NCBI GenBank assembly: GCA_035765775.1 | Contig: DASTWV010000059.1 | Coordinates: 124,001 to 188,000 of the forward strand | Length of the DNA stretch: 64,000 nucleotides | Source of the DNA: Actinomycetota bacterium | Lineage (GTDB): Bacteria; Actinomycetota; CADDZG01; JAHWKV01; JAOPZY01 | Direction: 5' to 3' | Shown here: in pieces, positions 1-64,000 of the stretch | Position numbering within the stretch: the first letter of the stretch is position 1 | Layout of the letters: each line of letters starts with the position of its first letter | Notes under the pieces: model-generated | Database searches by the model: none | What the model was told of the DNA's origin: nothing | The model's input: the letters and a program-made list of their open reading frames with translations, nothing else | Made by a program: the position numbers and the translations under genes

Positions 1-2
1 TC

Positions 3-662
3 TTCAGCTCGGCGGTGGTCGCCGCCGCCACCATCCGCCTCCAGGGCGGCGACCCGACCCTCTCCGAGGCCTTCGGGATCGCCTTCAGCAAGATCCACAA
101 GATCCTGGGCTGGGCAGTCGTCTCCGCCACTGTCGGGCTCGTGCTGCGGGCGCTGGAGCAGAAGGCGGGCATCTTCGGGCGCATCGCCATCTTCCTGGTG
201 GGCGTGGCCTGGGGGGTCGTCACGTTCTTCGTGGTGCCCGTGCTGCTCTACGAGGACTTCGGTGTCTTCGGATCGGTGAAGCGCTCGGGCTCCCTGTTCA
301 AGCAGCGCTGGGGCGAGCAGTTTGTGGGCAACGGCTCCATCGGCCTCGCCCTGTTCCTGTTGATGCTGCTCCCGATCATGGCCGCCGTCGCCATCGCCGC
401 CACCGGGGCGACCGCCATCGGGATCGCGGTGGGCGCCGTCGGCCTGCTGGCGGTCTTCAGCCTCGGGTCGGTGATGTCGGGCATCTTCAACGCCGCCTTG
501 TACCGCTACGCCACCACCGGGGCGCTGTCCGGCCCGTTCCGCGAGAGCGACCTCAGCGGGGCCTTCCGCCCCCGCCGGATGCCGCGCTCCGGTGGCCGCG
601 GGCTGGGTGGGGGCTTCGGCGGGCTCAAGGGCCCGGGCGGCTTCAGCGGGGGTGGGTTCTAG
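3..662 (+). CDS. DUF6159-like integral membrane protein (5' end outside window)
   Basis: The reading frame is already open at the window edge, so the N-terminus lies upstream; GTG at 15 is only the first start-like codon visible. The visible 220 residues hold about four hydrophobic segments (around residues 30-50, 57-78, 108-130 and 133-155), separated by a charged stretch with the pattern RSGSLFKQRWGE. I recall this pattern from DUF6159 proteins, actinobacterial membrane proteins of unknown role. The last 40 residues are Gly/Arg-rich (GRGLGGGFGG) and probably disordered in the cytoplasm. It converges on ppgK. The family call comes from remembered similarity and no biochemical function is known to me. 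Confidence 0.6.
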   Translation, partial: FSSAVVAAATIRLQGGDPTLSEAFGIAFSKIHKILGWAVVSATVGLVLRALEQKAGIFGRIAIFLVGVAWGVVTFFVVPVLLYEDFGVFGSVKRSGSLFKQRWGEQFVGNGSIGLALFLLMLLPIMAAVAIAATGATAIGIAVGAVGLLAVFSLGSVMSGIFNAALYRYATTGALSGPFRESDLSGAFRPRRMPRSGGRGLGGGFGGLKGPGGFSGGGF

Positions 663-686
663 AGGAGGAGGGTTCTAGAGGAGGAG
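655..686. repeat. 16-bp perfect tandem duplication at a stop codon
   Basis: GGTTCTAGAGGAGGAG occurs twice back to back (655-670 and 671-686). The first copy carries the TAG stop of the DUF6159-like gene and the second repeats the same stop sequence just downstream. It looks like a recent slippage or duplication event in the short convergent spacer before ppgK. Confidence 0.85.
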
Positions 687-700
687 GTTCGAGAGCAGCG

Positions 701-1588
701 CTAGACGTCCCACAGCTTGATGCCACCGGTGATGCCGGCGACGTTGTCGACGATGGTGACCCGGTCGCCCAGCTCCACCGTCAGCCGGTGGCTGTTGCCG
801 CCGCCGACGTAGAGGTGGTCGAAGAAGAGCAGGGCGTCGATGGTCTGCACCGCCCGCGCCACCCGCTTGCTCCACTTCTTGTCCCCGATGCGCTTGCGGG
901 CCTCCTCGCCCACCTGCTCGTCGTAGTCCTCGCCCTTCCGGAAGGGGTGGTGGGCCAGCTCCATGTGGGGCAGCAGGTGGCCGTTGTCGAAGAGGGCGGT
1001 GCCGAGGCCCGTCCCGAGGGTGATCACCACCTCCAACCCTTTGCCGGACACCACCTCGGCCCCCTGCAGGTCGGCGTCGTTGGCCACCCGGGCGGGCTTG
1101 CCCAGGGCGAGGGTGAGTGCGGCGGCGAGGTCGAACCGCTGCCAGGCCTTCACCAGGTCGGGCACCACCTTGGTCCCCGGGCCGCTGGCGGTCACGAAGT
1201 GCGGGCTGGACAGCACCACGCCGCCCCGCACCATGCCCGGGAAGCCGGCCGAGACCCGGTCGAATGCCGGCAGCGCACCCACGAGCTTCACGAGGGTGGC
1301 GACCAGCCGGTCGGGCGGCAGCGGGTAGGGCGTGGGCACCCGCACCCGGTCGACGAGCATGACTCCCCCGGCGTCGAGCACCGAGGCCTTGATCCCCGTC
1401 CCACCGATATCGATGGCGAGCGTCGTGGCCCCGGTGACGGGCACCGGGACGGCGCTGGCCACCTCGACGGGGACTGCGGCGGGCGCCGCCGGCCCCGCCA
1501 CCTTCGGGGGTGCCGCTGTGCGCCGTGCGGAAGCCTTGGCCGGGGGCTTGGCGGGGGTTGTGGGCGGAGGCTCGGCAGGGGTGCTCAT
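701..1588 (-). CDS. ppgK: polyphosphate glucokinase
   Basis: ROK-family cytoplasmic kinase that phosphorylates glucose to glucose-6-phosphate with polyphosphate (and usually ATP). The phosphate-binding loop is LAIDIGGTGIKA near residue 58. The ROK segment ITLGTGLGTALF is followed by the PPGK-typical ELAHHPFRKGEDYDEQ block, and the end GITGGIKLWDV also fits. The catalytic core is about 235 residues, as usual for PPGK; the first 55 residues are a Pro/Ala-rich low-complexity extension. The ATG at 1588 follows an AGGG-containing leader. It is 74 bp downstream of a GH63 glucosidase on the same strand, so glucose freed by that enzyme could be trapped by this kinase. Confidence 0.93.
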   Translation of the reverse strand: MSTPAEPPPTTPAKPPAKASARRTAAPPKVAGPAAPAAVPVEVASAVPVPVTGATTLAIDIGGTGIKASVLDAGGVMLVDRVRVPTPYPLPPDRLVATLVKLVGALPAFDRVSAGFPGMVRGGVVLSSPHFVTASGPGTKVVPDLVKAWQRFDLAAALTLALGKPARVANDADLQGAEVVSGKGLEVVITLGTGLGTALFDNGHLLPHMELAHHPFRKGEDYDEQVGEEARKRIGDKKWSKRVARAVQTIDALLFFDHLYVGGGNSHRLTVELGDRVTIVDNVAGITGGIKLWDV

Positions 1589-1662
1589 GCCCTGACCCTA
1601 CCAGGTGGTCCCGCCGCTGCCTGACCGATTCGTCCCGATCTCGATCCCGCAGCAGGTTCCGG

Positions 1663-4341
1663 TCAGGGGAGACCGGCCGCTGGCTTGTGGAGCAGCAGGT
1701 CGATGATCAGCCCGGTCCAACCGGTCTGGTGCGACGCCCCCAGCCCGGCGCCGGTGTCCCCGTGGAAGTACTCGTGGAAGGGGATGAGGTCGTGCCAGCG
1801 GGGATCCTCGTCGAAGCGGCTGACGCCGCCGTGGACCGGGCGCCGGCCGTCAGGGCTCTCGGTGAACAGCCCGAGCAGCCGGCGGGAGAGGTCGTTGGCC
1901 ACCTGGCGGAGGGTGGCCTGGACCCCCGAGCCGGTCGGGTACTCGACGGTAAAACCCGGCCCGCAGAAGGCGTCGAAGTGGCGCAGGGCGGCGATGATCA
2001 GGTGGTTGAGCGGAAACCACACCGGCCCCCGCCAGTTGGAGTTGCCCCCGAACAGGCCGCTCTGCGACTCCCCGGGCTCGTAGTCGACGGCAGCCTCCAT
2101 GCCGTCGATGCGCAGCCGGAAGGGGTGCTCGGCGTGCCACCGGGAGAGCGCCCGGATGCCGTGCGGCGACAGGAACTCCTCCTCGTCGAGCAGCCGCCCG
2201 AGGATGCGCACGAGGCGCTCGGGGGACACGATCGACAGCAGCCGCCGGTCCTGGTGGCCCGGGATCCGGCTGTGGCCGACGGCCGACCGGTAGGCGGGGC
2301 GGTGCCACTCGAACCACTCCATGCGGGCCCGGAAGCCGGGCAGGGCCTCGAGCGTCTCGGGCTCCAGCACCCCCACCGCCAGCAGCGGGATCAGACCCAC
2401 CATCGACCGCACCCGTACCCGCTCGGGCGGCCCCTCGGGGCGCCGGAGGAGGTCGTAGAAGAACCCGTCCTCCTCGTCCCACAGGCCCTGGGCGTCGAGG
2501 GCGACGGCGATGTAGGTGAAGTGCTCGAAGAACTTGGTGGCCAGGTCCTCGTAGGTCGGGTCGTTGGCCGCCAGGGTCAGGGCGAGGGCCATCAGGGTCA
2601 GCGCCGAGAACGCCATCCAGCCGGTGCCGTCGGCCTGCTCCAGGGTCATGCCCGGCGGGAGCTTCGACCGGTCGAACGGGGCGATGTTGTCCAGCCCGAG
2701 GAAGCCGCCGGCGAACACGTTGGTCCCGGTGGGGTCCTCCCGGTTCACCCACCACGTGAAGTTGATGGCCAGCTTGTGCAGCATGCGCTCCAGGAAGTCG
2801 AAGTCCCGCCTGCCGTCCAGGTCCCACACCCGGAGGGCGGCGTAAGCCAGCACCGGGGGGTTGACGTCGGAGAAGTTCCACTCGTAGGCCGGGACCTGGC
2901 CGTTGGGGTGCATGAACCACTCCCGGCACAGCAGCACCAGCTGGTCTTTGGCGAAGCCGGGATCCAGGTGCGCCAGGGCGATGCACTGCAGGGCGAGGTC
3001 CCAGGAGGCGTACCAGGGGTACTCCCAGGTGTCGGGCATCGAGATCACGTCGGAGTTGGACAGGTGGCGCCATGACCCGTTGCGGATCTCGCCCCGCCCG
3101 GGCGGTGGTGGTGGGCAGCCCGGGTCACCCTCCAGCCAGTGGGCGACGTCGTAGTGGAAGTACTGCTTGGACCACAGCATCCCCGCCGCCGCCTGGCGCA
3201 GGACGGGGGCCGCGCCGTCGGGCAGGCGGCCGACCCGGGCGGCCAGCCCGGCGTGCCACTCGTTGGCCTCGGCCTCCCGCACGCGCATGACCTCCTCGAA
3301 CCCCGGGCCGAGGTCGGGCGGGGCCTCCCCGGCATCCGGCCCGTCGGGGGCGGGCGTGAGGCGGACCCGGACCTCGACGGTCGCCCCGGCGGCGGCGGTC
3401 GCCGTGAACCACGCCGCTGCCTTGGTCCCCACTTTGTCGGGGTTGACCGTGGCTGCCCCCCGGACGATGTGGTCGTGGATCCCGTCCTTCGGGTACCGGG
3501 GCGAGGCGGCCGCCCCCCAGAGCCGGGCGGCGTTGGTCTCGTTCTCGCAGAACAGGAGCCGCCCCTCGCCGGCATCCGGCGACGCGGCTGCGCACATCCG
3601 GGGGCCGAGCCAGGAGTGGCCCTCGCAGACGATGGTGCCACTGCGGCCCTGGTGGGCCTGGCGGGGCTCTCGGCCCTGGTGGGACCCTCGGCCCTGGTGG
3701 GACTGTCGGCTCTGGTGGGCCTGGCCGGCCCGCAGGGTCGCCCGCCGCCGGTCCCGGCCCCAGGCCCACGTGTTGCGCAGCCAGAGGGTCGGGATGATGT
3801 GGAGCGTGGCGGGGGCGTCGCCCACGTTGGTCGCCCGGATGCGGAGGCAGACATCCTCCGGATCGGCCTTGGCGAAGTCGGCGGTCACCTCCCAGTACCC
3901 GCCGTCGAAGGCCCCGGTGTCGAGCAGTTCGTGCTCGGCATCCGAGCGGGCCCGGCGCCGGTTCTCGGCCAGCAGGTCGCCGAAGGGGAAGAGTGCCTGG
4001 GGGTACAGGTAGCGCCACCGCATCCAGGAGTGCGTCGGCGTGCCGTCGAGGAAGAACCAGTAGTCCTTGGCGTCCTCGGCGTGGTTGCCCTCGGGCCCGG
4101 CGAGGCCGAACATGCGCTCCTTCAGGATGGGATCGGCGCCGTTCCAGAGGGCGAGGGCCAGGCACAGGAACTGGCGGTCGTCGCAGAAACCCGCCATCCC
4201 GTCCTCGTTCCAGCGGTAGACCCGGGAACGGGCGTGATCGTGCGGGAAGTAGGCCCAGGCGTCGCCGTCGGCGCTGTAGTCCTCCCGGACGGTCCCCCAG
4301 GCGCGCTCAGCCAGGTACGGCCCCCAGCGGCGCCAAGGCAC
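1663..4341 (-). CDS. GH63-family glucosidase / mannosylglycerate-hydrolase-like
   Basis: 892-residue protein of the GH63 (alpha/alpha)6-barrel type. It starts with the family block WRRWGPYLAERAWGTVREDY, then HDHARSRVYRWNEDG, a central region with GQVPAYEWNFSDVNPP (likely acid side), and the late block GGNSNWRGPVWFPLNH. It has no signal peptide, so it should act in the cytoplasm on alpha-glucosides, alpha-mannosides or glucosylglycerate-like solutes. GTG 4341 is the only standard start in frame after the upstream stop. In-frame codons before it (HRLAEADAG) still resemble family N-termini, so a non-standard start slightly upstream is possible. Residues about 200-232 are a His/Gln/Arg repeat not expected in the family. 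It lies between a beta-propeller gene and ppgK. Confidence 0.85.
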   Translation of the reverse strand: MPWRRWGPYLAERAWGTVREDYSADGDAWAYFPHDHARSRVYRWNEDGMAGFCDDRQFLCLALALWNGADPILKERMFGLAGPEGNHAEDAKDYWFFLDGTPTHSWMRWRYLYPQALFPFGDLLAENRRRARSDAEHELLDTGAFDGGYWEVTADFAKADPEDVCLRIRATNVGDAPATLHIIPTLWLRNTWAWGRDRRRATLRAGQAHQSRQSHQGRGSHQGREPRQAHQGRSGTIVCEGHSWLGPRMCAAASPDAGEGRLLFCENETNAARLWGAAASPRYPKDGIHDHIVRGAATVNPDKVGTKAAAWFTATAAAGATVEVRVRLTPAPDGPDAGEAPPDLGPGFEEVMRVREAEANEWHAGLAARVGRLPDGAAPVLRQAAAGMLWSKQYFHYDVAHWLEGDPGCPPPPPGRGEIRNGSWRHLSNSDVISMPDTWEYPWYASWDLALQCIALAHLDPGFAKDQLVLLCREWFMHPNGQVPAYEWNFSDVNPPVLAYAALRVWDLDGRRDFDFLERMLHKLAINFTWWVNREDPTGTNVFAGGFLGLDNIAPFDRSKLPPGMTLEQADGTGWMAFSALTLMALALTLAANDPTYEDLATKFFEHFTYIAVALDAQGLWDEEDGFFYDLLRRPEGPPERVRVRSMVGLIPLLAVGVLEPETLEALPGFRARMEWFEWHRPAYRSAVGHSRIPGHQDRRLLSIVSPERLVRILGRLLDEEEFLSPHGIRALSRWHAEHPFRLRIDGMEAAVDYEPGESQSGLFGGNSNWRGPVWFPLNHLIIAALRHFDAFCGPGFTVEYPTGSGVQATLRQVANDLSRRLLGLFTESPDGRRPVHGGVSRFDEDPRWHDLIPFHEYFHGDTGAGLGASHQTGWTGLIIDLLLHKPAAGLP

Positions 4342-4396
4342 ACCGGCGTCAGCTTCCGCCAGCCGGTGTGCCTCGGCTCCGCCTAAGGGCTCGCTA

Positions 4397-5932
4397 TTAA
4401 CAGCCGGAGCCGAGACCGAGCGCGTGCAGCAGGTTCTGGATCAGGGAGAGAAGGCCGCCGAGAAGGCCGCCGGAGCAACCGCCGCCGCCACCGCCACCGC
4501 CGCTGGGCGAGGCGCCGGTCCCGGAGAGGGCCACGGACTGGGACCCCCCGCCGGCCTCGGAGAACCCGACGCTGCCCGAGAACGTGCCCGTGGTGTTGGG
4601 GGCGAAGGACACGCTGACCGAGCAACTCTGGCCCCCGGGAAGCGTCGCCCCGCTGCATCCGTCGGTGGCCAGGGCGAACTCACCCGGGTTGGTCCCGCCC
4701 AGGGTCACCGGGTTGAGGGTCACGGTCGACGTCGTCCCGTTGGACAGCGTGATGGTCTGGGGCGAGCTGCTCGAGCCCACGGTCTGGCTGCCGAAGTTGA
4801 TGCTGGTCGGCGATGCCTGGACCTGGCCGGCGCCCCCGACGCCCACGCTGACCTCGCCAATGGCGGCCGCTTGGTCGTTCTCGGTGAAGTAGATGTTGCC
4901 GTTCGGCCCGGACGTAATGCCGGTGGGCTGCACCCGGGGCGAGAAGGCGTTGTGGGTGGGCACCGGGAACTCGCTGACCGTGCCACCGGTGGTGATCCGG
5001 CCGATGGCGTTGTTGCCCTGGTCGATGAACCACAGCGCACCGTCGGACCCGGCGGTGATCGCCGAGGGGGCGGGGGTGCCGGCGATCCTCGGGAACTCGT
5101 GGACCACGTGCTGCGGGGTCATCATCCCGATGATCCCGGCGCTCTGCTCGGTGAACCACAGGTTGCCGTCCGGGCCGACGGTGATGCCGGCGATGCCGGC
5201 GCTCGCCCCGCTGGTGGCCTGGGTGTCACTCACCATGGTTCCGGCGGTGGTCATCTCGCCGATCTTGCCGCCCGGGGCGGTGCCGCCCTGCTCGGTGAAC
5301 CAGAGGTGGCCGTTGGGGCCCGACGTGATGGCCATCGGGGCGAGCCCGGGGTTGGTGATCGGGAAGGTGGTGGCCTGGCTGCCCACCGCGGCGTTGGGGT
5401 TGATCCGGCCGATGGTGGCGTTGCCGAAGTCGGTGAACCACATGTTGCCGTCCGGGCCGGTCACGATGCCGGTCGGCAGGGCGTTGGCCTTGTTGATGCC
5501 GAACTCGTTCTGGATGCCGGGGATCGCCGCAGTCTGGCGGCCCACCTGGTTGACGCTGCCCGACAGCTCGGTGAACCACAGCCGCGAGTCGGGGCCGGAA
5601 GTGATGGCCACGGGTGTGGCGTTCGGCGTGTTGGTGGCGTGCTCGTGCACGCTGGTGCCGTCGGGCGTCATGAAGCCGATCGTGCTGGCGCCGGCGTCGA
5701 CGAACCAGAGGTTGCCGTCCGGGCCGGTGGTGATGCCGAGCGGGTCGCTCGTGGCGGTCTGGGAGATCCCCGCCGGGCGGAACTCGGTGATGGTCCCGGC
5801 GGTGGTGTTGGCGGTGGCGCCGTGTGCGGTCTCGGCCGCCGCCAGCAGGAGCCCCTGGGCTGCCACGAGTGACACGCTGACGAGCACGGCGATACTTTTG
5901 AACCTCGTGAAGCGGTGTGGGCGTTGCGGCAC
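4397..5932 (-). CDS. secreted Vgb-like beta-propeller protein with choice-of-anchor-D domain
   Basis: 511 residues from GTG 5932, chosen because GGAGAGGAG sits 6 nt upstream and a signal peptide follows at once (basic FTRFK, hydrophobic core, cut near AHGA). Residues about 45-350 carry repeated GPDGNLWFTE/GPNGHLWFTE units at about 45-residue spacing, the virginiamycin-B-lyase/NHL-type propeller. Residues about 370-470 match an ASPM-SPD2-hydin (choice-of-anchor D) beta-sandwich (INFGSQTVGSSSSPQTITLS). A Gly8 linker leads to a tail with LLGGLLSLIQNLLHALGLG flanked by two Cys. Such propellers are often structural, so lyase activity is not established. The frame stays open upstream of the chosen start but without signal-peptide logic. 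Confidence 0.75.
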   Translation of the reverse strand: MPQRPHRFTRFKSIAVLVSVSLVAAQGLLLAAAETAHGATANTTAGTITEFRPAGISQTATSDPLGITTGPDGNLWFVDAGASTIGFMTPDGTSVHEHATNTPNATPVAITSGPDSRLWFTELSGSVNQVGRQTAAIPGIQNEFGINKANALPTGIVTGPDGNMWFTDFGNATIGRINPNAAVGSQATTFPITNPGLAPMAITSGPNGHLWFTEQGGTAPGGKIGEMTTAGTMVSDTQATSGASAGIAGITVGPDGNLWFTEQSAGIIGMMTPQHVVHEFPRIAGTPAPSAITAGSDGALWFIDQGNNAIGRITTGGTVSEFPVPTHNAFSPRVQPTGITSGPNGNIYFTENDQAAAIGEVSVGVGGAGQVQASPTSINFGSQTVGSSSSPQTITLSNGTTSTVTLNPVTLGGTNPGEFALATDGCSGATLPGGQSCSVSVSFAPNTTGTFSGSVGFSEAGGGSQSVALSGTGASPSGGGGGGGGCSGGLLGGLLSLIQNLLHALGLGSGC

Positions 5933-6292
5933 GGCGTTCTCCTCTCCGACGGTGGAGTCCCGGAAGCCGGTCGCATTCGGGTGAGCAGACCTCGCCCCCG
6001 TGTTCGGTCCAGGGCTCAAGGTATCACCCGGGCGGGGGAGGAGTTGCGGCAATCCACCGGTTTCCCGGCATTTCCCCTTCTCTGAGAGAGAACTAATCCC
6101 ACTCCTGTCAGGCCGGACGGCATTCTCTTGGCCGCGGTGCGGCGGTACCGCGGTCCCACGCGGATTCGGATCCTGCTCGCCTCCGAGGGCCGTGCCCGCC
6201 ACAGCCCCCGAGGCACCGCCCGGCTGGCCACAGTTCTAGCGGTGGGCCTGGGTGTGTAGGCCTGGGTGTGTTGCTCCGATTCGCGGATGTCT

Positions 6293-6327
6293 GGGACATT
6301 TGTCCCGGGTAGTGTGACGAATGTCCC
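6293..6327. promoter_or_regulatory. paired GGGACA/TGTCCC dyads, copy 1
   Basis: GGGACATTTGTCCC (6293-6306) is a perfect 14-bp palindrome. A second degenerate site ending in TGTCCC (6322-6327) begins 21 bp away when read on the minus strand. The same two-site arrangement at 21-bp spacing recurs at 25239-25273. It is probably an operator for a dimeric regulator binding one face of the helix; the regulator is unknown. Confidence 0.55.
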
Positions 6328-6535
6328 CCGAATGATGTCGCCAAAGCTGTGGGCGGCGGCGCCCCCCGAGGCCTCCGGCGGCAGGGTGGTCCGCCACCGC
6401 CTGAACCGGGGGGGACCGGCAGTCCAACGCAGCGCTGCTCGCCAAGTCCCCCCAACCGGTCGCCGCCGCCGCTTGACTATCGATAGGAGCATCCCGGCAC
6501 CACGGCCAGGGCGGCCGTCGCCAGAAACTCGCCGG

Positions 6536-6541
6536 TAAGAT
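6536..6541 (+). promoter_or_regulatory. -10-like TAAGAT before galE
   Basis: TAAGAT ends 10 nt before the galE ATG, giving a leaderless or nearly leaderless transcript. No clear -35 box is seen. Confidence 0.4.
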
Positions 6542-6551
6542 CGGGCGCCGT

Positions 6552-7520
6552 ATGCGGATCCTCGTCACCGGCGGTGCCGGCTACATCGGCAGCATCGTGA
6601 GCGCTCTACTGGTGGAGCGGGGCCACGAGGTGGTGGTCGCCGACAACCTCTGCCGGGGCCACCGCGATGCCGTGCCCGACGGGGCGGCCTTCCTCGACAT
6701 CGACCTCCTGGACGCCCGGGGGATGGTCGCCGTGGCCGGGACCGGCTTCGACGCCGTGCTGCACTTCGCGGCCCTCTCGCTGGTAGGCGAGTCGGTGGAG
6801 CAGCCGACGCTCTACTTCCGCAACAACATCGTCGGGACCCTGAACCTGCTGGACGCGATGCGGAAGGCGGGGGTCGGCCGGCTCGTGTTCTCGTCCACGG
6901 CGGCCACCTACGGAGCACCGGCCACCACCCCCATCCGGGAAGGCGACCCCACCGTCCCCACCAACCCCTACGGGGCCTCGAAGCTAGCCATGGACATGGC
7001 GATCGGCTTCGAGGCGGCGGCCGCCGGGCTGGGGGCGGTCAGCCTGCGCTACTTCAACGTCGCCGGCGCCTCGGGCGGGCGGGGCGAGCGCCACGACCCC
7101 GAGACCCACCTCATCCCCCTGGTGCTGTCCGCCGCCGCCGGCCGCCGGCCGAGCGTCTCGATCTTCGGCACCGACTACCCCACCCCCGACGGCACTGCGG
7201 TGCGGGACTACATCCACATCGAGGACCTCGCCGAAGCCCACCTCCTGGCCCTGGACGCCTGCGTGGCCGGGCGGCATGCGATCTACAACCTGGGCAACGG
7301 GGAGGGCTACTCGGTGCGGGAGGTGATCGAGGCCGCCCGCCGGGTGACGGGCCGGGAGATCCCGGCGGTCGAGGCGCCGCGCCGGGCCGGCGACCCCCCG
7401 GTGCTGGTGGCCTCCAGCGAGCGCATCCGGGCCGAGCTGGGCTGGGAGGCCCGCAAACCGGGCCTGGAGGCGATCATCGGCGACGCCTGGGCGTTCCACT
7501 CGGCCGCCTGGGGGGCCTGA
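6552..7520 (+). CDS. galE: UDP-glucose 4-epimerase
   Basis: 322-residue extended SDR enzyme interconverting UDP-glucose and UDP-galactose in the cytoplasm. It shows the NAD-binding motif GGAGYIGS at residues 7-14, SSTAATYG with the active-site Ser/Thr near residue 117, and the catalytic YGASK motif near residue 140. The family blocks RYFNVAGA and DGTAVRDYIHIEDLA follow, then the NLGNGEGYSVREV block of bacterial GalE. Length is normal for the family. The start is the first codon of the Rossmann fold, only 10 nt after a -10-like box. It is not linked to a galactose operon here; it may supply UDP-galactose for cell-surface glycans. Confidence 0.92.
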   Translation: MRILVTGGAGYIGSIVSALLVERGHEVVVADNLCRGHRDAVPDGAAFLDIDLLDARGMVAVAGTGFDAVLHFAALSLVGESVEQPTLYFRNNIVGTLNLLDAMRKAGVGRLVFSSTAATYGAPATTPIREGDPTVPTNPYGASKLAMDMAIGFEAAAAGLGAVSLRYFNVAGASGGRGERHDPETHLIPLVLSAAAGRRPSVSIFGTDYPTPDGTAVRDYIHIEDLAEAHLLALDACVAGRHAIYNLGNGEGYSVREVIEAARRVTGREIPAVEAPRRAGDPPVLVASSERIRAELGWEARKPGLEAIIGDAWAFHSAAWGA

Positions 7521-7593
7521 CTAGATCAGCAGGCGCAGGGCAAGGCGTCGCCGTCCCCGCCGGGTAGCCACCAGAGTTCTCAGCGACAATCGC

Positions 7594-7624
7594 TTGACCC
7601 TCACGTTACGTCAGGCTCTACGAT
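7594..7624 (+). promoter_or_regulatory. MerR-type promoter with 19-bp spacer and dyad
   Basis: TTGACC (7594-7599) and TACGAT (7619-7624) are separated by exactly 19 bp, the over-long spacing typical of MerR-activated promoters. The spacer holds CCTCACG-TTA-CGTCAGG, an inverted repeat with one mismatch resembling the Streptomyces tipA operator as I remember it. The predicted +1 falls on the GTG start at 7631, so the mRNA should be leaderless and the gene autoregulated. Confidence 0.8.
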
Positions 7625-7630
7625 GACCTC

Positions 7631-8401
7631 GTGGTAGCCAGCAGCTTGACGGTCGGCCAGGTGGCCAGGCTCGCGGGTGTGACGATCCGGACGTTACATC
7701 ATTACGATGAGATCGGGCTGCTCTCGCCGAGCGTGCGGAGTCCCGCCGGCTACCGGCGGTACGGAGGCCAGGACATCGAGCGGCTGCAGCGCATCCTGTT
7801 CTACCGGGAACTCGGCTTCGCCCTGTCCGATGTGGGGCGGATCCTGGATGACAACCTCGCCGACGCTGGGTCGCACCTGCGCCGCCAGCACCGGCTGCTC
7901 AGGCGGCGGATCGCCCACCTACAGGACCTGGTGGCGGCCGTCGAGAAGGAAATGGAGGCATACAACATGGGCATTCAACTGACACCCGAGGAGCGCCTCG
8001 AGATCTTCGGCGACCGGGTCCCCGAGGAGTACGCCGACGAAGCCGAGGAGCGGTGGGGCGAGACCGAGGCCTACCAGCAGTCGATGCGCCGGGTCTCGAC
8101 CCACACCAAAGCGGACTGGCTGGCGATCAAGGCGGAGAGCTCGGCGAACGAGGGCCGCATCGTCGAGGCCTTCCGGGCGGGGGCGGAGCCGGCCAGTGGG
8201 CGGGCGATGGACCTCGCCGAGGAGCACCGCCAGCACATCTCCCGCTGGTTCTATGACTGCCCCCCGGCGATGCACCGGGGCCTGGGCGACATGTACGTCA
8301 ATGATCCCCGTTTCACCGCCAACTACGAGAAGCTGGCCCCGGGGCTGGCGGAATGGCTGCGCACCGCCATCGCCGCCAACGCCGACCGGCAGTCGGTATA
8401 G
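7631..8401 (+). CDS. TipA-like MerR-family multidrug-sensing regulator
   Basis: 256-residue autoregulated activator. Residues 1-75 are a MerR winged helix (LTVGQVARLAGVTIRTLHHY, then GLLSPSVRSPAGYRRY) and residues about 76-112 form the dimer coiled coil. From about residue 113 comes a TipAS antibiotic-recognition domain, with HISRWFYDCPPAMHRGL and NDPRFTANYEK. Cys210 in FYDC is in the place of the Cys that in TipAS bonds thiopeptides covalently. An internal ATG at 7967 with GGAGG 8 nt upstream would yield a separate 144-residue drug-binding domain, as in tipA, where TipAL is about 253 and TipAS 144 residues. GTG 7631 sits at the predicted transcription start. A DinB-like gene follows after 11 nt. 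Confidence 0.92.
   Translation: MVASSLTVGQVARLAGVTIRTLHHYDEIGLLSPSVRSPAGYRRYGGQDIERLQRILFYRELGFALSDVGRILDDNLADAGSHLRRQHRLLRRRIAHLQDLVAAVEKEMEAYNMGIQLTPEERLEIFGDRVPEEYADEAEERWGETEAYQQSMRRVSTHTKADWLAIKAESSANEGRIVEAFRAGAEPASGRAMDLAEEHRQHISRWFYDCPPAMHRGLGDMYVNDPRFTANYEKLAPGLAEWLRTAIAANADRQSV
7954..7969 (+). promoter_or_regulatory. internal ribosome binding site and ATG for TipAS-like short product
   Basis: GGAGG (7954-7958), 8 nt spacer, ATG (7967-7969), in frame with the regulator. It corresponds to codon 113, and the product would be 144 residues to the stop at 8401. Position and size match the tipAL/tipAS dual-product arrangement, so the excess short form could act as a drug sink. Confidence 0.7.
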
Positions 8402-8412
8402 CCTGCGCGGCA

Positions 8413-8895
8413 ATGGACGGTCCCTCGGTGGCGGCGGCGCTCGACCAGCAGGTGGGCGCCATCACTGCGTGGCTGGGCACCGCCGACCCGGCGCTGCTCT
8501 ATGTGGCCCCCGCCGACACCGAATGGACCGTCATGCAGCTCATGGCCCACGTCACCGAGGTGCTGCGCTATTGGCCCGACGTGATGGTTGCCCTCGCCGC
8601 CGAGCCTGGCCGGTCCTTCGGGCGGGGCCTGGACGACAGCGTCCGCACCGGGTACGTCGCCGAGCACAAGGACGACTCGGTGGTCGACATGGTGCGGGCC
8701 ATGACCGAAGCGGGCGCCCAGGCAAGCTCACAGCTGGCGGCGATCCCCGATACCGGGTGGTCGGCCACCGGCGTGCACCAGGTGTGGGGGACCATCTCAC
8801 TGCCGGAGGTCGTTCAGCGGGTGCTCACCGGGCACCTGCCCGACCACCTCGCCCAAGCCCAGGCGGCCTACGCCGCAGCCCAGGGTCACGCATAG
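8413..8895 (+). CDS. DinB-like (mycothiol-dependent maleylpyruvate isomerase N-terminal-type) protein
   Basis: 160 residues from ATG 8413, 11 nt after the TipA-like gene and so probably co-transcribed. The motifs EWTVMQLMAHVTEVLRYWP near residue 35 and GHLPDHLAQAQ near the end fit the DinB four-helix bundle, whose three metal ligands are usually His; His at about 44 and at 145/149 are candidates. Members are metal-dependent thiol transferases or resistance proteins. A role in detoxifying the compound sensed by the upstream regulator is inference. An upstream in-frame ATG at 8353 inside the regulator gene is unlikely to be used, because the sequence there is Arg-rich and non-conserved. Confidence 0.75.
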   Translation: MDGPSVAAALDQQVGAITAWLGTADPALLYVAPADTEWTVMQLMAHVTEVLRYWPDVMVALAAEPGRSFGRGLDDSVRTGYVAEHKDDSVVDMVRAMTEAGAQASSQLAAIPDTGWSATGVHQVWGTISLPEVVQRVLTGHLPDHLAQAQAAYAAAQGHA

Positions 8896-8958
8896 CCTGC
8901 TGCACGATTTCCCGTACTTCTGCCCGCGGCTGGGCTAAGCTTTGGTCGATTTGACCAG

Positions 8959-10050
8959 ATGGCTGCGCCGGAACCCACAATGAGCCAGACGGACCCCGCC
9001 CAGGGCCAGACCGAGGCCGCCTTCGAGGCCTTTTTCCGGGCACACGAGGCCTCGATGTACGGCCTGGCACTCCAGATTTGCGGCGATCCCCGCCTGGCCG
9101 CCGAGGTGGTGGCGGAAGGGTTCGCCCGGGTCTGGCCGCGGGCGAAGGCCGGCGGTGCGGCCGACCTCGCGGCGGTGCGCAGGACGATCGTGCGGGAGAT
9201 CAACACCCGCCTCCGCCGGACCCGAGGCCAGGCGCCGCCCGCCCCGGGCTCGCCCGGGGACGACCCGATCCGCCGGGCATTGCAGGCCCTCCCGCTCCGC
9301 CGGCGCACCCTCGTGGTGCTGCGTTACCAGGCCGACCTTTCCCCCGTGGACGCCGCCGAGGCGACCGGGCTGTCCCTGTCGACGGTGAAGGCGGAGAGCA
9401 AGAAGGGCGTGCGCCAGCTCCGCCGTGCCCTGGCCCTGCCCGACGAGAGCAGGCCCCGGGCTGCGCCCCCGTCGCCCCCGCCCGAGGCGGGGCACGACGT
9501 GTCGTGGATCACCCAGCCCGAGGCGGTCGGGGACGCCGAGTCGTGGGTCGAGATCGATGACGCACCCCCGGTGGTGGAGGGCCAGCCGGGCCCACCGGCG
9601 GCGGCGATGGCCGAGGAGCCGGCCACGCCGGAGCTTGGGAGCGACGTCCCTGCGCCGGAGCCGGCAGCCGTGATCGTCCCGGAGCCGCCGGTGGAGGCGC
9701 GTGCGGAGCCCGGCCTCCCCGCAGCTGAGGCGGATCCGTCGCCCGCGCCGCCCGAGCCCGAGGCGAGCGCGCCCGAGCCCGAGGCGAGCGCGCCCGAGCC
9801 CGACCCGGAGCCGGCACCGGACCTGCCTGCGGCCGACGCCCGTGCGGCTGAGGAGTCTGCAGCCGACAAGGTCGCAGCCGACAAGCCCGCGGCGGGCTTG
9901 CTGCCGGGGACCGCATCCGAGCCGGAGACCGATTTCCAGCCGGGGCCCGAGGCCGCCGGATCGTCGGCGGTGGCGGAACTCGACGCGGCCCCGGATGCAG
10001 TGGGCGACGAGGCACCGGCGCACGTCGAAGCTTCCGAGCCCGAGCCATGA
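8959..10050 (+). CDS. ECF-like sigma-70 family factor with long acidic tail
   Basis: 363 residues. Region 2 is visible at about 20-65 (AFEAFFRAHEASMYGLALQI, then EVVAEGFARVWPRA) and region 4 at about 110-160 (LPLRRRTLVVLRYQADLSPV, then GLSLSTVKAESKKGVRQLRR). The remaining 200 residues are an acidic Pro/Ala/Glu tail with a tandem PEPEASA repeat and no recognisable fold. It should direct RNA polymerase to a small regulon. ATG 8980 (MSQTD) is an alternative start; neither has a good ribosome site, and a -10-like TAAGCT (8936-8941) lies just upstream. Its stop overlaps the start of the next gene (ATGA), as for sigma/anti-sigma pairs. Confidence 0.78.
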   Translation: MAAPEPTMSQTDPAQGQTEAAFEAFFRAHEASMYGLALQICGDPRLAAEVVAEGFARVWPRAKAGGAADLAAVRRTIVREINTRLRRTRGQAPPAPGSPGDDPIRRALQALPLRRRTLVVLRYQADLSPVDAAEATGLSLSTVKAESKKGVRQLRRALALPDESRPRAAPPSPPPEAGHDVSWITQPEAVGDAESWVEIDDAPPVVEGQPGPPAAAMAEEPATPELGSDVPAPEPAAVIVPEPPVEARAEPGLPAAEADPSPAPPEPEASAPEPEASAPEPDPEPAPDLPAADARAAEESAADKVAADKPAAGLLPGTASEPETDFQPGPEAAGSSAVAELDAAPDAVGDEAPAHVEASEPEP

Positions 10051-10787
10051 GCGACAACTTCGAGGAGCGCCTGCGGGCGGCACTGCATGCCAACGTCGCC
10101 GGGGTGGAGCCCCCCGAGGGCCTGTGGGCGCAGACCCAGAGGCGGATGACCGCTGCCCTGGGGCCGCGCCACCTCGCCAAGCAGCCCCGGCGCACGGTGG
10201 TGCTGGCGGGGGCCGCAGCGATGATCGCCGTGGTGGCGGTCGCCGCCCTGGCCCGGGGGCATGGCTTACCGACCGCCGCCCAGCATTCGCCCTCACCGCT
10301 GGTTGTCGACTCGGTCTCGCCGTCGCCCTACCCGATCCTCGTCCCCCCCACCCCCTCGCCGGCGGCGAGCCCACCCCCGGTCCCCTCACCGAGCCCGGCT
10401 GCCAGTCCGGCGCCCTCGCCTGCTCCGTCGCCGAGCCCGGCCCGCTCACCGTCGCCCGGCCCGAAGACGTCCCCGCGCCCGTCCCCGGCGGCATCTCCGT
10501 CCCCTGCGGCGCACCAGGGTCCGGTCGTGACCGCGATCTCCCCCGCCACCGGGCGGGTCGGCGGCGGTACGACGGTCGGGATCGCCGGGGCCGGCTTCAG
10601 CCACGGGCCCGCCACCGTGATGTTCGGGCAGTCGGCCAGCCCCGAGGTGGCGGTGGACTCCGACGGCGAGATCATCGCCATCGCCCCGCCGCACGCGGCC
10701 GGACAGGTCCCGGTCACCGTGCAGGTGGCCGGCGTGCCGTCCAACGAGAGCGGGTCCGCCCTCTTCACCTTCGTGCCCGGCCCGTAG
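10047..10787 (+). CDS. membrane-anchored IPT/TIG-domain protein, putative anti-sigma partner
   Basis: 246 residues, start overlapping the sigma-factor stop by 4 bp. It has a charged cytoplasmic N-terminus (1-45, with FEERLRAALHANV and LWAQTQRRM), one membrane span (about 51-72) and a long extracytoplasmic Ser/Pro linker (80-150). A C-terminal IPT/TIG beta-sandwich follows (about 155-246; ISPATGRVGGGTTVGIAGAG). There is no zinc-binding anti-sigma HxxxCxxC motif, so anti-sigma function rests on coupling and topology alone. It could sense the envelope through the TIG domain. Product function is otherwise unknown. Confidence 0.6.
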   Translation: MSDNFEERLRAALHANVAGVEPPEGLWAQTQRRMTAALGPRHLAKQPRRTVVLAGAAAMIAVVAVAALARGHGLPTAAQHSPSPLVVDSVSPSPYPILVPPTPSPAASPPPVPSPSPAASPAPSPAPSPSPARSPSPGPKTSPRPSPAASPSPAAHQGPVVTAISPATGRVGGGTTVGIAGAGFSHGPATVMFGQSASPEVAVDSDGEIIAIAPPHAAGQVPVTVQVAGVPSNESGSALFTFVPGP

Positions 10788-10799
10788 GCGGATCCGTGC

Positions 10800-10815
10800 C
10801 CGGCCCGCAGGCCGG
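10800..10815. terminator. GC hairpin between convergent genes
   Basis: CCGGCC-CGCA-GGCCGG forms a 6-bp stem with a 4-nt loop, in the 34-bp gap between the TIG-protein stop and the stop of the minus-strand 150-residue gene. There is no T tract, so it would be a weak bidirectional terminator at best. Confidence 0.35.
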
Positions 10816-10821
10816 GAGCGG

Positions 10822-11274
10822 TCAGTCGTAGATCCTGAGCTCGATCTCCTCGGGCAGGGTGATGCCCTCGGCATCCTCGGCCTTGGCGAAGGGGCTCTCC
10901 TTCACCACCGGCGTGGCGGCGATGCGGAACTGCGTCGCCCCCGCCCGCACCAGCGACTTCAGCGCCTCGGTGATCACTACCACCACGGCGATGGGCGAGA
11001 GCTGGTGCGGCCGGCGGTAGTCGAAGCTGCTCACCGGCGCCCGCACGTCGCAGTGGCCCTCGTCGCCGAAGCAGCCCCCGTGGCCGAAGATGGTGTACGA
11101 GCCGGCCTCGACGTCGGCCACCTGGGCACCGCTGGCGTCGTGGCCCAGCATGCGGATCACCATCTTGTAGCTGGGCCCGGAGTGGTCCACCCCGACGAAC
11201 ACCAGGTCGGCCCGGCGGAACTCGGTATGGCCGATGGGCAGGTCCATCGTCTCGGCGACCGTGGCGTCGCTCAC
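10822..11274 (-). CDS. detached tyrosinase C-terminal beta-sandwich domain protein
   Basis: 150 residues, GTG start overlapping the tyrosinase stop by 4 bp (GTGA). The block FGHGGCFGDEGHCDVR followed by FDYRRPHQLSP and ITEALKSLVRAG matches what I recall of the C-terminal domain fused to many bacterial and fungal tyrosinases and hemocyanin-like phenoloxidases. Here it is a separate, translationally coupled gene. In related enzymes this domain caps the copper site or acts as a placeholder or chaperone. Two Cys (in GGCFGDEGHC) could form a disulfide. No signal peptide is seen. The role as tyrosinase partner is inference from coupling and similarity. Confidence 0.68.
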   Translation of the reverse strand: MSDATVAETMDLPIGHTEFRRADLVFVGVDHSGPSYKMVIRMLGHDASGAQVADVEAGSYTIFGHGGCFGDEGHCDVRAPVSSFDYRRPHQLSPIAVVVVITEALKSLVRAGATQFRIAATPVVKESPFAKAEDAEGITLPEEIELRIYD

Positions 11275-12200
11275 TGCGCAGCACCCCCTTCAACAACCTG
11301 GGTCACGCCGGGCACCTCGGGGCCCGGGTCGGGACCGGGGACCGGGACGAAGGTGGCCTGGGCCAGCTTGGCGATCGGGATCGGGAGCCGGGCGACGGCC
11401 GTGGCGTAGTCGTAGCCCAGCGTGGTGACCGATAGCGTCTGGCTGACGGTCATCGGGAACGGAGGCAGCGCCTCGTTCATCAGGCCCGACGGAACCCCGG
11501 CCGTGGGGTGCTTCAGCTGCCAGAGCCGCCAGAGGCGGTCGATCATGGTGTGATGTGCCCAGAAGACGGGGTCGTAGGCCGCCAGGGGGATCTCGCTCAT
11601 CGTTCCGCCCACCCAGACGTGGACGTTGTTGTGGATCTGCTCCACCTGCGTGGAGAAGTCGAGGAAGTCGCCGAGGGCCAGCACCGAGGTGACGTCCGCG
11701 GGCGTGGGCAGCTCGGATACCGGGCTGGGCGAGCGGTTCGTGTGGGTCGGGGGGTGCTGGATACCGACACTGGGGCCCTGCTGCACCGCCTGGGCGTTGA
11801 TCGCCGACCCGGTCAGCGGGTTGTTGCCTGACGTGTCGGTATACGCCGCCGGGAGGCCGTGCTGGTGCGAGGCCGCACTGGTCCAGTCCCACCAGGGCAG
11901 GCTGACACCCGCCACCTGGTCCTGGAGGGCCAGCTCGAAGAAGTAGAGGTAGGCACGGTGCCAGGGCAGGAACAGGGGGCTGCCGTGGGTGCAGTACATC
12001 GGCAGCGGCAGGCCGTGGATGCCGGCCTGGTGCTGGAAGCCACGGTCGTCGTTCACGCCCATGGCACCCGAGAACGCCTGGCGGAAGCTGGCGAGCTGCG
12101 TGGAGCTCATGGCGTCGACATTCGGGCGCACCCGCGGTGCGACCCGGACGAGGGACGGGGGAACGGCGGTGGTCAGCAGGCGTGCGGCGGTGGCGCTCAT
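11271..12200 (-). CDS. tyrosinase / polyphenol oxidase (type 3 copper)
   Basis: 309 residues, a single type-3 copper domain that oxidises phenols to quinones. The CuA region shows FQHQAGIHG, THGSPLFLPWHRAYLYFFE; the CuB region shows HNNVHVWVGG and DPVFWAHHTMIDRLWRLWQ, so all six His ligands can be accounted for. No signal peptide is evident. A promoter with TGGACA and TATCCT at 18-bp spacing lies just upstream (12239-12268). The usual C-terminal domain is missing and instead encoded by the overlapping next gene. Size fits the catalytic domain alone. The physiological substrate is unknown. Confidence 0.9.
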   Translation of the reverse strand: MSATAARLLTTAVPPSLVRVAPRVRPNVDAMSSTQLASFRQAFSGAMGVNDDRGFQHQAGIHGLPLPMYCTHGSPLFLPWHRAYLYFFELALQDQVAGVSLPWWDWTSAASHQHGLPAAYTDTSGNNPLTGSAINAQAVQQGPSVGIQHPPTHTNRSPSPVSELPTPADVTSVLALGDFLDFSTQVEQIHNNVHVWVGGTMSEIPLAAYDPVFWAHHTMIDRLWRLWQLKHPTAGVPSGLMNEALPPFPMTVSQTLSVTTLGYDYATAVARLPIPIAKLAQATFVPVPGPDPGPEVPGVTQVVEGGAAQ

Positions 12201-12238
12201 GGGTCAACCTCGTCTCGCCCGAAGTAACAGGAGAGTCC

Positions 12239-12268
12239 AGGATAGGGGATTGCGCCACAGGCTGTCCA
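12239..12268 (-). promoter_or_regulatory. tyrosinase promoter candidate
   Basis: On the minus strand TGGACA (12268-12263), an 18-bp spacer and TATCCT (12244-12239) form a housekeeping-type promoter, about 33 nt before the expected transcription start region and gene start at 12200. Confidence 0.5.
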
Positions 12269-12438
12269 GCAATTCTTAAGGTTAGCCGTCCGCACGGCGG
12301 GCCGGGCCTGGTCGCGACCCGGACTGACACGAAAAGCCGGGTGCGAATCTGCTGGGGACAGCCCCGTCCAGGCAGCCCATTGACCGGCCGTCTCGTCGTC
12401 ATGCTTGGGGCGCGGTGCCTGGCGATGGCATGGGGGGA

Positions 12439-12481
12439 CTGGGGAGGTTTTTGGCCCGAGATGGGACCAGAACCTCCCCAG
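12439..12481. repeat. 11-bp inverted repeat
   Basis: CTGGGGAGGTT (12439-12449) and AACCTCCCCAG (12471-12481) are perfect complements separated by 21 nt. No T tract follows. It could be a bipartite operator or an mRNA structure; it is about 90 bp upstream of the aldo/keto reductase. Confidence 0.6.
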
Positions 12482-12572
12482 AACGTGCAGCCCAAACCAG
12501 ACCTTTGGCGTGAGGGCCGAGGGCCCAGCGGGCGGCCGGGGGACCTGGGCACCAGCCGGGTAAGAATGCGAC

Positions 12573-13337
12573 ATGAACCGGACCGTGCAACTCGGCGACA
12601 GCGACGTTCCCCGGATCGGCTTGGGCACCAACCGGCTCACCTCCACCGGGGCCAACCAGGCCTTTATCCGGGCGGCGGCAGGCGAAGGCCTGAGGCACAT
12701 CGACACCGCCCACCTCTACCAGGGCGGGGACAGCGAGTCGGCCATCGGGGCAGCCTTCGGCCCGGACCCGGACGGCGTTGTGGTGGCCACCAAGGGCGGC
12801 TTCCGCCCCGGCGAGGGCCGGCCGGAGGTGTTGCGGGCCCAGATCGAGGAGAGCCTCCAGCGGCTCGGCACCGACGCGATCGCCCTGTACTACCTGCACC
12901 GGGTCGACCCGCAGGTCGCCCTCGAGGAGAGCCTCGGAGCGATCAAGGAGTGCCAGGACGCCGGCAAGGTCCGCCACATCGGGATCTCCGAGGTCAGCGT
13001 CGAGCAGATCGAGCGGGCACAGGCCGTGGCCCCGATCGCCGCGGTGCAGAACCACTACAACCTGTCGGAGCGCAAGTGGGATGCAGTCGTGGACTACTGC
13101 GCCGGCCAGGGACTCGTGTTCGTGCCCTACTTCCCGCTGCACGGGCGCCACCCGGCCCTCGCCCGCATCGCCGAGGCCCATGGGGCGACCGAGACCCAGA
13201 TCGCCCTGGCGTGGCTGCTCCACCGCTCCCCCACCACCTTGCCGATCCCCGGCACGCTCTCGGTTGCGCACGTCCGGGAGAACCTGGCTGCCCTGGAGAT
13301 CGCCTTGAGCGACGAGGAGTACCAGGCCCTGGCCTGA
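12573..13337 (+). CDS. aldo/keto reductase
   Basis: 254-residue NADPH-dependent (beta/alpha)8 reductase of carbonyl compounds, cytoplasmic. Conserved blocks are HIDTAHLYQGGDSESAIG (catalytic Asp and Tyr), VVATKGGF (catalytic Lys), ALYYLHRVDP (catalytic His) and VRHIGISEVSVEQIERA. The cofactor-binding end AWLLHRSPTTLPIPGT is present. It is somewhat shorter than the usual 270-330 residues. The ATG lies 6 nt after a TAAGAA box, so the transcript may be leaderless. It is a single gene, convergent with the molybdopterin oxidoreductase; the substrate cannot be predicted. Confidence 0.9.
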   Translation: MNRTVQLGDSDVPRIGLGTNRLTSTGANQAFIRAAAGEGLRHIDTAHLYQGGDSESAIGAAFGPDPDGVVVATKGGFRPGEGRPEVLRAQIEESLQRLGTDAIALYYLHRVDPQVALEESLGAIKECQDAGKVRHIGISEVSVEQIERAQAVAPIAAVQNHYNLSERKWDAVVDYCAGQGLVFVPYFPLHGRHPALARIAEAHGATETQIALAWLLHRSPTTLPIPGTLSVAHVRENLAALEIALSDEEYQALA

Positions 13338-13449
13338 GTCGGCGAACACTCTCGTCAGCCTCAGACGCTCCCCCAGAAGCGCACCTTGGCGTCTTTAGCG
13401 CAACGGGTTTGTTACGGCAGACACGCCTCGCCACCGCCGCTGAGAAGGA

Positions 13450-15231
13450 CTAGATCGACTGCCGGTAGCCGAAGAACTCGTGGTCCGGGTTGTAGCCGCC
13501 GTAGCCACCCCCGACCTCCGAGAAGTTGGCGACGAACTCGATCCCGGCTAGCCACTTGACCTGCTTGAACCCGAGCTGGATCTCATTGCGCAGCCGCAGC
13601 GGAGCACCGTGGCCATAGGACAGCGGCTGGCCGTTCATCTCGTAAGCAAGCATGGTCAGGCGGTAGCGCATCTGCTCGATCGGGTGGGCGTCGTAGTACA
13701 AGCCTCCGTCCGGACCGTCGCCCAGGGAGTAGAACACTACCCAGCGGGCCTCCGGAGCGGGACGGACCAGCTCGAGGATGGTCTGCATGGAGACGCCGCT
13801 CCACTTCGCAATCCCCGACCAGCCTTGGATGCAGAAGTGCTGGCTGATCTGGTCGTGAGGCTCCAGCGCCCGGAGCTCATCGAGGGTCAACTCGACCGGG
13901 TTGCCGACCAGGCCGTGGATCTTGAGCCGCCAGTCTGCAAAGCCCCCGTCGAACAGGCGCTGGTACTCCGCGGTGGTGGGGAAGGCGCCGTTGTGCCAGA
14001 AGTAGGGGGAGAGGTCCCTCTCGGTGTATTGGCCGGGACTAGCGTCGACGTGCTCGAAGAGTCGCTGGAACGGGCCCACGAGGGCAAAGCCGACTCGCTG
14101 CACGACCCGGGGATGGCGCAGGGTGAAGGGGGTGGCCGCGACCCAGGCGACCACCAGGAGGACCATGGAGCAACAGAAGACGCCGAAGCCGACCCAGCTG
14201 GCATCGTTGCGCACGGCGTAGATGTGGTTGAGGTTGTGCAGCAGGCCGGTGCTGAACACCAGGGTGACGTGGACGACGATGAAGAACAGGAACCAGCACA
14301 GGACGAGGAAATGCAGCGAGCGGGCGACCTGGATCGACAGCCGGCGGCTGACGGACTTCAACCGGGTAGACAACGCCGGGGCCATGCCCAGGCCGGTGAT
14401 GAGAGCGGCCGGAGCCGCCACGAACACGGTGATGAAGTAAGCCAGGAGCTGTAAGCCGTTATAGGCCGCCCAGCCGTTCTCGATCGGCCAGTGCAGCGAG
14501 AGGTACTGGATCAGGACGGACGCAGCGCTTGGGAACACCTTCCATGTGGTCGGGACGATCCGGCGCCACTGGCCCGTCGCAAACAGCAGCAAGTAGAACA
14601 CAGCTCCGTTGACCAGCCACAGCACATCGACCCCAAGATGCCACCAGCGGGCAAGGCCGATCGAATGACGGAGCCCGGGCAGGCCGAGATGGCGGGGCAG
14701 GCCGACCGAGTCCTGCTTTGCCGTCCAGAGCGGGTCGGTCGGGACCGGCCTCTGGAAGCGGAACCAGTCCCGGCCCGGGGTGCTGTGCCGGGTCCAGTAC
14801 AGCCGGGGGTGATCGGCCAGGATTTGGATGCCCGCCCGGATAATGAAAATCATGAAGAAGACGTTGAGGAAGTGCTGGGCATCCACCCACCAGGGCAGGC
14901 CGGGGCGGGTGTCCGGCGAGGCCACCATCCCCGGGTAGCGGCCAATGAACCGCTGCACCGCGGGCACGTGCCGTAAGCCTTGGGCGACCGCAACGGCAAC
15001 GATCAGGCCCACGAAGCCGATGGGTAACAGCCACAGCAGGTTGAACCACCGGTCCCGCCCGAGGCGCACCCGAGGGCCGATCCCCTGGGCAGTCGGCAAC
15101 GAGCCCGCCCAGGTCTCGGGGTCGATGGCGTTCCCGCCCTGCGACAGACGGGCCCGGTACCCGGCGACGTCGCCCGGAGTCTGGTCGGCGGCCGGCAGTG
15201 CGGCCTCCGGGCTACCGGACTGGGTGGTCAT
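13450..15231 (-). CDS. cytochrome b561-like / molybdopterin (sulfite-oxidase fold) fusion oxidoreductase
   Basis: 593 residues. The N-terminal about 370 residues contain five or six membrane segments with His in membrane context (DAQHFLNVFFMIF, RWWHLGVDVLWL, ARSLHFLVLCWF, FFIVVHVTLVF), as for diheme b561 proteins. Residues about 395-590 are a sulfite-oxidase-family molybdopterin domain (LTLDELRALEPHD; ligand Cys in QHFCIQGWSGIAKWSG; YGHGAPLRLRNEIQLGFKQV). The fusion resembles MsrPQ-type repair or respiratory systems in one chain; the substrate is unknown. A -10-like TATAAA (15254-15249) precedes the ATG. Upstream genes on the same strand encode a cupredoxin, a ferredoxin and an HTH regulator, which suggests one redox unit. 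Confidence 0.82.
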   Translation of the reverse strand: MTTQSGSPEAALPAADQTPGDVAGYRARLSQGGNAIDPETWAGSLPTAQGIGPRVRLGRDRWFNLLWLLPIGFVGLIVAVAVAQGLRHVPAVQRFIGRYPGMVASPDTRPGLPWWVDAQHFLNVFFMIFIIRAGIQILADHPRLYWTRHSTPGRDWFRFQRPVPTDPLWTAKQDSVGLPRHLGLPGLRHSIGLARWWHLGVDVLWLVNGAVFYLLLFATGQWRRIVPTTWKVFPSAASVLIQYLSLHWPIENGWAAYNGLQLLAYFITVFVAAPAALITGLGMAPALSTRLKSVSRRLSIQVARSLHFLVLCWFLFFIVVHVTLVFSTGLLHNLNHIYAVRNDASWVGFGVFCCSMVLLVVAWVAATPFTLRHPRVVQRVGFALVGPFQRLFEHVDASPGQYTERDLSPYFWHNGAFPTTAEYQRLFDGGFADWRLKIHGLVGNPVELTLDELRALEPHDQISQHFCIQGWSGIAKWSGVSMQTILELVRPAPEARWVVFYSLGDGPDGGLYYDAHPIEQMRYRLTMLAYEMNGQPLSYGHGAPLRLRNEIQLGFKQVKWLAGIEFVANFSEVGGGYGGYNPDHEFFGYRQSI

Positions 15232-15343
15232 TGCCGTCCACCCGCATGTTTATAACAGCAGCGGTGAGCATCGGCGGGATCGCCAACCGGCCAGCCCTGG
15301 CGGGAGCCCACGGGCCATGTCGATTTCCGAGGCCGCTGGGAGG

Positions 15344-15811
15344 CTATGGGACATAGAACGCCCCCTGCATCCCGAGTGCCTGGTGATAGGAGCAGATGAA
15401 GGTCAGGAATCCCGTCTGGGGGAGCGTGAAGGTGGCGGCCCCGGACTGGCCAGGATTGAGAATAATGTTGGTGTTGGTGCCGGGGATCGTGAAGGTGTGA
15501 ACGCCTATTCCCGTGTCTTTGACGGTCACATGGACGGTCGCACCGGGTGCTACCTCAACAAATGTCGGGGTGAAGTAGTTGTCGGCGGCATTGATCTCCA
15601 GCGAGACGTTGGCTCCCTGATTGGTGTCGTCAACATGGCCCTTGTCAGTGACCGGGCCACTGGGGGTCGGGAGTGGCACCGCAGTGCTGGCGGGTGTGGC
15701 GCCGACGGTTGTCCGGGAGCTCTCACGCGGGGTGGCCAGCCCTGTATTGGTCTTGGTGCAGCCCGCACCGAACAATGCGAGCAGGCTCAGGGCAACAACA
15801 ACTGTTCTCAT
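15344..15811 (-). CDS. cupredoxin-domain lipoprotein
   Basis: 155 residues from ATG 15811, selected over an upstream ATG (15883) because AAAGGAGG sits about 8 nt before it and a lipoprotein signal follows (VVVALSLLALFGAGC, lipobox Cys18). After a Thr/Ser/Pro linker (20-60) comes a plastocyanin-like domain: NYFTPTFVEVAPGATVHVTV, then HTF, and the copper loop CSYHQALGM with Cys, His and Met spaced as in type 1 copper sites. It should be anchored to the outer face of the membrane and carry electrons to or from the b561-molybdopterin enzyme encoded next. It is 112 bp upstream of that gene. Confidence 0.85.
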   Translation of the reverse strand: MRTVVVALSLLALFGAGCTKTNTGLATPRESSRTTVGATPASTAVPLPTPSGPVTDKGHVDDTNQGANVSLEINAADNYFTPTFVEVAPGATVHVTVKDTGIGVHTFTIPGTNTNIILNPGQSGAATFTLPQTGFLTFICSYHQALGMQGAFYVP

Positions 15812-15925
15812 ACCTGTTCCTCCTTTCCCGGCGACCCGCCAGGGCTGGCTCTCCCGTGACGTGCTCGAACTGCCTCCATCCACCCCCTTCTGTTGGCCTT
15901 CGACCTGTCCCCACCGGCCGTAGGT

Positions 15926-16225
15926 CTAGCCGCCGCGCTCCTCGCTCGGCGCGAACGGACTTTCCGAAGCACCACCGCTGGCCTCCGGGTTGTCGGAAAA
16001 GAACTGCGCATTCAGGGTGATGTAGCGTTTCCAGACGGCGGGAACGGTGTCTGCCGGGTAGATGGCGTCCACCGGGCAGGCCGGTAGGCAGGCATCGCAG
16101 TCCACGCACTCCTCGGGGTTGATGAAGAGTTGATCCGGCCCTTCGTAGATGCAGTCGACCGGGCACTCGTCGACACAGGCGCGGTCCTTGACGCCGATAC
16201 ACGGCTCACAGATCACATAGGCCAT
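15926..16225 (-). CDS. 7Fe/8Fe ferredoxin
   Basis: 99 residues. Two cluster motifs are visible: CEPCIGVKDRACVDECPVDC in the first half and CVDCDACLPACP in the second. This is the pattern of actinobacterial FdxA/FdxC ferredoxins; an extra Cys6 before the usual first ligand is unusual. The C-terminal part (AVWKRYITLNAQFF) is also family-typical, and the last 15 residues are a charged tail. It is a cytoplasmic one-electron carrier. It lies between an HTH regulator and the cupredoxin gene on the same strand, with 51 and about 115 bp gaps. Confidence 0.92.
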   Translation of the reverse strand: MAYVICEPCIGVKDRACVDECPVDCIYEGPDQLFINPEECVDCDACLPACPVDAIYPADTVPAVWKRYITLNAQFFSDNPEASGGASESPFAPSEERGG

Positions 16226-16276
16226 CCGGCTCGCATCCTTTCCTTCGGGGCTGACATTGCCGTGGGTACGGGGCCA

Positions 16277-16972
16277 TTACGCCGTCCGCTGCAGATGACT
16301 CACACACAGGGAGGGCTCAACGAAGGGAAGAAGCTTGGTGACGGTGACGGGAGCGCCCAGCTCGGCCAGCGCTCCCCGCATCAAGCCGAGGTGGATCGAG
16401 CACACCAGGTCGGGACGCTCGGCGGCGACCTCCCGGAAGGGGCACCGATGGAGCAGCATGTGGTCGCCGGTCCCGTCGCTCGTCAGCTCGGGCTGAAAGC
16501 CCAAGGTGGCGAACTGGGCGAGCAGGCGGCCGAGGGCATCGTCAGCGGAGATTCGCTCGAGCGGCGAGGGCCGGTCGGTCAGGAAGCGGCCCCAGGTCTC
16601 CCCCAGTTCCTTCCCGGTGGCGGCGGGATCCTGAGCGGTGGCAACGTAGCTGGAGAGGATCCGTGCCAGCAGCTGGTAGCCCGAGGGCTGCGCCACCTGC
16701 TCATCTGCGATCGCTTCATAGAGCACCCTGGGCCGGCCGGGCGCCGACCGCTCCTCCGTCCGCCGCCTGGCCAAGCCCTCGTGAACGAGCAGCTCAAGGT
16801 GCCAGCGGGCGGTGGTGTGATGCAGGCCGACTGCGGCTGCGGCCCGCTTCGCATCGACCCCGCCCGGTGTCCGCCCGAGGACGTCGAGGAGCCCGGCCCG
16901 GCTCGCCGTCCCGAGCGCGTGATGGCGCCGGATGCTGGGGTCAGTGCCTGGACCTGGGCCGGAGATCGCCAC
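16277..16972 (-). CDS. HTH regulator with C-terminal cysteine motif (SufR/ArsR-like)
   Basis: 231 residues. Residues about 15-75 form a winged helix (RAGLLDVLGRTPGGVDAKRA, then LHHTTARWHLELLVHEGLAR). The C-terminal half carries HRCPFREVAAERPDLVCSIH and a final CVSH. Spaced Cys of this kind are known from SufR-type iron-sulfur regulators, so Fe-S or redox sensing is likely though not proven. It heads the ferredoxin-cupredoxin-oxidoreductase row. It is divergent from a small unknown gene at 17077. The 104-bp spacer includes the near-palindrome CATTAAAATTATG (about 16998-17010), which may be its operator. Confidence 0.75.
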   Translation of the reverse strand: MAISGPGPGTDPSIRRHHALGTASRAGLLDVLGRTPGGVDAKRAAAAVGLHHTTARWHLELLVHEGLARRRTEERSAPGRPRVLYEAIADEQVAQPSGYQLLARILSSYVATAQDPAATGKELGETWGRFLTDRPSPLERISADDALGRLLAQFATLGFQPELTSDGTGDHMLLHRCPFREVAAERPDLVCSIHLGLMRGALAELGAPVTVTKLLPFVEPSLCVSHLQRTA

Positions 16973-17076
16973 GACGGCTAGTATATAGGACGCTTCCCAT
17001 TAAAATTATGTTCGTCAACACTAGCCCGCGGGATGGCTGGGGAGCGCCCGGATGAGCGGTCTTAGGAGGAGATGCT

Positions 17077-17355
17077 ATGTGCACATTTGAGGGTGAACGG
17101 GCAGTCTTGGTCTGCGACGTGGCCATTGATCAGGTCCGGGCCGAGCTTGCGGGCTATCTCGGAGAGCAGGTGACCTACCGCGCCGCGAACGAGGGCCGCG
17201 CCACGCTGGTTGAGGCACCGCCGGCGGTGGATCCCCAGGTCTTCGCCCAGGCCGTGCGCAGGGGAATGGATCGAGCCGCCCTCGCGCGTACCGGGGAACC
17301 GATGCCGGTGCGTCCCCTCACCATCGAGAAGCGGCCGGGTGACACTGGTCTGTGA
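17077..17355 (+). CDS. small hypothetical protein
   Basis: 92 residues with ATG 17077 behind an AGGAGGAG ribosome site. No signal peptide or membrane segment is visible. Cys at positions 2 and 13 and a short beta/alpha pattern (RAVLVCDVAIDQVRAELAGY) are seen. I do not recognise a family. It is divergent from the Cys-bearing HTH regulator and may be its target. A short hairpin downstream (17391-17406) may end the transcript. Confidence 0.6.
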   Translation: MCTFEGERAVLVCDVAIDQVRAELAGYLGEQVTYRAANEGRATLVEAPPAVDPQVFAQAVRRGMDRAALARTGEPMPVRPLTIEKRPGDTGL

Positions 17356-17390
17356 CATTGGTAGCATCCGAGATGAACGGACACTCGAAA

Positions 17391-17406
17391 CTGGGCCTCT
17401 GCCCAG
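17391..17406 (+). terminator. hairpin after small hypothetical gene
   Basis: CTGGGC-CTCT-GCCCAG gives a 6-bp stem with a 4-nt loop, followed by GACATTT. It lies between the small gene and the oppositely oriented tRNA. T content is low, so confidence is limited. Confidence 0.4.
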
Positions 17407-17424
17407 GACATTTAGTGTTAGTTG

Positions 17425-17498
17425 TGGGCCCGCCAGGGATCGAACCTGGGACCAATGGATTATGAGTCCACCGCTCTGACCGACTGAGCTACGGGCCC
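17425..17498 (-). tRNA. tRNA with anticodon CAT (Met elongator or Ile2)
   Basis: 74-nt cloverleaf: acceptor GGGCCCG/CGGGCCC, D stem GCTC/GAGC, anticodon stem GTGGA/TCCAT with loop CTCATAA, T arm CCAGG-TTCGATC-CCTGG and discriminator A. CCA is not encoded. Anticodon CAT is at 17464-17462. Elongator tRNA-Met and lysidine-modified tRNA-Ile2 share this anticodon and I cannot separate them by eye. The D-arm and T-arm rule out initiator only weakly, but the acceptor begins with a G-C pair, unlike the mispaired bacterial initiator. Confidence 0.95.
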
Positions 17499-17518
17499 CC
17501 GCATTCCGGCCGCTCGTG

Positions 17519-17549
17519 AACGTTTTTATCACCCCTCGATAAAAACGTT
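17519..17549. repeat. 12-bp AT-rich perfect inverted repeat upstream of tRNA
   Basis: AACGTTTTTATC (17519-17530) and GATAAAAACGTT (17538-17549) flank a 7-nt loop. It lies between the stop of the ABC ATPase gene (17587) and the tRNA 5' end (17498), both on the minus strand. An AT-rich stem is striking in this GC-rich context. It may be a terminator for the ABC operon, or part of the tRNA promoter or operator. Confidence 0.7.
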
Positions 17550-17586
17550 ACGCGGACGGGCCCCCCCGCCCGGCCCAAGCAACCCC

Positions 17587-18261
17587 TCACGCCAGGATCT
17601 CGGCCTCGGCCTTCTGGGTGGGCTTCCCGTCGTAGATCAGCTTCCCGTCCCGCAGGCCGACGCAGCGGGTGGCCTGGGTCAGGTACTCGCTCTGGTGGGT
17701 GGACACGATGATCGCCGCCCCGTCCTCGGCTGAGGTGCGCAGCAGCTCCAGGAGGGCCGCCCGGCCGGGCACATCCAGGCCGACGAAGGGCTCGTCCACC
17801 AGCATCACGTCGAAGGGGCGCACGAATGCCAGGGCTATGGACACCTTCTGGCGCAGACCCCGGCTGAAGGTGGACGGCAGGTCCTCGGCCCGGTGGGCGA
17901 GGTTGAGCCGGGAAAGCAGGTCGTCGGCGTGCGCCTGCCAGCCCTCGGTCTCGTGCAGCCGGGCGATGTACTCCAGGTGCTCGTTGACGCTCAGGTCGTC
18001 GTACAGCACGGGCGCATCGGGGATGTAGGACACCGCCTGGCGGGCCTCGTGCGTGCCGGCCTGGAAGCCGTCGATCAGCAGCTTGCCCGACGTCGCCTCC
18101 AGCAGGCCGGCGGCGATGCGCAGCAGGGTGGTCTTCCCCGACCCGTTCAGCCCCAGCAGGGCGACCTGCTGGCCCTCGGCCACCGACAGCGACACCTTGT
18201 CCAGCGCCACCAGGTCCCCGTAGGACTTGGTCAGGGCATCGACGACCACCAGCTTGCTCAT
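17587..18261 (-). CDS. ABC transporter ATP-binding protein
   Basis: 224 residues from ATG 18261, overlapping the permease stop (ATGA). Walker A is GLNGSGKTT near residue 38, the signature is STFSRGLRQKV (an LSGGQ variant), Walker B is DVMLVDEPF, and the H-loop is STHQ. It follows the CcmA-type exporter pattern and probably powers the membrane protein encoded just upstream. The substrate is unknown. The same frame stays open far upstream, but that part is the alternate frame of the permease gene. Confidence 0.93.
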   Translation of the reverse strand: MSKLVVVDALTKSYGDLVALDKVSLSVAEGQQVALLGLNGSGKTTLLRIAAGLLEATSGKLLIDGFQAGTHEARQAVSYIPDAPVLYDDLSVNEHLEYIARLHETEGWQAHADDLLSRLNLAHRAEDLPSTFSRGLRQKVSIALAFVRPFDVMLVDEPFVGLDVPGRAALLELLRTSAEDGAAIIVSTHQSEYLTQATRCVGLRDGKLIYDGKPTQKAEAEILA

Positions 18262-19808
18262 TTCAGCCCCCGGTAGGACAGCCACACCGCCACCAGCCCG
18301 GAGACGAACAGCGGCAGCCAGCCCCACGAGGTCGCCACCGACAGCTCCACTGCCGGGCGCTTCGCCAGGTGGTGGGCGGCCCACACCGGCAGGACTCCGG
18401 TCGTGGCGATCGCCGGGGGCAGGATCTCCCGGATCACCACCGTGATGCCGGTTGCCTCGGGGGAGAAGGCGAACAGGCCACTCCCCGACCCGTACACCGA
18501 GCGCACCGTGCTCACCGCCGCCGCCGCCACGGCGGCGACTGCGGCCACGGGGAGGATCACGATGGCCAACTGCAGCGATTTGGCGCTGAACCCGGTGATC
18601 TGCGCTCCCGCCAGCCCCCCGGCCCCGGCGACCAGCATCACCGCCACGACGCTGGCCGGGACGTGGCGCAGGAGCAGCTCGCCCTGCTCGACCGGCAGGC
18701 TCTTGGCGGTGTCGGATCGGTCCACCTCGCCGGCCAGGCCCACGTCGGCATCCATCCCGACCAGCCACAGGCACACCCCGGCGGCCAGCAGGAGAGGGGT
18801 GGTGCCCTCCCACACGCCCCGCAGCGCCGCCCCGGCGATCGCCGACAGCACGACGACCCGGATGAGGCGGGCGCCCGGCCAGCGCAGCAGCCCCTGCCAG
18901 TCCCGCTTCCACACCGCCCAGAACGTGCCCGACGAGGGCCGGAGCCGGATGAGCGGCCGGCGGCGGGGGCGCTCCTCGGCCAGCAGGCGGGCGAGGACCA
19001 CCACGGTCCGCAGGTCGCGCACCGCCAGGGCGAACCGGAGCTGGCCCACCAGGGACGCCCGGCGCATGGCGGCCTCCAGCGAGATCCCGCCCAGCGCCAC
19101 CAGCGCCAGGGCGATGACCGCCACCGGCAGCAGGACGATGGCCCATGACCACACCCCGCCAACGATCGGGGCCAGGGCCACCCGCCCCACCAACGTCATC
19201 GGGGAGGTCTCGACGTGGAAGTGCAGATCCAGCACGGACCACCCGAGCACCGCCAGGGAGATCAGCGACGCCAGCCACGGGCGCAGCCGGCGCCCCGACG
19301 CCAACAGTCCGGCGCCCACCATCAGGCCCCCGGCGATCGCCCCGGCGGCAGTTCCCGAAGCCACCCAGGCCACCGGCAGCTTGGGGAACCGTTTCGACGC
19401 CAGGAGTCCCACCACGGCGCCGATGACCGCCCCGCCCAGGACCATCGTCCGGATCCGCTGCAGGGCGGGGGTCCGCAGGACCTCGACCCGGGGCAGGGGG
19501 GCCAGCAGGAGGTGCTGGATGTCAGGCGCCTCGAGCACCAGCGGGCCGCCCCGGGAACCGGAGCGGATGGCCAGCACGACGGCGAAGGCGACCACCAGGC
19601 CGACGGCCGCCGGCCCGTGGGCGGCGGCGACCGCCACGTGGTGCGGGTTGACGTGAGTGTCCTTGGGCAGGTTGGCCAGTACCCAGACCCCGGCGGCGAC
19701 GCAGATGACCGTCAGGTAGCCGCGGTACAGGGCCTCCGAGACATTGATCTTCTGGAGCCGACGGCGCCGGCGAGCCCGGCGCAGGTCGACGATGGCGTCC
19801 GCATACAC
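18258..19808 (-). CDS. ABC transporter membrane subunit
   Basis: 516 residues with about ten to twelve hydrophobic segments and Arg-rich cytoplasmic loops (RRARRRRRLQK near the N-terminus, EERPRRRPLIRLRP near residue 280). It has no solute-binding or ATPase motifs. Its stop overlaps the start of the ATP-binding gene by 4 bp, so the two probably form an exporter. A conserved-looking loop, LEAPDIQHLLLAPLPR, resembles the DUF6297-type permeases of actinobacteria as far as I recall. The start is preceded by only 10 bp after the stop of the upstream 155-residue gene. Confidence 0.78.
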   Translation of the reverse strand: MYADAIVDLRRARRRRRLQKINVSEALYRGYLTVICVAAGVWVLANLPKDTHVNPHHVAVAAAHGPAAVGLVVAFAVVLAIRSGSRGGPLVLEAPDIQHLLLAPLPRVEVLRTPALQRIRTMVLGGAVIGAVVGLLASKRFPKLPVAWVASGTAAGAIAGGLMVGAGLLASGRRLRPWLASLISLAVLGWSVLDLHFHVETSPMTLVGRVALAPIVGGVWSWAIVLLPVAVIALALVALGGISLEAAMRRASLVGQLRFALAVRDLRTVVVLARLLAEERPRRRPLIRLRPSSGTFWAVWKRDWQGLLRWPGARLIRVVVLSAIAGAALRGVWEGTTPLLLAAGVCLWLVGMDADVGLAGEVDRSDTAKSLPVEQGELLLRHVPASVVAVMLVAGAGGLAGAQITGFSAKSLQLAIVILPVAAVAAVAAAAVSTVRSVYGSGSGLFAFSPEATGITVVIREILPPAIATTGVLPVWAAHHLAKRPAVELSVATSWGWLPLFVSGLVAVWLSYRGLK

Positions 19809-19818
19809 CTGCGGCAGT

Positions 19819-20286
19819 CTAGGGCTCCGCCAAGGGCGACCCGGGGCAGGCCTCGGCCTGGCTGGTGAGGACGGTCACGTTGGACACCTTGCGGGTGAAC
19901 AGCAGCGGCAGGCAGCCGGACACCGAACCGGTGGAATCGATGACGTAGAACCGGCTGACAACGCCCTTGGACGACACCGAGAGCTGGGCAGACGCCCCCG
20001 GGGTCAGTACCAGCGACGGGCTCCCCGACGCGCATCCGCGGGCGCAGGTCCGGACGGTGAGGGTGTTGACCTCGTCATTGCGCACCTGGATGGAGAAGGT
20101 CCCTGGCGGCGGGGTGGTGCGCCCGCTGTGGGCGATGATGACGGCCACGATCGGCCCCACCACGATCAGCACGGTCAGTACCTCGAGCGTGATCAGGCCG
20201 TGGCGGCGCTTCTTCGCCGGAGCCGGTGTCGGAGCAGGAGCTGCCGGCTCCGCAGCCGGCGTCCCACCCCCTTCTTCAGTCGCCAC
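19819..20286 (-). CDS. single-pass membrane protein of unknown function
   Basis: 155 residues: an Ala/Pro-rich cytoplasmic N-terminus (1-25), KKRRHG stop-transfer signal, one membrane span (about 31-53), then an extracytoplasmic domain of about 100 residues with four Cys (TCARGC and later GC, AC) that could form two disulfides. It is 10 bp upstream of the ABC permease, so it is likely the first gene of that operon and possibly an accessory or sensor of the exporter. I do not recognise the family. Confidence 0.6.
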   Translation of the reverse strand: MATEEGGGTPAAEPAAPAPTPAPAKKRRHGLITLEVLTVLIVVGPIVAVIIAHSGRTTPPPGTFSIQVRNDEVNTLTVRTCARGCASGSPSLVLTPGASAQLSVSSKGVVSRFYVIDSTGSVSGCLPLLFTRKVSNVTVLTSQAEACPGSPLAEP

Positions 20287-20385
20287 GCCTGCAGGGTACC
20301 GGCCGGGCGGGGCACGACGCGGCTCACAACCTTCCCTAAGCCAAGTCCCAGCAACGGTTCACCTTGCCCTGTGATCCTGGCCGGG

Positions 20386-21771
20386 ATGGCACAGGCAGCG
20401 TCGCCCCCCTTTCACCGCCCGCCGACCGGCATCCGGTCGCTCGCCAGCCTGCCCCAGCCCGTGCGGGAAGGGTTGGTGTTCGCCCTGGTCGGCGTGGGTG
20501 GTGCCGTGGTGCTGCTGCTGTGGTGGCACGACACCCTGGCCGCCTCCCTGACCGGCCTCGGCGCCCAGCTCACCGCCGCGGGGCGGATCACGGGCCTGCT
20601 CGGCACCTACCTCGTCCTGGTGGAGGTGGTGCTCATGGGGCGGGTGCGGTGGCTGGACCGCCTCATCGGGATGGATCGCCTGGCGGTGTGGCACAAGCGC
20701 AACGGGCAGTACGCCATCTCGTTGCTGGTGGCGCACACGGTGCTCACCATCTGGGGCTACGCCTTGACCGACCACGCCTCGATCCCGCATGAGACCGGCG
20801 TCGTGGTCCTCAGCTATCCCGACGTCCTCATGGCCACCGCCGCCCTCGGCATCTTCGTGGCCGTCGGCATCGCCTCGGCCCGGGCGGCCCGCCGGCGTTT
20901 GCGCTTCGAGACCTGGTACTTCATCCACCTGTACATCTACCTGGCGATCGCCCTCTCCTTCGCCCACGTCTTCGCCACCGGCAACGACTTCGTCACCTAC
21001 CCGGCCAACCGGGCCCTGTGGATCGCGCTGTACGTCATCGCCTTCGGCAACCTGCTCGCCTACCGGGTGGCCCTCCCGCTGCGTAACGCCCTTCGCCACC
21101 GGCTACGGGTGGTGAACGTCGTGCGCGAGGCCCCCGGCGTCGTCTCGATCTACATCGGCGGGCGCCATCTGGACGACCTCGAGGTGGATGCCGGCCAGTT
21201 CTTCCTGTGGCGCTTCCTCACCCGGCAAGGGTGGTGGCAGGCCCACCCGTTCTCCCTGTCGGCGGCACCGAACGGGAACTGGCTCCGGATCATGGTGAAG
21301 GCGGCCGGCGACTTCACCGAGGATCTGCAACGGGTACCCGTGGGCACCCGTGTCTTTGCCGAGGGTCCCTACGGGGCCTTCACCGAGGCCCGCCGCACCC
21401 GCCGGAAAGTGCTGCTGGTGGGCGCCGGCGTGGGCATCGCGCCCCTGCGGGCGATGCTGGAGATCCTGCCGGCCCGCCCCGGGGACCTGACCCTGCTCTA
21501 CCGGGCCCGCTCCGACGCGGACCTGGCCTTCCGGCACGAGATCGACCAGCTGGCGGCGATCACCGGCGCCCAGGTGCACTACCTGGTGGGTCCCCGGCGC
21601 AAGCGGGCCAACAGCTTCGACCCGGCCACCCTGAAGAGGCTGGTGCCGGGGATCGACCGCCACGACGCCTACGTCTGCGGGCCTGCGGGCATGCGCCAAC
21701 AGGCGATCGCCGGCCTCCGTCACGCCGGGATCCCCCGGCGCCATATCCACGTGGAGGATTTCGAGCTATGA
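20386..21771 (+). CDS. ferric-reductase-like transmembrane protein with FAD/NAD(P) domain
   Basis: 461 residues from ATG 20386; an in-frame GTG at 20371 would add five. Residues about 20-235 hold six membrane spans of the ferric-reductase type, with heme-ligand His candidates in LLVAHTVLTIWGY and FIHLYIYLAIALSFAHVF. Residues about 240-461 are a ferredoxin-NADP reductase module: HPFSLSAAP (flavin), GPYGAFTE, LVGAGVGIAPLRAML (nucleotide) and VCGPAGMRQQA. It should pass electrons from cytosolic NAD(P)H across the membrane. Its stop overlaps the FMN-binding protein gene and apbE follows, giving a flavinylated electron transfer chain. Confidence 0.88.
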   Translation: MAQAASPPFHRPPTGIRSLASLPQPVREGLVFALVGVGGAVVLLLWWHDTLAASLTGLGAQLTAAGRITGLLGTYLVLVEVVLMGRVRWLDRLIGMDRLAVWHKRNGQYAISLLVAHTVLTIWGYALTDHASIPHETGVVVLSYPDVLMATAALGIFVAVGIASARAARRRLRFETWYFIHLYIYLAIALSFAHVFATGNDFVTYPANRALWIALYVIAFGNLLAYRVALPLRNALRHRLRVVNVVREAPGVVSIYIGGRHLDDLEVDAGQFFLWRFLTRQGWWQAHPFSLSAAPNGNWLRIMVKAAGDFTEDLQRVPVGTRVFAEGPYGAFTEARRTRRKVLLVGAGVGIAPLRAMLEILPARPGDLTLLYRARSDADLAFRHEIDQLAAITGAQVHYLVGPRRKRANSFDPATLKRLVPGIDRHDAYVCGPAGMRQQAIAGLRHAGIPRRHIHVEDFEL

Positions 21772-22262
21772 GACGTGCTCTCTTGGTCAGCCTGGTCACC
21801 GCCGTCCTGGTGGTGGGGCTGCTGCGCTACAAGACCTCCTCCGCCCCGCAGAGTCTCCGCATCGCAGTCGGGGCCTCGCCTCCGGCGGCGAGCGCCTCGC
21901 CCACCCCCGGCCCCGACACCGAGGCCCCCCCGCCGACCACGGTCGCACCGCCGGCCCCCACCGCCGCCGCCCCGCCGGCAACGGCAGCCCATACCGTCTC
22001 CGGCCCGGTCGAGACCAACCAGTTCGGCCCGGTGCAGGTGGTGCTCACCCTCCAGGGATCGAAGATCACCGACGTCCAGACCCCGGAGCTGCCCACCGAC
22101 CGGGCCCGGTCGGCCTACATATCCTCGGTGGCCGGCCCGCTGCTGCGCCGGGAGGCGCTGGCCGCCCAGAGCGCCCAGATCGACACCATCTCGGGGGCCA
22201 CCTACACCAGCTACTCCTTCGCCCAGTCCCTGCAGGCGGCACTCACGAAGGCGGGGGTCTGA
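21768..22262 (+). CDS. FMN-binding-domain protein (covalent flavin acceptor)
   Basis: 164 residues, ATG overlapping the previous stop (ATGA). One N-terminal membrane anchor (about 5-22), a long Pro/Ala/Thr linker (35-75), and an FMN-binding domain like RnfG/NqrC C-termini (QFGPVQVVLTLQGSKITDVQ). It ends in the flavinylation motif SGATYTSYSF, whose Thr is the residue that ApbE modifies. It is probably outside the membrane and accepts electrons from the ferric-reductase-like partner. The flavin transferase gene follows 47 bp downstream. Confidence 0.88.
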   Translation: MRRALLVSLVTAVLVVGLLRYKTSSAPQSLRIAVGASPPAASASPTPGPDTEAPPPTTVAPPAPTAAAPPATAAHTVSGPVETNQFGPVQVVLTLQGSKITDVQTPELPTDRARSAYISSVAGPLLRREALAAQSAQIDTISGATYTSYSFAQSLQAALTKAGV

Positions 22263-22309
22263 CCGCCAACCGAGCCCCCTCATCAGCAACCCATTGGGGC
22301 GAAGAGGTC

Positions 22310-23140
22310 ATGGGCACCGTCGTCACCCTCGACGTCCGCCCCTTCGGTCCCCGGACCGACCCCTCCCCCGCCGTGCGCCGGGCCTTCGACTGGCTCCACC
22401 GGGTGGACGCCATCTTCAGCACCTACCGCTGGGACAGCGAGATCAGCCGGTTGGAACGGGGCGACCTCGACCTCGCCGGCGCCAGCGCCGACGTCCGGTC
22501 GATCCTCGCCCGGTGCGAGGATCTCAAGGCCCGGACCGGCGGCTACTTCGACGTCCGGGCGGTCGCCGGCGCCCTCGACCCGTCGGGGCTGGTGAAGGGC
22601 TGGGCAGCCCAGCAGGCCTCGGCGATGCTGCGTGCCAACGGTGTCGACCGGCACTGCCTGAACGCGGGCGGCGATGTTGCCGTGTGTGGTGGGACCCGGC
22701 AGCACCCGTGGCGGGTGGGCATCGTCCACCCGCTGCACCCCGACGCCCTGACGACTGTGGTGGAGATCACCGACGGGGCGGTGGCCACAAGCGGCACCTA
22801 CGAGCGCGGCCACCACATCTACGACCCGCACACCAACCGCCCCGCCACCGCGCTGGCCTCGGTCACCATCGTCGGGGCTGATCTGGCCCTGGCCGACGCC
22901 TACGCCACGGCTGCCCTGGCGATGGGTCTCGCCGCCCCCGGGTGGCTCGCCGAGCTGGCGGCCACCGAGGGCTACGAGAGCTACGTGATCGACGCCGGGG
23001 GCTTCGCCTGGTGGACGCCCGGGTTCGCCGGTATCGCCCCCGGGCTCCCCCCTGCGGCCGGTGCCGCTACGACAGGCCCGCCGCCGACCGGCAGGGAGCC
23101 ACCACCTGAGCGACCTTGGTCAGCCCCGCCCGGGAGGTGA
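22310..23140 (+). CDS. apbE: FAD:protein FMN transferase
   Basis: 276 residues. Motifs of ApbE are present: MGTVVTLDVR at the start, FSTYRWDSEISRLE, GLVKGWAAQQA, NAGGDVAVCG and the metal/FAD block TSGTYERGHHIYDPHTNRP. It moves FMN from FAD to the Thr of the SGAT motif in the preceding protein. Family N-termini often run slightly before MGT, and in-frame codons upstream read HWGEEV, but no standard start exists there. The last 25 residues are Pro-rich, and the 3' end overlaps the oppositely oriented protease gene by 74 bp. It lacks an obvious signal peptide. Confidence 0.9.
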   Translation: MGTVVTLDVRPFGPRTDPSPAVRRAFDWLHRVDAIFSTYRWDSEISRLERGDLDLAGASADVRSILARCEDLKARTGGYFDVRAVAGALDPSGLVKGWAAQQASAMLRANGVDRHCLNAGGDVAVCGGTRQHPWRVGIVHPLHPDALTTVVEITDGAVATSGTYERGHHIYDPHTNRPATALASVTIVGADLALADAYATAALAMGLAAPGWLAELAATEGYESYVIDAGGFAWWTPGFAGIAPGLPPAAGAATTGPPPTGREPPPERPWSAPPGR

Positions 23141-25055
23141 AGTACGACGGGTCCTCGAGCTGCTGCTCGCTGAAGCCCTCCGCCACCTTCGTGCCGCTGC
23201 ACCGGGCGAACGCCTGCGGGGCACCGCCGGCGAGGACACCGATGGTGAACTCGGTGCGGGTGACGGGCACGACGAGCGCATCCTGGGCGGTGGCCACCGG
23301 GGCGACGCCGGCCGCGGTGCCCGGATCGCACGCCGTGACCTTGATACCGGCCGGGTCGGGGGTCACCGTCACCGAGCCCGCCGGCATCGCCTGCGCCCAC
23401 TGGGTGAAGGCGGTGGTCATCGCCGGAAGGCCGGTGGGCGTGGCCGCCACCGTCGCTGCCATGCACGACTTGCCGTTCTCGGTGTAGCCGACATAGGCGT
23501 CTCCCGCCCAGGCGTCGGCGGCCGGCAGGGCCACCGCCGGGGCGATCCGCTGGGTCAGCACCACGTACCAGCTCATGGCACCGAAGTCACCGTTGTCGAA
23601 CTTCTTCGTCCCCTTGGGGGCGGCGGGCTGATCCACGTGCGCAGCCGGCGTCTGGGCGACGAAGACCCAGGGGTCGAAGTACTGCAGCTCGGTGGAGGGC
23701 GGGTTGCGGAAGGCGCTGTCGACGGAGGCGTTGCCGTTCTCGTTGACCAGCACCTTCAGCAGCTCGGGGCCGAGCTCGTACGGGGCGCCGAACAGCTCCA
23801 GCATCGCCGGCGGCACCGACGTCAGGCTCTGCTGCGCGGCGTCGGAGGCGGCCTGGTCCTGCTGCTCGTAGAGGGCCTGGTCGGTGGAGGGCAGGGTGTC
23901 GACGTAGTCGTTCTGGACCCGTACAGCGTCGCCCTCGACCAGGGCCTGGAAGCCTTCCTGCGCCCCCGAGTTGATCATCGAGTCGCCCCGGCTCAGATCG
24001 AAGTACTGGTCCTGCACGGCGTGGGTCAGCTCGTGCACCAGGGTGACCTTGACGTCCAACGTCAGGTCGGTGCCCCGCACGTACACCTGCTTGGTGGTGC
24101 TGTCGTAGAAGGCGGCGGTGCCGTCGTCCGCCAGCTTGTTGCTGGCATCGTTCAGGTCGGCGCTGCCCTGGATCAGGCCCACCGCCCGGAACAGCCCGGT
24201 CTCCTGGGCATCCAGGTTCGGTCCCGAGTTGTCCCCGCTGCTCTGCATCTGCTTGACGTAGTCGGCATCGGACAGGAAGCTCACCGCCACCGGGTGCTTG
24301 AAGGTCAGGCCGCGGTCCTGCTGCACGAAGCCGACCTCGGGAAGCACCCGGGCGTCCCAGCTGGCCGGGAAGGTGGGCTGGGGGGACGCTTTGGGCGCCG
24401 CCTTGAAGCTCAGGCTGCCGTGGTTGAAGGTCAGCACGGACACCAGGCCGATGATGAGCACCAGGGCCACGGTCCCCAGAATGAAGCCGATGCGCTTGTC
24501 CCGGCGCTGCTGCTCGGGCGACCGGCGGGGCAGGTTCGGGGGCCAGCCCGGCATCTGGGGGCCGCCGCCACCAGCAGGGGGCCAGCCCGGTCCCTGCGGG
24601 TGGTACGGGGGCTGATACGGAGGGGCCGGCGGGGCAGGGAAGTTCCCGGCCGGGCGGTAGGGCGACGCCTCGTACACCGAGCCGGCGTACGCCGGGCTGA
24701 GGTAGGGCGGGATCCCGGGTGCGGCCGGGTCGGGCGACTGGGGGCCAGTACCCGGTGGCCCAGCGGGTTCCATCGGTGGCGACTGGAAGAGCTGGGCGGT
24801 CTTGAAGCCGTTGAGCTCGGCCGGCACCGGCCCGCCGGGGGCGGCGTGCTCGGCCCGCCAGCTGAGCGGCCCGCCGGTGGCGGGAGGGGCATCCCGGAAC
24901 GAGAGCGAGGGCGCCTGGGCACCCACCGCGTCGCCCCGGGCGGCGCAGTCGTCGTCCGGGCACCGCCCGTTGCGGAGTTTGCGCCCGCACCGGGGACAGC
25001 CACGCACCGCCATCAGCGCGCGAGCAAACCGCTCTTCGTCTCGTTCAACCGGCAT
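23067..25055 (-). CDS. membrane-anchored zinc metalloprotease-like protein
   Basis: About 662 residues from ATG 25055 (an upstream ATG at 25109 is also in frame). The N-terminus has a zinc ribbon (CPRCGRKLRNGRCPDDDC), then a long Pro/Gly/Tyr-rich region to about residue 200, one membrane span (about 202-224) and a large extracytoplasmic domain. The catalytic motif is VTLVHELTHAVQDQYF (HExxH) with a likely third ligand Glu in GAQEGFQALVEGDA. It is a zincin-type peptidase or a catalytically similar protein acting outside the membrane. The substrate is unknown. The gene overlaps the apbE 3' end on the other strand. Confidence 0.75.
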   Translation of the reverse strand: MPVERDEERFARALMAVRGCPRCGRKLRNGRCPDDDCAARGDAVGAQAPSLSFRDAPPATGGPLSWRAEHAAPGGPVPAELNGFKTAQLFQSPPMEPAGPPGTGPQSPDPAAPGIPPYLSPAYAGSVYEASPYRPAGNFPAPPAPPYQPPYHPQGPGWPPAGGGGPQMPGWPPNLPRRSPEQQRRDKRIGFILGTVALVLIIGLVSVLTFNHGSLSFKAAPKASPQPTFPASWDARVLPEVGFVQQDRGLTFKHPVAVSFLSDADYVKQMQSSGDNSGPNLDAQETGLFRAVGLIQGSADLNDASNKLADDGTAAFYDSTTKQVYVRGTDLTLDVKVTLVHELTHAVQDQYFDLSRGDSMINSGAQEGFQALVEGDAVRVQNDYVDTLPSTDQALYEQQDQAASDAAQQSLTSVPPAMLELFGAPYELGPELLKVLVNENGNASVDSAFRNPPSTELQYFDPWVFVAQTPAAHVDQPAAPKGTKKFDNGDFGAMSWYVVLTQRIAPAVALPAADAWAGDAYVGYTENGKSCMAATVAATPTGLPAMTTAFTQWAQAMPAGSVTVTPDPAGIKVTACDPGTAAGVAPVATAQDALVVPVTRTEFTIGVLAGGAPQAFARCSGTKVAEGFSEQQLEDPSYFTSRAGLTKVAQVVAPCRSAAGLS

Positions 25056-25238
25056 GGTGGCACGCTCCCGTAAAGGTCCAGACAAACTGCCCACAGCTAG
25101 TGTCGGCACCCGAATGGGAGATATTTATAGTCACCTCGGGGGATTAGGACGACCTAGCCCGCGTGGTCACCTGCCGTATTCCTCCAGCAAAAGTACCCAA
25201 CCCCGCCCGGCGGCCGCCGTGGTCCCGCCTCGAGGTGG

Positions 25239-25273
25239 GGGACAAATGTTCCGCTAGCCGGGACAGAAGTCCC
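25239..25273. promoter_or_regulatory. paired GGGACA/TGTCCC dyads, copy 2
   Basis: GGGACAAATGTTCC (25239-25252) and GGGACAGAAGTCCC (25260-25273), each an imperfect dyad, start 21 bp apart. The arrangement matches that at 6293-6327 on the other strand. It is 80 bp before the mannosyltransferase start and about 185 bp from the divergent protease gene. Confidence 0.55.
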
Positions 25274-25352
25274 CCACGTCCCCGGTGAACCTCTCCCACG
25301 GCGGCAGGGGGCCAACCGGGCTCGCAGGTGCCCCGGGCCCGGGCCGCCGATA

Positions 25353-26846
25353 TTGTCCTCGCTCATCGGCGCACACACGTCTCAGCCCGCCGGGCCGCCC
25401 GCCCGCCTCGCCCAGGTCAGGGGCCGGGTCGCCCTGACCCTCATCGCCGCGGCCGTGGCGCTCGTGGTGGCCACCGCACTCCTGGGGCCGAGTGCAGCCG
25501 TCATCCCGCTCCCGCCCGGGGCTTTCCCCATCGGCGGGAACCTGCACCCCTCGGCCTGGCTGGTTACCGCCCTCCTGGCGCTGGCGGTCGTCGCCGGCGT
25601 CGCCGGGACCGCACTGGCGTGGGCGGCGGTCGGAGGCGGCTGGGCCCCTTCCCCGAGGAAGCTCCTGGCGGGGGGCCTGGTGGCCACCGGGCTGCTGGTC
25701 GTGGTCCCGCCGGTGGCCTCGGCCGACGTCCTCAGCTACGCCGCCTACGGCCACATCGCCGCCCGGGGCCTCGACCCCTACACCACCGTCCCGGCGTCGC
25801 TGCCCCACGACCCCTACGCCCGGGCAGTGGAGGCCCCCTGGCAGGCCACCCCGAGCATCTACGGGCCGCTCGCCACCTGGGAGGAGCAGGCGATGGTGTC
25901 CCTCGCCGGCGGCCACCGGCGCCGGGCGGTCGGCCTGCTCGACCTCGCCAACGGATCCGCCTTCGCCCTGGCCGGCGCACTGCTCCTCGGGGTGGCGGGG
26001 GCCGACGAGGACCGCCGCCGCAAGGCCCTCCTCGCCCTCCTGCTGAACCCCGTCGTCCTGCTCCTCGTGGTGGCCGGGGGCCACGTCGACGCCCTGGTGG
26101 TGCTGGCTGTGGCCGGCGGCCTCGCCCTCTTCCGGCGGTCGCCGCTGTGGGCAGGGGTCATCGGGGGGGCGGGGACCCTGGTCAAGCTGACCGGCGCCCT
26201 CCCACTGGTGGGATGGGCCTGGGCGGCCCGGGGTCGGCGCCGGGGTGGCCTGGTGGCCGCTGCCGCCATCCTGGTGGCCGCCGGGTACGCCATCGTCGGC
26301 CTCCACGCCTTCAACCAGGCCCGCCGGGCGTCCAGCCTGGTCTCGGTCGGCACGCCCTGGCGGCCGCTGCGTTCACTCCTGCAGCACACCGTGGGCCACC
26401 CGGCGGCTACCGCCACCGTGGCCGTGGGGTCCGCCGCCCTGATGGTGTGGCTGGCCGTGCGGCTCGCCCGGGACCTGCCGCCCGCCGCCTCCGAGACCAC
26501 GCAGACCACGCAGACCACGGAGGCCGCCCGGGCAGCCCTCGTGCTCACCCTGGCCTGGACCCTGGGCGCCGCCTACGTCCTCGGCTGGTACGACGCCGTG
26601 CCCTGGGCCCTCCTCGCCCTCCTGCCGGTGTCCCGCTACCACCGCATCCTGCTGGCCCACAGTGGCATCCTGGCGCTCGCCTATCTGCCCGGGCGGGTGG
26701 TCCCGCTGCCCGCCGGTCTGGCCGGGATCACCACCGCCCTACGCAGCGCCGCCAGCCCGGCGGTCCTCGCCTTGCTGATCATCGTGTGCCTGGTCCCGTC
26801 TCGGCTGATCCCCACAGAGGATTCACAGTTGCCCGCCGCACACTGA
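25353..26846 (+). CDS. polyprenol-phosphate mannosyltransferase (MptA/MptB-like, GT-C fold)
   Basis: 497 residues, about twelve membrane segments. The first external loop carries the family signature ASADVLSYAAYGHIAARGLD, then DPYARAV and SIYGPLATW, as in alpha-(1,6)-mannosyltransferases that use polyprenyl-phosphomannose for lipomannan-type glycans. The Asp in SADVLSY is the expected catalytic residue. TTG 25353 is the first usable start in frame; no strong ribosome site is seen. The acceptor glycan cannot be predicted, but an actinobacterial envelope is implied. Confidence 0.82.
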   Translation: MSSLIGAHTSQPAGPPARLAQVRGRVALTLIAAAVALVVATALLGPSAAVIPLPPGAFPIGGNLHPSAWLVTALLALAVVAGVAGTALAWAAVGGGWAPSPRKLLAGGLVATGLLVVVPPVASADVLSYAAYGHIAARGLDPYTTVPASLPHDPYARAVEAPWQATPSIYGPLATWEEQAMVSLAGGHRRRAVGLLDLANGSAFALAGALLLGVAGADEDRRRKALLALLLNPVVLLLVVAGGHVDALVVLAVAGGLALFRRSPLWAGVIGGAGTLVKLTGALPLVGWAWAARGRRRGGLVAAAAILVAAGYAIVGLHAFNQARRASSLVSVGTPWRPLRSLLQHTVGHPAATATVAVGSAALMVWLAVRLARDLPPAASETTQTTQTTEAARAALVLTLAWTLGAAYVLGWYDAVPWALLALLPVSRYHRILLAHSGILALAYLPGRVVPLPAGLAGITTALRSAASPAVLALLIIVCLVPSRLIPTEDSQLPAAH

Positions 26847-26890
26847 GGGCACGCACAACGGAACCCAAGCAGGGCACCATCGTTTCGGAG

Positions 26891-26929
26891 ATCGAGAGCC
26901 TCGGAGGTCGAGAGCAATGGATCGAGAGC
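26891..26929. repeat. three copies of (A/G)TCGAGAGC before htpX
   Basis: ATCGAGAGC (26891-26899), GTCGAGAGC (26907-26915) and ATCGAGAGC (26921-26929) lie at 16- and 14-bp steps, immediately upstream of the htpX ATG. They could be an operator array or slippage repeats. Confidence 0.6.
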
Positions 26930-26930
26930 C

Positions 26931-27764
26931 ATGAAGAACACCGTGAAGACCTACGTCCTGCTCGCCGCGATGGGCGGGCTGATCGTGCTGATCGCGTCGC
27001 TGATCGGCGGCAGCGCCGGGGCGAGCGTCGGCCTCCTGCTCGCCATCGCCTTCACCGGCGGCTCCTACTGGTTCTCCGACCGGATCGCCATCCGGGCGGC
27101 CCACGCCATCCCGGTCACCGAGGAGCAGATGCCCGAATACTACCGGGTGGTCCGGGAACTGACCCAGCGGGCCGGCCTGCCGATGCCCCGCCTCTACGTC
27201 TCGCCCTCCCCGCAGCCCAACGCCTTCGCCACCGGGCGCAACCCGAGCCACGCCGCGGTCGCCGTCACCCAGGGCATCCTCCAGGCACTCACCTGGGACG
27301 AGCTGCGGGGTGTGCTGGCGCACGAGATCAGCCACGTCGGCAACCGCGACATCCTCATCGGCTCGGTGGCGGCCGCCGCCGCCATGGGCATCCTGTGGGT
27401 CACCCGCATCGGCTTTCTCTTCGGCGGCGGGCGGCGCAACAACGCCCTGAGCATGCTGGCGATGTTCCTGCTGGCCCCGGTCGCCGCCTTCCTGCTCCAG
27501 CTGGCGCTCACCCGCAGCCGGGAGTACGAGGCCGACCGCTCCGGGGCACGGCTCATCGGCGACGGCGAGGCCCTCGCCTCGGCCCTGGCCAAGATCGAGC
27601 ACGGCGTGCGGGCGGTGCCGATGAACGTGCCGCCGGCCGCCGCCCAGGCCTTCATCGTCAACCCGCTGACCGGGCGCAAGATGGCCTTCGGCAACCTGTT
27701 CCGCACCCACCCGGCCACCGCCGACCGCATCGCCCGGCTGCGCTCCGGGCAGTGGGCGAGGTAG
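26931..27764 (+). CDS. htpX: M48 family membrane metalloprotease HtpX
   Basis: 277 residues. N-terminal membrane spans at about 9-26 and 30-48, the zinc motif LRGVLAHEISHVGNRDI near residue 130, spans at about 145-165 and 172-195, and the third zinc ligand Glu in SREYEADRSGARL. It degrades misfolded membrane proteins at the inner face of the membrane. Length and layout are normal. The start follows the third copy of a short direct repeat. The gene is upstream of the HtrA/two-component module, so a common role in envelope quality control is plausible, though a 240-bp gap separates them. Confidence 0.93.
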   Translation: MKNTVKTYVLLAAMGGLIVLIASLIGGSAGASVGLLLAIAFTGGSYWFSDRIAIRAAHAIPVTEEQMPEYYRVVRELTQRAGLPMPRLYVSPSPQPNAFATGRNPSHAAVAVTQGILQALTWDELRGVLAHEISHVGNRDILIGSVAAAAAMGILWVTRIGFLFGGGRRNNALSMLAMFLLAPVAAFLLQLALTRSREYEADRSGARLIGDGEALASALAKIEHGVRAVPMNVPPAAAQAFIVNPLTGRKMAFGNLFRTHPATADRIARLRSGQWAR

Positions 27765-27784
27765 CCCCCCCATTCTTGTGAGCA

Positions 27785-27807
27785 TGAACCACCATATAGG
27801 TGGTTCA
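27785..27807. repeat. 9-bp hairpin downstream of htpX
   Basis: TGAACCACC-ATATA-GGTGGTTCA, a perfect 9-bp stem with a 5-nt loop, 20 bp after the htpX stop. No T tract follows. It may be a terminator-like structure or an operator for the htrA promoter region. Confidence 0.6.
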
Positions 27808-27888
27808 GCGTCACAGAAAACTCCGGAAGTGGTGCTGGCTCACGCGCGCGCCGCAACTCGGCCGGGGGCCATTACACCCGGGCGGTTC

Positions 27889-27907
27889 CACAGGGAGGTC
27901 ACAGGGA
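27889..27907 (+). promoter_or_regulatory. response-regulator box before htrA-like gene
   Basis: Two CACAGGGA repeats (27889-27896 and 27900-27907) at exactly 11-bp spacing, the arrangement bound by OmpR/PhoB/MprA-type dimers. The same pair precedes the adjacent response regulator gene. Confidence 0.75.
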
Positions 27908-28004
27908 ATGCTGACGGTGACCTCAGGCCGCCCTGCGACGATGTCGCGGTGGCATTAGAAGAGGTGCCAGCAGAACACCACCCCACCCAGGAGGGATCCA
28001 GGCC

Positions 28005-29159
<1,155 letters not shown>

Positions 29160-29183
29160 TCTTAACCATGACAACAGTCCGTT

Positions 29184-29202
29184 CACAGGGATATCACAGG
29201 GA
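29184..29202 (+). promoter_or_regulatory. response-regulator box before response regulator gene
   Basis: TCACAGGGA at 29183-29191 and 29194-29202, 11 bp apart, with a further CACAGGGA at 29233-29240 beside the ribosome site. It implies autoregulation by the downstream OmpR-type regulator. Confidence 0.75.
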
Positions 29203-29250
29203 GTGGCGCGACACTGCACAGCAGGCTGACAGCACAGGGAGGGAGCACAC

Positions 29251-29937
29251 ATGACCGAGGCCCGGGTCCTCGTTGTCGACGACGAGCCGTCGATTACGGA
29301 CGCCGTCTCCACCGCACTGCGCTACGAGGGGTTCGAGGTGACCGAAGCTGCGGGGGGCCGGGAGGCCCTGAAGCTGGCGGGCACGTTCAAGCCGGATCTC
29401 ATCGTCCTGGACGTCATGCTGCCCGACCTCGACGGGCTCGCCCTCACCCGGCGGCTGCGCAACGATGGGGTACGGACCCCGATCCTGTTCCTGACCGCCA
29501 AGGACGCCACCGAGGACAAGGTGACCGGGCTCACGGTGGGCGGCGACGACTACATGACCAAGCCGTTCTCGCTGGCCGAGGTGGTGGCCCGGGTGAGGGC
29601 GATCCTGCGCCGTACCCGGGGCGGCCCCAAGGCGGAGTCGGTGCTGACGTTCTCCGACCTGGTCCTCGATGAGGAGACCCACGAGGTGCGCCGCAACGGC
29701 CAGCCCGTGCACCTGACCGCCACCGAGTTCAACCTGCTGCGCTACTTCATGCTGAACCCGCGCCGGGTCCTGTCCAAGGCGCAGATCCTGGATCATGTCT
29801 GGGACTACGATTTCAACGGGGACTACAACGTCGTGGAGACCTTCGTGTCATACCTGCGCAAGAAGCTGGACCGCCTCGGCCCGCCGCTGATCCACACCAT
29901 CCGCCTCGTGGGCTACAGCCTGCGCACCGGAGACTAA
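29251..29937 (+). CDS. OmpR-family response regulator (MprA-like)
   Basis: 228 residues behind a GGGAGGGAG ribosome site. Receiver domain 1-120: acidic pocket VVDDEPS, phospho-acceptor Asp in LIVLDVMLPDLDGLAL (near residue 53), Thr/Lys switch in LFLTAKDA and MTKPFSLAEVVARV. The C-terminal winged helix (about 130-226) has the HLTATEFNLLRYFMLNPRRV block. Its own promoter and that of htrA carry the same direct repeats, so it probably controls both. It is co-transcribed with the kinase 13 bp downstream. Confidence 0.95.
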   Translation: MTEARVLVVDDEPSITDAVSTALRYEGFEVTEAAGGREALKLAGTFKPDLIVLDVMLPDLDGLALTRRLRNDGVRTPILFLTAKDATEDKVTGLTVGGDDYMTKPFSLAEVVARVRAILRRTRGGPKAESVLTFSDLVLDEETHEVRRNGQPVHLTATEFNLLRYFMLNPRRVLSKAQILDHVWDYDFNGDYNVVETFVSYLRKKLDRLGPPLIHTIRLVGYSLRTGD

Positions 29938-29950
29938 GGGAAGGGAACCC

Positions 29951-31579
29951 ATGTCGCTGCGGGGCCGGCTGCTGGCAGCCTCGCTGGTACTCGTCGCGCT
30001 CGGCCTGTTCGTGGTGGGGACGGCGACCTACATCGCGTTTCGCTCCTTCCTGCTCCACCAGGTCGATGCTCAGCTCATCGCGGATGCCCAAAGCCTCCAG
30101 AAGGCTAATTTCCGAAATCGATCGGTGGCTCTCGGCCTGGTGTACGTCGTGTACCTGAACGCTGACGGCACTCCCGTGCAGGCACCCAACCTGGTGCCCA
30201 AGACCCCGCCCCCCAGCCTGCCGGCAAATTTGCCGGTGGCCAATGACCTCACCACCGCCACGCCCCATACGCTCCGCTCCCAGGGCCGGGGCTGGCCCCG
30301 GTACCGGGTCCTTGCCGCACCTGCCTCCGCGCTCGACCCCACCATCACCATGGTGGTTGGCATCCCACTCACCGACGAAGCGAACGACCTCGCCCGGTTG
30401 GTGACCGTGGAGCTCCTCGTGGGCGTCGCCGTGCTGCTGGCGGCGGCGATGGTCGGGTCCTGGCTCGTGCGCCTCGGCCTGCGCCCGCTGCAGGAGATCG
30501 AGACCACCGCCGAGTCGATAGCCGCCAGTGACCTCACCGAGCGCGTGGCGGTCGATGATGAGCGGACCGAGGTGGGGCGGCTCGGCCGGACGCTGAACGC
30601 CATGCTGGCGCGCATCGAGGCCGCATTCGAGGAGCAGCGCCGGTCCGAGGAGGCGCTCCGGGCGTCGGAGGAGCGGCTGCGCCGGTTCGTCTCCGACGCC
30701 TCGCACGAGCTCCGCACCCCGGTGGCGGCGGTGCGGGCCAACGCCGAGCTCTTCCGCCGGGGCGGCGAGAACCACCCCGAGGACCTCCCCCGCCTCATGG
30801 CCCGCATCGAATCCGAGGCCGCCCGCATGGGCGTGCTGGTGGAGGACCTGCTGCTGCTCACCCGCCTCGATCAGGGGCGGGCTCTGGAACAGGCCCCGGT
30901 GGACCTGGGCGCCCTGGCTGCCGAGGCGGTCGAGGCCGCCCGGGTCATTGAGCCGGACCGGCCGATCACGTTGACGGTCAGCGGCTCGGTGGAGGTGCTG
31001 GGCGACAAGGACCGGCTGCGCCAGGTGATCGACAACCTGCTCACCAACATCCGGCGCCACACCCCTGCGGGGACGCCGGGATGGGTTTCGGTGGCGGAGG
31101 TGGGCACCGGTCCGGCGGCCCGGGCGATCCTCGAAGTGGCCGACGGCGGTCCCGGCATCGACCCCGACGACGGCGCCCGGATCTTCGAGCGCTTCTACCG
31201 GGCGGACACCTCCCGCTCCCGGGACCGGGGCGGCTCGGGCCTGGGGCTGTCGATCGTGGCGGCCATCACCGCCGCCCACGGCGGGCTGGCGTCCGCCACC
31301 AACCGGCCCGAGGGCGGGGCGCTGTTCCGGATCGACCTTCCCGCCCTGGTGGAGGCCGCCCGGCCGGAGCCGATGGCCGACGACGATGGCGAAGAGACAG
31401 GACCGGAGACGGCCACCGGCGGGCCCGGGCCGGCGCCGGGGAACGGGAGCCAGCCGCCGGAGACGGCGACCGGGCCGCCCGGGCTGCCGCCGATCGCCCC
31501 CGGGCTGCCGCCGTCCGAGTGGCTGCCCGCCAACGGCGCCGAGGGCCTCCGAGCGCCCGGCACGAAGACCCGGGCCTGA
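29951..31579 (+). CDS. sensor histidine kinase (MprB-like)
   Basis: 542 residues. Two membrane spans (about 8-28 and 156-178) enclose an extracytoplasmic sensor of about 125 residues. HAMP follows (about 180-235), then HisKA with the phosphorylated His in SDASHELRTPVAAV, and HATPase with N box NLLTNIRRHTP, G1 DGGPGID and G2 GGSGLGLSIV. A Pro/Gly-rich tail of about 75 residues after the catalytic domain is unusual. It should sense envelope stress and phosphorylate the preceding regulator. Confidence 0.94.
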   Translation: MSLRGRLLAASLVLVALGLFVVGTATYIAFRSFLLHQVDAQLIADAQSLQKANFRNRSVALGLVYVVYLNADGTPVQAPNLVPKTPPPSLPANLPVANDLTTATPHTLRSQGRGWPRYRVLAAPASALDPTITMVVGIPLTDEANDLARLVTVELLVGVAVLLAAAMVGSWLVRLGLRPLQEIETTAESIAASDLTERVAVDDERTEVGRLGRTLNAMLARIEAAFEEQRRSEEALRASEERLRRFVSDASHELRTPVAAVRANAELFRRGGENHPEDLPRLMARIESEAARMGVLVEDLLLLTRLDQGRALEQAPVDLGALAAEAVEAARVIEPDRPITLTVSGSVEVLGDKDRLRQVIDNLLTNIRRHTPAGTPGWVSVAEVGTGPAARAILEVADGGPGIDPDDGARIFERFYRADTSRSRDRGGSGLGLSIVAAITAAHGGLASATNRPEGGALFRIDLPALVEAARPEPMADDDGEETGPETATGGPGPAPGNGSQPPETATGPPGLPPIAPGLPPSEWLPANGAEGLRAPGTKTRA

Positions 31580-31727
31580 CCGGCTGCGGCCGGGGCGGGC
31601 CTGGAGCCGGGTAGGCGTGGGCCGATGTGATCGTTTAGGAAAGATCGAGGTCCCCTGCGGGACCCCCGAGGCCACCCCGACCGCCGTCACAGCCCAGGCC
31701 AAGGCTGCGTCGGGATCATGGATCGCA

Positions 31728-32882
31728 ATGCTGCTCCCCCGGCGCCCGGCCACCGCCCGCGTGGCCATTGTCGCCCTCCTCAGCCTCGTCGCACTCGTCG
31801 CCGCCGCCTGCGGTGGGTCGAAGCCCGTTGGCCACCGATCGACGGCGACGCCCTCCGGCACCGCCCCGGCGACGGGCAGGGTCACCCCGACCGGCACCGA
31901 CGCAGCGACGCCCTCGGCCACCGATACGTCGATCACCATCCCCTCCCCGCAAACCGGCTCCGCCTCGCAGCCGGGGACGTCGCCAGCCCAGCCCTCGAGC
32001 CCGGCGCAGACCACCGCCAGAGCCCCGTCGCCGGCACCGGCGGCCACCTACGCCGTCCCGACGGTCGGGCTGCCCAACTTCAGCCACGTTGTGGTGATCC
32101 TCATGGAGAACGAGGAGTACGGATCGATCATCGGCAACGCCAACGCCCCGTACATCAACAGCCTGGCGGGGCAGGGAGCGCTGGCGACGCAGTACTACGC
32201 CATCTCGCACCCCTCCCTGCCCAACTACCTCGCCCTCAGCGGGGGCTCGACCTTCGGTATCAGCTCGGACTGCAACCCCGGCCCGGGCTGCCAGGCCACG
32301 CGACCGGGGCTGGCGGACCAACTCGCCGGGGCGGGGATTTCCTGGAAGGGCTACATGGAGGATCTCCCCGGTCCGTGCGCCCGCTCGGACAGCGGGAACT
32401 ACGCCGTGCGCCACGACCCGTTCGTCTACTACCCCAGCATCGTGTCGAGCGGGTGCGGCAACGTCGTGCCGGCATCCCAGCTCACCGCCGATCTTGCCAG
32501 CGGGCAGCTCCCGCGATTTGCCTGGGTCACCCCGAACCTGTGCGACGACATGCACGACTCGTGTGGCGGCAGCGCCATCGCCCACGGGGACGCCTACCTC
32601 CACAACCTGGTCCCGCAGATCCTGTCGGCCCTCGGCCCGGGCGGGGTGGTGTTCGTCACCTTCGACGAGGGGAGTTCCAATGCCGGCGGCGGCCTGCCCG
32701 GGGCGGCCGGGGGCCAGGTCACGACGATCGCCGCCGGGGCCCCGGTGAAGGCGGGCTACCGGACCTCGGTGCGCTACGACCACTACTCGCTGCTGCGCAC
32801 CATCGAGGACGCCTGGGGCCTGGCCCCGCTGGGCTCAGCCGCCTTGTCGCCGGCCATGCGGGACCTGTTCACCGGATCCTGA
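31728..32882 (+). CDS. phosphoesterase-family lipoprotein (acid phosphatase/phospholipase C-like)
   Basis: 384 residues from ATG 31728, chosen because a lipoprotein signal begins there (RRPATARVAIVALLSL, lipobox ending VAAAC). A Thr/Ser/Pro linker (30-105) leads to a PF04185-type phosphoesterase domain: VVVILMENEEYGSIIG, NAPYINSLAGQGAL, SHPSLPNYLALSGG and VFVTFDEGSSN. Metal ligands are expected at the Glu-Asn, the Ser/Thr nucleophile region and the Asp-Glu. It probably hydrolyses phosphate esters outside the cell. The 148-bp gap before it shows no clear promoter. Confidence 0.82.
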   Translation: MLLPRRPATARVAIVALLSLVALVAAACGGSKPVGHRSTATPSGTAPATGRVTPTGTDAATPSATDTSITIPSPQTGSASQPGTSPAQPSSPAQTTARAPSPAPAATYAVPTVGLPNFSHVVVILMENEEYGSIIGNANAPYINSLAGQGALATQYYAISHPSLPNYLALSGGSTFGISSDCNPGPGCQATRPGLADQLAGAGISWKGYMEDLPGPCARSDSGNYAVRHDPFVYYPSIVSSGCGNVVPASQLTADLASGQLPRFAWVTPNLCDDMHDSCGGSAIAHGDAYLHNLVPQILSALGPGGVVFVTFDEGSSNAGGGLPGAAGGQVTTIAAGAPVKAGYRTSVRYDHYSLLRTIEDAWGLAPLGSAALSPAMRDLFTGS

Positions 32883-32929
32883 CGGGGAACCGACACAGAA
32901 AGCCCGCACACCCGCGACAATGGCCGGCG

Positions 32930-33814
32930 ATGAAGCCGGTCACCGAAATCGAACTCGACGCCCACCAGCAGGACATCGCCCGCTACTACCGGGAGTGCTG
33001 GGCCGACTACCGCTTCCTGTGGATGGGCGGGCGCAAGGTGCTCGGCCTGCACTTCGGCACCTGGGACGAGGGGGTGCGCACCCACGCCCAGGCCCTCCTG
33101 CGGACCAACGAAGTCATGGCCGACGCCGTGCACATCCGTGCGGGGGACTACGTGCTCGACGCCGGCTGCGGCGTCGGCGGGTCGTCGATCTGGATGGCGG
33201 CGGAGCGGGGGGCGAGGGTTGTGGGGGTGAATGTCTCGCCCGAGCAGGTCGGTCTCGCCCGGGGTTTCGTCAAGGCCCGGAACCTGGACGACCGGGTGCA
33301 GATCCTTCACCGGGACTACAAAGCCACCGGGTTCCCCGACGGGACCTTCGACGTCGTCTGGGCGTGCGAGAGCGTGGCCCACAGCCCCGACCAGCGGGAC
33401 TTTCTCCGGGAGGCTTACCGGGTGCTGAAGCCCGGGGGTCGGATGATCGTGCGCGACGTCTACGAGGCCCGGACGCCGGCCACCCCGGAGGAGGAGGCTC
33501 TTGTCCAGGAATGGCAGGCCGCCTGGGCCATGCGCCGGCTCCCCACCGCAGAGCGCTTCCTCACCTGGGTCTCCCAGGCCGGCTTCTCCGAAGTGCACAT
33601 GGAGGACGTCACCGCCGCTGGGGTACGCTCCGGGCGGCGCTTGTACTGGATGTGCATGGCCGCCCTCCCGGGCGCCACCGTGCTCCACAAGCTCCACATC
33701 CGCAGCGACGTGCAGCACACCAACGTCACCGGGTCGATCGCCGCCTGGCGGGGCTACAAGGCCGGCCTCTGGGTGGCGAAGCACACCTCCGCCCGGCGCC
33801 CGCTCGAGGGCTAG
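32930..33814 (+). CDS. SAM-dependent methyltransferase
   Basis: 294 residues from ATG 32930; GACAAT (32916-32921) lies 8 nt before the start and could be a -10 box of a leaderless mRNA. The class I fold is shown by VLDAGCGVGGSSIWMA (motif I, near residue 67), ARVVGVNVSPEQV, FDVVWACESVAHSP and LREAYRVLKPGGRMIVRDVY. The pattern resembles sterol/tocopherol/sarcosine-type small-molecule methyltransferases. The substrate is unknown. It is 47 bp after the phosphoesterase lipoprotein gene. Confidence 0.85.
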   Translation: MKPVTEIELDAHQQDIARYYRECWADYRFLWMGGRKVLGLHFGTWDEGVRTHAQALLRTNEVMADAVHIRAGDYVLDAGCGVGGSSIWMAAERGARVVGVNVSPEQVGLARGFVKARNLDDRVQILHRDYKATGFPDGTFDVVWACESVAHSPDQRDFLREAYRVLKPGGRMIVRDVYEARTPATPEEEALVQEWQAAWAMRRLPTAERFLTWVSQAGFSEVHMEDVTAAGVRSGRRLYWMCMAALPGATVLHKLHIRSDVQHTNVTGSIAAWRGYKAGLWVAKHTSARRPLEG

Positions 33815-33878
33815 AGCCCCAGCCCCCAGCACCGTCTCCACCGGCAGCTTAGCCTCTCCCGAGCACGCCCTTACGGCG

Positions 33879-33905
33879 GGTTTAACCGTGCATTTCCCCG
33901 GGTAA
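33879..33905 (+). promoter_or_regulatory. SigB/SigF-type stress promoter
   Basis: GGTTT (33879-33883), 16-bp spacer, GGGTAA (33900-33905). This matches the actinobacterial general-stress consensus (GTTT-N15/16-GGGTA). It points at the small hydrophobic protein gene, about 190 nt downstream. Confidence 0.72.
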
Positions 33906-34099
33906 ACCTCCTGCCGTAGCTGAGAGCGAAAGGAGTGTGCTTGCGGTCAATGTCTCGCAATGAGCGTCGGCAGCCAGGAGCACCAGGACCGGGATGACTC
34001 GTTTGGCCCGGGAAGCATAATCATCATGATTGAAGGTCGGTAAGGCGGGACAAATCAGGACCAATGCGTCCGCCCTTGAACAAGACGGAAGGAGATCCG

Positions 34100-34255
34100 A
34101 TGGGTTTGCTCGTAGTATTCGCCATCATCACCCTGCTGCTGTTCGGGCTGGGGTTCACCCTGCACCTACTGTGGATCGTCGCCGTCATCGCGCTCGCCAT
34201 CTGGCTCATCGGCCTCGTGGCCCACGGCCCCGAGCGCCGCTGGTACCGCTGGTGA
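34100..34255 (+). CDS. small hydrophobic membrane protein
   Basis: 51 residues from ATG 34100, chosen because AAGGAGAT lies just upstream. Two hydrophobic segments (about 2-22 and 23-40) and a terminal basic/aromatic motif ERRWYRW, as in the small 'hydrophobic protein' family of Streptomyces and relatives (similar to lmo0937-type stress peptides). The SigB-like promoter upstream supports a stress role. Its last 90 bp lie opposite the 3' end of the SpoIIE-phosphatase gene. Confidence 0.78.
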   Translation: MGLLVVFAIITLLLFGLGFTLHLLWIVAVIALAIWLIGLVAHGPERRWYRW

Positions 34256-37200
34256 CCCAGCACCACTGAGAGCGCCCCGCACGTCGGGCGATACCCGAAG
34301 CACCAGTAACGCGAGGTCATCGCGGGCCTCGCCGCTCAGGAAGGCCAGTACCTCGGTCTCCAGGCGGCCCGCGATGACCTCGGCGCGTTCGCCCCGGCAT
34401 TCGGCCAGCGCCGCCCGGAGGCGCTCCTCCCCGAAGGTCCCCCCTGGCCCCCGCACATCCGTGAGGCCGTCGGTATAGAAGACCACTGCGTCGCCCGGGC
34501 CGAGGGCATTCACCTTCTCCGGCAGGTCGGGGTTCGGGACGAAGCCCAGCAGCGTCCCCGGCCGCCCGGCGGTCTCCACCGTCCCGTTCGCCCGCAGCAG
34601 CAGGGGCGGGGGGTGCCCGCCACACGCCACCGTGAGGCGCCACGTCCCCTCCCGGCGGCGCAGGCGCCCGAAGGCGATGGTGAGGAAGCGCCCGCTCGAC
34701 TGTTCCTCGAGCATCGCCTGGTTCAGCAGCGAGAGGACCTCCCGGGGCTGGCGGTGCTCCCTGGACGCCGCCCGCACCGTGTAGCGGGCCATCGCGGTCA
34801 GCGCCGCCGCCTCCACGCCCTTCCCGGAGATGTCGCCCATGACGACTGCCCAGGCCTCGGCGCCCGCCGGGTAGAGGTCGTAGAAGTCGCCCCCGACCTC
34901 GGAGGTGGCGATCGCCGAGCGGTAGCGGGACGCCAGCTCGACCCCGGGGATCTCCGGGAGGGCCGGGGGCAGGAGGCTCGCCTGCAGAGTGACGGCGATG
35001 TGGCGCTGGGCGTCGAACAGGTGGGCATGGTCCAGGGCCAGCGCCACCCGGCGGGCCAGGTCCTGGACCAGGGCGATGTCCACCGCGCTGTAGGCGCCGG
35101 CTTCCCCCAGCCCCCGGGCGAGCCCGATGGCACCGATCACCTGCCCCCGGGCGACCAACGGGACCCCGACGTAGGCACCGATGCCGTAGCCCGCCAGCGT
35201 CTCGCGCTCCCCGTACGGGAGCCGGGCCGGGGAGCCGTCGGCCTCGGGCAGCGAGACGGCTGCGGCCGTGCGGATGACATGCGCCGGGAGGCCGTCGGTT
35301 GGGCACAGCGGATGCCCCGGCGGGAGAGGGCTGCCATCGTAGGTGGCGCTGGGGCCGGCCGAGGCGACGCGTTCCAGCACGCCCCCCACCCCGACGAGGT
35401 CGATGTCGCAGCGGTGGGCCCACATCCGGCCGTGGCCCGTCACCACGAGGTCGGCCAAGCCGGCCAGCGCCAAGTGGACGTCGAGGGACCCGGCCAGCAG
35501 CGTGCTGGCCTCCAGGAGGAACTGCAGCCCGGCCCGCGAGGCGTCGCCCTCGAGGCGGGCCGCCCGCTCCGCCCTCCACAGCCGCGCCCGCTCCTCCTGC
35601 ACCAGCTTGAAAGCCGTCACGTCCCGGAAGTACCAGGCCCGGCCCCGGTGCACCCCGTCCGCCCCGAAGAGGGGGACGGTCCAGCGGTCGAAGACCCGCC
35701 CATCCCGGAGGTCGAGCTCGTCGCGCGAGCGCACGGTCCGGTCGGTGCGGAGCTGGCGGACCTGGCGTTCGAAAGCGATGGGATTGGCGACCTGGCTGGC
35801 GACCAGGCGCAGCAGGGCATCGGCGTCGCCAGCTTCCAGGATCGCGCGGGGGGCGGCCCACATCTCGGCGAACTGGCGGTTGTGGGACACCACCCGGCCG
35901 CCCGGCGACACCACCAGCACGCCTTCGATGGCGGCGTCGCTCTGCGAGTCGAGCAGCATGGCCTGCAGCTCGGTCTCCTGGTACAGCCGGGCGTTGTCCA
36001 GGGCCAGCGCGGCCCGCCGGGCGAGGTCCTCGACCAGGGCCAGATCGGCGGCTGCGTAGCTCCGCCCGGATCGGCGGGCGGCCATCAGCGTCAGGGCTCC
36101 CAACATGCGCCCGCGGGCGGCCAGGGGCACCGACAGATACGAGCAGAAGCCCCACTCCTGGACCAGGCGCAGGTGGTCGGCATCCCGGGTGGCACCGGCG
36201 AGGAACACCTCGGTCACCTCCCCGGAGAACTGGGCCGTGCCGGTGCGCATGGCCTGCACCGCTGGATGGTTACCGCCGGCATCCGGGGCGAAGCGCTCGC
36301 GGAGCACATCGGCGATCGGCTGATCCTCGGGGGCTGCGGCCACTGCGGCCACCCGGCGGATGGTGCCGTCGGCCAGGTCCTGCAGATCGACGACGCAGAT
36401 GTCGCACAGGTGCCCGGCCACGAGGCCGGCGAGACGCTCGAGGCCGACCCCGAAGTCGAGGGACGCCGCCAGGAGCGTGCTCACCTCCAGCAGGAAGGCC
36501 TGCTCCGCCCGGGCGCGCTCCGCCTGCGCCCGGGCGCGCTGCTCCTGGGCGTACAGGCGGGCGTTATCGATCGCCAACCCGGCACGCCGGGCCAGGTCCT
36601 GGATCAGCAGGACGTCCGCCCGGTCGAAGGGCCGGCTCGTGCGGCTGGCCAGGGCGGCGATGATCCCGACCGTGCGGTCGCGGGCGCGCACCGGGACCGC
36701 CACCAGGGATCCCGGGTCCAGCGCCTCGAGCAGGCGCAGGTGCTCCTCGTCCACGGCTGCTTTCTCCAGGAGTTCGCGGGGCAGCTCGGGGGCCAGGTAG
36801 GGCAGGCCCGCCTGGATCTGGTCGGCGATCAGTGCCCCGGTCCAGGGCGGGTAGCGCTCGAGGGCGGTGAGCACCGCCGCTTTCGCCGGATCGGCGTGGC
36901 GGAGCGCCACCCGGCTCGCCGTGCCGTCGTCGCGCATCTCCCGGACCGAGCAGTAGTCCGCCAGCCGGGGGACGACGAAGTCGGCGATCAGCTCCAGCAC
37001 GCCCCGGGCATCGAGGGACGTGGCCAGGAGCTGCGGGCCGAGTGACGCCAGGAACTCCAGGCGATCCTCCATCGCCTGCTGGGCAGTGACCGCCTCCTGC
37101 CGGGCGGTGACGTCGCGGAAGACGGTGACCGATCCCAGGACCTCGCCTGCGGGCCCGGTGAGCCGCTGGCCCCGCACGAGGGCCCACCGGTCGGCCCCCG

Positions 37201-37513
37201 CCCCCGGGAAGCGGAAGCGCAGGAGCACCTCGAGCGGGCCGGGGTCCCCGCTCAGAGCCCGCCGCCCGGGGAACTGGTGCCGCGGATAGGGGCTGCCCGC
37301 GGCGTCGAACACCTCGTAGCGGGCCGCCAGTTCATCGACCGGCGCAGCCTGGAGCTCCTCGATCGTCATACCGAGCTGGCGGGCCGCCTCGGCGTTGCCC
37401 CACAGGAGCCGGCCGTCCGGCCCCCGGACCAGGATCCCGTCCCCGGTTGCGTCGAGGACGGCCTCGAGGTGCGGGACCGTGAGATGCCTGGGAAGTCCAC
37501 TCGGTACCGACAC
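34166..37513 (-). CDS. PAS-GAF-PAS-GAF SpoIIE-type PP2C phosphatase
   Basis: 1115 residues from GTG 37513, supported by GGAGGG 9 nt upstream; the frame is open further but poorly conserved. Order: PAS (about 15-130), two GAF domains (about 140-490), PAS (about 500-630; DVTAFKLVQEERARL), a third GAF (about 650-830) and a SpoIIE PP2C domain (about 850-1065; VGGDFYDLYPAGAEAWAVVM, GDISGKGVEAAALTAMARYT, GDAVVFYTDGLTD, DDLALLVLRV). It should dephosphorylate a STAS anti-anti-sigma factor in response to sensed signals. No kinase domain is seen. The C-terminal 45 residues are encoded opposite the small hydrophobic gene. Confidence 0.9.
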   Translation of the reverse strand: MSVPSGLPRHLTVPHLEAVLDATGDGILVRGPDGRLLWGNAEAARQLGMTIEELQAAPVDELAARYEVFDAAGSPYPRHQFPGRRALSGDPGPLEVLLRFRFPGAGADRWALVRGQRLTGPAGEVLGSVTVFRDVTARQEAVTAQQAMEDRLEFLASLGPQLLATSLDARGVLELIADFVVPRLADYCSVREMRDDGTASRVALRHADPAKAAVLTALERYPPWTGALIADQIQAGLPYLAPELPRELLEKAAVDEEHLRLLEALDPGSLVAVPVRARDRTVGIIAALASRTSRPFDRADVLLIQDLARRAGLAIDNARLYAQEQRARAQAERARAEQAFLLEVSTLLAASLDFGVGLERLAGLVAGHLCDICVVDLQDLADGTIRRVAAVAAAPEDQPIADVLRERFAPDAGGNHPAVQAMRTGTAQFSGEVTEVFLAGATRDADHLRLVQEWGFCSYLSVPLAARGRMLGALTLMAARRSGRSYAAADLALVEDLARRAALALDNARLYQETELQAMLLDSQSDAAIEGVLVVSPGGRVVSHNRQFAEMWAAPRAILEAGDADALLRLVASQVANPIAFERQVRQLRTDRTVRSRDELDLRDGRVFDRWTVPLFGADGVHRGRAWYFRDVTAFKLVQEERARLWRAERAARLEGDASRAGLQFLLEASTLLAGSLDVHLALAGLADLVVTGHGRMWAHRCDIDLVGVGGVLERVASAGPSATYDGSPLPPGHPLCPTDGLPAHVIRTAAAVSLPEADGSPARLPYGERETLAGYGIGAYVGVPLVARGQVIGAIGLARGLGEAGAYSAVDIALVQDLARRVALALDHAHLFDAQRHIAVTLQASLLPPALPEIPGVELASRYRSAIATSEVGGDFYDLYPAGAEAWAVVMGDISGKGVEAAALTAMARYTVRAASREHRQPREVLSLLNQAMLEEQSSGRFLTIAFGRLRRREGTWRLTVACGGHPPPLLLRANGTVETAGRPGTLLGFVPNPDLPEKVNALGPGDAVVFYTDGLTDVRGPGGTFGEERLRAALAECRGERAEVIAGRLETEVLAFLSGEARDDLALLVLRVSPDVRGALSGAGSPAVPAALGAVGHEADEPDGERDDGDDPQ

Positions 37514-37824
37514 GCCACACCCTCCGGACAGGGAAGCTCGGGCGTCGCATTCTAGAGCCGCCGCCATGGCCGCCCGCTGTGCCCCGAGGGATGGCCCCGC
37601 GGACATTGGTCAAGCATCCTGACCGCCATCAGGCTGACGGTACCGACATCCTCGTAACCCGAGCTATCCCCTCCGCCAGAGCGGCGCCGAGGAGCGGCGG
37701 CGTGCTCGCGGCCTGGAGGTAGACGCCGGGCGAGGGCCTGAGCATCGGCCGGGCATGGGCACGGGTGACGGCCTACCTGTACGTCGCCCGGCGCCCGGTG
37801 CGAGGAGTAGACCAGCGATTCGAT
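37514..37824. other. 311-bp intergenic region
   Basis: It holds the ribosome site of the SpoIIE-phosphatase gene and, on the minus strand, a -10-like TAGAAT about 40 nt before its start. I find no gene or strong hairpin. The run of seven T at about 37833-37839 belongs to the end of the frameshifted neighbour. Confidence 0.45.
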
Positions 37825-39287
37825 TCAGATTTTTTTCTCCGGCCATTGGGAGGCTTGCCGGCCGGTGGTTTCGCTTGTGGTCCGGGAAGCCTGGGCGGCG
37901 GAGAGCAGTGCCGCGGTCCACAACGCACCTAGGGCCCACGCGCCAACCACATCCGTTGGCCAGTGGGCCCCGAGGTACACCCGGGAGAGCCCGACCAGCA
38001 GCGCGACCAGCCCGGCGGCCGCCCATACCCACACCTTGGCGCCCCAATGGGGGGCAACCCCGGCGATCAGGGCCGCCGCCGTTCCCACACCGCCACGGCC
38101 TGGGTGGCGTGCCCGGAGGGAAACGAGTAACCGGCAAAATGACCCACGCTCAGCAGCGCCGGAGGGCGGGGCCGGCGCGCCAGCTGCTTGACGAGCTCGA
38201 AGAGTCCCAGTGAGCCGAGGTAGGCGCCCGCCAGGAGGGCGCCGGGACGCCACCGGTGCCGGCGGGCCCACCACACCAGGCCCACGACCGCGATCGCCGG
38301 TGCCAGGACCCAGCCCGAGCCGAGGTAGGAGATGGCTCGCATGGCGCTGGTGAGCCAGGGCTCCCGATGGCGGACGAAGAAGGCAAGGATGGGCCGGTCC
38401 AGGCGCGCGGCGTCGTCGCCGGCGACGACATCCTGGGTAATAGCGCCAAAGCCCCAGCCCACCAGCCCGACCACGGCGAGCGAAATGGTCAGCGAAAGCC
38501 CCAGTGCGGGCCCCCGTTGCAGCCGGGCAGCCAGAAAGTCGAGCGGGCGCCGGTAGCGCTGCCGTCCCCGGACAAGCCACGGGCGCTCCAGTTGGCGTGC
38601 CCCGAAGGCCCGGATGGCCATCTGGTGGGAGATCGCCCAGCGCGCGGCCAGGACCACAGCACCGACCAGAACCGCGGCCAGCAGGAGGACCAAGCTGGCC
38701 CGCTTGGCCACATGCTCCACGGTGCGCCAGCTCTTGCCGGCGGCGAAGCCGAGCAGGCTGAAGCCGGTCGCCCACAGGGCACCGCCGGCGGCGTTGTAGG
38801 CCAGGAAGGTGGGGTAGTCAAGCCCCGCCATGCCGGCCATGCCCGGGACCAGCACCCGCAGCGCCGCGGTGAAGCGCCCGAGGAAGACGGCCTTGCCCCC
38901 CCGGGTGGCCAGGTAGCGCTCCGCCCGGTCCAGGTGCTCCGCGTTGACCAGCCGGCCAAGGGTCCCGTCCAGGACGCGCCGGCCCCAGCGATGGCCGATC
39001 TCGTAACCGATCGAGTCACCGATGACCGCACCGGCCACTGCCGCCCCGATGGCCCCGATCAGGCTGATCCGGTGCTCGTAGGCGAGCACCCCGCCCAGAA
39101 GGACGGCGATCTCGCCGGGGAACAGGAACCCGACGAAGGCGGAGGACTCCAGGGCGGGGACGGCGAACACCACCGCCAGGGCTGCCCATCCCCGCAGGCC
39201 CAGGATGTGATCGGTGATGGCGGCCGTATCCTCAGCGCCCCCGGGCGTCGAAGACTCGTTGGGCGTAGTCCTCGAGCGCCTCCACAC
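37825..39287 (-). pseudogene. DedA-PAP2 fusion membrane protein with 1-bp frameshift
   Basis: The first frame (39287 to about 38086) encodes a DedA/SNARE-associated domain (VGFLFPGEIAVLLGGVLA, FLGRFTAALRVLVPGMAGM) and a PAP2 lipid phosphatase domain up to motif 2 (KQLARRPRP, FPSGHATQAVAVW), then hits a stop. The next frame continues with GTAAALIAGVAPHWG, motif 3 SRVYLGAHWPTD and the C-terminus to 37825. Adding one base to the CCC run at 38084-38086 restores one protein of about 487 residues. It is either a real inactivating deletion (catalytic His of motif 3 lost) or a base-calling error. ATG 39287 overlaps the preceding ChrB-like gene by 56 bp and is the only standard start. Confidence 0.85.
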
Positions 39288-39765
39288 AGGCCTTCAGCCG
39301 GCGTTCGGCTGCTTGCGCCGAGCGGGCGCCAAAAAGATCGCGGGCGCGGATCTGGCGGTGCCAGCGCCGGAGCCGCTCCAGGTTGTGCTCCTCCTCGTCA
39401 AGCTCAGCGAGGGTGAACTTCTCCTTGGCGATCTCGCCGGCGATCTCGCCGGCGAACTTGTCGCACTCGGCGAGGAACTCGATCCACTCCTCCTCCCGAG
39501 CCTGGGAGTACACCGCCACGAGAGCCGGACCGGTCTCGGCCGAAGGGACAACGTCGAAGACGAATGCGGTGCCTTCGCCCCGATCGACCAACGCCACCGC
39601 ACGGTCGACGGCCTCGTCGAACCCTTCGCCCGCCGGCACGGCCCAGGTTGCCTGTTGGAGGGCCACCGCGCCGGCGTGGCGCAGCTCCCGCCACACCGCG
39701 ACCCGGTGGCGCGACGGCTCAGCGGCCAGCCGGTAGGTCACCAACCGCCACGCGGGTTCAGCCAC
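39232..39765 (-). CDS. ChrB N-terminal-domain protein
   Basis: 177 residues from GTG 39765, two bases after the PAP2 gene stop. The opening WRLVTYRLAAEPSRHRVAVW followed by LRHAGAVALQQATWAVPA matches what I recall of ChrB N-domains, linked to chromate resistance and often regulatory. The C-terminal half is a charged helix (EEEHNLERLRRWHRQIRARD). The ChrB C-terminal domain and a chrA transporter are absent, so a chromate role is uncertain. It is translationally linked to both neighbours. Confidence 0.65.
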   Translation of the reverse strand: MAEPAWRLVTYRLAAEPSRHRVAVWRELRHAGAVALQQATWAVPAGEGFDEAVDRAVALVDRGEGTAFVFDVVPSAETGPALVAVYSQAREEEWIEFLAECDKFAGEIAGEIAKEKFTLAELDEEEHNLERLRRWHRQIRARDLFGARSAQAAERRLKACVEALEDYAQRVFDARGR

Positions 39766-39767
39766 GC

Positions 39768-40352
39768 TCAGCTGCGGCTCGAGGTGACCAGCGCCCGGGC
39801 GGGGGAAGCCATGGCCCGGCGCAGCACCGGGACCAGGAGCCAGGACGCCGGCCGCGCCCCGAGAACCGCCACCCCAGCCCCGATCGCAAGGCCTGCGAGC
39901 ACGTCGCCCGGGTAGTGGACTCCCACGTACACCCGGGTCACCGCCATCGCCACCGCCAGGACCGCGGCCAGGATGCCAAGCCGGCGGTCCACCAGCAGCA
40001 GGCCCGCGGCAACGGCGCCCACCACCAGTGCGTGATCGCTCGGGAAGGAAAAATCACTGGTGCGGGAGATCAGGACGTGCGCCCCGGCAATGACCGCATA
40101 GGGGCGGGGTCGCCTGATCGCATGGCCAATCAGCTGGCCGAGAGCCAACGCCACCAATGCCGCCGCCCCGGCCCAACAAACTCCACTGAGCCGGCTGGCG
40201 GGGTCGGGGCTCGGGCGGGCCCGCAGCCAACCGACGGCGAGGAGCACCGCGAAGGCAGCGACACCGTATTTGGCGTAGGCGACCGCCGGAGCGTGCGCCC
40301 ACCCGGACTTCAGGGCCAGGGCGTTGAACCACCGGTACATCGAGGTATCCAA
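39768..40352 (-). CDS. PAP2-family lipid phosphatase (BcrC-like)
   Basis: 194 residues from TTG 40352; GGAGGAGGGG lies 8 nt upstream, and ATG 40340 four codons later is the alternative. About five membrane spans. The three PAP2 motifs are HAIRRPRPYAV, FSFPSDHALVV (Asp in place of the usual Gly) and TRVYVGVHYPGD. It probably dephosphorylates undecaprenyl diphosphate or another lipid phosphate outside the membrane. It is first in a minus-strand row with the ChrB-like and DedA-PAP2 genes. Confidence 0.85.
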   Translation of the reverse strand: MDTSMYRWFNALALKSGWAHAPAVAYAKYGVAAFAVLLAVGWLRARPSPDPASRLSGVCWAGAAALVALALGQLIGHAIRRPRPYAVIAGAHVLISRTSDFSFPSDHALVVGAVAAGLLLVDRRLGILAAVLAVAMAVTRVYVGVHYPGDVLAGLAIGAGVAVLGARPASWLLVPVLRRAMASPARALVTSSRS

Positions 40353-40539
40353 GGGACCGACCCCTCCTCCATTGGCCCGGGGCCCCATTGCTCCCGGCCA
40401 CGGGCGCTCTCCCCCCGGGGGGTATGTTACGACGAGCAGTGTAGCAATCGTTACCGCACAGCCCTCGAGCTCCCGCGCCCTCGGACACGAGCCAAGTGGC
40501 TGAGCGCTTCCCCGGCCACCGCCGCGTTTGCTATCCTGC

Positions 40540-40551
40540 GAACACATGTTC
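40540..40551 (+). promoter_or_regulatory. LexA/SOS-box-like site on helicase start
   Basis: GAAC-ACAT-GTTC, preceded by C, matches the core of the actinobacterial SOS box (CGAAC-N4-GTTCG). The site contains the helicase ATG (40546) and follows a -10-like TATCCT (40532-40537). Bound LexA would block a leaderless transcript at its first codon. Confidence 0.65.
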
Positions 40552-42579
40552 CTCGACCGTCCCGTCCCCGACCTCACGCCGCCCCAGCGGGCGGCGGCGG
40601 CCTACACCGGGGGCCACCTGCTGATCGTCGCCGGCGCGGGGACCGGCAAGACCACGACGCTGACCGCACGGCTCTCCCACCTCGTGCGCAGCGGCGTCCC
40701 GGCCGAACGGATCCTGCTCCTCACCTTCAGCCGGCGGGCGGCCAGCGAGCTGCTGCAGCGCGCCGGGCAGGTGGCGGGCCAGGACGTGGCCGCCGCCGCC
40801 TGGGGAGGGACGTTCCACGCCATCGCCAACCGGCTGCTGCGCCGCCACGGCCGGGCCATCGGCGTCGCCCCGCAGTTCACGGTGATGGACCGCTCCGACA
40901 CCGCCGACCTCCTGGCCCTGGTGCGCGACGAGATGGCCGCAGGCGACGGTCCCGGGCGCCGCCGGGCACGCAAGGAGACACTGGCCGACATCCTGAGCCG
41001 CTGCCTGAACGCCCGCATGCCGCTCACCGACCTCCTCCGGGCGCACTACCCGTGGTGCGCCGAGGAGCGGGACGAGATGGCCGGGGCCTTCTCCGCCTAC
41101 ACCGCCCGCAAGCGGGTGAGCGGCGTGCTGGACTACGACGACCTGCTGCTGTGCTGGGGCGCCCTGCTCGAGGTACCCGATGTCGCCGCGCTGCTGCAGG
41201 CGCAGTTCGACCACATCCTCGTGGACGAGTACCAGGACACCAACCCGCTGCAGGCCGACCTCCTGGAGGCGATGTGCCGGGGAGGTGCCCGGCTGACCGC
41301 CGTCGGGGACGACGCCCAGGCCATCTACTCGTTCCGGGCCGCCACCCACCGCAACATCATGGAGTTCCCCGCCCGCTTCGGCGCCGAGGTGGTCATCCTG
41401 GAGCAGAACCACCGCTCGACGCCGTCGATCCTGGCCGCCACCAACGCGGTGATCGCCGCGGCCGCCCAGCGCCACCCCAAGGAGTTGTGGTCCGCCCGGG
41501 CCGACCGCGCCCGGCCCGCCCTGCACCGCTGCAGCGACGAGGGCGACCAGTCCCGCCAGGTGTGCGCCGCCATCCTTGCCCACTTCGAGCAGGGCACCCC
41601 GCTGCGGGCGCAGGCCGTCCTGGTGCGCACCGCCCACCACAGCGATCTCCTGGAGCTGGAGCTCACCGCCCGCAACATCCCCTTCGTCAAGTACGGCGGC
41701 CTGCGGTTCCTGGAGGCGGCGCACGTGAAGGACCTGATGTGCCTCCTGCGCCTGGCCGAGAACCCGCACGACGAGTTGGCCTGGTTCCGGGTCCTGCAGT
41801 TCCTGGACGACGTCGGGCCGGTCTCAGCCCGGCGGATCACCGACGCCCTGGTGGGCTCGCAGCACCCGCTGGCGGCCCTGGCGACCTCCCCGCTGCCCGA
41901 CGCCAGCCGGGACCTGGCCGCTGCCCTGGGGACCGCCGTCTCTGAGGCGTCGACGGTGGGGGCCGAGCGGGCAGGGGCGGCGGTGGAGCGGGTGCGCCTG
42001 TGGCTCGATCCGCTGCTGGAACGGCGCTACAGCGATGTGGACGCCCGCCGGGCGGACCTCGAGCAGCTCACGCTGGCGGCGTCGGCCTCGGGCGGGACGC
42101 TGCGCCAGTTCCTCGCCGAGCTGACCCTGGACCCACCGGCCTCCACCAGCGACCTGGCCGGCCCGCCGCACCTGGACGAGGACTACATCACCATCAGCAC
42201 CATCCACTCGGCGAAGGGCTGCGAGTGGGACGTGGTGCACGTGATCCACCTGGCCGACGGCAATGTGCCGTCCGACCTCGCCACCGGCGATGCGGAGGCC
42301 ATCGAGGAGGAGCGACGCCTGCTGTACGTCGCCATGACCCGGGCGCGCAACCACCTGTACTGCTATGTCCCGCTGCGCTACCACCACCGGCGCTTCGGCC
42401 TGGAGGACGGCCACGGCTACAGCCAGGTCACCCGGTTCTTCACGCCGGCGGTGCTGGCGTGCCTGGCGGACGGCTTCTCCCCGGCGGCGGCCCCGGACGA
42501 CGGGCCGGGGCTGGGCCACGAGGTGTCCCGGCCGGCCATCGAACGGCTGGACCGGGAGCTGGCGAGGCTGTGGCAGTAG
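40546..42579 (+). CDS. UvrD/Rep-family (SF1A) DNA helicase
   Basis: 677 residues. Helicase motifs in order: Q motif LTPPQRAAAAY, Walker A VAGAGTGKTTTL (near residue 35), Ia TFSRRAASEL, II ILVDEYQDTNPLQ, III GDDAQAIYSFRAA, IV LEQNHRST, V ISTIHSAKGCEWDVVHVIHL and VI EERRLLYVAMTRARNHLY. It is a 3'-5' DNA helicase, probably in repair. ATG 40546 is chosen because it sits 8 nt after TATCCT and inside an SOS-like box; an earlier start at 40528 would add only MLSCEH. No UvrB-type or nuclease domain is fused. Confidence 0.93.
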   Translation: MFLDRPVPDLTPPQRAAAAYTGGHLLIVAGAGTGKTTTLTARLSHLVRSGVPAERILLLTFSRRAASELLQRAGQVAGQDVAAAAWGGTFHAIANRLLRRHGRAIGVAPQFTVMDRSDTADLLALVRDEMAAGDGPGRRRARKETLADILSRCLNARMPLTDLLRAHYPWCAEERDEMAGAFSAYTARKRVSGVLDYDDLLLCWGALLEVPDVAALLQAQFDHILVDEYQDTNPLQADLLEAMCRGGARLTAVGDDAQAIYSFRAATHRNIMEFPARFGAEVVILEQNHRSTPSILAATNAVIAAAAQRHPKELWSARADRARPALHRCSDEGDQSRQVCAAILAHFEQGTPLRAQAVLVRTAHHSDLLELELTARNIPFVKYGGLRFLEAAHVKDLMCLLRLAENPHDELAWFRVLQFLDDVGPVSARRITDALVGSQHPLAALATSPLPDASRDLAAALGTAVSEASTVGAERAGAAVERVRLWLDPLLERRYSDVDARRADLEQLTLAASASGGTLRQFLAELTLDPPASTSDLAGPPHLDEDYITISTIHSAKGCEWDVVHVIHLADGNVPSDLATGDAEAIEEERRLLYVAMTRARNHLYCYVPLRYHHRRFGLEDGHGYSQVTRFFTPAVLACLADGFSPAAAPDDGPGLGHEVSRPAIERLDRELARLWQ

Positions 42580-42678
42580 GGCGAGGCGCGTGGGCCGGGA
42601 GGGGCGCCAGCTGTGCGGCAGCGGTGTGCGTGGTGCCGTTGCGGACTGCCAGCGCCGAGCTCGCCGGCGATGTGGGGC

Positions 42679-43302
42679 CTACCCCTCGGCCAGCACCGCG
42701 AACCACAACCGGTCGGCGGTCGCCGCCACCAGGAGGCCGGTGTCGGCGTACCGGCGGTAGATCTCCCCGGAGGCGAGGGCCCGGCGCAGGTCGCTCCCCT
42801 CCACCAGGTCGGCGACGGCCCGGCGGTAGGCGTGCTCGACGCCCCGCGAGGTCTTGATGGCCTCACTCGCGGCCCGGGCGGCCTGTTCATGGGCATGACC
42901 CAGGTGCTCGATGCCCGAGCAGACTGAGGTCATGGCCTTCTGGATGGGGTCGGCCATCTCGGCGGCGAACCCGTCCGGCGCCCAGGTGAGGGCCTCGGCC
43001 TGGTGGACCAGGTTCTTGGCGGCGTTGACCACGCGGTCGCAGCGCTCGGAGATCACGTAGAGGTTCTCCTGGTTGACCGGGCTGGCGAGTACCCCCTGCA
43101 ACCCATCGACCAGGGCTCGGCGGGCGTCGTCGGCGCGGTGCTCGAGGTCGCCCACCCGGCGGGCTGCCTCTTCGTCCCCGCCCTGGGACCACTCGGCGAG
43201 GGCATCGACGGCCTCGACGCTGACCCGGCTCTGCACCACCAGGAGGCCGAGGACGTCGGGGGTGGCCGCGCGCAGCAGCCGCTCCCACCAGGACCCGCTC
43301 AT
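42679..43302 (-). CDS. PhoU-like DUF47 protein, partner of Pit transporter
   Basis: 207 residues, ATG overlapping the Pit stop by 4 bp. It is all-helical and PhoU-like: an N-terminal region with ALAEWSQGGDEEAARRVGDL, then EHRADDARRALVDGL and NQENLYVISERCDRVVNAAK. DUF47 proteins are typically paired with Pit transporters and modulate phosphate uptake. Coupling to the Pit gene here supports that role. The gene ends about 100 bp from the convergent helicase gene. Confidence 0.88.
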   Translation of the reverse strand: MSGSWWERLLRAATPDVLGLLVVQSRVSVEAVDALAEWSQGGDEEAARRVGDLEHRADDARRALVDGLQGVLASPVNQENLYVISERCDRVVNAAKNLVHQAEALTWAPDGFAAEMADPIQKAMTSVCSGIEHLGHAHEQAARAASEAIKTSRGVEHAYRRAVADLVEGSDLRRALASGEIYRRYADTGLLVAATADRLWFAVLAEG

Positions 43303-44309
43303 CCGGCCACCGCCCGCCACGCTGCCAGGAGCCCGGCACCCAGCAAGGCGCACGCCGGGACCGTGACCATCCAGGCCGCCACGATGGCCCCCACGCCCCG
43401 CCAGCGCACATGCCGCCGGCGGCGGGGGGTCGCCACGCCCACCATGCCCGAGGCGACCACCGTCGAGGTGGACAGCGGCAGCCCGAGCGCTCCCGAGCCC
43501 AGGATCACCGCCGCCGATGCGGTCTGGGCGGCGAGACCGCTCATCGCATCGATGGGCGCCAGCCCGCGCGCCACCCGGCGCACGATCCGGCGGCCGGTCA
43601 GGCCCGCGGCCAAGGCGAGCACCACGGCCACCGGCACCCGATCGGCGAGCGACAGTCCGTGGGCCGCGCCCGCCACCCCGGAGCCGCCCGCTCCTACGGC
43701 GAGCACGGCCATGGCCTTCTGCCCATCGTTGCTCCCGTCGGCCAGAGCGACTGCCGCGCAGGCGAGCCACACCCCGCCCCGCACTGCCCCGACCAACCGG
43801 CGCCGCAGCCGCTGCGCCAGCGCCCGGGCGGGCCCGGCGAGCAGAGCGGCTACGCCGGCACCGAGGAGGGGGGCCAGGACGATGCCGGCCAGGACGCCGT
43901 TCACCCCCACCAGCCGCAACCCGCGGAGCCCTCCCCACTCGACTGCGTGCCAGCCGCCGGCAACCAGGCCGGCCCCCGCCAGGCCGCCCACCAGCCCGAC
44001 ACTCGCGCTGGTGGGGATCCCCCGGCGGGTGGTGAGCTCCGTGAAGCCGATGGCGGCGACGCACCCGGTGGCCAGCGTGGGCTGGAGCAGGTGGGGCGGG
44101 ACGTGGACCAGATGGAGGAGCGTAGCGGCGACGGCGGAGCCGGCCAGCAGTCCCCCGGCGAGATGCCAGAGGATGGCCCAGGCCACCACCCGCCAGTAGG
44201 ACCGGGAGCCCGCCGAGATCAGTGCGGCGGCGGCATTCGGGGCGTCGGCAGTCCCCAGGAGCGCGGCCAGCCCCAGCGCTGCGGCAATCGTGCAGGCACG
44301 CCCGACCAT
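43299..44309 (-). CDS. Pit-family inorganic phosphate transporter
   Basis: 336 residues with about nine or ten membrane spans. The two inverted PHO4 signatures are GTADAPNAAAALISAG near the N-terminus and VALADGSNDGQKAMAVL near residue 195; the C-terminal half has GLPLSTSTVVASGMVGV. It imports metal-phosphate with protons. The gene is followed by its coupled DUF47 partner. The first signature has GTADAPN where GxxDxxN is expected. Confidence 0.9.
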   Translation of the reverse strand: MVGRACTIAAALGLAALLGTADAPNAAAALISAGSRSYWRVVAWAILWHLAGGLLAGSAVAATLLHLVHVPPHLLQPTLATGCVAAIGFTELTTRRGIPTSASVGLVGGLAGAGLVAGGWHAVEWGGLRGLRLVGVNGVLAGIVLAPLLGAGVAALLAGPARALAQRLRRRLVGAVRGGVWLACAAVALADGSNDGQKAMAVLAVGAGGSGVAGAAHGLSLADRVPVAVVLALAAGLTGRRIVRRVARGLAPIDAMSGLAAQTASAAVILGSGALGLPLSTSTVVASGMVGVATPRRRRHVRWRGVGAIVAAWMVTVPACALLGAGLLAAWRAVAG

Positions 44310-44369
44310 AGCGGCAGTGTTCCCTGGCTCAGTGCCCCCACCGGGGGGAGGGTTGCGGGAGTGCTGGGC

Positions 44370-44831
44370 TCAGCGGCTGGAGGCCAGCCCCCGGCGGACC
44401 CGTTCGAACATGTCCCGGAACTGGCCCGCCTCCGCCGCGGTCAGCACGCCCCGCTCGATGCTCCTGTCGAGCACGGACTGGGCCTGCCGGAAGAAGTCCC
44501 CACCGGACTGCTGGGCAAAGTCGTCCATGCCCGCACCGGTCTCGCCCCGGAAGCGCTCGGCCGCATCCGCCTGGACCTGAGCCTCCTCCTCGCTGATCAG
44601 CCCGGCCGACAGCATGAGCGTGCTCATCGACACGCCCAGCCAGCGCGCTAGCAGACGCCACCGGTCGGGTGCCGGGCGGGCGGCCTCCAACTCCCAGAGC
44701 CGGTAGGCCGTCCGGGCGACTTCGAGCTCACGGGCCGCCTGCGCCTGGCTGATCCCGAGGGTGTCCCGGCGTGCCTTCAGCCGGTCAGCGAGCGAGATGG
44801 GTTCGGCCAGGGTCCCTCCCCCAGCACTCAT
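44370..44831 (-). CDS. XRE-family HTH regulator
   Basis: 153 residues. HTH at about 12-70: ADRLKARRDTLGISQAQAAR, then RTAYRLWELEAARPAPDRWR and LARWLGVS. The rest is a charged helical region with no known domain. The ATG overlaps the STAS gene stop, so it is translationally coupled. The near-palindrome TGTCTGACGTCTGACA downstream of the shared promoter is a candidate binding site. It probably controls its own STAS-XRE operon. Confidence 0.85.
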   Translation of the reverse strand: MSAGGGTLAEPISLADRLKARRDTLGISQAQAARELEVARTAYRLWELEAARPAPDRWRLLARWLGVSMSTLMLSAGLISEEEAQVQADAAERFRGETGAGMDDFAQQSGGDFFRQAQSVLDRSIERGVLTAAEAGQFRDMFERVRRGLASSR

Positions 44832-45163
44832 GCCTCGGCCTGGGCCGGTACGGCGGTTTCGGCCGGCTCGATGCGGAGACGGGGATGTCCGGTGGGCAAG
44901 CAGATCTCGAACAGCCGGCGAACACTCTCCCGGGGGTTGCGCAGGACGAGCTGCGCGGGCGCCTGCAGGGCCGCAGCGGTCTCAAGGATGACCGACAGGC
45001 CGCGGCTGTCCATGAAGGTGAGGTCACTGACGTCGAGGATGATCCCCCGGGCATCGTGGTCGCCCGCCCCGGACAGCGCGGTGCGCAGCTGGTCCTCGAC
45101 CGCCATGTCCAGCTCCCCGCTGAGGGTGAAGAACCCGGGCTCGCTCCCCGCTACGCCAAACAT
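44828..45163 (-). CDS. STAS-domain anti-sigma factor antagonist
   Basis: 111 residues. STAS fold: GFFTLSGELDMAVEDQL, then GIILDVSDLTFMDSRGLSVI with the phosphorylatable Ser in MDSRG. Such proteins release sigma factors of the SigB type by binding anti-sigma kinases, and are reset by SpoIIE-type phosphatases like the one encoded at 34-37.5 kb. It overlaps the XRE gene by 4 bp. Its promoter (TTGCGC-17-TATCGT) is housekeeping-like. Confidence 0.9.
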   Translation of the reverse strand: MFGVAGSEPGFFTLSGELDMAVEDQLRTALSGAGDHDARGIILDVSDLTFMDSRGLSVILETAAALQAPAQLVLRNPRESVRRLFEICLPTGHPRLRIEPAETAVPAQAEA

Positions 45164-45207
45164 GTCACGGACGCCGGCCGCTGGGCTTGGAACTACCGCC
45201 TGAAACC

Positions 45208-45223
45208 TGTCTGACGTCTGACA
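45208..45223. promoter_or_regulatory. 16-bp near-palindrome, putative XRE operator
   Basis: TGTCTGACGTCTGACA is symmetric at 14 of 16 positions and lies a few bases after the predicted start of transcription of the STAS-XRE operon, where a repressor would block elongation. Confidence 0.5.
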
Positions 45224-45234
45224 TGTTGCGGAGT

Positions 45235-45263
45235 ACGATAGCGCACGCTCGCTCGCAGCGCAA
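45235..45263 (-). promoter_or_regulatory. promoter of STAS-XRE operon
   Basis: On the minus strand TTGCGC (45263-45258), a 17-bp spacer and TATCGT (45240-45235), giving a leader of about 65 nt to the STAS ATG. Confidence 0.6.
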
Positions 45264-45483
45264 ATATCGGGGTTGAGGGGAGTTTCTGAGGAACTTCAGG
45301 TCCGCCCGCGCAGGCTTTGGGCTGCGCCCATCGGCAGCCGGAGCGCCGAAGCGACCAGCGTCACCACATCGCGGTCTGTTCTCGTCGAAACCCCTCGAGC
45401 CGCGCTTCTTTCCGCTCGGACTGGGTAGCCACCAATAGGCAGGAAGAGGCGACACGAGTGGCGAGACGAAAGGTGGCGAACCC

Positions 45484-46446
45484 ATGCCTGACATCGGATT
45501 CATGCTTTCCAGCGAGGAGCTCGGCCCCACCGCCCAGGTGGAGGCGGGCCAGCGCGCGGCGGCGGTCGGCTTCCGGTCGGTGATGATCTCAGACCATTAC
45601 CATCCATGGCTGGACAGCCAGGGCGAGAGTCCCTTCGTGTGGAGCGTCATCGGCGCCCTGGCCGCCAGCACCGACCTGCGGCTCGTCACGGGGGTCACCT
45701 GCCCCACCGTACGCCTGCACCCGGCGATCGTGGCACAGGCGGCCGCCACCTCCGCACTCCTGGCCCGGGGCCGGTTCGCGCTCGGCGTCGGCAGCGGGGA
45801 AGCCCTGAATGAGCACATCCTCGGGGACCGCTGGCCGCCCACGGACACCCGGCTGGACATGCTGGCCGAGGCGGTCGAGGTGATGCGGGAGCTGTGGAGC
45901 GGGCGGTGGGTGACCCATCACGGCCCGCACTACACCGTCGAGAAGGCCCGGCTGTACTCATGCCCGCCTGAGGCCCCCCCGGTCTTCGTCTCGGGCTTCG
46001 GGCCGCACTCGACTGCGCTCGCCGGGCGGATCGGCGATGGCTACGTCACCACCAAGCCGGACGCCGACTCCATCCGTGAGTACCGCCAGGCGGGCGGGCG
46101 CGGCCCGACCCTCGCAGCGTTGAAGGTGTGCTGGGGCGCCGACGAGGGCGCCGCCCGGAAGCTGGCCCATGAACGGTGGCGCACCACCGGGGTCCCGGGC
46201 GAACTCGCCCAGGAACTGCCGGTCCCGGCGCACTTCGAGCAGGCGTCTGCGCTGGTGAGCGAGGACATGGTGGCCGAGCGGATCGCCTGCGGGCCGGATC
46301 CGGAACGCCACGTCGCGGCGATCACCCGCTATGTCGAGGCGGGCTTCGACGAGATCTTCGTCACCCAGATCGGCGACGACCAGGCCGGCTTCCTCGATTT
46401 CTACGCCCGGGAGCTCCGCCCGCGCCTGGAGGGCCTGGCGGACTAG
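45484..46446 (+). CDS. F420-dependent LLM-class oxidoreductase
   Basis: 320-residue (beta/alpha)8 luciferase-like protein. Blocks: IGFMLSSEELGPTAQV, MISDHYHPWLDSQGESPFVW, RLVTGVTCPTVRLHPAIVAQ, GRFALGVGSGEALNEHI and PPVFVSGFGPHSTALAGRIG. This is the pattern of the F420-dependent glucose-6-phosphate-dehydrogenase-like subgroup (TIGR03557). It transfers hydride to or from coenzyme F420. The substrate is unknown. It supports an F420-making organism. The gene appears to be monocistronic. Confidence 0.9.
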   Translation: MPDIGFMLSSEELGPTAQVEAGQRAAAVGFRSVMISDHYHPWLDSQGESPFVWSVIGALAASTDLRLVTGVTCPTVRLHPAIVAQAAATSALLARGRFALGVGSGEALNEHILGDRWPPTDTRLDMLAEAVEVMRELWSGRWVTHHGPHYTVEKARLYSCPPEAPPVFVSGFGPHSTALAGRIGDGYVTTKPDADSIREYRQAGGRGPTLAALKVCWGADEGAARKLAHERWRTTGVPGELAQELPVPAHFEQASALVSEDMVAERIACGPDPERHVAAITRYVEAGFDEIFVTQIGDDQAGFLDFYARELRPRLEGLAD

Positions 46447-46505
46447 CCAAGGCCCCGGCCGGGGAGGCGCCGGCGAGCCGCCGATCGATTGCCCAGACCC
46501 TCCGC

Positions 46506-46557
46506 GCAGTCTGTGAGTGCTCAGTTCCGTATAGCACCCTCAAAACTCACAGACTGC
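46506..46557. repeat. 13-bp perfect inverted repeat
   Basis: GCAGTCTGTGAGT (46506-46518) and ACTCACAGACTGC (46545-46557) flank a 26-nt loop. They lie in the 275-bp gap between the convergent LLM and UspA genes. It could be a terminator-like stem or the ends of a tiny non-autonomous element. Just after it, 46573-46620 reads SSIFLIRQGES, like a decayed histidine-phosphatase start, and 46683-46707 has CACTGGG repeats. Confidence 0.7.
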
Positions 46558-46721
46558 TCAGAGCGAGGCGCTATGTCCTCGATCTTCCTGATCCGCCAGG
46601 GCGAGTCCGGCCGCCGCTCGGAGTGGACTGCGGCCGGCTCCGGCAGTTGGCTGGCACGGCCCCGACGTCGGGTGCACCACCCGGCCACTGGGCCACTGGG
46701 ACACTGGGCTAGTGCGCAGCC

Positions 46722-47216
46722 TCAGGGCACGATGACCACGACCGGGGCCTGCCGGCCGCAGACCAGGTGGCGCCCGATGGAACCGGCAATGCGGTGGCGG
46801 GCCTTCCGGGACCTCCCGACGACGATGAGGTCCGCCCGGTGGCTGGCCGCCAGGGCGAGCAGCTCTCGGGCGGGGTCGCCCTTGGTATGTACGAAGGCGA
46901 TCTCGACATCGAGGCCCGCCGTCCGCCGGGTGAGCTCCCGGTCCAGCTCACGGGCCCGCTCGGCAGCAGCCTGGTCCAATGCGGTGGCGTCGGCCACGAC
47001 CCCGGACACCGCCGCCGCGGAGACCGCCGACGGGGCGTCGGGGCTGACGAGGACCGCCAGTACCCGGCCCCCGAGCCGCTGCGCCTCCCCGCAGGCCCAG
47101 GCCAGGGCGTCCCAGGAGGGCTCCGAGCCGTCCAGCCCGACCACGACGGTCGCCGGCTCCAGACGATCGGCGGCAGCGGACGCCGGCTCCCCGTCCGGGA
47201 GCGGGCGCGCGCTCAT
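46722..47216 (-). CDS. universal stress protein (UspA family)
   Basis: 164 residues. VVVGLDGSEPSWDALAWACG at about 25-45 is the first Usp strand and helix. The ATP-binding loop pattern G-2x-G-9x-G-S/T appears as VVGRSRKARHRIAGSIGRHL. The end CGRQAPVVVIVP is typical. It is a cytoplasmic stress protein. The ATG overlaps the MarR stop (ATGA), so it is co-expressed with that regulator. Confidence 0.9.
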   Translation of the reverse strand: MSARPLPDGEPASAAADRLEPATVVVGLDGSEPSWDALAWACGEAQRLGGRVLAVLVSPDAPSAVSAAAVSGVVADATALDQAAAERARELDRELTRRTAGLDVEIAFVHTKGDPARELLALAASHRADLIVVGRSRKARHRIAGSIGRHLVCGRQAPVVVIVP

Positions 47217-47713
47217 GCCGGTACCTCCGCTGGGACGCCGGCCCCGGCCAGCCGGGCTTCCCGCCGCGTCGGGGGGCGTTCCTCATCGGCCAGGGCCGCG
47301 AGCGTTTGGAGGGCAGGTAGGGCCGCCCGGAGGGCGTCGGCATCGGGCCGGCTCAGCTGGCCGATCAGGCGGGCGAAGGTGTCGGCCCCCGCCTGCCGGC
47401 GGGCACACAGGTAGCCCGCTCCCCCGCCGGTCAGCTCCACCAGCACCACCCGCTGGTCGCCCGCATCCCGGCGGCGGGCGACCAACCCGGAACGCTCCAG
47501 GGCGGTCACCACCGCGGTCATCGACGGCTGGGCGACGCCCTCGCTGGCGGCCAGCTCCGTGATCCGCCGGGGGCCGGCGCGCTCCAGCGTCGCCAACGTT
47601 GATAGGGCAGTGAGGCTGATCTCCCTGCTGGTGCGCACAACCACCGCCGCCAGCAACCGGAACAGCGCCTCCGCAGCGCCCGAGGGATCGTTGCTTTCCA
47701 TGGTCCGATCCAT
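47213..47713 (-). CDS. MarR-family transcriptional regulator
   Basis: 166 residues. Winged helix: ISLTALSTLATLERAGPRRI, TELAASEGVAQPSMTAVVTA, LERSGLVARRRDAGDQRVVL. Helices on both sides would form the dimer interface. It is translationally coupled to the UspA gene. The perfect palindrome ACCTATATAGGT lies 7 nt before its start, so it is probably autorepressed. The inducing ligand is unknown. Confidence 0.92.
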   Translation of the reverse strand: MDRTMESNDPSGAAEALFRLLAAVVVRTSREISLTALSTLATLERAGPRRITELAASEGVAQPSMTAVVTALERSGLVARRRDAGDQRVVLVELTGGGAGYLCARRQAGADTFARLIGQLSRPDADALRAALPALQTLAALADEERPPTRREARLAGAGVPAEVPA

Positions 47714-47719
47714 AGCTCA

Positions 47720-47731
47720 ACCTATATAGGT
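47720..47731. promoter_or_regulatory. MarR operator palindrome
   Basis: ACCTATATAGGT, a perfect 12-bp palindrome, just downstream of a minus-strand -10 box TATACT (47740-47735) and at the expected transcription start of the MarR-UspA operon. Confidence 0.7.
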
Positions 47732-47783
47732 AGAAGTATAGACCTGTCGGGCTGGGGATCCGGCTGGCTCGGGGCAGGGACCG

Positions 47784-48020
47784 TTAAGAACCCCCGGTAG
47801 GGACGGGCACCCGGACCTCGAGCACGCCGCGGTGGATGCTGAGTTGGATCCCGCAGTCCCCGCACTCGGTGGGCAGCGGGATGCTGCGGACCAGAGAGGA
47901 CTCGCCCTGGTAGCCCACGCGGACATCGAGAGTGGAGTCCAGGGCGGACACGTCGACATCGGGTCGGAGCCCGGCGTGGGGAAGCTGGACGCGTACCAGA
48001 AACTCGGCATCGTTATTCAT
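47784..48020 (-). CDS. small Hsp20-like (alpha-crystallin-type) protein
   Basis: 78 residues, CGGAGGCACCC before the ATG. The C-terminal half has the Hsp20-like pattern: a strand, then RSIPLPTECG, a hydrophobic strand and HRGVLEVRVPVP, which resembles the NGVLEVRLP ending of small heat-shock proteins. It is shorter than normal Hsp20, lacking the N-terminal arm and the I-x-I tail. It stands behind a SigB-like promoter, in keeping with a stress role. Chaperone function is inferred. Confidence 0.6.
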   Translation of the reverse strand: MNNDAEFLVRVQLPHAGLRPDVDVSALDSTLDVRVGYQGESSLVRSIPLPTECGDCGIQLSIHRGVLEVRVPVPTGGS

Positions 48021-48093
48021 GGGTGCCTCCGTCGTTGCCCGGGCGAAAGACCACCCGTTGACTATGGCTCAATCGGTGTTCGTGGTTCCAGAT

Positions 48094-48118
48094 ATACCCA
48101 GGGAATCCTCGCCTAACC
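48094..48118 (-). promoter_or_regulatory. SigB-type promoter for Hsp20-like gene
   Basis: On the minus strand GGTT (48118-48115), 15-bp spacer, GGGTAT (48099-48094), matching GNNT-N14/16-GGGTAC/T. The leader to the ATG at 48020 is about 67 nt. Confidence 0.65.
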
Positions 48119-48202
48119 GTGCCTGGCCGCCCGGTTGACCGGCACCGGGACATCTCGCCGGGCCCAGGTTTGGCGCGGCCCGGAGAGCGGAAGAATCCGC
48201 AC

Positions 48203-48361
48203 ATGTCAATGGCCGGCCTGCTGCAGTCCTCCGGGCTCCTTCTCGCCTTCGCCTGGCTTGTGCTCTGGTTCACCGGCTGGGCCGAGCGCCGCCTGGACCC
48301 CCGCGACCCGGCCATGCCCGTCGAGCCAGCGGTGCCCGACCCCGAAATTCCTGCCACCTGA
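48203..48361 (+). CDS. small single-pass membrane protein
   Basis: 52 residues from ATG 48203 (ATG 48209 also possible), with a GGAAG sequence 11 nt upstream. One hydrophobic helix (about 6-24, SSGLLLAFAWLVLWFTGWAE) and an acidic Pro-rich tail. No family is recognised. It is divergent from the Hsp20-like gene. The coding status is uncertain because of its size. Confidence 0.45.
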   Translation: MSMAGLLQSSGLLLAFAWLVLWFTGWAERRLDPRDPAMPVEPAVPDPEIPAT

Positions 48362-48617
48362 AGCCCCGCTTCCGTCTGAGCCCGAGCGCGAATTATGAGC
48401 GCTAACCCGGCAGGCATCAAACTGCGAGCGTAAGCCGGAATTTACCATCGTTGGGAGTCGAGAGGCTCTCGGGCGCGGCCGAGTCTTGGCCCGCCCTGTG
48501 AGACGTCGGCTTCGAGAACTTCCCCGAACGGTGTTTGTCCGTGCCCCGCGGTGGGCATCGCACCAATGAGGCATCCGCAGCAGGAAGCGATGCGCCAGGC
48601 ACGAGGACGGGACGTCG

Positions 48618-49637
48618 GTGGACTCGAAGGTGACGGTGGTGACGGGGGCGTCGGCCGGGATCGGCCGGGCGGTGGTACGTGAGATGGCCCGGCCGGGCGC
48701 CCGCATCGGCCTGCTGGCCCGGGGGGACGCCGGTCTGGAGGCCGCCGCCCGGGAGGTCGCCGAGGCGGGCGGGCGGGCACTCGCCATCCCCACCGATGTC
48801 GCCGACGCCGGGGAGGTCGACCGCGCGGCGCAGGCCGTTGAGCAGGAGTTCGGCCCGATCGACGTCTGGGTGAACGACGCCTTCTCGTCGGTGTTCGCCC
48901 CGTTCCTCGAGATCGACCCCGACGAGTTCCGGCGGGTCACCGAGGTCAGCTACCTCGGGTTCGTCCACGGCACCCGGGCGGCCCTCACCCGCATGGTGCC
49001 GCGCAACCGGGGCGTCGTCGTGCAGGTGGGCTCGGCCCTCGCCTACCGCGGCATCCCGCTGCAGAGCGCCTACTGCGGCGCCAAGCACGCCATCCAGGGG
49101 TTCACCGAGTCGGTGCGCTGCGAGCTGCGCCACCGGGGCAGCAAGGTGCGCATCACGATGGTGCAGATGCCGGCCCTCAACACGCCGCAGTTCAGCTGGG
49201 TGCTCTCCCGCCTGCCCAACCACCCGCAGCCCGTTCCTCCCATCTACCAGCCCGAGGTCGCCGCCCGGGCGGTGGCGTGGGCCGCCGAGCACGACCGCCG
49301 GGAGTGGTGGGTCGGGGCCTCGACGGCCGCCACCCTGATCGCCAATGCGGTGCTCCCCGGCGCGCTGGACTGGTACCTGGGCCGGACGGGTTTCTCCAGC
49401 CAGCAAACCGACCAGCCGAAGGACCCCGACCGGCCGGCCAACCTCTGGAAGCCGCAGGACGCCGACACCGATTACGGCGCCCACGGAATCTTCGACCGCC
49501 GGGCCCACCCCCGCAGCGCGCAATGGTGGGCAACGGCTCACCGGGCGACGCTGGCCGGGGCGGCCGGCGGTCTGGCGCTGACCGCAACCGCGGCCGCCTA
49601 CCTGCGCAGTGGGCACCGATCGCCGCACGGGAAGTAA
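48618..49637 (+). CDS. SDR-family oxidoreductase with C-terminal membrane anchor
   Basis: 339 residues from GTG 48618. Rossmann motif VTVVTGASAGIGRAV at 4-18, DVWVNDAF in place of NNAG, catalytic Ser in VGSALAYRG and Tyr/Lys in SAYCGAKHA. After residue 200 comes an added region with LPNHPQPVPPIYQPE and DYGAHGIFDRRAHPRS. A hydrophobic helix (about 308-328) before the basic tail should tether the enzyme to the membrane. It is an NAD(P)H dehydrogenase of unknown substrate. It opens the operon that continues 12 bp later with the TPP enzyme. Confidence 0.87.
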   Translation: MDSKVTVVTGASAGIGRAVVREMARPGARIGLLARGDAGLEAAAREVAEAGGRALAIPTDVADAGEVDRAAQAVEQEFGPIDVWVNDAFSSVFAPFLEIDPDEFRRVTEVSYLGFVHGTRAALTRMVPRNRGVVVQVGSALAYRGIPLQSAYCGAKHAIQGFTESVRCELRHRGSKVRITMVQMPALNTPQFSWVLSRLPNHPQPVPPIYQPEVAARAVAWAAEHDRREWWVGASTAATLIANAVLPGALDWYLGRTGFSSQQTDQPKDPDRPANLWKPQDADTDYGAHGIFDRRAHPRSAQWWATAHRATLAGAAGGLALTATAAAYLRSGHRSPHGK

Positions 49638-49649
49638 AGGAGCGAGGTC

Positions 49650-51416
49650 ATGAGCAAGACACTTGCATCGGAACTACTGGTCGAGCGCCTGATCGCCTGG
49701 GACGTCGACACCATCTTCGGCCTGCCCGGCGACGGGATCAACGGCCTGATGGAGGCCCTGCGCCGCCACCAGGACAAGCTCCGCTTCGTGCTGGTTCACC
49801 ACGAGGAGGCGGCCGCCTTCATGGCGTGCGGCTACGCCAAAGCCACGGGGCGCCTCGGGGTCTGCCTGGCCACTTCCGGGCCGGGCGGCATCCACCTTCT
49901 GAACGGGCTGTACGACGCCAAGCTGGACCACCAGCCGGTTCTGGCGATCACCGGCATGCAGGAAACCCAGCTATTGGGCACCGGCTACCAGCAGGAGGTG
50001 CACCTCGAGAAGCTCTACCAGGATGTGGCCGAGTACGACGTCTTCGTCCATGTGCCCGCCCAGATCCCCACGCTGGTGGACCTGGCAGTGCGCACCGCCC
50101 TGTCCCGGCGCACGGTCTCCCACATCACGATCCCCAACGACATCCAGGTGGCCGACGCCGAGACCAACCCCTGGGAGGCGGTGGCCCCGGCCCGGACACC
50201 GGCCAGCGCCCCCACCTATCTCGCCGCCCCGGGAGTGCCGAGGCCGGCGGACCTGGAGCGGGCCGCGGCGGTGCTGAACGCGGGCACCAAGGTGGTGCTG
50301 CTCGCCGGTGCCGGCGCGCTCGGGGCCCGCACCGAGCTGCTGGCGGTGGCCGACGTCCTGGGCAGCCCGATCGTCAAGACCCTGCCGGGCAAGGCGGCTG
50401 TGCCCGACGACAGCCCCCTCACCACCGGCGGCATCGGCCTGCTGGGCACCCGACCCTCCGAGGACGCCATGGAGGAGGCGGACACCCTCTTCATGGTGGG
50501 CACCAACTTCCCGTACACCAAGCACCTGCCCAAGCCGGATGCGGTGCGGGTGGTGCAGGTGGACACCGACCCGGTGAACGTCGGGAGCCGCATCCCTACC
50601 GAGGTGCCGCTGGTGGGCGACGCTGCCAGCACGCTCCAGGCCCTGCTCCCGTTGCTGCAGCGCAGCACCGACCGGAGCTTCCTGGAGACGGCCCAGTCCC
50701 GGATGCGGGACTGGCGGGAGAAGATGGCCGCCCTCGAAGACTCCGAGCGCGACCCCATCCAGCCCCAGTACCTCATGCGGGTCATCGACCGGCTGGCGGG
50801 CGATGACGCCATCCTCACCTGCGACTCGGGGACCATTGCCACCTGGGCGGCACGGCACTTCGACATGCGGGGGGACCGCCGCTTCTTCCTCTCCGGCAAC
50901 CTCGCCACCATGGCCCCCGGGCTGCCCTATGCCAACGCCTGCCAGTGGGCGTTCCCGGGCCGCCAGGTGATCGCCTTCATCGGCGACGGCGGCTTCGCCA
51001 TGCTGATGGCGGAGTTCCTGACCGCCATCCGCCACGACCTGCCGATCAAGGTCTTCATCAACAACAACGCCGAGTACGGCCAGATCCTGTGGGAGCAGAT
51101 GGTGCTGGGCTTCCCGGAGTTCGGCGTGCGCCACAACGGCGTCGCCAACTTCGCCGGCTTCGCCGAGAGCAACGGCGCCCTCGGGCTGCGGGTGGAGCAT
51201 CCGGGCGATGTGGAGCCCGCCGTGGCCAAAGCCCTGGCCCATGCCGGGCCGGCGGTGGTCGATGTCCTGACCAACCCCAACGAGCCCCCGCTGCCGCCCA
51301 AGGTGACCTACCAGCAGGCCAAGAAGTTCGCCGAGGCCTTCCTGCGGGGCCAGCCCCACAAGGCGACCATCGCCTCGACCTTGTTCCGGGACCAGCTGAG
51401 TGAGCTGAAGTCGTGA
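49650..51416 (+). CDS. thiamine-diphosphate-dependent enzyme (pyruvate oxidase / acetolactate synthase type)
   Basis: 588 residues, GGAGCGAGG ribosome site. N-terminal Pyr domain with the catalytic Glu in VLVHHEEAAAFMACGYAKAT, central Rossmann-like domain (about 190-340), and C-terminal PP domain with the TPP motif GDGGFAMLMAEFLTAIRHDL ending in NNN. The layout fits POX/PoxB-like oxidases or decarboxylases; the membrane-binding helix of PoxB is not obvious. The reaction could be oxidative decarboxylation of a 2-keto acid made by neighbours. The next gene overlaps its stop by 4 bp. Confidence 0.87.
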   Translation: MSKTLASELLVERLIAWDVDTIFGLPGDGINGLMEALRRHQDKLRFVLVHHEEAAAFMACGYAKATGRLGVCLATSGPGGIHLLNGLYDAKLDHQPVLAITGMQETQLLGTGYQQEVHLEKLYQDVAEYDVFVHVPAQIPTLVDLAVRTALSRRTVSHITIPNDIQVADAETNPWEAVAPARTPASAPTYLAAPGVPRPADLERAAAVLNAGTKVVLLAGAGALGARTELLAVADVLGSPIVKTLPGKAAVPDDSPLTTGGIGLLGTRPSEDAMEEADTLFMVGTNFPYTKHLPKPDAVRVVQVDTDPVNVGSRIPTEVPLVGDAASTLQALLPLLQRSTDRSFLETAQSRMRDWREKMAALEDSERDPIQPQYLMRVIDRLAGDDAILTCDSGTIATWAARHFDMRGDRRFFLSGNLATMAPGLPYANACQWAFPGRQVIAFIGDGGFAMLMAEFLTAIRHDLPIKVFINNNAEYGQILWEQMVLGFPEFGVRHNGVANFAGFAESNGALGLRVEHPGDVEPAVAKALAHAGPAVVDVLTNPNEPPLPPKVTYQQAKKFAEAFLRGQPHKATIASTLFRDQLSELKS

Positions 51417-51901
51417 GGATGCCGACGCTGCCCCGCCGGCGGGCCCACCCTCGGCCCCACGGGTCGCCGGCGCAGGGGATCGACCACCTGGTGGCCAACA
51501 TCGAGCACGGGCGCTTCGAGCGCTCGCTCTCCGGCCTCACCGCCGCTGCGGCGCTGGTGACCGGGGCGGAGATCTTCCTCGAGCACGACCGGGCCAGCTT
51601 TGGCAACACGATGATGTGGCTGCCGGTGGCGCTCACCCCGGTGGTGGCCGCGGCGGGGGTGGCGGGTGTGCTGAGCCGGCGCTGCGCCAAGACCGCCCTC
51701 CCGCTGGTCTCGGCGGTGGCGGTCGCCAACGGCCTCCAGGGCAGTTACCTGCACGTGCGGGGCATCGCCCAGCGGCCGGGAGGCTGGCGAGCAGCCCGCT
51801 ACAACGTCGAGATGGGGCCGCCGCTGTTCGCCCCGTTGCTGTTCGCCATGGTGGGCGGCATGGGCCTGCTGGCTGCCATCCTGCGCCGGGAGCGGTCATG
51901 A
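51413..51901 (+). CDS. integral membrane protein of the oxidase operon
   Basis: 162 residues, GTG overlapping the TPP-enzyme stop and its own stop overlapping the next ATG. Basic N-terminus (1-30), a conserved-looking stretch IDHLVANIEHGRFERSLSGL, and four hydrophobic segments (about 42-58, 70-88, 92-112 and 135-155). I know no family name. The strict coupling suggests it anchors or connects the gluconate-dehydrogenase-like subunits to the membrane, but this is inference. Confidence 0.7.
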   Translation: MRMPTLPRRRAHPRPHGSPAQGIDHLVANIEHGRFERSLSGLTAAAALVTGAEIFLEHDRASFGNTMMWLPVALTPVVAAAGVAGVLSRRCAKTALPLVSAVAVANGLQGSYLHVRGIAQRPGGWRAARYNVEMGPPLFAPLLFAMVGGMGLLAAILRRERS

Positions 51902-52557
51902 AGCCGCGCTTCCCGGGCTACGACGTGCTGCAGCAGGCGGGCTCGTGGGATCTGGTGACCGCCGGGGTGGTGCTGGCCCGCCTCGCCCCGCCTCCCCCCC
52001 TGCGCTTCTTCACGGTGGATGAGGAGCGCGTCGCCCGGCCGCTGCTGGACCGGCTGCTGGCCCAGGACGGCCCGCCGGAGGATGAGAGCCGGATCCCGGT
52101 GCTGGAGCACATCGACGCCCGCCTGGCGGAGGGCGAGACCGACGGGTGGCACCACGACGACCTCCCGGAGGACGGCGAGGCATGGCGGCGTTCCCTGGCG
52201 GCGCTGGACGAGGACGCCCGCGCCGTCGAGGGGCAGCATTTCTGGGAGCTGAAGCGGCGGGCGCAGAACCGCCTGCTGGAGAATGTGCGCACGGCCAAAA
52301 CGTGGCACGAGCTGCCCGCCAGCCGGGTCTGGAATCTGTGGATGCGCTACGCCTGCACCGGGTTTTACTCGCATCCCTCGGCGTGGAACGAGATGGGTTT
52401 CGGGGGTCCCGCCTACCCCCGCGGGTACAAGGCACTCGGCCTGGACCGCCGGGAGCCCTGGGAGGTGCGGGAGGTGGACGCCGAGGATCCCGAGCCCTGG
52501 GCACGGCGCGTGGAGGCCGCCCGGCAGCGCCAAGACAGTGATCACGCCGCCCGTTGA
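51898..52557 (+). CDS. gluconate 2-dehydrogenase subunit 3-like protein
   Basis: 219 residues from ATG 51898 (ATGA overlap). The pattern RFFTVDEERVARPLLDRLLA near the start and FYSHPSAWNEMGFGGPAYPR near residue 165 match the small subunit (PF13618) of flavoprotein gluconate/sorbitol dehydrogenases. The twin-arginine signal usual for this subunit is absent, so it may work inside the cell or be carried by a partner. It pairs with the GMC oxidoreductase encoded 24 bp downstream. Confidence 0.85.
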   Translation: MKPRFPGYDVLQQAGSWDLVTAGVVLARLAPPPPLRFFTVDEERVARPLLDRLLAQDGPPEDESRIPVLEHIDARLAEGETDGWHHDDLPEDGEAWRRSLAALDEDARAVEGQHFWELKRRAQNRLLENVRTAKTWHELPASRVWNLWMRYACTGFYSHPSAWNEMGFGGPAYPRGYKALGLDRREPWEVREVDAEDPEPWARRVEAARQRQDSDHAAR

Positions 52558-52592
52558 ACGCCGTCCGTTGATCTCGATCCGTTGAACTCTGT
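52551..52592. repeat. three 14-bp tandem units (CCGTTGA...)
   Basis: CCGTTGA recurs at 52551, 52565 and 52579, exactly 14 bp apart. Each unit contains TTGA, so the first supplies the TGA stop of the subunit-3-like gene and the third the TTG start of the GMC gene. Confidence 0.8.
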
Positions 52593-54213
52593 TCGGCAGC
52601 GCAACGAGTCTGCCTGGCTGCTGCCGAACGACGGCAGCCGGACCAACCACGCCCTGCGGGCCTCGATGCGGCGCTTCGACGACGAGGAAGAGCTGGACCT
52701 CGTGGTGGTCGGCTGCGGCGCGGGCGGGGCGGTGCTCACCCAGCGCCTGGCGCGGAAGGGATGGAAGGTTGCCGCCCTGGAGGCGGGGCCGTTCTGGGAA
52801 CCCGACCGCGACTGGGTGAGCGACGAGGCCGGCTCCCACCCCCTCTACTGGACCGAGCCCCGGGTCATCGGCGGCGGGGACCCGGTCCCCCTGGGGTCCA
52901 ACAATTCGGGGCGGGGCGTGGGGGGGAGCACGGTGCACTTCGCCGGCTACACGCCGCGCCTGCACCCCTCGGACTTCCAGACCTACACCGCCGACGGGGT
53001 GGGTGCCGACTGGCCGATCACCTACCAGGAGCTGCGGCCCTATTACGAGGCCCTGGAGGCGGAGCTCCCGGTGGCCGGCCAGCACTGGCCCTGGGGCGAC
53101 CCGCATGGCTATCCCCACTCGCCCCACCCGGTCAGCGGCCTGGGCATGATCTTCCAGCGCGGGTGCCAGCGGCTGGGCATCGACGTGCGGGTGGGGCCGG
53201 TGGCCATCACCAACGGGCGCTTCGGCAACCGGCCGCACTGCATCTACCGCGGCTTCTGCCTGCAGGGCTGCAAGGTCAACGCCAAGGCCTCCACGCTGAT
53301 CACGCATGTGCCCGACGCCCTGGCCCACGGGGCCGAGATCCGGTCGGGGTCGATGGTGCGCAGTATCGAGATCGACGACCGCGGCCGGGCGAGCGGCGTC
53401 GTGTACTTCCGCGACGGCGTCGAGCGCCGCCAGCGCGCCCGGGCCGTGGCGGTGGCCGGGTATGCGATCGAGACCCCCCGCCTGCTGCTGAACTCGGCCT
53501 GCCGCCAGTTCCCCGATGGTGTCGGCAATGACCACGACCTCGTGGGTCGCTACGTGATGGTCCAGGGGGCCGCCCAGACCGCGGGGCGCTTCCCGGAGGA
53601 GGTGCGCATGTACAAGGCGCCGCCGCCCGAGGTGTCCACCGAAGCGTTCTACGAGACCGATCCCCGGGCGGACTACCGGCGGGGGTACTCGGTGCAGTGC
53701 ATCGGCCCGCTGCCGATCACCTGGGCGGAGCACGTCGTGGCGGAGGGCCACTGGGGCCACGTGCTGCGCGAGTACCTGTGCGACTACGTCCACTGGGCCA
53801 CCCTGGGCGTGCTGTGCGAGTTCCTCCCGCTGCCCGGCAACCGGGTGACGCTGGACGAGGAGCGGGACCGGCACGGGATCCCTGTCGCCCGCTTCGACTA
53901 CACGCAGTGCGACAACGACCGGGCCCTGATGCGGGCGGGCAGCCAGAAGATGGCGGAGATCCTCGACGCCGCCGGGGCGCAGGACACGGTGACCATCGCC
54001 CGCTACGCCCACCTGGTGGGCGGCGCCCGGATGGGCGCCGGTCCCGAGACCGGGGTGGTGGACCGCAACCTGCGCAGCTTCGCCGTCCCCAACCTCTACG
54101 TCACCGACGGCAGCGTGCTGCCGACGCAGGGGGCTGCCAACCCGGCCCTCACCATCATGGCCTTGGCGGCCCGGTGCGCCGACCACCTGGCGGGGGGCGC
54201 GGCGAGCGCATGA
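52582..54213 (+). CDS. GMC-family FAD oxidoreductase (gluconate/sugar dehydrogenase large subunit-like)
   Basis: 543 residues from TTG 52582; ATG 52666 (MRRFDDEEE) is a possible alternative. FAD motif LVVVGCGAGGAVLTQRLARK at about 38-57 and RGVGGSTVHFAGYTPRLHP are typical. Cys-rich loop HCIYRGFCLQGCK is typical of the dehydrogenase (not oxidase) branch. The C-terminal catalytic His lies in YAHLVGGARMG, with Asn in AANPALTIMALAARC. It should oxidise an alcohol or sugar and pass electrons on through the subunit-3-like protein. The next gene overlaps its stop. Confidence 0.9.
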   Translation: MNSVRQRNESAWLLPNDGSRTNHALRASMRRFDDEEELDLVVVGCGAGGAVLTQRLARKGWKVAALEAGPFWEPDRDWVSDEAGSHPLYWTEPRVIGGGDPVPLGSNNSGRGVGGSTVHFAGYTPRLHPSDFQTYTADGVGADWPITYQELRPYYEALEAELPVAGQHWPWGDPHGYPHSPHPVSGLGMIFQRGCQRLGIDVRVGPVAITNGRFGNRPHCIYRGFCLQGCKVNAKASTLITHVPDALAHGAEIRSGSMVRSIEIDDRGRASGVVYFRDGVERRQRARAVAVAGYAIETPRLLLNSACRQFPDGVGNDHDLVGRYVMVQGAAQTAGRFPEEVRMYKAPPPEVSTEAFYETDPRADYRRGYSVQCIGPLPITWAEHVVAEGHWGHVLREYLCDYVHWATLGVLCEFLPLPGNRVTLDEERDRHGIPVARFDYTQCDNDRALMRAGSQKMAEILDAAGAQDTVTIARYAHLVGGARMGAGPETGVVDRNLRSFAVPNLYVTDGSVLPTQGAANPALTIMALAARCADHLAGGAASA

Positions 54214-55310
54214 CCGAGGCACCCATCGATCGGCTGGACATCCGGGTCTACACCGTCCCCACGGAGGAACCCGAGGCCGATGGCACGATGACCTGGGAGG
54301 CCACAACCGTGGTGGTGGCCGAACCCTGGGTCGGCACCGTCCGGGGGCTGGGCTTCACGTACGGCAGCCCGGCGTGCGCCAACCTGATCACCGAGCTGCT
54401 CCATGGCCAGGTGGTGGGATCGGATGCACTCGACGTGGGCGGGACTTGGGCCCGCATGGTGGCCGCGGTGCGCAATGCCGGACGCCCGGGGGTGGCGTCG
54501 GCCGCCATCGCTGCCGTGGACATCGGGCTGTGGGACCTGAAGGCGCGGCTGCTGGACCTGCCTCTGGCCCGCCTGCTGGGCATGGTGCGCGAGACGGTGC
54601 CGGTCTACGGCAGCGGCGGGTTCACCAGCTACACCGACGGCCGGCTCGGCGCCCAGCTCGGCGGCTGGGTGCACGACCTCGGCATCCCCCGGGTGAAGAT
54701 GAAGATCGGCACCGACTGGGGCACCCGCCCGGCGCGCGACCTGGACCGCATGCGCGTCGCGCGCGACGCGATCGGCTCCGGGCCGGAACTGTTCGTGGAT
54801 GCCAACGGCGCGTTCTCGGCCAAGCAGGCGGTCCGGTTGGCGCGTGCAGCCGGGGGCCTCGGGGTCACGTGGTTTGAAGAGCCGGTGTCCTCCGACGACC
54901 TCCCGGGGCTCGCCGAGGTGCGCGGCCTGATCGAGGCGGACGTCGCCGCCGGCGAATACGGCTACGACCTCACCTACTTCCAGCGCATGTGCGCCGCGGG
55001 GGCGGTGGACGTCTTGCAGGCGGACGCGTCGCGGTGCGCCGGGATCACCGACTGGCTGCGGGCGGCGGCGGTCGCCGCGGCGCACGGCCTGGAGATCTCC
55101 GGGCACTGCGCCCAGTCCCTGCACGCCCATCCGGCGTGCGCGGTGCCGAACCTGCGCCACCTGGAGTACTTCCACGACCACGCCCGGGTGGACCGCCTGT
55201 TGTTCGATGGCGTCCTGACCCCGGCGGGCGGCGAGCTGCGCCCCGACCTGTCCCGCCCGGGCATCGGCCTGGAGCTGAAGGAGGCGGACGCCGACCGGTG
55301 GCGGCCGTGA
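54210..55310 (+). CDS. enolase-superfamily (mandelate racemase/muconate lactonizing) enzyme
   Basis: 366 residues from ATG 54210 (overlap with GMC stop). N-terminal capping domain, then the barrel with the acid/base KxK in RVKMKIG (near 160), metal ligands in VDANGAF, WFEEPVSSDD and AGEYGYD, the Asp in QADASRCAG and the His in ISGHCAQSLHA. These place it in the MR subgroup, probably an acid-sugar dehydratase or epimerase. The substrate would be an aldonate or similar product of the GMC enzyme. The glycoside hydrolase gene overlaps its stop. Confidence 0.9.
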   Translation: MTEAPIDRLDIRVYTVPTEEPEADGTMTWEATTVVVAEPWVGTVRGLGFTYGSPACANLITELLHGQVVGSDALDVGGTWARMVAAVRNAGRPGVASAAIAAVDIGLWDLKARLLDLPLARLLGMVRETVPVYGSGGFTSYTDGRLGAQLGGWVHDLGIPRVKMKIGTDWGTRPARDLDRMRVARDAIGSGPELFVDANGAFSAKQAVRLARAAGGLGVTWFEEPVSSDDLPGLAEVRGLIEADVAAGEYGYDLTYFQRMCAAGAVDVLQADASRCAGITDWLRAAAVAAAHGLEISGHCAQSLHAHPACAVPNLRHLEYFHDHARVDRLLFDGVLTPAGGELRPDLSRPGIGLELKEADADRWRP

Positions 55311-57085
55311 GCGACGGCTCCCCCCCGCCTATCGGCGAGTACGCCTTCCTGTCCGACTGCCAGGGTGCCGCCCTGGTATCCCGGGACGGGGCGGTCGACT
55401 GGTGCTGCATGCCCCGCTTCGATTCGGGCCCGGTCTTCGACCGGCTGCTGGATTGGGAGGGAGGTGGCTGCTGCCAGGTCAGGCCGTCTTCGGGTGACTT
55501 CTCCTCGAGCCGGGAATACGTCGGCCGGTCGCTGGTGCTGGCGACTACCTTTGACTGCCCGGAGGGCCGGGCGCGGGTCACCGACTGCCTGGCAACGGGC
55601 GGCGCCCACCGGGAACTCATCCGCCTGGTGGAGGGCCTGGAGGGATCGGTGCCGCTCTCGGTCGAGGTCCGCCCCCGCTTCGACTACGGCGGTGTCCGGC
55701 CTTGGGTCCGCCAGCACGCCCCCACCCTGTTCAGTGCGGTGGGGGGCAACGATGCGCTCGTGATCAGCAGCGACATGGCCCTGGAGCGCACTTCCACGCA
55801 CGACCTCACCGGCGCAGTGCGGGTGGCGGCGGGCGAGCGCCGGCGGCTCTCCGTCGCCTACTGGCGGCCGGAGGACATCGACCCGTCGCCGCCGACCGGG
55901 CCGGGGCCCGATGCCCTCGACGAGCGGGTGGAGGCCACGGTGGACTGGTGGCAGGCCTGGGGCGCCTCAGTGGCCCTCGAGGGCCCGTTCCACGGCGAGG
56001 TGGTGCGCTCGGCGCTGGTGCTGAAGGGGCTGACGTTCGCCCCCACCGGCGCCGTGGTTGCGGCCCCGACGGCGTCGCTCCCCGAGGAGATCGGCGGCAG
56101 CCGGAACTGGGACTACCGCTACAGCTGGATCCGGGACTCGCAGTTCAGCGTGCGCTCCCTGACCGAGGTCGGCTGCACCTCGGAGGCCGATCGGCTGCGG
56201 GGCTTCATCGAGCGCACCACCGCCGGATCGGCGGAGTCGCTGCAGATCATGTACGGCGTCGGCGGGGAACGCCGCCTCACCGAGGTGGAGGTGGACCTCG
56301 CGGGCTACCGGGGGTCCCGCCCGGTGCGGGTGGGCAACGCCGCCGCCGGCCAGCGCCAGCTGGACGCCTTCGGTTACCTGGTGGAGCTGGCCTGGCGCTG
56401 GCACGAGCGCGGCCACTCCCCCGACGAGGAGTACTGGCGGTTCCTGGTCAGCGTGGTCGATCGGGCGGTGGAACTCTGGCCCGAGCCCGACTCCGGCATC
56501 TGGGAGATGCGCTGCAACCCCCAGCACTTCGTGCACTCCAAGGTGATGTGCTGGGCGGCGCTCGACCGGGCCGTCCGCATGGCCCGGGCAACCGGCAGCC
56601 CGGCGCCGGTGGAACGCTGGGCAGGGGTGCGGGACGAGATCCGCGCCGCCGTCGAGCGGGACGGGTACGACCCGGTGCGGGGGGTGTTCCGCCAGGCGTT
56701 CGGCTCGGCCGAGCTGGATGCCGCCCTGCTCCTGCTGCCCACGGTGGACTTCGTGGCCGCCACCGACGACCGCATGGTGCGCACCACCGATGCGGTGGCC
56801 GCCGATCTGGAGGACGGGGGCCTGGTGCGCCGCTACCGCAGCGACGACCAGCTCCCGGGCACCGAGGGGACGTTCCTGGCGTGCACGTTCTGGCTGGCGG
56901 AGATCCTGGCACTGCAGGGCCGCCGTGAGCAGGCCCGGCAGTGGTTCGACCGGGCACGCTCGGCGGCCAACGAGCTCGGCCTGTTCCCCGAGGAGTCGTC
57001 GGCATCGGGGGAGGCGCTGGGCAACTTCCCTCAGGGCCTGACGCACCTTTCGCACATCGCTGCGGCGGTGGCGCTGTGCGGGTGA
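55307..57085 (+). CDS. GH15-family glycoside hydrolase (glucoamylase/trehalase-like)
   Basis: 592 residues from GTG 55307 (overlap with previous stop). N-terminal beta-sandwich (about 1-240; IGEYAFLSDCQGAALVSRDG, WCCMPRFDSGPVFDRLLD), then the (alpha/alpha)6 barrel with GSRNWDYRYSWIRDSQFSVR, LQIMYGVGGERRLTEVEVDL and TEGTFLACTFWLAEILALQG, where the catalytic Glu residues lie. No signal peptide, so it hydrolyses an internal alpha-glucoside such as trehalose. It is last in the operon and could feed sugar to the upstream oxidoreductases. Confidence 0.9.
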   Translation: MSDGSPPPIGEYAFLSDCQGAALVSRDGAVDWCCMPRFDSGPVFDRLLDWEGGGCCQVRPSSGDFSSSREYVGRSLVLATTFDCPEGRARVTDCLATGGAHRELIRLVEGLEGSVPLSVEVRPRFDYGGVRPWVRQHAPTLFSAVGGNDALVISSDMALERTSTHDLTGAVRVAAGERRRLSVAYWRPEDIDPSPPTGPGPDALDERVEATVDWWQAWGASVALEGPFHGEVVRSALVLKGLTFAPTGAVVAAPTASLPEEIGGSRNWDYRYSWIRDSQFSVRSLTEVGCTSEADRLRGFIERTTAGSAESLQIMYGVGGERRLTEVEVDLAGYRGSRPVRVGNAAAGQRQLDAFGYLVELAWRWHERGHSPDEEYWRFLVSVVDRAVELWPEPDSGIWEMRCNPQHFVHSKVMCWAALDRAVRMARATGSPAPVERWAGVRDEIRAAVERDGYDPVRGVFRQAFGSAELDAALLLLPTVDFVAATDDRMVRTTDAVAADLEDGGLVRRYRSDDQLPGTEGTFLACTFWLAEILALQGRREQARQWFDRARSAANELGLFPEESSASGEALGNFPQGLTHLSHIAAAVALCG

Positions 57086-57088
57086 GCC

Positions 57089-57760
57089 TCATCCCCGGGG
57101 GCGCCCGTCCTGGATCCGTTCGTCCGGGATCCGTTTGTCCGGGGGGTGCTCGTCGGGGGGGTGCTCGTCCGGGGGGTGCTCGTCCGGGAACAGCGGTGCC
57201 CACATGGGCACGGGGATGCCCAGGGCGCGGTTGAGGGCCCAGGTCGCTGCCACTACCAGCACTACGCCTACCATGAGCGCCAGGAGATCCACCGGCTTCG
57301 CCAGCAACCCCAGGGCCACGATGAGCGCGGTCGCCCCCGCCGGGGGATGCGGGGACCGGATCAGCACCAGGAGCCCCTCGGTCACGCCCACCGACAGGCC
57401 GGCGGCCACCCCCCGGCTCACGGAGAAGGCGGCGCCAAACTCGCCGGTATGCGTCAACCGGAAGGCGTGGACCGCCGCGACACCGGCCAGCAGCGCCACC
57501 GCATGGCCGACCAGCGTGTTGCGCGGGCTGGCCTCGGGGTCCATCGGCGACTCGAAGCACAGGAAGACCGACGGGCCCAGGCTCGGGAAGATGAGCGGCC
57601 GCCGGAGCAGCCATGCGGCCACCCCGGCAACCGCCATGGTGAGCGAGACCGCGATCGTCACGTAGAGGGCGTCCCCCCGGACCCCGAAGCGCTGCACGAC
57701 GCGGGCGTGGACGCCGTAGCGGGGCCGGTTGACCCCCCGGAGCCGGCGAGTCCGCGGCAT
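57089..57760 (-). CDS. HPP-family membrane protein
   Basis: 223 residues. Four hydrophobic segments follow a basic N-terminus. The HPP motif is in LVLIRSPHPPAGATALIVAL (near residue 118), with PSLGPSVFLCFESP before it. Family members are linked to nitrite transport in some organisms, but function here is unknown. The C-terminus is a tandem DEHPP repeat (three copies, about 196-210) then a degenerate version, encoded by 15-bp DNA repeats (57130-57190). It converges on the GH15 gene with only 3 bp between. Confidence 0.85.
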   Translation of the reverse strand: MPRTRRLRGVNRPRYGVHARVVQRFGVRGDALYVTIAVSLTMAVAGVAAWLLRRPLIFPSLGPSVFLCFESPMDPEASPRNTLVGHAVALLAGVAAVHAFRLTHTGEFGAAFSVSRGVAAGLSVGVTEGLLVLIRSPHPPAGATALIVALGLLAKPVDLLALMVGVVLVVAATWALNRALGIPVPMWAPLFPDEHPPDEHPPDEHPPDKRIPDERIQDGRPRG

Positions 57761-57848
57761 AGTGACTCTCCGTTCCCTGGTGGCGCCCGCCCGTTTCTGT
57801 ATCTACCCTCGTGAGCCCGGTTGTGGGGCACCGGACATCGAGTTGGGT

Positions 57849-58904
57849 CTACGGCCGGGCCTCGAACACCCGGTTGAAGGGCGTTTCGGCGGCCCGGCGG
57901 AACCGGCGGAAGCCGGCTTCGGCCAGCATCGCCGCCCAGGTGGCCTGGGGGACCTGGCTGCCCAGCGCTGCACCGTCGCCCAGCATCCCCGAGGGGGTGC
58001 AGATGGTGGTCGAGGCGCCGTAGAAGATCCGGCCCACGGGGTTCAGGTTGTCGGCGGGGCTCTCGCCCGCCATCGGCTCGACGATCATCCAGGTGCCGTC
58101 GTGGGCGAGGGTCGAGCGCACGTGGCGGGCGGCGCCGGCTGGGTCCCCCATGTCGTGCAGGCAGTCGAAGAACGTCACCAGGTCGTAGCCGGTGCCCGGG
58201 TAGTCGGCGGCGCCCGCCACCTCGAAGGCCACACGGTCACCGACGCCGGCGTTGGCGGCTCGCTTGCGTGCGGTGGCGACGGAGGCCTCGTGGTAGTCGA
58301 ACCCGGTGAAGGTCGATGCCGGGAAGGCCTGGGCCATCAGGATCGTGGACGAGCCGTGGCCGCACCCGATATCGGCGACGGCGGCCCCCGCCCCCAGCTT
58401 GGCCGGCACGTCGTCCAGAGCCGGGAGCCACGCGGAAACGAGATTGCCAACGTAGCCCGGACGGAAGAAGCGCTCGGTGCCGGTGAAGAGGTCCTGGTGG
58501 TGCTCGTGCCAGCCCAGCCCCTCGCCGGTGCGGAAACGCGCCTCGATCTTGTCGAGGTCCCGAGCGGTGGACAGTGCCAGCATGATGCCGCCCGGGAGGA
58601 ACGCCGGGCTTTCCTCGTCGGCCAGGCAGAACGCCTGCTCCTCACTGAGCGAGAACACCTCGGCGGCCTCGTCGGCAGTCACGTAGCCGCCCGCCGCCTG
58701 GTTCAGCAGCCACTCCCGCACGTACCGCTCGGCGCACCCGGTGTGGCCGGCCAGCTGGGCCGTCGTCTGCGGCCCGTGCTCGGCGAGCGCCCGGTACAGG
58801 CCCAGCCGGTCCCCGATGACCACCAGGGGGGCCGAGAACGTCGCCCCGAGGTCGCCGACAAAACCGCCGATGAAGCGCTCCAGCACTGCCTGATCAAGAG
58901 CCAT
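57849..58904 (-). CDS. SAM-dependent methyltransferase with winged-helix N-terminus
   Basis: 351 residues from ATG 58904, with AAGGAGGAG 6 nt upstream. N-terminal dimer/winged-helix part (GDRLGLYRALAEHGPQTTAQ, YVREWLLNQAAGGYV), then class I methyltransferase motifs AVADIGCGHGSSTILMAQAF (near 180), FTGFDYHEASVATARKRA and DLVTFFDCLHDMGDP. It resembles O-methyltransferase-like proteins of mycobacteria (Rv2258c type, from memory). The substrate is unknown. It is divergent from a phosphotransferase across the GTTGCA array. Confidence 0.87.
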   Translation of the reverse strand: MALDQAVLERFIGGFVGDLGATFSAPLVVIGDRLGLYRALAEHGPQTTAQLAGHTGCAERYVREWLLNQAAGGYVTADEAAEVFSLSEEQAFCLADEESPAFLPGGIMLALSTARDLDKIEARFRTGEGLGWHEHHQDLFTGTERFFRPGYVGNLVSAWLPALDDVPAKLGAGAAVADIGCGHGSSTILMAQAFPASTFTGFDYHEASVATARKRAANAGVGDRVAFEVAGAADYPGTGYDLVTFFDCLHDMGDPAGAARHVRSTLAHDGTWMIVEPMAGESPADNLNPVGRIFYGASTTICTPSGMLGDGAALGSQVPQATWAAMLAEAGFRRFRRAAETPFNRVFEARP

Positions 58905-59001
58905 CCCACTCCTCCTTCTCGCCCTGCTCCCGTGGAGCTGCCGGCGTGCCCGCTGCCCGTCGGCGATGGAGGGCAGGCTCCCGCTTCCGGGTAGCAGCCC
59001 G

Positions 59002-59053
59002 GTTGCAGGGGAACGGGACGGCGGCTGCAACCGGGTTGCAAGCAAACTGCAAC
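59002..59053. promoter_or_regulatory. four-copy GTTGCA/TGCAAC array
   Basis: GTTGCA (59002-59007), TGCAAC (59026-59031), GTTGCA (59035-59040) and TGCAAC (59048-59053). Outer context gives two inverted repeats: CCCGGTTGCAG/CTGCAACCGGG (11 bp) and CGGGTTGCA/TGCAACCCG (9 bp). It lies in the 204-bp gap between divergent methyltransferase and phosphotransferase genes, so one regulator may control both. Confidence 0.72.
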
Positions 59054-59108
59054 CCGGCCGGACAACGATGTGCCAGCACATACCGCCCGGTCCGAGGAGG
59101 ATGCCGTG

Positions 59109-60176
59109 ATGACCGCAGTCCGCGAGCCGACCCGCAGCCCAACTACCGCCAAGAGCGTGCCCCCGCGGCCCGCCGGCACCCTCGTCCGGCAGGTGGTGGC
59201 CCCGTCGGTGGCGGCACTGGTGGGATCGGGCACCCGGTCGCCGATGGTCCCTGAGGACTCCTACTCGGGCGCCCGGTTCGAGTGGGTGGTGATCGGAGGC
59301 GTGCGCCACGTCCTGAAGTACCAGGACCTCCGCGACGACATCTTCATGCGGGCAACCGGGGACGTGGGCCACCGCTACGTGGCCCTCTGGGAGTCCGGCG
59401 TGCTGGACGCGCTGCCCGAGGTCATCGACCACGCCACGGTGGGATGCGCGCTCGAGGGGCGGGTGGGAGCCATCCTCATGCGCGACGTCGGCGACCGCCT
59501 GCTACCCCCCGGCGACATCGTGTTCCCGATGGACCAGCACCGGCGCTTCCTGGCCCACATGGCAGCGCTGCACGCGGCCTTCTGGGGTTTCCGAGACACC
59601 GTGGGCCTGACACCCCTTGCCAACCGCTACGTGTTCTTCACACCCGCCATGGCGGGGCTGGAAGCCCGGCGGGGAGGCGTGCTCCCGCCCATCCTGGAGA
59701 TGACGGTCAAGGGGTGGGCGGCGTTCCGGGGCTTGGCCCCGGAGCTGGCCGGGGTGATCGCCGCCCTCCATACGGACGCCACACCCCTGCTGGATGCTCT
59801 CGCCGCCCTGCCGCACACGTTGGTGCACGGGGACTGGAAGGCCGGGAACCTCGGCGAGCAGCCCGACGGCCGCACGGTGCTCCTCGACTGGGGCGAGCTA
59901 CCCGGCGAGGCGTCGCCCCTCGCCGACCTGGCCTGGTACCTGTCGATCAACGCCGCCCGGCTCCCGGAGTCCAAGCTCGACACCGCAGCGGCCTACCGGC
60001 AGGAGCTGGAGCGCTGCGGCGTCGCCACCGCCCCCTGGTGGGAGGACGCCTTCGCCGTGGAGATGCTGGCGACGACGATGCAGCTGGGCTGGAACAAGGC
60101 CCTGGGCGACCAGGCCGAGATGGACTGGTGGCGTCATTGGGCGGGCCGGGGTGCCCGGTGCCTCGGGCTGGCGTGA
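59109..60176 (+). CDS. aminoglycoside-phosphotransferase-fold kinase
   Basis: 355 residues from ATG 59109, GAGGAGG 9 nt upstream. Kinase-like fold with the catalytic loop LPHTLVHGDWKAGNLGEQPD (HGDxxxxN) near residue 240 and the metal Asp in VLLDWGELPGEASPLADLAW. Upstream, FEWVVIGGVRHVLKYQ fits the Lys-containing ATP-binding sheet. It may phosphorylate a small metabolite or drug. The next methyltransferase gene overlaps its stop. It is divergent from another methyltransferase, which hints at a small tailoring locus. Confidence 0.82.
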   Translation: MTAVREPTRSPTTAKSVPPRPAGTLVRQVVAPSVAALVGSGTRSPMVPEDSYSGARFEWVVIGGVRHVLKYQDLRDDIFMRATGDVGHRYVALWESGVLDALPEVIDHATVGCALEGRVGAILMRDVGDRLLPPGDIVFPMDQHRRFLAHMAALHAAFWGFRDTVGLTPLANRYVFFTPAMAGLEARRGGVLPPILEMTVKGWAAFRGLAPELAGVIAALHTDATPLLDALAALPHTLVHGDWKAGNLGEQPDGRTVLLDWGELPGEASPLADLAWYLSINAARLPESKLDTAAAYRQELERCGVATAPWWEDAFAVEMLATTMQLGWNKALGDQAEMDWWRHWAGRGARCLGLA

Positions 60177-60970
60177 CCGCGGAGCCCGTGGAGGCCGGAT
60201 ACGAAGACCCCGAGGGGTGGGCGGAGCGCGCCGCCGTCGTCTACCGGCCCCTGGCGCGACTCTTGGTGCAGCGCTGCAGCCCCATCCGGTTCGAGCCGGG
60301 CATGCGGGTGCTCGATGCCGGCACCGGCACGGGCCTCGTGGCCGACGCCTTGGCCGCGGCTGGGGGCCTCCGCGTCGTCGGCGTGGACCGTTCCGCCGCC
60401 ATGCTGGCGCACCGGCGGGCTGCCCGGCCGCCGGGCGTCCAGGCCGACGCCCTCCGGCTGCCCTTCGCCGACGGTTCCTTCGACGCCTGGGTCGGCGCCT
60501 TCCTGCTCAACCACCTCCCGCCGGAGCAGCCCCTCCGGGAGGCGGCCCGGGTCCTGCGCCCGGGCGGCGCCGTCCTGGCCTCGACGTGGCCCGCCGTCCA
60601 GGACGACCCGGTGAAGGCGGCAATCGACGAGGTCGCCCGGCGGGCGGGATGGGTCCCACCGGGGTGGTACGGCGAGATGAAACGGGACCTCGACGCCGTC
60701 TCGGGCGACCCCGACCGGCTGGGGGCGCTGGCCACGCAAGCAGGGCTGGTGGAAGTCGAAGCCCGCACCGTCTCCGCCCGCTTGGAGGGCCCGACGGCGG
60801 CGGCCATCGTCGACTACCGGCTGGCGCTGCCCCACTACACGGCCTGGCGGGCCGAGGCCGCGCCCGAGACCCTGGCGGCGGTGCGCCAGCTGGGGGCCGC
60901 GGCCGTCCAGACGATCCTGGACGGCGAGGGCTGGACGCTCCGCATGGTGGTGCTGGCCGCGCGGGCCTGA
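60173..60970 (+). CDS. SAM-dependent methyltransferase (UbiE/MerR-like class I)
   Basis: 265 residues from GTG 60173 (GTGA overlap with the kinase stop). Motif I is MRVLDAGTGTGLVADALAAA near residue 43, then LRVVGVDRSAAMLAH, ADALRLPFADGSFDAWVGAF and LREAARVLRPGGAVLASTWP. It is a class I small-molecule methyltransferase; the substrate is unknown. Coupling to the kinase suggests joint action or regulation. Confidence 0.88.
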   Translation: MTAEPVEAGYEDPEGWAERAAVVYRPLARLLVQRCSPIRFEPGMRVLDAGTGTGLVADALAAAGGLRVVGVDRSAAMLAHRRAARPPGVQADALRLPFADGSFDAWVGAFLLNHLPPEQPLREAARVLRPGGAVLASTWPAVQDDPVKAAIDEVARRAGWVPPGWYGEMKRDLDAVSGDPDRLGALATQAGLVEVEARTVSARLEGPTAAAIVDYRLALPHYTAWRAEAAPETLAAVRQLGAAAVQTILDGEGWTLRMVVLAARA

Positions 60971-60982
60971 GGGCAGGGCGGG

Positions 60983-61019
60983 GGCAGGGGCGCCGTCCCC
61001 CAGGCAATCCGTCCCTGCC
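60983..61019. terminator. hairpin between convergent genes
   Basis: GGCAGGG (60983-60989) pairs with CCCTGCC (61013-61019) across a 23-nt loop, in the 85-bp gap between the methyltransferase and the SARP-like gene. No T tract, so confidence is low. Confidence 0.3.
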
Positions 61020-61055
61020 GACCCCGCCCCGTGCGCCACCAAGAACCTGACGTTT

Positions 61056-64000
61056 CTATCCCAGCCGGGCCGCTACGGCACTGCGGAGCCGGTCGGCGTG
61101 GGGCCCGGCCCGGGCCAGCAGGGCCTCGGCCTGGCGGGCGGCCAGTCCCCGCCAGCCGGGCGAGCCGAAGGCGTCGGCGACCTCGGCGGTGAGCCGCCAG
61201 GCTTCCAGGCCCGCCAGACGCGGGAGGCGCTGCAAGGCCGCCGCCGCCACTTGGGGATCGACCTCCCGCCCGGCCCGCCGGGCGGCCGCCGCCGCCACCA
61301 GCGCGGCCTGCACCTCGTAGCGGACGGCTCCTTGGGCCGAGGCATCCCCGGCGAGACCGCCCGCTTCTTCGGCCGCGGCATGCGGATCGCCGGCGGCCAT
61401 GGCCAGGCGGGCACGCAGCAGCCGGGCCCGCAGCCGTAACCGCCAGGAGAACGAGAACTCACCGGCGGCCAGCTGGACCCCCCGGTCCAGGAGCTCGTGA
61501 GCAGCCGCGAGGTCGCCCGCCTGCAGGCGGCCGTCCGCCAGGTCGAGGACGCCGTGGGTGTGGGACTCGAGCATGGCCACGCCCTGCGAGGTCTCGATCG
61601 CCTCGGCGTTGAGCTCGTCGGCCCGCTCCCCCTCGCCCAGGCTGCGCAGTACCCAGGCGCGGACATTGCGGGCGCGGGGCGCCCAGCGCCAAGCCCCCAT
61701 CCGCTCGATGTCGGCGTCGAGCGCGTCGAGCGTGCGCAGGGCCTCGTCGGGACGACCCAGCATCGCCAGCGCCATGGCGGCCGACATGCCGGCGTAGGCG
61801 TTGGGGAAGCCCAGCGACGCCGTGGACACGGCCAGGGCGCTGCGGGTCAGGGCAACCGTGTCCTCGGGCCGGCCCTGGTTCAACCGCAGCCAGCCCAACC
61901 ACACCGCCGGGAGGCCGGGGTCCGGTGCCTCGGTCACCGCCTCGGCCAAGCGCAGCTCCGCACCGGCAAGATCGCCCCGGGCCAGCGAGACCCAGCCCCC
62001 GAGCCCGAGGCAGACGGACCGCAGGGCCGGGTCGGTGCCGTGGTGGGCGCCGTCGTCTGCCCGGGCCAGCGCCCGGTCGAACTGGCGCTGGAAGTGAGCG
62101 ACCCAGGCCTCCACCTCGTCCGCCTCCTCCCGGGCTCCGAGGGTCCGGGCCGCGGCGAGGTCCTCCTCCGCATCGGTGTAGCGGCCGAGAACCGCTCGGG
62201 CCCGGGCCCGCAGCACCCTGGGGGCGGCACCGTCGGACAGGGAGATGGCGGTGTCCAGCATGGCGATGGCCGCCTCGGCGTCGAAGCGGTCCAGAGCCGC
62301 GGTGGCCGCGGCGACCAGCGCCATCGAGGCCTCCACCGCTTCGCCACCGAGGCGGGCGTGGTGGGCGAGGACGAGGGGCGGGACCAGCCGGCGGGACACA
62401 AGCGCCCGGGATGCCTCCCGGTGGATGAGTGACCGGGCGGCGGGCGACACCGCGGCGTGGAGGGCATCCCGGATCAGGGCGTGGCGGAAGGCGAACACCC
62501 CGCCCCGGTCCTCGAGGAGGCCCCGGCGCACGCCCTCCTCCAGGTGGTCGAGCAACTCCACGGGGCTGCCGCCGGTGACCGACACCAGGACATCCAGGTC
62601 GACCTCGGGCCCGAGCACGGCCGCCGCCCGCAGGGTCCTGGCCGCCGGACCCAACCGGTCGCACCGGCGGGACACCGCCTCGGTGATCGAGGCCGGGACC
62701 TCCCCCGTGTCCGGGGCAGCCGCCAGCTCGACAGCGAAGAGCGGGTTGCCGGCGCTGCGCCCGAAGACGGCGTCGGCGCGCTCGGCCCCCACGATGGCAG
62801 CCACTGCGGCGCGGTCCAGCGGACCGAGCCGGAGAACGGTGCCGGCGTCGAGCCGGAATCCCTCGCCCGAGCGCACACCGAGGACCACCAGGACGGCGGC
62901 ATCGGCGAGCGCCCGCTCCACCTGGGCGACCCAGGCCAGGGTGGCGGCGTCGGCGGCATGGGCGTCGTCCAGCACGATGACCGCGGGAGCCGTTGCGGCC
63001 ACTTCCCGCACGGCAGTCCGGAGCGCGCCCAGTAGGAGGGCCTGGCCAGCGCCGGGATCGGTCAGTGCGGCGAGCGTCGCGGCCTCGCCCGTCCCCGACC
63101 GGCCCAGCAGCGGGAGCAGCAGGCCGAGGCCAGCCGCCTCGGGAGCGTCACGACCTCCCGCGGTCAGGAGGTCGATGGCCTCGAGGACCGGTTGCAGGGG
63201 CAGGGTCCGGCCCAACTCGTCGCAGGTCACGAACGCTAGGTGGGCGCCCCCTGCCTGGGCGAGTGCCGCCCAGGTGCGGAGCAGCCGGGTCTTGCCCATG
63301 CCCGCCTCACCATCGACGACCACCACCCTGGCCTGCCCCCCGGCGGCGCGTGCTAGGGCAGCGTCCAGGACGGCCAGCTCGGGGGCCCGGCCGGGGAGGG
63401 CGCTGGCCGTCGGGCCGGCCGGCGCTCCGGCGAATTGCGGGGCGTCGAAGGGCGTCCCCCGCAGGAGGGCTGCGTGCAGGTCGGAGGTCTCCGCACCGGG
63501 GTCGGTACCCAGGTCCTCGGCGAGACGCTCGGCGAACCGGGCGTACGCCGCCAGCGCCGAGGCCGGCCTGCCGCTGGCGCCGAGCGCCGCCATCAGGGTG
63601 CGCAACGCCGCCTCGTCGTAGCCGTCGCGGGCGAGGGCCTGCTCGGCCAGCTCGGCGGCGACCAGCGGCTCCCCGGCGGCAAGGGCGGCACTGGCGCCCA
63701 CTCTCTGTGCGCGCCCGATCGCCCGGCTGGCTGCCGCCCGTTCCGCTGCCGCCCACTCGGCGTCGGCCTCGCCGGCCAGGAAGGGGCCGCGCACCATCGC
63801 CAGCGCGGCGCCTGCTGCCGTGCGGGCGGCGGCGAAGGCCCCGGCCTGGAATCGGCGCTCCGCCTCGTCAGCGAGGTCGCCCAGAGCCACGACATCGACC
63901 CAGTCGCAGGCGAGCGTGTAGCCGGCTCCGGAACGCGCCAGGCGCCCCGCCCCCAGCACCCGGCGCAGCCGGCTGACCAGCACGGCCACCTGGTGGGCGG
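61056..64000 (-). CDS. SARP/BTAD-type regulator with AAA ATPase and TPR region (N-terminus outside window)
   Basis: The frame runs open past the window end; GTG 63989 falls inside the DNA-binding domain, whose end (VAVLVSRLRRVLG, GAGYTL) is visible. Then a BTAD domain (about 30-165; ALARDGYDEAALRTLMAALG), a NACHT/AAA ATPase with Walker A VDGEAGMGKTRLLRTW and Walker B AVIVLDDAHAADAATL, and a long C-terminal helical-repeat region (about 550-977). It is a large transcriptional activator like AfsR. It could regulate the adjacent methyltransferase/kinase genes, but nothing here proves that. Confidence 0.85.
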   Translation of the reverse strand, partial: AHQVAVLVSRLRRVLGAGRLARSGAGYTLACDWVDVVALGDLADEAERRFQAGAFAAARTAAGAALAMVRGPFLAGEADAEWAAAERAAASRAIGRAQRVGASAALAAGEPLVAAELAEQALARDGYDEAALRTLMAALGASGRPASALAAYARFAERLAEDLGTDPGAETSDLHAALLRGTPFDAPQFAGAPAGPTASALPGRAPELAVLDAALARAAGGQARVVVVDGEAGMGKTRLLRTWAALAQAGGAHLAFVTCDELGRTLPLQPVLEAIDLLTAGGRDAPEAAGLGLLLPLLGRSGTGEAATLAALTDPGAGQALLLGALRTAVREVAATAPAVIVLDDAHAADAATLAWVAQVERALADAAVLVVLGVRSGEGFRLDAGTVLRLGPLDRAAVAAIVGAERADAVFGRSAGNPLFAVELAAAPDTGEVPASITEAVSRRCDRLGPAARTLRAAAVLGPEVDLDVLVSVTGGSPVELLDHLEEGVRRGLLEDRGGVFAFRHALIRDALHAAVSPAARSLIHREASRALVSRRLVPPLVLAHHARLGGEAVEASMALVAAATAALDRFDAEAAIAMLDTAISLSDGAAPRVLRARARAVLGRYTDAEEDLAAARTLGAREEADEVEAWVAHFQRQFDRALARADDGAHHGTDPALRSVCLGLGGWVSLARGDLAGAELRLAEAVTEAPDPGLPAVWLGWLRLNQGRPEDTVALTRSALAVSTASLGFPNAYAGMSAAMALAMLGRPDEALRTLDALDADIERMGAWRWAPRARNVRAWVLRSLGEGERADELNAEAIETSQGVAMLESHTHGVLDLADGRLQAGDLAAAHELLDRGVQLAAGEFSFSWRLRLRARLLRARLAMAAGDPHAAAEEAGGLAGDASAQGAVRYEVQAALVAAAAARRAGREVDPQVAAAALQRLPRLAGLEAWRLTAEVADAFGSPGWRGLAARQAEALLARAGPHADRLRSAVAARLG

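Follow-up and report, generated by a model that had tools for sequence, protein, structure and literature searches.

TipA-class regulators join a MerR-type helix-turn-helix (HTH) domain to a TipAS ligand-binding domain, and a mechanism of autoinhibition and release has been described for them (PMC7762955). The closest described system is the TipAL/TipAS pair of Streptomyces lividans, represented here by a control locus (L114) from the genome of a Streptomyces-like genus with 100% TipAS identity. The control encodes a TipAL of 253 residues and a TipAS of 144 residues, which bears out the lengths (about 253 and 144) on which the original prediction for the present locus had relied. Autoinhibition has likewise been proposed for Lmo0526, SkgA and Mta, TipA-class proteins of other phyla (PMC7762955). 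A short form has been reported for AlbA of Klebsiella oxytoca, a drug trap composed of MerR and TipAS-like parts (PMC6078987).

The gene considered here lies in a window of 64,000 nucleotides, the whole stretch of DNA that was analysed. It occupies 7631..8401 (+) and, in the frame from GTG7631 to 8401, encodes a long form of 256 residues, as originally predicted. Pfam profiles located a MerR HTH domain at residues 7-73 (7649..7849, +; E = 5.7e-17) and a TipAS ligand-binding domain at residues 134-250 (8030..8380, +; E = 3.6e-42), both above the Pfam cut-offs. Alignment with S. lividans TipAL gave identity at 139 of 247 positions (56%), and identity to the solved TipAS was 50%. The best solved relatives were S. 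lividans TipAS (2MBZ, 1NY9) and TipAN (2VZ4), followed by Lmo0526 and SkgA. No second TipAS protein was found in the window's genome. In the tree, the protein fell outside the supported Streptomyces TipAL clade and so does not share a clade with S. lividans TipAL. Its domains and its identity to TipAL make this, by sequence, a genuine MerR-plus-TipAS gene of the TipA class, predicted to encode a self-regulating antibiotic sensor. One homologue, 60% identical (L007 1501-2256, genome G014), has a single in-frame TAA, which may reflect pseudogenization or a mistake in the assembly.

The promoter is of the over-spaced MerR type (7594..7624, +), with TTGACC (7594-7599) and TACGAT (7619-7624) separated by 19 bp around an inverted repeat, just as the original prediction had described. 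The repeat, CCTCACGTTACGTCAGG (7599..7615), is symmetric at 14 of its 17 bases. An operator with the same 19-bp spacing was present upstream of nearly all of the 97 full-length relatives. When the 3.6-Mb genome was searched at up to 3 mismatches, the operator was found at one site, the gene's own promoter, and no further TipA targets were detected. An operator that is common to relatives and has a single genomic site supports autoregulation of one transcript, predicted here from the dyad in the promoter's own 19-bp spacer.

GTG7631 is the first in-frame start and stands 6 nt past the -10 hexamer without a Shine-Dalgarno sequence; the long form therefore probably has a leaderless start. It had been suggested that this start was kept from tipA, and that part of the claim does not hold, because the S. 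lividans-type tipA of the control is leadered, its GTG lying 26 nt past the -10 (CAGCGT) and behind a Shine-Dalgarno sequence, GGGAGCGG. Among the 89 rows of the tree set, 66 starts were leadered, 13 (including that of the window) looked leaderless, 6 offered both options and 4 were ambiguous, and the leaderless label changed 9 times on the tree. The probable leaderless start is a recurrent difference from S. lividans tipA and not an inheritance from it. A quick tree had suggested that it might be the hallmark of one subclade including the window; a careful tree gave this no support, and the idea was rejected.

Within the long-form gene, ATG7967 is codon 113 and is preceded at 8 nt by GGAGG (7954..7958, +), after which come the CA of a rare alanine codon. 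A predicted short form (TipAS-like; 7967..8401, +) would contain exactly 144 residues from this ATG to the stop, so that the internal start, its Shine-Dalgarno sequence and the length of its product were all correctly foreseen. GGAGG before an ATG at the same codon was found in 72 of the 97 relatives. The internal start might nevertheless be unused, if GGAGG and ATG113 arise only from the coding of a conserved protein motif, Met-Glu-Ala-x-x-Met. Since ATG-GAG-GC, which encodes Met-Glu-Ala, itself spells GGAGG, the synonymous third base of the alanine codon was examined in the 75 relatives that have a start codon here and alanine at position 110. The codon was GCA in 55 of them, GCG in 19 and GCC in 1, whereas GCA made up 2.8% of the 2417 alanine codons elsewhere in the same genes. 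The expected number was 3.25, a 17-fold difference, and the highest value in 100,000 simulations was 13. With 46 of the tallied genes from Streptomyces, the relatives are not independent samples, but GCA was also used in Kitasatospora, Modestobacter, Rubrobacter, Geodermatophilus, Klenkia and genomes of the same order and the same class as the window's; GCG occurred in Micromonospora and Rhodococcus. In the window gene, 1 of 32 alanine codons is GCA, and it is the one at the internal GGAGG. As the loci were gathered by peptide patterns outside the internal-start region, the GCA signal was not selected for. Four Nonomuraea genes (L053, L057, L059, L080), which appear to be natural single-product variants, have lost the start codon, GGAGG and GCA together. 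An unused internal start is consequently very hard to credit. The codon statistics indicate that selection maintains the internal start, a trait conserved in the TipA genes of actinobacteria at large and no peculiarity of Streptomyces, and the dual-product claim is stronger than the original reader could have known.

The original prediction also regarded the window protein as a true thiopeptide sensor, with Cys210, in the motif FYDC, as its drug-binding residue. Alignment with TipAL and TipAS supported the homology but not this assignment. Cys210 (8258..8260, +) aligned without gaps with C207, the first of the only two cysteines of TipAL, and the second, C214, aligned without gaps with Gly217 (8279..8281, +). 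Inducers are said, in the abstract of Chiu et al. 1999, to react with ‘the second of the two C-terminal cysteine residues’, which we take to be C214 of TipAL. With C214 as the reactive residue and glycine in its place, the window protein would lack the covalent site. Induction is reportedly also possible without covalent bonding (same abstract), and on that basis the window protein may sense thiopeptides non-covalently. For TipAS, PMC7762955 mentions only ‘an active cysteine’ without naming the residue, and none of the papers searched names it. C207 was kept in 83 of the 97 relatives and C214 in 33. The state of C214 changed 17 times on the quick tree, 10 of these changes being forced by starred branches, so that the second cysteine has changed state at least 10 times on such branches. 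Covalent bonding of a thiopeptide through Cys210 would accord with the overall homology to TipAL, with the retention of I112, F123, Y131 and W139, and with the position of Cys210, the sole cysteine of the protein, seven residues from that of the second cysteine. Such bonding is nonetheless improbable, given that Cys210 is the family-wide first cysteine, that position 214, where Chiu et al. 1999 reportedly place the bond, is glycine, and that five Streptomyces homologues (L043, L044, L060, L063, L100) show the reverse of the window, with C207 replaced by Val or Ile and C214 kept. The drug-binding cysteine was most likely misassigned, and the window protein is unlikely to capture thiopeptides covalently where TipAL does. 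A cysteine as widespread in the family as that of FYDC is no basis for classing a TipA protein as a trap that binds thiopeptides covalently.

The ligand itself may also differ. Of the six TipAL ligand or switch positions named in PMC7762955, the four just listed are kept and two are changed, F126 to R129 and V135 to A138, which suggests that the ligand may be other than a thiopeptide. It is a real possibility, though held tentatively, that the autoregulated dual-product design is kept while the TipA-class sensor responds to a ligand other than a thiopeptide. Such a sensor would be in keeping with the position of the protein outside the Streptomyces TipAL clade, with the absence of C214 and the arginine at F126, and with Mta and AlbA, which sense other compounds. 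However, most of the contact residues checked are kept, and the F126 position is variable among relatives (that of V135 is mostly Ala), which makes the arginine a weak argument. The pocket residues, as read from the alignment, do not decide the ligand class either way.

A gene for a DinB_2-like protein of 160 residues (8413..8895, +; Pfam DinB_2 E = 1.1e-9) begins 11 nt past the stop codon of the tipA-like gene. The DinB_2 match covers nearly the whole protein. No DinB-like homologue was found beside the TipA genes in the flanks of the 97 relatives (for some loci, a flank of 1.5 kb), and a conserved coupling was rejected. A genome of the same family encodes a 56% identical homologue right at the end of its contig, and the short stretch upstream of that homologue contains no TipA end. 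The absence among the 97 relatives together with this homologue makes the coupling look lineage-specific. The coupling proposed in the original prediction thus stands as an adjacency in the window and is found in none of the relatives. The 11-nt gap suggests that the DinB-like gene is possibly co-transcribed with the tipA-like gene. The protein shares an H...HxxxH pattern with the same-family homologue, and this likeness and the DinB_2 match point to the DinB_2/mycothiol-S-transferase superfamily, with a score below the cut-off for the mycothiol-S-transferase profile. A search of the window's genome for mycothiol synthesis, which would have backed a thiol-transferase role, gave two MshC/CysS-like matches, both far below the MshC cut-off. 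It is conceivable, but doubtful, that the locus encodes a sensor without covalent trapping whose leaderless, self-activated transcript also carries the gene for a DinB-type thiol transferase, which would dispose of the electrophilic drug captured on the short form.

The locus is best read, with reasonable confidence, as an autoregulated, dual-product TipA-class locus whose ligand, probably a hydrophobic antibiotic and possibly a thiopeptide, would be bound non-covalently; the last point is proposed because glycine replaces the reactive cysteine (C214) of TipAL. By homology with TipA-class proteins, a ligand-free dimer of the 256-residue long form would bind its own over-spaced promoter in an autoinhibited state. 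Entry of the ligand into the C-terminal TipAS pocket would release the autoinhibition, allowing the HTH domain to use the over-spaced promoter and activate transcription. A single, probably leaderless mRNA would then yield both the regulator and, through the internal ribosome site, the 144-residue binding domain, which may accumulate and soak up the ligand as a sink. The DinB-like gene may be read off the same transcript.

The host is an uncultured actinobacterium, and the expectation that the genome lies outside Streptomyces was correct, the Streptomyces-like genome G044 being only ‘same phylum’ in the kinship table. The window's genome contains no YcaO gene, and thiopeptide synthesis by the host itself was rejected. 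Vgb_lyase-type repeat proteins often have other functions; a gene whose product strongly matches this virginiamycin B lyase family (4397-6202, -; 1.4e-72) and has an Ig-like C-terminal stretch is a possible second antibiotic-related gene near the TipA-like locus. The window also encodes a glycoside hydrolase with an MGH1-like domain (1663-4341, -; 1.1e-21), an ECF-type sigma-70 region 4 protein with a long Pro/Ala/Glu-rich C-terminal tail (8959-10050, +) and a tyrosinase-domain protein (11271-12200, -; 8.6e-43).

The window locus shares with S. lividans TipAL/TipAS its domain order, a near-equal length (256 versus 253 residues), the operator dyad and the 19-bp spacing, as well as the internal ATG, GGAGG at 8 nt, the GCA codon, the 144-residue short form and the first cysteine. 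It differs in its identity of 56%, in the replacement of C214 by Gly, F126 by Arg and V135 by Ala, in its GTG at 6 nt past the -10 rather than at 26 nt behind a Shine-Dalgarno sequence, and in the DinB-like gene downstream. Lmo0526, SkgA and Mta have the MerR HTH and TipAS domains in common with the window protein, which is far nearer to TipAL than to any of them; Lmo0526 has Tyr and Ser at the two cysteine positions and lacks an internal Met at the start of TipAS. In AlbA, two TipAS-like domains stand in tandem and albicidin is bound non-covalently, whereas the window protein has one such domain.
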